Positions 1 through 7,924 of a stretch of DNA of 7,924 nucleotides are shown one piece after another. The first letter of the stretch is position 1. Each line of letters starts with the position of its first letter. Made by a program: the position numbers and the translations under genes. Source of the DNA: a bacterium (GTDB lineage: Bacteria; AUK180); the NCBI GenBank assembly GCA_030622125.1, contig JAUXGM010000102.1, positions 1-7,924 of the forward strand, written 5' to 3'. The notes below the pieces were generated by a model. That model saw only the letters and a program-made list of their open reading frames with translations, did no database searches and had not been told where the DNA came from.

Positions 1-930
1 GGTAGAAGATATCTCAATGGCATCAGGCGTATACATCTCATTGACATCAGTAAAACTGCTCCCTGAAACTGTTCCACCAATAGCATATATATAATTATTT
101 ACCCCTTCAACACACAGATAACTCCTTGCTGTCGGTATAGATGTCTTTACCTTCCATTTCTTTGTTATTGGATTGAATGATTCGACAAGGTCTGAGAAAG
201 TACCATTCCAACCGCCAATAGAAAATATCCTTTCACCGATTTCTTCTCCGGCATGATAGCACCTTGAAGAGGTATTTGTATCTATCTTTTCCCATGTATC
301 CGTTCCCGGATAATAGACATAAAAATCATCCCTTGAAGCAGATTCTGTATAACCGTTAAAGATATAAATATTTCCATTATAAACAGCAGAAGCCATACCT
401 CTATTTTCTATTGGCATCGATGTTTTTATTTCCCATGTATTTGTCAGGGGATTATATGCTTCATTGGCATTCTCTCTTTTTGAAATACCCGGCTTTTGTC
501 CTCCTACTACATATATAATCCCATCTACCTCCTCTGCAATTGCTAAATACCTACTTGTTGGCATTGGAGTTTTAAATGTCCACATATTACTTATGGGATT
601 ATATTCTTCTACTGATGAAATAGCAGATGTATCATTAACTCCACCAAAAACATAGATCTTTCCATTGTATGAGCAGGCAACAGGGGCATTTCTCGTATCA
701 TTCATTGAAGATTTTGTTTCCCATGTATTAGAATCGGTATCATAAATCTCTAAAATATCAAGAGTGTTACCTGAATTATTTCTTCCACCTGCAATATATA
801 TTTTATTTCCTATTACAGTACTTGCAGGACATGATCGTGGTGTTGGCATTGGTGCCTTTGTTTCCCATGAATCGGAAAAGGTGATAAGAATACCAATAAA
901 AATAACTGCTAAAAAAAATACCTTCTTCAT
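1..930 (-). CDS. Secreted Kelch-repeat beta-propeller protein (C-terminus outside window)
   Basis: This is an open frame of 310 codons with no stop before the window edge, so the 3' end is missing. The ATG at 930 is preceded by GGAGG (936-940) with 5-nt spacing. Residues 1-19 (MKKVFFLAVIFIGILITFS) are a basic start plus hydrophobic core, a signal peptide or a single membrane anchor. Six Kelch repeats of 46-49 residues follow, marked by Trp at 22, 70, 117, 166, 213 and 259. Each Trp is followed by a turn such as APMPTPR and then a strand ending in a di-Gly or similar motif (IYIAGG 44-49, IYVFGG 92-97, IYVVGG 139-144, IYIFNG 188-193, IFSIGG 235-240, IYAIGG 281-286). Such repeats form a beta-propeller, usually for binding. 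The sequence PDAIEIS after blade six suggests a linker to a further domain or sorting signal beyond the window. Ligand and function are unknown. It is transcribed divergently from the methyltransferase gene. Confidence 0.9.
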   Translation of the reverse strand, partial: MKKVFFLAVIFIGILITFSDSWETKAPMPTPRSCPASTVIGNKIYIAGGRNNSGNTLDILEIYDTDSNTWETKSSMNDTRNAPVACSYNGKIYVFGGVNDTSAISSVEEYNPISNMWTFKTPMPTSRYLAIAEEVDGIIYVVGGQKPGISKRENANEAYNPLTNTWEIKTSMPIENRGMASAVYNGNIYIFNGYTESASRDDFYVYYPGTDTWEKIDTNTSSRCYHAGEEIGERIFSIGGWNGTFSDLVESFNPITKKWKVKTSIPTARSYLCVEGVNNYIYAIGGTVSGSSFTDVNEMYTPDAIEISST

Positions 931-935
931 CTTTG

Positions 936-940
936 CCTCC
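936..940 (-). promoter_or_regulatory. Ribosome binding site of the Kelch gene
   Basis: GGAGG on the minus strand lies 5 nt before the ATG at 930. It fixes the start of a reading frame that has no stop inside the window. It also shows that this genome uses Shine-Dalgarno initiation, in contrast to the divergent methyltransferase gene. Confidence 0.75.
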
Positions 941-951
941 TATTATATTTT

Positions 952-980
952 ATTATATTAAAATTTGAAAAAGAAATCAA
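952..980 (-). promoter_or_regulatory. Putative sigma70-type promoter for the Kelch gene
   Basis: Read on the minus strand, TTGATT (980-975, 4 of 6 bases of the -35 consensus) is followed after exactly 17 bp by TATAAT (957-952, perfect -10). Transcription would start near 945, giving a leader of about 15 nt that contains the GGAGG ribosome site. The region is very AT-rich, so chance matches are possible. The correct spacing and position support the call. Confidence 0.5.
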
Positions 981-1020
981 ATTATCTTGAAAAAAACAAT
1001 TAAATATAGTAAAATTAAAA

Positions 1021-1932
1021 ATGAATTTTAAAGATGTTAATTGTCCCTTATGCAACAGCAACCAGAGGAAATTACTCTATAAAGGAAAATCCATTAAAAA
1101 CATTTCTAAAGAAAATTTCAAATGCACCTCTGAAGATCTTGCTGTATATAACAATATTTATAAATGCAAGAATTGTGATATGATCTATCAATCACCCATT
1201 TTAGATTCAGATATCATCATTGATATGTACAGAAGCATTCGTGATCCGGAATATCTTGAAAAAGAAAAAGAAAGAAGCCGTACATTTGAAAATTATGTCG
1301 ATCTTATTAAAAGATTTTTGAGAAAGGATTCAAAAATATTGGAGATTGGTTCTTATACCGGTGTTTTTCTTAAACTTATGAAAGATCAAAATTTTATGAT
1401 AGAGGGACTTGAACTTTCTGATTGGGCACAGGGTATCTCTAAAAAAAATATTGATGTACCGATTTACAAAGAGGAATTAGGAGAATTTTGCAAAAAAAGG
1501 ACAGAACTTTATGACGGGATATGCCTCTGGGATGTTATAGAACACTATGATAAGCCGCTCGATGAACTGCAATTTATGAACAAGATACTTAAAAAAAACG
1601 GCTATTTATTTCTATATACGGTAGATGCCGGAAGTTATATTTTCAAATTACTTGGAAACAAGTATCCTTTTTTAATGATAATGCACCTTGTCTATTTTTC
1701 AAGAAAAACCATAAGAAAGGCATTAGAAAAGAGAGGCTTTAAAGTTATTTTAATAAACCGGCATAAAAGATATATATCAAAAAAATATCTCTTCAATAGA
1801 TTTGATATTATTTCCGGTAGGTTTTCATTTATCTTTAAAAAAATTGCTGCACTTTATTTTGATATTACGAAAAAAGAATTTATACCTATTGATTTTATGG
1901 GACTGATGGATGTTGTTGCAAAAAAAACATGA
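1021..1932 (+). CDS. Zinc-ribbon class I SAM-dependent methyltransferase
   Basis: A 303-aa cytoplasmic protein. The N-terminus has paired cysteines (CPLC 8-11 and CKNC 49-52) that look like a zinc ribbon, an arrangement common in methyltransferases acting on sugars or other glycan intermediates. The Rossmann-type core follows: motif I LEIGSYTG (107-114), acidic strand-2 end GLELS with Glu131 (probable SAM ribose contact), and the post-II/III block WDVIEH (170-175), a strong signature of the Methyltransf_11/23 type. The ATG at 1021 is the only possible start: there is no in-frame ATG, GTG or TTG between it and the upstream TGA at 988-990, and the zinc ribbon begins at residue 8. No Shine-Dalgarno sequence precedes it. 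Its last 23 nt overlap the glycosyltransferase gene, suggesting coupled expression. Methylation of a cell-surface sugar is inferred; the actual substrate cannot be read from the sequence. Confidence 0.85.
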   Translation: MNFKDVNCPLCNSNQRKLLYKGKSIKNISKENFKCTSEDLAVYNNIYKCKNCDMIYQSPILDSDIIIDMYRSIRDPEYLEKEKERSRTFENYVDLIKRFLRKDSKILEIGSYTGVFLKLMKDQNFMIEGLELSDWAQGISKKNIDVPIYKEELGEFCKKRTELYDGICLWDVIEHYDKPLDELQFMNKILKKNGYLFLYTVDAGSYIFKLLGNKYPFLMIMHLVYFSRKTIRKALEKRGFKVILINRHKRYISKKYLFNRFDIISGRFSFIFKKIAALYFDITKKEFIPIDFMGLMDVVAKKT

Positions 1933-2635
1933 GATCATAAATAAAGGTGTCATACTAATTCCTACTTATAATGAAAGCGAAAACATAGAGAAACTAATAC
2001 GGAAAATAAAGGCTATTATCCCACAGATAGCTATCTTTGTAATTGATGATAGCTCTCCTGATGGTACTGCAATGATTGTGAGAAATCTGGAAAATGAATT
2101 TGCTGATGTTAAACTTATCTTTAGAAAAGAAAAAAAAGGGCTTGGTGCAGCATATATTAATGGAATGACAGTCGCATTAAAAAATAATTTCGATTACATA
2201 ATTATGATGGACAGTGATTTTTCGCATAATCCTTCTTATGTTCCAATAATGCTAAATAGTATGAAAAAGTTTGATGTGGTAATTGGTTCTCGCTATATAA
2301 AAGGTGGTTGTATAAAGAATTGGCCAATGCATAGAAAAATAATGAGTTTTATAGCAAATTTTATGATCAGGATACTTGTTGATTCAAAGATTAGAGATAG
2401 TACATCCGGATTTAGATGTATAAAAAGTGAAATTCTAAAAAAAATAGATTACTCTACAATACATTCTCAGGGATATTCTTTTTTGTATGAAATGCTCTGG
2501 CGGATTGAAAGACAAAAATTTAAGATATTGGAAATCCCCATCACTTTTGTTGATAGGAAGTTTGGACAGACAAAGATATCCCAAACAGAAATTTTCAAAG
2601 CCGCAAATACCTTAATTAAACTGATATTTAAATAG
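1910..2635 (+). CDS. Family 2 glycosyltransferase, polyprenyl-phosphate mannose synthase (DPM1) type
   Basis: A 241-aa protein with the DPM1-like GT-A fold. Visible motifs are PTYNE (18-22), the nucleotide-binding DDSSPDGT (46-53), the metal-binding DxD block DSDFSHNP (101-108), GSRYIKGG (126-133) and DSTSGFRC (163-170). The C-terminal region has the usual DR..G..K.S..EI helix pattern. Members transfer a sugar, often mannose or glucose, from a nucleotide donor to polyprenyl phosphate at the inner membrane face. This copy has no C-terminal membrane segments, so it is the soluble, single-domain form and appears full length. The ATG at 1910 lies inside the methyltransferase gene in the +1 frame, with only a weak GGGA (1899-1902) before it; the first 12 or so residues are not conserved-looking. 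The stop TAG (2633-2635) sits at the tip of an inverted repeat. Donor specificity is uncertain. Confidence 0.88.
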   Translation: MLLQKKHEIINKGVILIPTYNESENIEKLIRKIKAIIPQIAIFVIDDSSPDGTAMIVRNLENEFADVKLIFRKEKKGLGAAYINGMTVALKNNFDYIIMMDSDFSHNPSYVPIMLNSMKKFDVVIGSRYIKGGCIKNWPMHRKIMSFIANFMIRILVDSKIRDSTSGFRCIKSEILKKIDYSTIHSQGYSFLYEMLWRIERQKFKILEIPITFVDRKFGQTKISQTEIFKAANTLIKLIFK

Positions 2636-2660
2636 TGCCGGCATCTTATATCTTATTTTC
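2635..2660 (+). repeat. Left arm of the 26-bp imperfect inverted repeat
   Basis: It begins with the last base of the glycosyltransferase TAG stop codon and pairs with 2784-2809, with mismatches at four positions. If the flanking bases are included, the match extends outward through the stop codon and three further A/T pairs (2630-2634 with 2810-2814). Confidence 0.75.
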
Positions 2661-2783
2661 ATAATAATTATTGTTTCTCCAAAAGTATTTCCATAAAAAA
2701 CATTTTATTTTAATAATAGAATTTCCCTATGTTTATTCCAATAAAATTCTAAAATATAATAAAAAAATTGATCAATATTTCGG

Positions 2784-2809
2784 GTAAATAAGATATAAGA
2801 GGCTGGTAC
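2784..2809 (-). repeat. Right arm of the 26-bp imperfect inverted repeat
   Basis: This is the reverse-complement partner of 2635-2660. Its outer end is the final G of the pyrE TAG stop codon on the minus strand, so the two convergent genes are followed by nearly the same sequence. Confidence 0.75.
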
Positions 2810-3381
2810 TATTTTATTTTCGTCCCAGGTGCTTTTATCGGTACTCCTTTTTTACAAAGTGGGCATTCCGATGGTTTATAAACCGGAAAATCAAGTGTAA
2901 TTAAACTTTTATATTCATAATTTTCAAATGGATTATCCTTACATCTTTTAATAATAGAGGTTACTCCGACAATATTTCCGCTCATTGATCTTACAAGTTC
3001 AATGACCTCCTTTACCGAACCACCCGTTGTAACGACATCTTCACAGACCAAAACATTTTCATCTTTTTTTATATGAAAATTTCTACGGAGCATCATCACA
3101 CCGTTTTTCCTTTCTGCAAATATTGAACGAGCATTTAATACCTTTGCAAGTTCAAACGAAAGTATAACCGCTCCCATTGCAGGACCGATTACAAGGGCTA
3201 TTTTTTTTTTCTTCCATTTTTTTCCAAGTTCTAATGCAATATCTTTGGCAATATTCGGATATTCGAACAGTTTCGCACATTGGATATAATTTTCAGAATG
3301 ATTGCCTGATGCGAGAACAAAATGGCCGGTCAAAAAAGCATCCGTATTCTTTAAAATATTGATTATCTTATCTCTCTCCAT
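2809..3381 (-). CDS. pyrE: Orotate phosphoribosyltransferase (Thermus-type PyrE)
   Basis: A 190-aa cytoplasmic enzyme converting orotate plus PRPP to orotidine 5'-monophosphate, the penultimate step of UMP synthesis. The PRPP-binding loop is VLVCEDVVTTGGS (110-122). Other family marks are LASGNHSENYIQ (23-34), the GPAMGA segment (66-71) and the ERKNGVMMLRR flexible loop (90-100). The tail with C173-P-L-C176 followed by KKGVPIKAPGTK is typical of the Thermus-type PyrE family; the two Cys may be structural or metal-binding (inference). The start at 3381 is supported by AGGAGA (3386-3391). It is the last gene of the five-gene operon, 16 nt after tex. Residues 57-60 (KKKK) are encoded across an A10 run (3201-3210), an unstable tract. 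The TAG stop abuts the inverted-repeat element. Confidence 0.93.
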   Translation of the reverse strand: MERDKIINILKNTDAFLTGHFVLASGNHSENYIQCAKLFEYPNIAKDIALELGKKWKKKKIALVIGPAMGAVILSFELAKVLNARSIFAERKNGVMMLRRNFHIKKDENVLVCEDVVTTGGSVKEVIELVRSMSGNIVGVTSIIKRCKDNPFENYEYKSLITLDFPVYKPSECPLCKKGVPIKAPGTKIK

Positions 3382-3397
3382 TTTATCTCCTATTGAC

Positions 3398-5428
3398 TTA
3401 AATTCTATCCTTGATTTTACTACTAATACCTTTTTTAGAGATGTTTTCTATATAGATATTTATAATTTTCCCGACAAAAATATCCGATTGTAAGTAGTTA
3501 CCGGGAACCATTATATCAAAATGAGCCCCGCTATCACAGAAGAGCGCGAATGAGGTTATATTTTTTATCCTAACCTTTAATGTATCGCCGATTTTTAGAT
3601 CTTCAATATTTTTAACCTCCGGGATAAAGGGTTCAAACTCTTTTTTAAGCCTAATATCCTCACCAAAATGCAGAATCACATTATGTATATATTCAACGGA
3701 TTGTGGAGAAAATTCCTCTTTTAATTGTTTAATCTCAATTTTTTTAAATTTTTTTGATCTTAATATTGAATCAAAATCTCTTTCCTCAAGTTTTTCCATT
3801 TCTTCAACAATAGGTAAATATTCCTCAATGATCCCCGTATTTTCAATTAGATCATTACTCTCTTTGATCCTTAAGAATCCTTCCGCCTGTTCCCATATCT
3901 TTTCCCCGATCCCTTTAACTTTCAAGAGGCTTTTTTTATTGTCAAAGGGTTTATTTATACTTCTAAATTCAAAGATATTTTTTGCAATTTTTTCATTAAA
4001 ACCTGAAACATAAGATAATAATTTTTCACTTGCTCGATTTAAATCAATGCCCACTTTATTTACCGCAAAATAAATACCTTCCTCAAGTTTTTTGTTCAAC
4101 ATTTTTTTATTAATATCGTATTGGTACTCGCCAACTCCAAGTGCCTGAATTGGGATCTTCACATATTCATTTAACGGATCAATAAATCGTCGTGCAATAG
4201 AAATGGCTCCTCTAACGGTAATATCATAATCGGAAAATTCCTTTCTTGCCTCTTCCGAGGCAGAGTATATCGATGCCCCATCTTCATTTACTAAAAAAAC
4301 ATTGATGCCGTTATTATGAAGCAACCAGAATAGATCTCCGGATCCGGTACCGTTTCCTACGGCAACAACATCAACATTATACTTTCCAATTAACTTTTTT
4401 ATAATTTCTAAATTATTAGTTTTAAAAACACCATTTTCCAGGATATCGAAATAATTCTTTATAACAACATATTTATGACCCGTTCTTATTCCGGGATCAA
4501 TTCCTAATATTATTTTGTAATTTTGCGGAGGCAGCATTAAAAGATCAATTACATTCCTTTTATAAACCTCAATAGAAAAAAGATCCGCTTTTTTCTTTAA
4601 GGAATCTCTTACCTCTCTTAAAAAAAATGGTAGTATTAGATCGGAGATCGCTCTTTTTATTGCATTTAAAATTATCTCATTTTTTCTATTTTTAAAAAAG
4701 TGTCGTAAGATGAAATCTTGTGCCCATTCCTCATTTATTAAAATAGACAAATTTAATATATTTACTTTTTCGCCTCTCAATATTGCATGGACCGCATAGG
4801 GTTTTAAATAGGTTATTTTTTTTACATAATCAAAGTACCTATCATATTTATAACCCTCTTCTTTCTTTCCCCTTTTGACCTTTGAAACCAATTTCCCATG
4901 TCTAAAAATGACATCCCTGAAGTACTTTTTTATATTTATGTCAAGGTATATTTCATCTGCCAAAATAATAGAAATCCCCTTGTAAAATTCCTCTTCATCT
5001 ACTATTTTTGTATTGTTGTCTCTTTTAAAATCTATGGAGTACCCGTTTTTTACTTTTTGAGCAAATGGTTTTAGCCCCGCTTCAAAATATTTTTGAGCAA
5101 GGGTTTTTCTTTTTGGTTTATAAGGTTCATAGAAATCTTCTAATTGTTCTTTATTCATTATATCTGCAATGATCTTTTCCTTTTCATCATCATAACAATC
5201 TAATTTCTTCAGTTGATTTCTAATTGTATTTTTTCTTTCTTCCAATGTCTTATAATAGATATATAATTCCGAAATATCTTGAATTTGCAACTCATCAAGA
5301 TTTCCTGTTTTTTCCTTTCTATATCTTGCGATAAATGGAATTGTATTTTTTCGTTCAAGTAATTCTATGGTATTTTTTACGCTGCCAAATGGAAGTTTTA
5401 GTTTCCCGGAAATTAATCCATTGATCAT
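3398..5428 (-). CDS. tex: Tex family S1 RNA-binding protein
   Basis: A 676-aa cytoplasmic nucleic-acid-binding protein related to Tex/YdcI/Spt6, involved in transcription and RNA metabolism. The N-terminal helical region has NTIPFIARYRKE (28-39) and FYEPYKPKRKT (near 98-108). The YqgF/RNase H-like domain starts at ILGIDPGIRTG (near 306) and continues through VNEDGASIYSASEEARKEF and VRGAISIARR. A helix-hairpin-helix region begins at ASEKLLSYVSGFN (near 465) and includes LLKVKGIGEKIWEQAEGFLRI. A C-terminal S1 domain spans about 612-676. The protein is shorter than the usual 720-780 aa and its S1 domain is divergent. I chose the ATG at 5428, which overlaps the Pit stop as ATGA and aligns with the start of known Tex proteins. 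An ATG at 5440 is also possible; a TTG at 5467 would overlap Pit by 43 nt and is unlikely. The position between phosphate uptake genes and pyrE suggests housekeeping co-expression. Confidence 0.93.
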   Translation of the reverse strand: MINGLISGKLKLPFGSVKNTIELLERKNTIPFIARYRKEKTGNLDELQIQDISELYIYYKTLEERKNTIRNQLKKLDCYDDEKEKIIADIMNKEQLEDFYEPYKPKRKTLAQKYFEAGLKPFAQKVKNGYSIDFKRDNNTKIVDEEEFYKGISIILADEIYLDINIKKYFRDVIFRHGKLVSKVKRGKKEEGYKYDRYFDYVKKITYLKPYAVHAILRGEKVNILNLSILINEEWAQDFILRHFFKNRKNEIILNAIKRAISDLILPFFLREVRDSLKKKADLFSIEVYKRNVIDLLMLPPQNYKIILGIDPGIRTGHKYVVIKNYFDILENGVFKTNNLEIIKKLIGKYNVDVVAVGNGTGSGDLFWLLHNNGINVFLVNEDGASIYSASEEARKEFSDYDITVRGAISIARRFIDPLNEYVKIPIQALGVGEYQYDINKKMLNKKLEEGIYFAVNKVGIDLNRASEKLLSYVSGFNEKIAKNIFEFRSINKPFDNKKSLLKVKGIGEKIWEQAEGFLRIKESNDLIENTGIIEEYLPIVEEMEKLEERDFDSILRSKKFKKIEIKQLKEEFSPQSVEYIHNVILHFGEDIRLKKEFEPFIPEVKNIEDLKIGDTLKVRIKNITSFALFCDSGAHFDIMVPGNYLQSDIFVGKIINIYIENISKKGISSKIKDRI

Positions 5429-6642
5429 CCGGCGATCCATTTTATTAAGAGAAAAACCGCCATACAAAGACCGGCGGCAAGTGGAACCGTTAAAAACCAG
5501 GAAAGAAAAATTGTTCCAACCACTCTTAAATTAATGTTGCCTATTCCACGAGCAAGACCAACTCCTGTTACCGTTCCTACGGATATATGGGTCGATGAAA
5601 GCGGTAACCCGAGGCGAGAACCGAAAAGGACAGTTGTTGCTGCTGCAAACTCTGCTGCAAATCCTCTGGAAGGTGTTATCTCCGTTATTCTTTTTCCAAT
5701 CGTCTCCATAACTTTATGTCCGAGTGTTGCAACCCCGACAACAATGCCGAAAGAACCAAGAAGAAGCAGCCATACCGGTATATCGGAAGTCAATTGAATA
5801 TTTCCTGTTTTTATAACTACCAAGATAGCAGCAATCGGTCCGATAGCATTTGCAACATCATTTGCACCATGAGCGAAACATTCGTAAGATGCCGAAATTA
5901 CCTGAAGTATTTTGGAAAAATTCTCAACATCATCTATCTGATTTTTTGTTGCTTTTTTCTTTTTCAAATAGAAAGATGCAACAATAAATCCTATTATCCC
6001 GATTAAAACGGAAATAATAAATGCCGGTAAAAATGAAAGATCCAGATGTAAATTTTTCAACCCTTTGTATATTATTGCCAACGAAAGAATAAAACCCATA
6101 ACGAAAACAAAGTAGGGTGCTATTTTCTTAAAATCTTCAAAGGGATGTTCCTTATTAAATATGAGAAACTTATAGATGTTAAAGATAACAAAACTTATGC
6201 CTGCTCCGATAGCAGGTGAAAATATCCATGAAAGTGTTATTATTATTATGTAATTCCAGTGTATTGCTTGTGATCCGCCACCTATCAATCCAAAACCAAG
6301 TAGTGATCCAATAATTGCATGAGTAGTTGAAATGGGCATTTTTAAAAGTGTTGCCAATGTGATCCATAATCCGGCGGAGATAACAACAGCAAGCATTCCA
6401 TAAGCAAAGATCATTGGCTTATCTTGAAAAAATTGAAAATCAATAATATTTCCTTTGATTGCTTTTACAACATGCCCACCGACTAAAAAAGCGCCTAAAA
6501 ATTCAAAGATCGCAGCAATTATAATAGCATTCTTGTAGGAAATAGAACCGGCGGCAACCGATGTTCCCATATTGTTCCCGACATCATTCGCTCCAATGTT
6601 CCAGGCAATATAAAATCCGACTATTATCGTGATAATCAGCAT
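5425..6642 (-). CDS. Pit-family inorganic phosphate transporter
   Basis: A 405-aa integral membrane protein of the PF01384 (PiT/PHO-4) family, a proton- or sodium-coupled low-affinity phosphate (or metal-phosphate) symporter. It shows the family's internal duplication: GANDVGN (17-23) in the first half and GANDVANA (259-266) in the second, each partnered downstream by a Ser-Thr-His block, MPISTTH (102-108) and GLPLSSTH (345-352). Numerous hydrophobic segments separate these. A charged cytoplasmic stretch with KKKKATKNQIDDVENF lies in the middle. The first signature has Gly in place of the usual second Ala. The gene starts 4 nt after the DUF47 stop, has no clear Shine-Dalgarno sequence and is probably translated by coupling. 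It ends in an ATGA overlap with tex. Pairing with a DUF47 gene is a well-known arrangement and supports phosphate transport. Confidence 0.93.
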   Translation of the reverse strand: MLIITIIVGFYIAWNIGANDVGNNMGTSVAAGSISYKNAIIIAAIFEFLGAFLVGGHVVKAIKGNIIDFQFFQDKPMIFAYGMLAVVISAGLWITLATLLKMPISTTHAIIGSLLGFGLIGGGSQAIHWNYIIIITLSWIFSPAIGAGISFVIFNIYKFLIFNKEHPFEDFKKIAPYFVFVMGFILSLAIIYKGLKNLHLDLSFLPAFIISVLIGIIGFIVASFYLKKKKATKNQIDDVENFSKILQVISASYECFAHGANDVANAIGPIAAILVVIKTGNIQLTSDIPVWLLLLGSFGIVVGVATLGHKVMETIGKRITEITPSRGFAAEFAAATTVLFGSRLGLPLSSTHISVGTVTGVGLARGIGNINLRVVGTIFLSWFLTVPLAAGLCMAVFLLIKWIAG

Positions 6643-6646
6643 ATAT

Positions 6647-7306
6647 TTATTTTGCGATCATTCTTTTTATCCGATCTGCACCATTTTCAAGATTATCCGT
6701 TATTCTATCTATTAAGGTAATAAGTTTGGATAAAAAAAATATCTTAACAGGAGAAAATTTATCTTCCATATTAAATATAAGTTTTCCAAATGAATGCGCC
6801 AGATCATCAACCTCTTTTTCATATTTTGCAACTGTTGCTACCTCTTTTGGGATCTTCTTTTTATACCGCGGCGCAAAATTCGCCCTTTGATATTGACAAA
6901 AACCCATTAGAAGCCTTTCATATTCCAATATTGCTTTTGTTGTAACTTCAAATATATTATCCAATATTTTTTCTAATTTCGGATCAAGTTTAAATAATTT
7001 AAAATCAAGGTATTTTATTACATCTTCCGCTGCATCCGCAATGCAATCCTGAGTTTTAACGAGAGAGAGAATATCCTCTTTTCTAATAGATGACATCAGA
7101 CTTGATGTAATAATTTCATTGATCTGTTGTTTTATCTCATCTGCTCTATGTTCTGTCTCGTCGATCTGTTTAATAGATACTTCCTCCCCATCTTTCCATT
7201 TTCCATAATTTTTCGTACAAAGAAAATAGACTTCCTTTGTAACAATAAAATGGTCAACCAAAAGTCCCATCGGACTTTTTCTAAAAAGTTTAAAAAATCC
7301 CCACAT
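6647..7306 (-). CDS. DUF47/PhoU-like phosphate transport regulator (TIGR00153 type)
   Basis: A 219-aa, almost entirely helical, cytoplasmic protein resembling the DUF47 branch of PhoU-like proteins, which partner Pit transporters and are thought to modulate their activity. Seen in the sequence are the repeated acidic helices of PhoU-type metal-binding bundles: DETEHRADEIK (49-59), DCIADAAEDVIKYL in the middle, EKEVDDLAHSFGKL (near 165), and NLENGADRIKRMI at the C-terminus (205-217). Length is normal for the family. The ATG at 7306 has GGAG (7312-7315) at 5-nt spacing, embedded in the end of the preceding gene, whose stop is 1 nt away. The pit gene follows after 4 nt. The regulatory role is known for relatives and inferred here. 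Confidence 0.9.
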   Translation of the reverse strand: MWGFFKLFRKSPMGLLVDHFIVTKEVYFLCTKNYGKWKDGEEVSIKQIDETEHRADEIKQQINEIITSSLMSSIRKEDILSLVKTQDCIADAAEDVIKYLDFKLFKLDPKLEKILDNIFEVTTKAILEYERLLMGFCQYQRANFAPRYKKKIPKEVATVAKYEKEVDDLAHSFGKLIFNMEDKFSPVKIFFLSKLITLIDRITDNLENGADRIKRMIAK

Positions 7307-7307
7307 A

Positions 7308-7859
7308 TTAACTCCACTTTATATCAAATTCGGTAAGAGGATTTCCTATTGTAAGTGATTTCGGAATATCAATTTTAACATTTTTACAACCGCAAATCTC
7401 AAGTGCCCGTTCTATCCAACCGCCGATCCTCAGTTCAATTATTTTATCAAGTTCAGAAAATTCGATTATCTGTAAGGTAGTACTTCTTTTTGTTTCTCCG
7501 ACAACTTTCATTGTACTTGGGGTATAAAAGGTCGGCAAAATTCTGCTTGCTCTTTTTATAATAAAATGTGGGCTGCCAAATTTTACAAATACCTTATAGA
7601 CACCTTTAAGTGAATGATCGGCACTAAATCTTCCCGCTTCCCATGCTCCTTTTTTATCCCCATTGTAAAATAATTCACATACCTTCATTGTCGGTTCAGT
7701 TAATCCTTGTTCTAACGGGTACCATTCTGCTGTTAAAGCATTTTGCATAATATCACAGGATTTTTCAGAGAGTGAATTAAGCCACTCATTATAACGTTCC
7801 GGATAAAACTTTTTTACAAAAAGTGGCAACGATTCAATTGCCGTTCCTTTAACTTCCAT
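7308..7859 (-). CDS. Uncharacterised 183-aa protein heading the phosphate operon
   Basis: I do not recognise this gene with certainty. It is a soluble protein without signal peptide or membrane segment. The first half is mainly helical (FVKKFYPERYNEWLNSLSEKSCDI near 14-37, then WEAGRFSADHSLKGVYKVF near 73-91). The second half looks alpha/beta: RILPTFYTP (106-114), a strand around TTLQIIEF, the helix GGWIERALEICGC (about 146-158), and a final strand pair ending TEFDIKW. This layout weakly recalls ligand-binding domains of the heme-NO-binding/4-vinyl-reductase fold, but that is a guess from overall pattern, not a motif match. The start at 7859 is supported by AGGAG (7868-7872) at 8-nt spacing and a good promoter. 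It is followed after 1 nt by the DUF47 gene, so a role linked to phosphate uptake or its control is possible by context only. Confidence 0.8.
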   Translation of the reverse strand: MEVKGTAIESLPLFVKKFYPERYNEWLNSLSEKSCDIMQNALTAEWYPLEQGLTEPTMKVCELFYNGDKKGAWEAGRFSADHSLKGVYKVFVKFGSPHFIIKRASRILPTFYTPSTMKVVGETKRSTTLQIIEFSELDKIIELRIGGWIERALEICGCKNVKIDIPKSLTIGNPLTEFDIKWS

Positions 7860-7867
7860 AATACATT

Positions 7868-7872
7868 CTCCT
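7868..7872 (-). promoter_or_regulatory. Ribosome binding site of the first operon gene
   Basis: AGGAG on the minus strand lies 8 nt before the ATG at 7859. It supports that start as the 5' end of the operon's coding region. Confidence 0.7.
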
Positions 7873-7889
7873 AATTATATTTATAATAA

Positions 7890-7918
7890 ATTATAACTTA
7901 AAAAAAATAAAAAAGCAA
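7890..7918 (-). promoter_or_regulatory. Putative sigma70-type promoter of the five-gene operon
   Basis: On the minus strand, TTGCTT (7918-7913, 3 of 6 bases of the -35 consensus) and a perfect TATAAT (7895-7890) are separated by 17 bp. The -10 box lies 30 nt before the ATG at 7859, leaving a leader of about two dozen nt with the AGGAG site. There is no comparable gap between later genes of the operon, so this may drive all five. The weak -35 and AT-rich context limit confidence. No Pho-box-like direct repeats are evident in the 65 nt visible upstream of the start. Confidence 0.5.
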
Positions 7919-7924
7919 ACGGAA

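What the first reader, a model, noticed from the sequence alone, without database searches (positions are those of the whole stretch)
2635..2809. Compact inverted-repeat element, probable IS630/Tc1-type MITE
Two 26-bp arms matching at 22 positions enclose 123 nt of non-coding, very AT-rich DNA with further nested palindromes, and both outer ends abut TA. Size, arm length and TA flanks fit a non-autonomous mariner-like element. If it is a family, it would be a useful marker for an otherwise undescribed transposase in this genome.
Basis: partly seen in the sequence, partly recalled or inferred. Interest (0 to 1): 0.6.

Follow-up and report, generated by a model that had tools for sequence, protein, structure and literature searches.

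The report
Orphan miniature element with tyrosine-transposase-type ends
The inverted repeat is real and looks like a tiny non-autonomous mobile element, but its ends match those of tyrosine (HuH, "RAYT/TIRYT") transposase genes found in sister bacteria, not those of an IS630/mariner transposon, and it lies exactly between two converging genes, with both of their stop codons inside its ends.

Summary
The arms (29 nt, 26 matching; 36 nt at 83%) far exceed chance, and the whole element is single-copy in its 2.08-Mb genome. Each arm reads TAG-TGCCGGC-like core + TCTTATA TCTTATT: a constant core plus two tandem 7-mers, overlapping the TAG stop of a glycosyltransferase gene on the left and of pyrE on the right. 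Across 84,980 species the exact arm pattern occurs only in Candidatus Mcinerneyibacteriota. Two same-class genomes of another family hold at least 97 copies of GGTGCCGGC + tail, mostly with a tandem 7-mer. They are intergenic, some abut stop codons, and some form inward pairs like this one. Identical ends flank a complete 1.09-kb element encoding a 305-aa Y1 "REP-associated" transposase. Most Y1 transposase genes in this phylum carry terminal inverted repeats (TIRs) built as core + tandem word, and those with GTGCC/GTACC ends cluster on the transposase tree. So the window holds an orphan TIR dimer of a TIRYT ("TIRtron") element: REPIN/MITE-like, probably immobile now because its genome lacks a matching transposase. 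IS630 is disfavoured: TA precedes 0 of 97 copies, and this genome has only an IS630 fragment.

The parts
2630..2658 (+). left arm (AAATAGTGCCGGCATCTTATATCTTATTT), TIR-like unit, outer end towards the glycosyltransferase gene
2786..2814 (-). right arm (AAATAGTACCAGCCTCTTATATCTTATTT on the - strand), TIR-like unit, outer end towards pyrE
2635..2643 (+). core of left arm, GTGCCGGCA
   Evidence: matches the GGTGCCGGCC cores of 97 copies
2644..2657 (+). two tandem 7-mers of left arm, TCTTATA TCTTATT
2801..2809 (-). core of right arm, GTACCAGCC
2787..2800 (-). two tandem 7-mers of right arm, TCTTATA TCTTATT
2659..2785 (.). 127-nt AT-rich spacer, no ORF of 60 aa or more, no similarity to the transposase elements compared
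1910..2635 (+). family-2 glycosyltransferase gene; its TAG stop (2633-2635) lies in the left arm
2809..3381 (-). phosphoribosyltransferase gene, pyrE-like; its TAG stop (2811-2809) lies in the right arm; C-terminus not visibly truncated against relatives

Best explanation
The 185-bp inverted repeat (2630-2814) is an orphan, non-autonomous dimer of terminal inverted repeats of a TIRYT element, i.e. an element moved by a Y1 (HuH, single catalytic tyrosine) 'REP-associated' transposase. Each arm is one TIR: an outer core (TAG-GTGCC type) that often lies at a stop codon, then two tandem copies of a 7-nt word. Shown: architecture, family membership of the arms, identity of related ends with the ends of transposase genes, and the absence of a matching transposase in this assembly. 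Inferred: that such a transposase recognises the pair (core plus word), excises or copies it as single-stranded DNA and inserted it here, next to or into the 3' ends of two convergent genes, leaving TAG stops at the element ends. It is now probably a fossil; as a long hairpin it may incidentally act on the 3' ends of both mRNAs.
For: Arm pattern GTRCCRGYMTCTTATATCTTAT: exact hits among 84,980 species only in Candidatus Mcinerneyibacteriota CSMAG_1462 = G005 (records of the window's own genome may be left out there); with up to 3 mismatches 7 in G005, 6 in G006, 0 in the four same-family genomes, 1 in 138 others. Family GTGCCGGC[CAT]: 97 copies in 0.51 Mb, 90 intergenic (22% expected), period-7 tail in 70 (0 for periods 4-6 and 8-10). 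18 copies within 15 nt of a stop in sense orientation, 0 antisense; 8 of these have the stop one base from GTGCC, much as in the window. Inward pairs like the window's with matching 7-mers: L154, L180, L150, L171. Complete element with the same end type: G006:C330 1339-2425, both ends AAGGTGCCGGCCCATGACATATGACATG, 305-aa Y1 transposase. Most Y1 genes of the phylum whose two flanks are held have core + word TIRs; of 27 ends examined 17 carry a perfect 6-nt tandem word against 0.7 expected. The eight RAYTs with GTGCC/GTACC ends are clustered on the tree (2 changes; 0 of 500 shuffles as low), five forming a 100/100 group. Window composition is native to G000.
Against: No transposase with the TCTTATA word was found, and G000 has no RAYT of the GTGCC clade. 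Single copy in this genome. No empty site is available, so insertion itself is not shown. The arms have GTGCC/GTACC directly after TA where the family usually has TAGG, TAAG or AAAG.
Confidence: 0.8

Rival explanations
1. A functional bidirectional 3'-end structure (terminator or mRNA-stabilising hairpin) shared by two convergent genes, whatever its origin. Not exclusive with the best explanation.
For: Convergent genes, both stops inside the arms, about 30-pair stem on both strands (z -5.2, -4.3); some related copies sit in sense orientation at stop codons.
Against: No intrinsic terminator pattern found; loop of 127 nt; related inward pairs also lie between divergent genes (L154, L150); pyrE's neighbours are not conserved in the same family. 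It does not explain the match to transposase ends.
Confidence: 0.25
2. An IS630/Tc1-mariner MITE with TA target duplication.
For: TA next to both cores; size; one DDE_3 fragment in the genome.
Against: TA precedes 0 of 97 related copies; the DDE_3 gene is a fragment at a contig edge with no similar arm nearby; only one copy of the element; arms match Y1-transposase ends.
Confidence: 0.03
3. Two solo TIR units that arrived independently after each stop codon, or one unit duplicated in inverted orientation, rather than a dimer that moved as one.
For: Most copies in relatives are solos, some at stop codons; two inward pairs in relatives have different 7-mers (L141, L143).
Against: Both arms carry the rare TCTTATA word and similarity runs to 36 nt; inward pairs outnumber outward pairs, and 4 of 6 share their word.
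Confidence: 0.3

Closest known systems
TIRYT / TIRtron repeats (Di Nocera and co-workers 2013, PMC3733652; mostly TnpA-REP subclass 2.1 in PMC6006769)
   Same: RAYT-like tyrosine transposase genes flanked by long TIRs; TIR copies dispersed singly, as dimers and in groups; most RAYT genes here have GGGGAC-type ends close to the reported GGGGWSAS.
   Different: The window belongs to a GTGCC/GTACC core type; TIRs are built as core + two tandem words that differ between transposases, which I found no mention of in the two papers' text; this copy is alone, without its transposase.
REPINs (PMC3116915) and REP/BIME elements
   Same: Inverted doublet of a short unit with a variable spacer, hairpin-forming, intergenic, tied to RAYT genes; GTAG REP ends often supply a TAG stop to the neighbouring ORF (PMC3733652).
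   Different: The unit is not itself a palindrome and has no 5' GTAG guide; the 127-nt spacing is longer than in the GI REPIN (71 bp between the first residues of its two 16-mers).
IS630/Tc1-mariner MITEs
   Same: Size, inverted ends, AT-rich interior, TA next to the core here.
   Different: TA is not a family feature; no matching DDE transposase found.
Cyanobacterial STRR heptanucleotide repeats (from memory, not tested)
   Same: Tandem 7-nt words between genes.
   Different: Here only two words, behind a GC-rich core, and tied to a transposase end.

Membership tests
TIRYT-associated TIR dimer | unit of the same type as the TIRs of a Y1/RAYT gene | tested here: met
   core + tandem 7-mer shared in design with the ends of G006:C330, C356, G005:C343, G001:C145; the exact word TCTTATA was not found on a transposase gene
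TIRYT-associated TIR dimer | inverted, inward-facing pair | tested here: met
TIRYT-associated TIR dimer | cognate transposase in the same genome | tested here: not met
   G000's four RAYTs are not of the GTGCC clade; assembly 96% complete. Orphan copies are not excluded by the family's description, so the filing is as an orphan derivative
TIRYT-associated TIR dimer | mobility or empty site | not testable with these tools
   no second strain or species of this genus with the locus
REPIN/REP (canonical) | imperfect palindrome within each unit, with a 5' GTAG/GTGG guide | tested here: not met
   units carry direct repeats, no internal hairpin and no GTAG (reading of the arms)
IS630/Tc1-mariner MITE | TA duplication at insertion sites | tested here: not met
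   0 of 97 related copies have TA before the core
IS630/Tc1-mariner MITE | DDE transposase gene with the same ends | tested here: inconclusive
   only a DDE_3 fragment at a contig edge, no matching arm in the DNA held
intrinsic bidirectional terminator | GC-rich stem, short loop, T tract | tested here: not met
   loop 127 nt

The most novel reading that the evidence does not exclude
In this large group of tyrosine transposases the end is modular: a clade-wide core plus a tandem word (7 nt in the GTGCC clade, mostly 8-9 nt in the GGGAC clade) that changes from one transposase to the next and acts as its private address. The dispersed repeats, including the window's orphan, would record which transposases a lineage has hosted.
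Probability: 0.35. Interest if true: 0.65.

Novelty: new variant of a known kind. Interest (0 to 1): 0.45.

Why it matters
It turns an isolated inverted repeat into a marker of a poorly studied transposase group (TIRYTs) in an uncultured phylum, and gives a sharp, testable rule for what their ends look like: fixed core, then two copies of a transposase-specific word. How these RAYT-like enzymes recognise TIRs is left open in the cited papers. Paired transposases and ends from one phylum make it testable.

Tried and rejected
IS630/Tc1: DDE_3 search and TA test. Mis-binned contig: rejected by 4-mer composition (0.914 with own genome, 0.81/0.79 with G005/G006) and because G000 has no other close pyrE match. 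Integron attC-like cassettes: considered because copies follow stop codons in sense; no attC core was seen in the arms (by eye) and copies also sit upstream of start codons. Known RNA family: none in Rfam. Viral origin: exact pattern absent from viral contigs. Conserved synteny: pyrE neighbours differ in relatives. Spacer derived from a transposase element by deletion: no similarity to the five elements compared. Relatives' matches to the spacer look like low-complexity AT matches.

Full report
What is there. The window is a whole contig (G000:C179) of a 2.08-Mb, 96%-complete genome. Between a family-2 glycosyltransferase gene (1910-2635, +) and a pyrE-like gene (2809-3381, -) lies the inverted repeat. 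Chance is excluded: score 20 against at most 16 in 300 shuffles. The TAG stop codons of both genes are part of the arms.

Not a family in its own genome. A search of the genome returns only the element itself and its two arms against each other; a 15-mer of the arm has one other exact hit, inside protein-coding sequence in an unrelated context. Composition places the contig with its genome.

A family elsewhere. Searching relatives showed a strong hit to the left arm in another genome of the class. The arm pattern with up to 3 mismatches occurs 7 times in G005 and 6 in G006 (same class, other family), never in the four genomes of the same family, and once in 138 more distant genomes. An exact degenerate scan of one genome for each of 84,980 species found only Candidatus Mcinerneyibacteriota CSMAG_1462, which is G005. 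Loosening the tail revealed a large family GGTGCCGGCC + two tandem 7-mers, the 7-mer differing between subfamilies: ATGACAT, TCTGTCT, TTTACTT, AGGAGTT, TATGACT, TCTTATA.

Properties of the family. In 0.51 Mb of G005/G006 contigs there are 97 copies; 90 are intergenic where 22% would be expected, 70 have a period-7 tail, and none has any of the other periods tested. The letters before GTGCC are AG or GG in 83, TA in none. Eighteen lie within 15 nt of a stop codon, all in sense orientation; in eight the stop lies one base from GTGCC. In the window both stops overlap the first base of the core. The outer end is nearer to genes than the tail is (median 113 against 364 nt, p 5e-5). Six inward-facing pairs and one clear outward one lie within a few hundred bases; four of the six share their 7-mer. 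The window pair has the same anatomy as these. Gene calls here are simple ORF calls of 110 aa or more, not curated annotation, and most contigs were chosen because they hold copies.

The link to a transposase. Y1_Tnp (PF01797) genes occur in all seven genomes. Comparing each gene's two flanks showed that most carry inward inverted repeats scoring above every shuffle, on elements mostly 0.9-1.1 kb long. The repeats are GGGAC-type in most and GTGCC/GTACC-type in eight genes (two of these, at contig edges, with one end only). In both types the core is followed by a tandem word; 17 of 27 ends have a perfect 6-nt repeat at period 6-10 against 0.7 expected. G006:C330 is a complete example with exactly the ends of the ATGACAT solos and dimers; G006:C356 and G005:C343 carry TCTGTC-type ends. 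The RAYTs with GTGCC/GTACC ends are clustered on a protein tree (2 changes, 0 of 500 shuffles; five in one fully supported group). NCBIfam's REP-associated tyrosine transposase model matches the two proteins scanned, below its cut-off; Pfam Y1_Tnp is above its cut-off. In other phyla, several transposases similar to these also carry a core followed by a 7-nt tandem word, for example GGGGTCAGGTC-TTGACAT-TTGACA.

Interpretation. The window element is a dimer of such ends without a gene: a MITE- or REPIN-like derivative of a TIRYT element. G000 has four RAYTs, three with GGGGAC ends and one with weak GGGAC-like ends, and none of the GTGCC clade, so the element is an orphan. Its partner may have been lost or be unassembled, or the dimer came from a relative such as those of the G005/G006 family. 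Whether it moved as a dimer, and by which enzyme, is inferred. A role in ending the two transcripts is possible and not exclusive; no classical terminator is present, but a stem of about 30 pairs forms on either strand.

Known and new. Di Nocera and co-workers named TIRYTs and TIRtrons and reported TIR repeats as singles, dimers and groups, and that GTAG REP termini often supply a TAG stop (PMC3733652). Quentin and co-workers place most of them in subclass 2.1 (PMC6006769). REPINs are the analogous doublets of canonical REPs (PMC3116915). The core-plus-tandem-word design and the GTGCC type in this phylum are not mentioned in the text of those papers as far as I could search them; figures could not be read.

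Noticed in passing
L149 1339-2425 (G006:C330): Complete 1.09-kb TIRYT element: identical 28-nt ends around a 305-aa Y1 transposase; a good reference element for the family.
   Followed up: yes
L223, L225, L227, L246 (genomes G020, G026, G046): Y1 transposase genes in other phyla carry ends such as GGGGTCAGGTC-TTGACAT-TTGACATT, again core + tandem 7-mer, suggesting the end design is widespread.
   Followed up: partly
L139 4136-4300, L140 4673-4830: Head-to-tail arrays (49-73 nt steps) of the repeat unit with GTGGAGAGTGG-like tails in G006.
   Followed up: no
L059 4557, L062 1036 and 4993, L144 about 2700: The GGTGCCGGCC-like core is also followed by longer GC-rich words (e.g. GACAAGCACCACATTGGGTGCTGTAC) that are not 7-nt tandems; a second class of partner sequence.
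   Followed up: no
L206 (G002:C123): A Y1 transposase whose ends are themselves near-palindromic (GGTAAACTTT-GTGCC-GGCAC-AAAGTTTACC), between the TIR and REP types.
   Followed up: no
G000:C131 14270-14551 (L167): Fragment of an IS630-type DDE_3 transposase (104 aa) at a contig edge, the only one found in the genome.
   Followed up: partly
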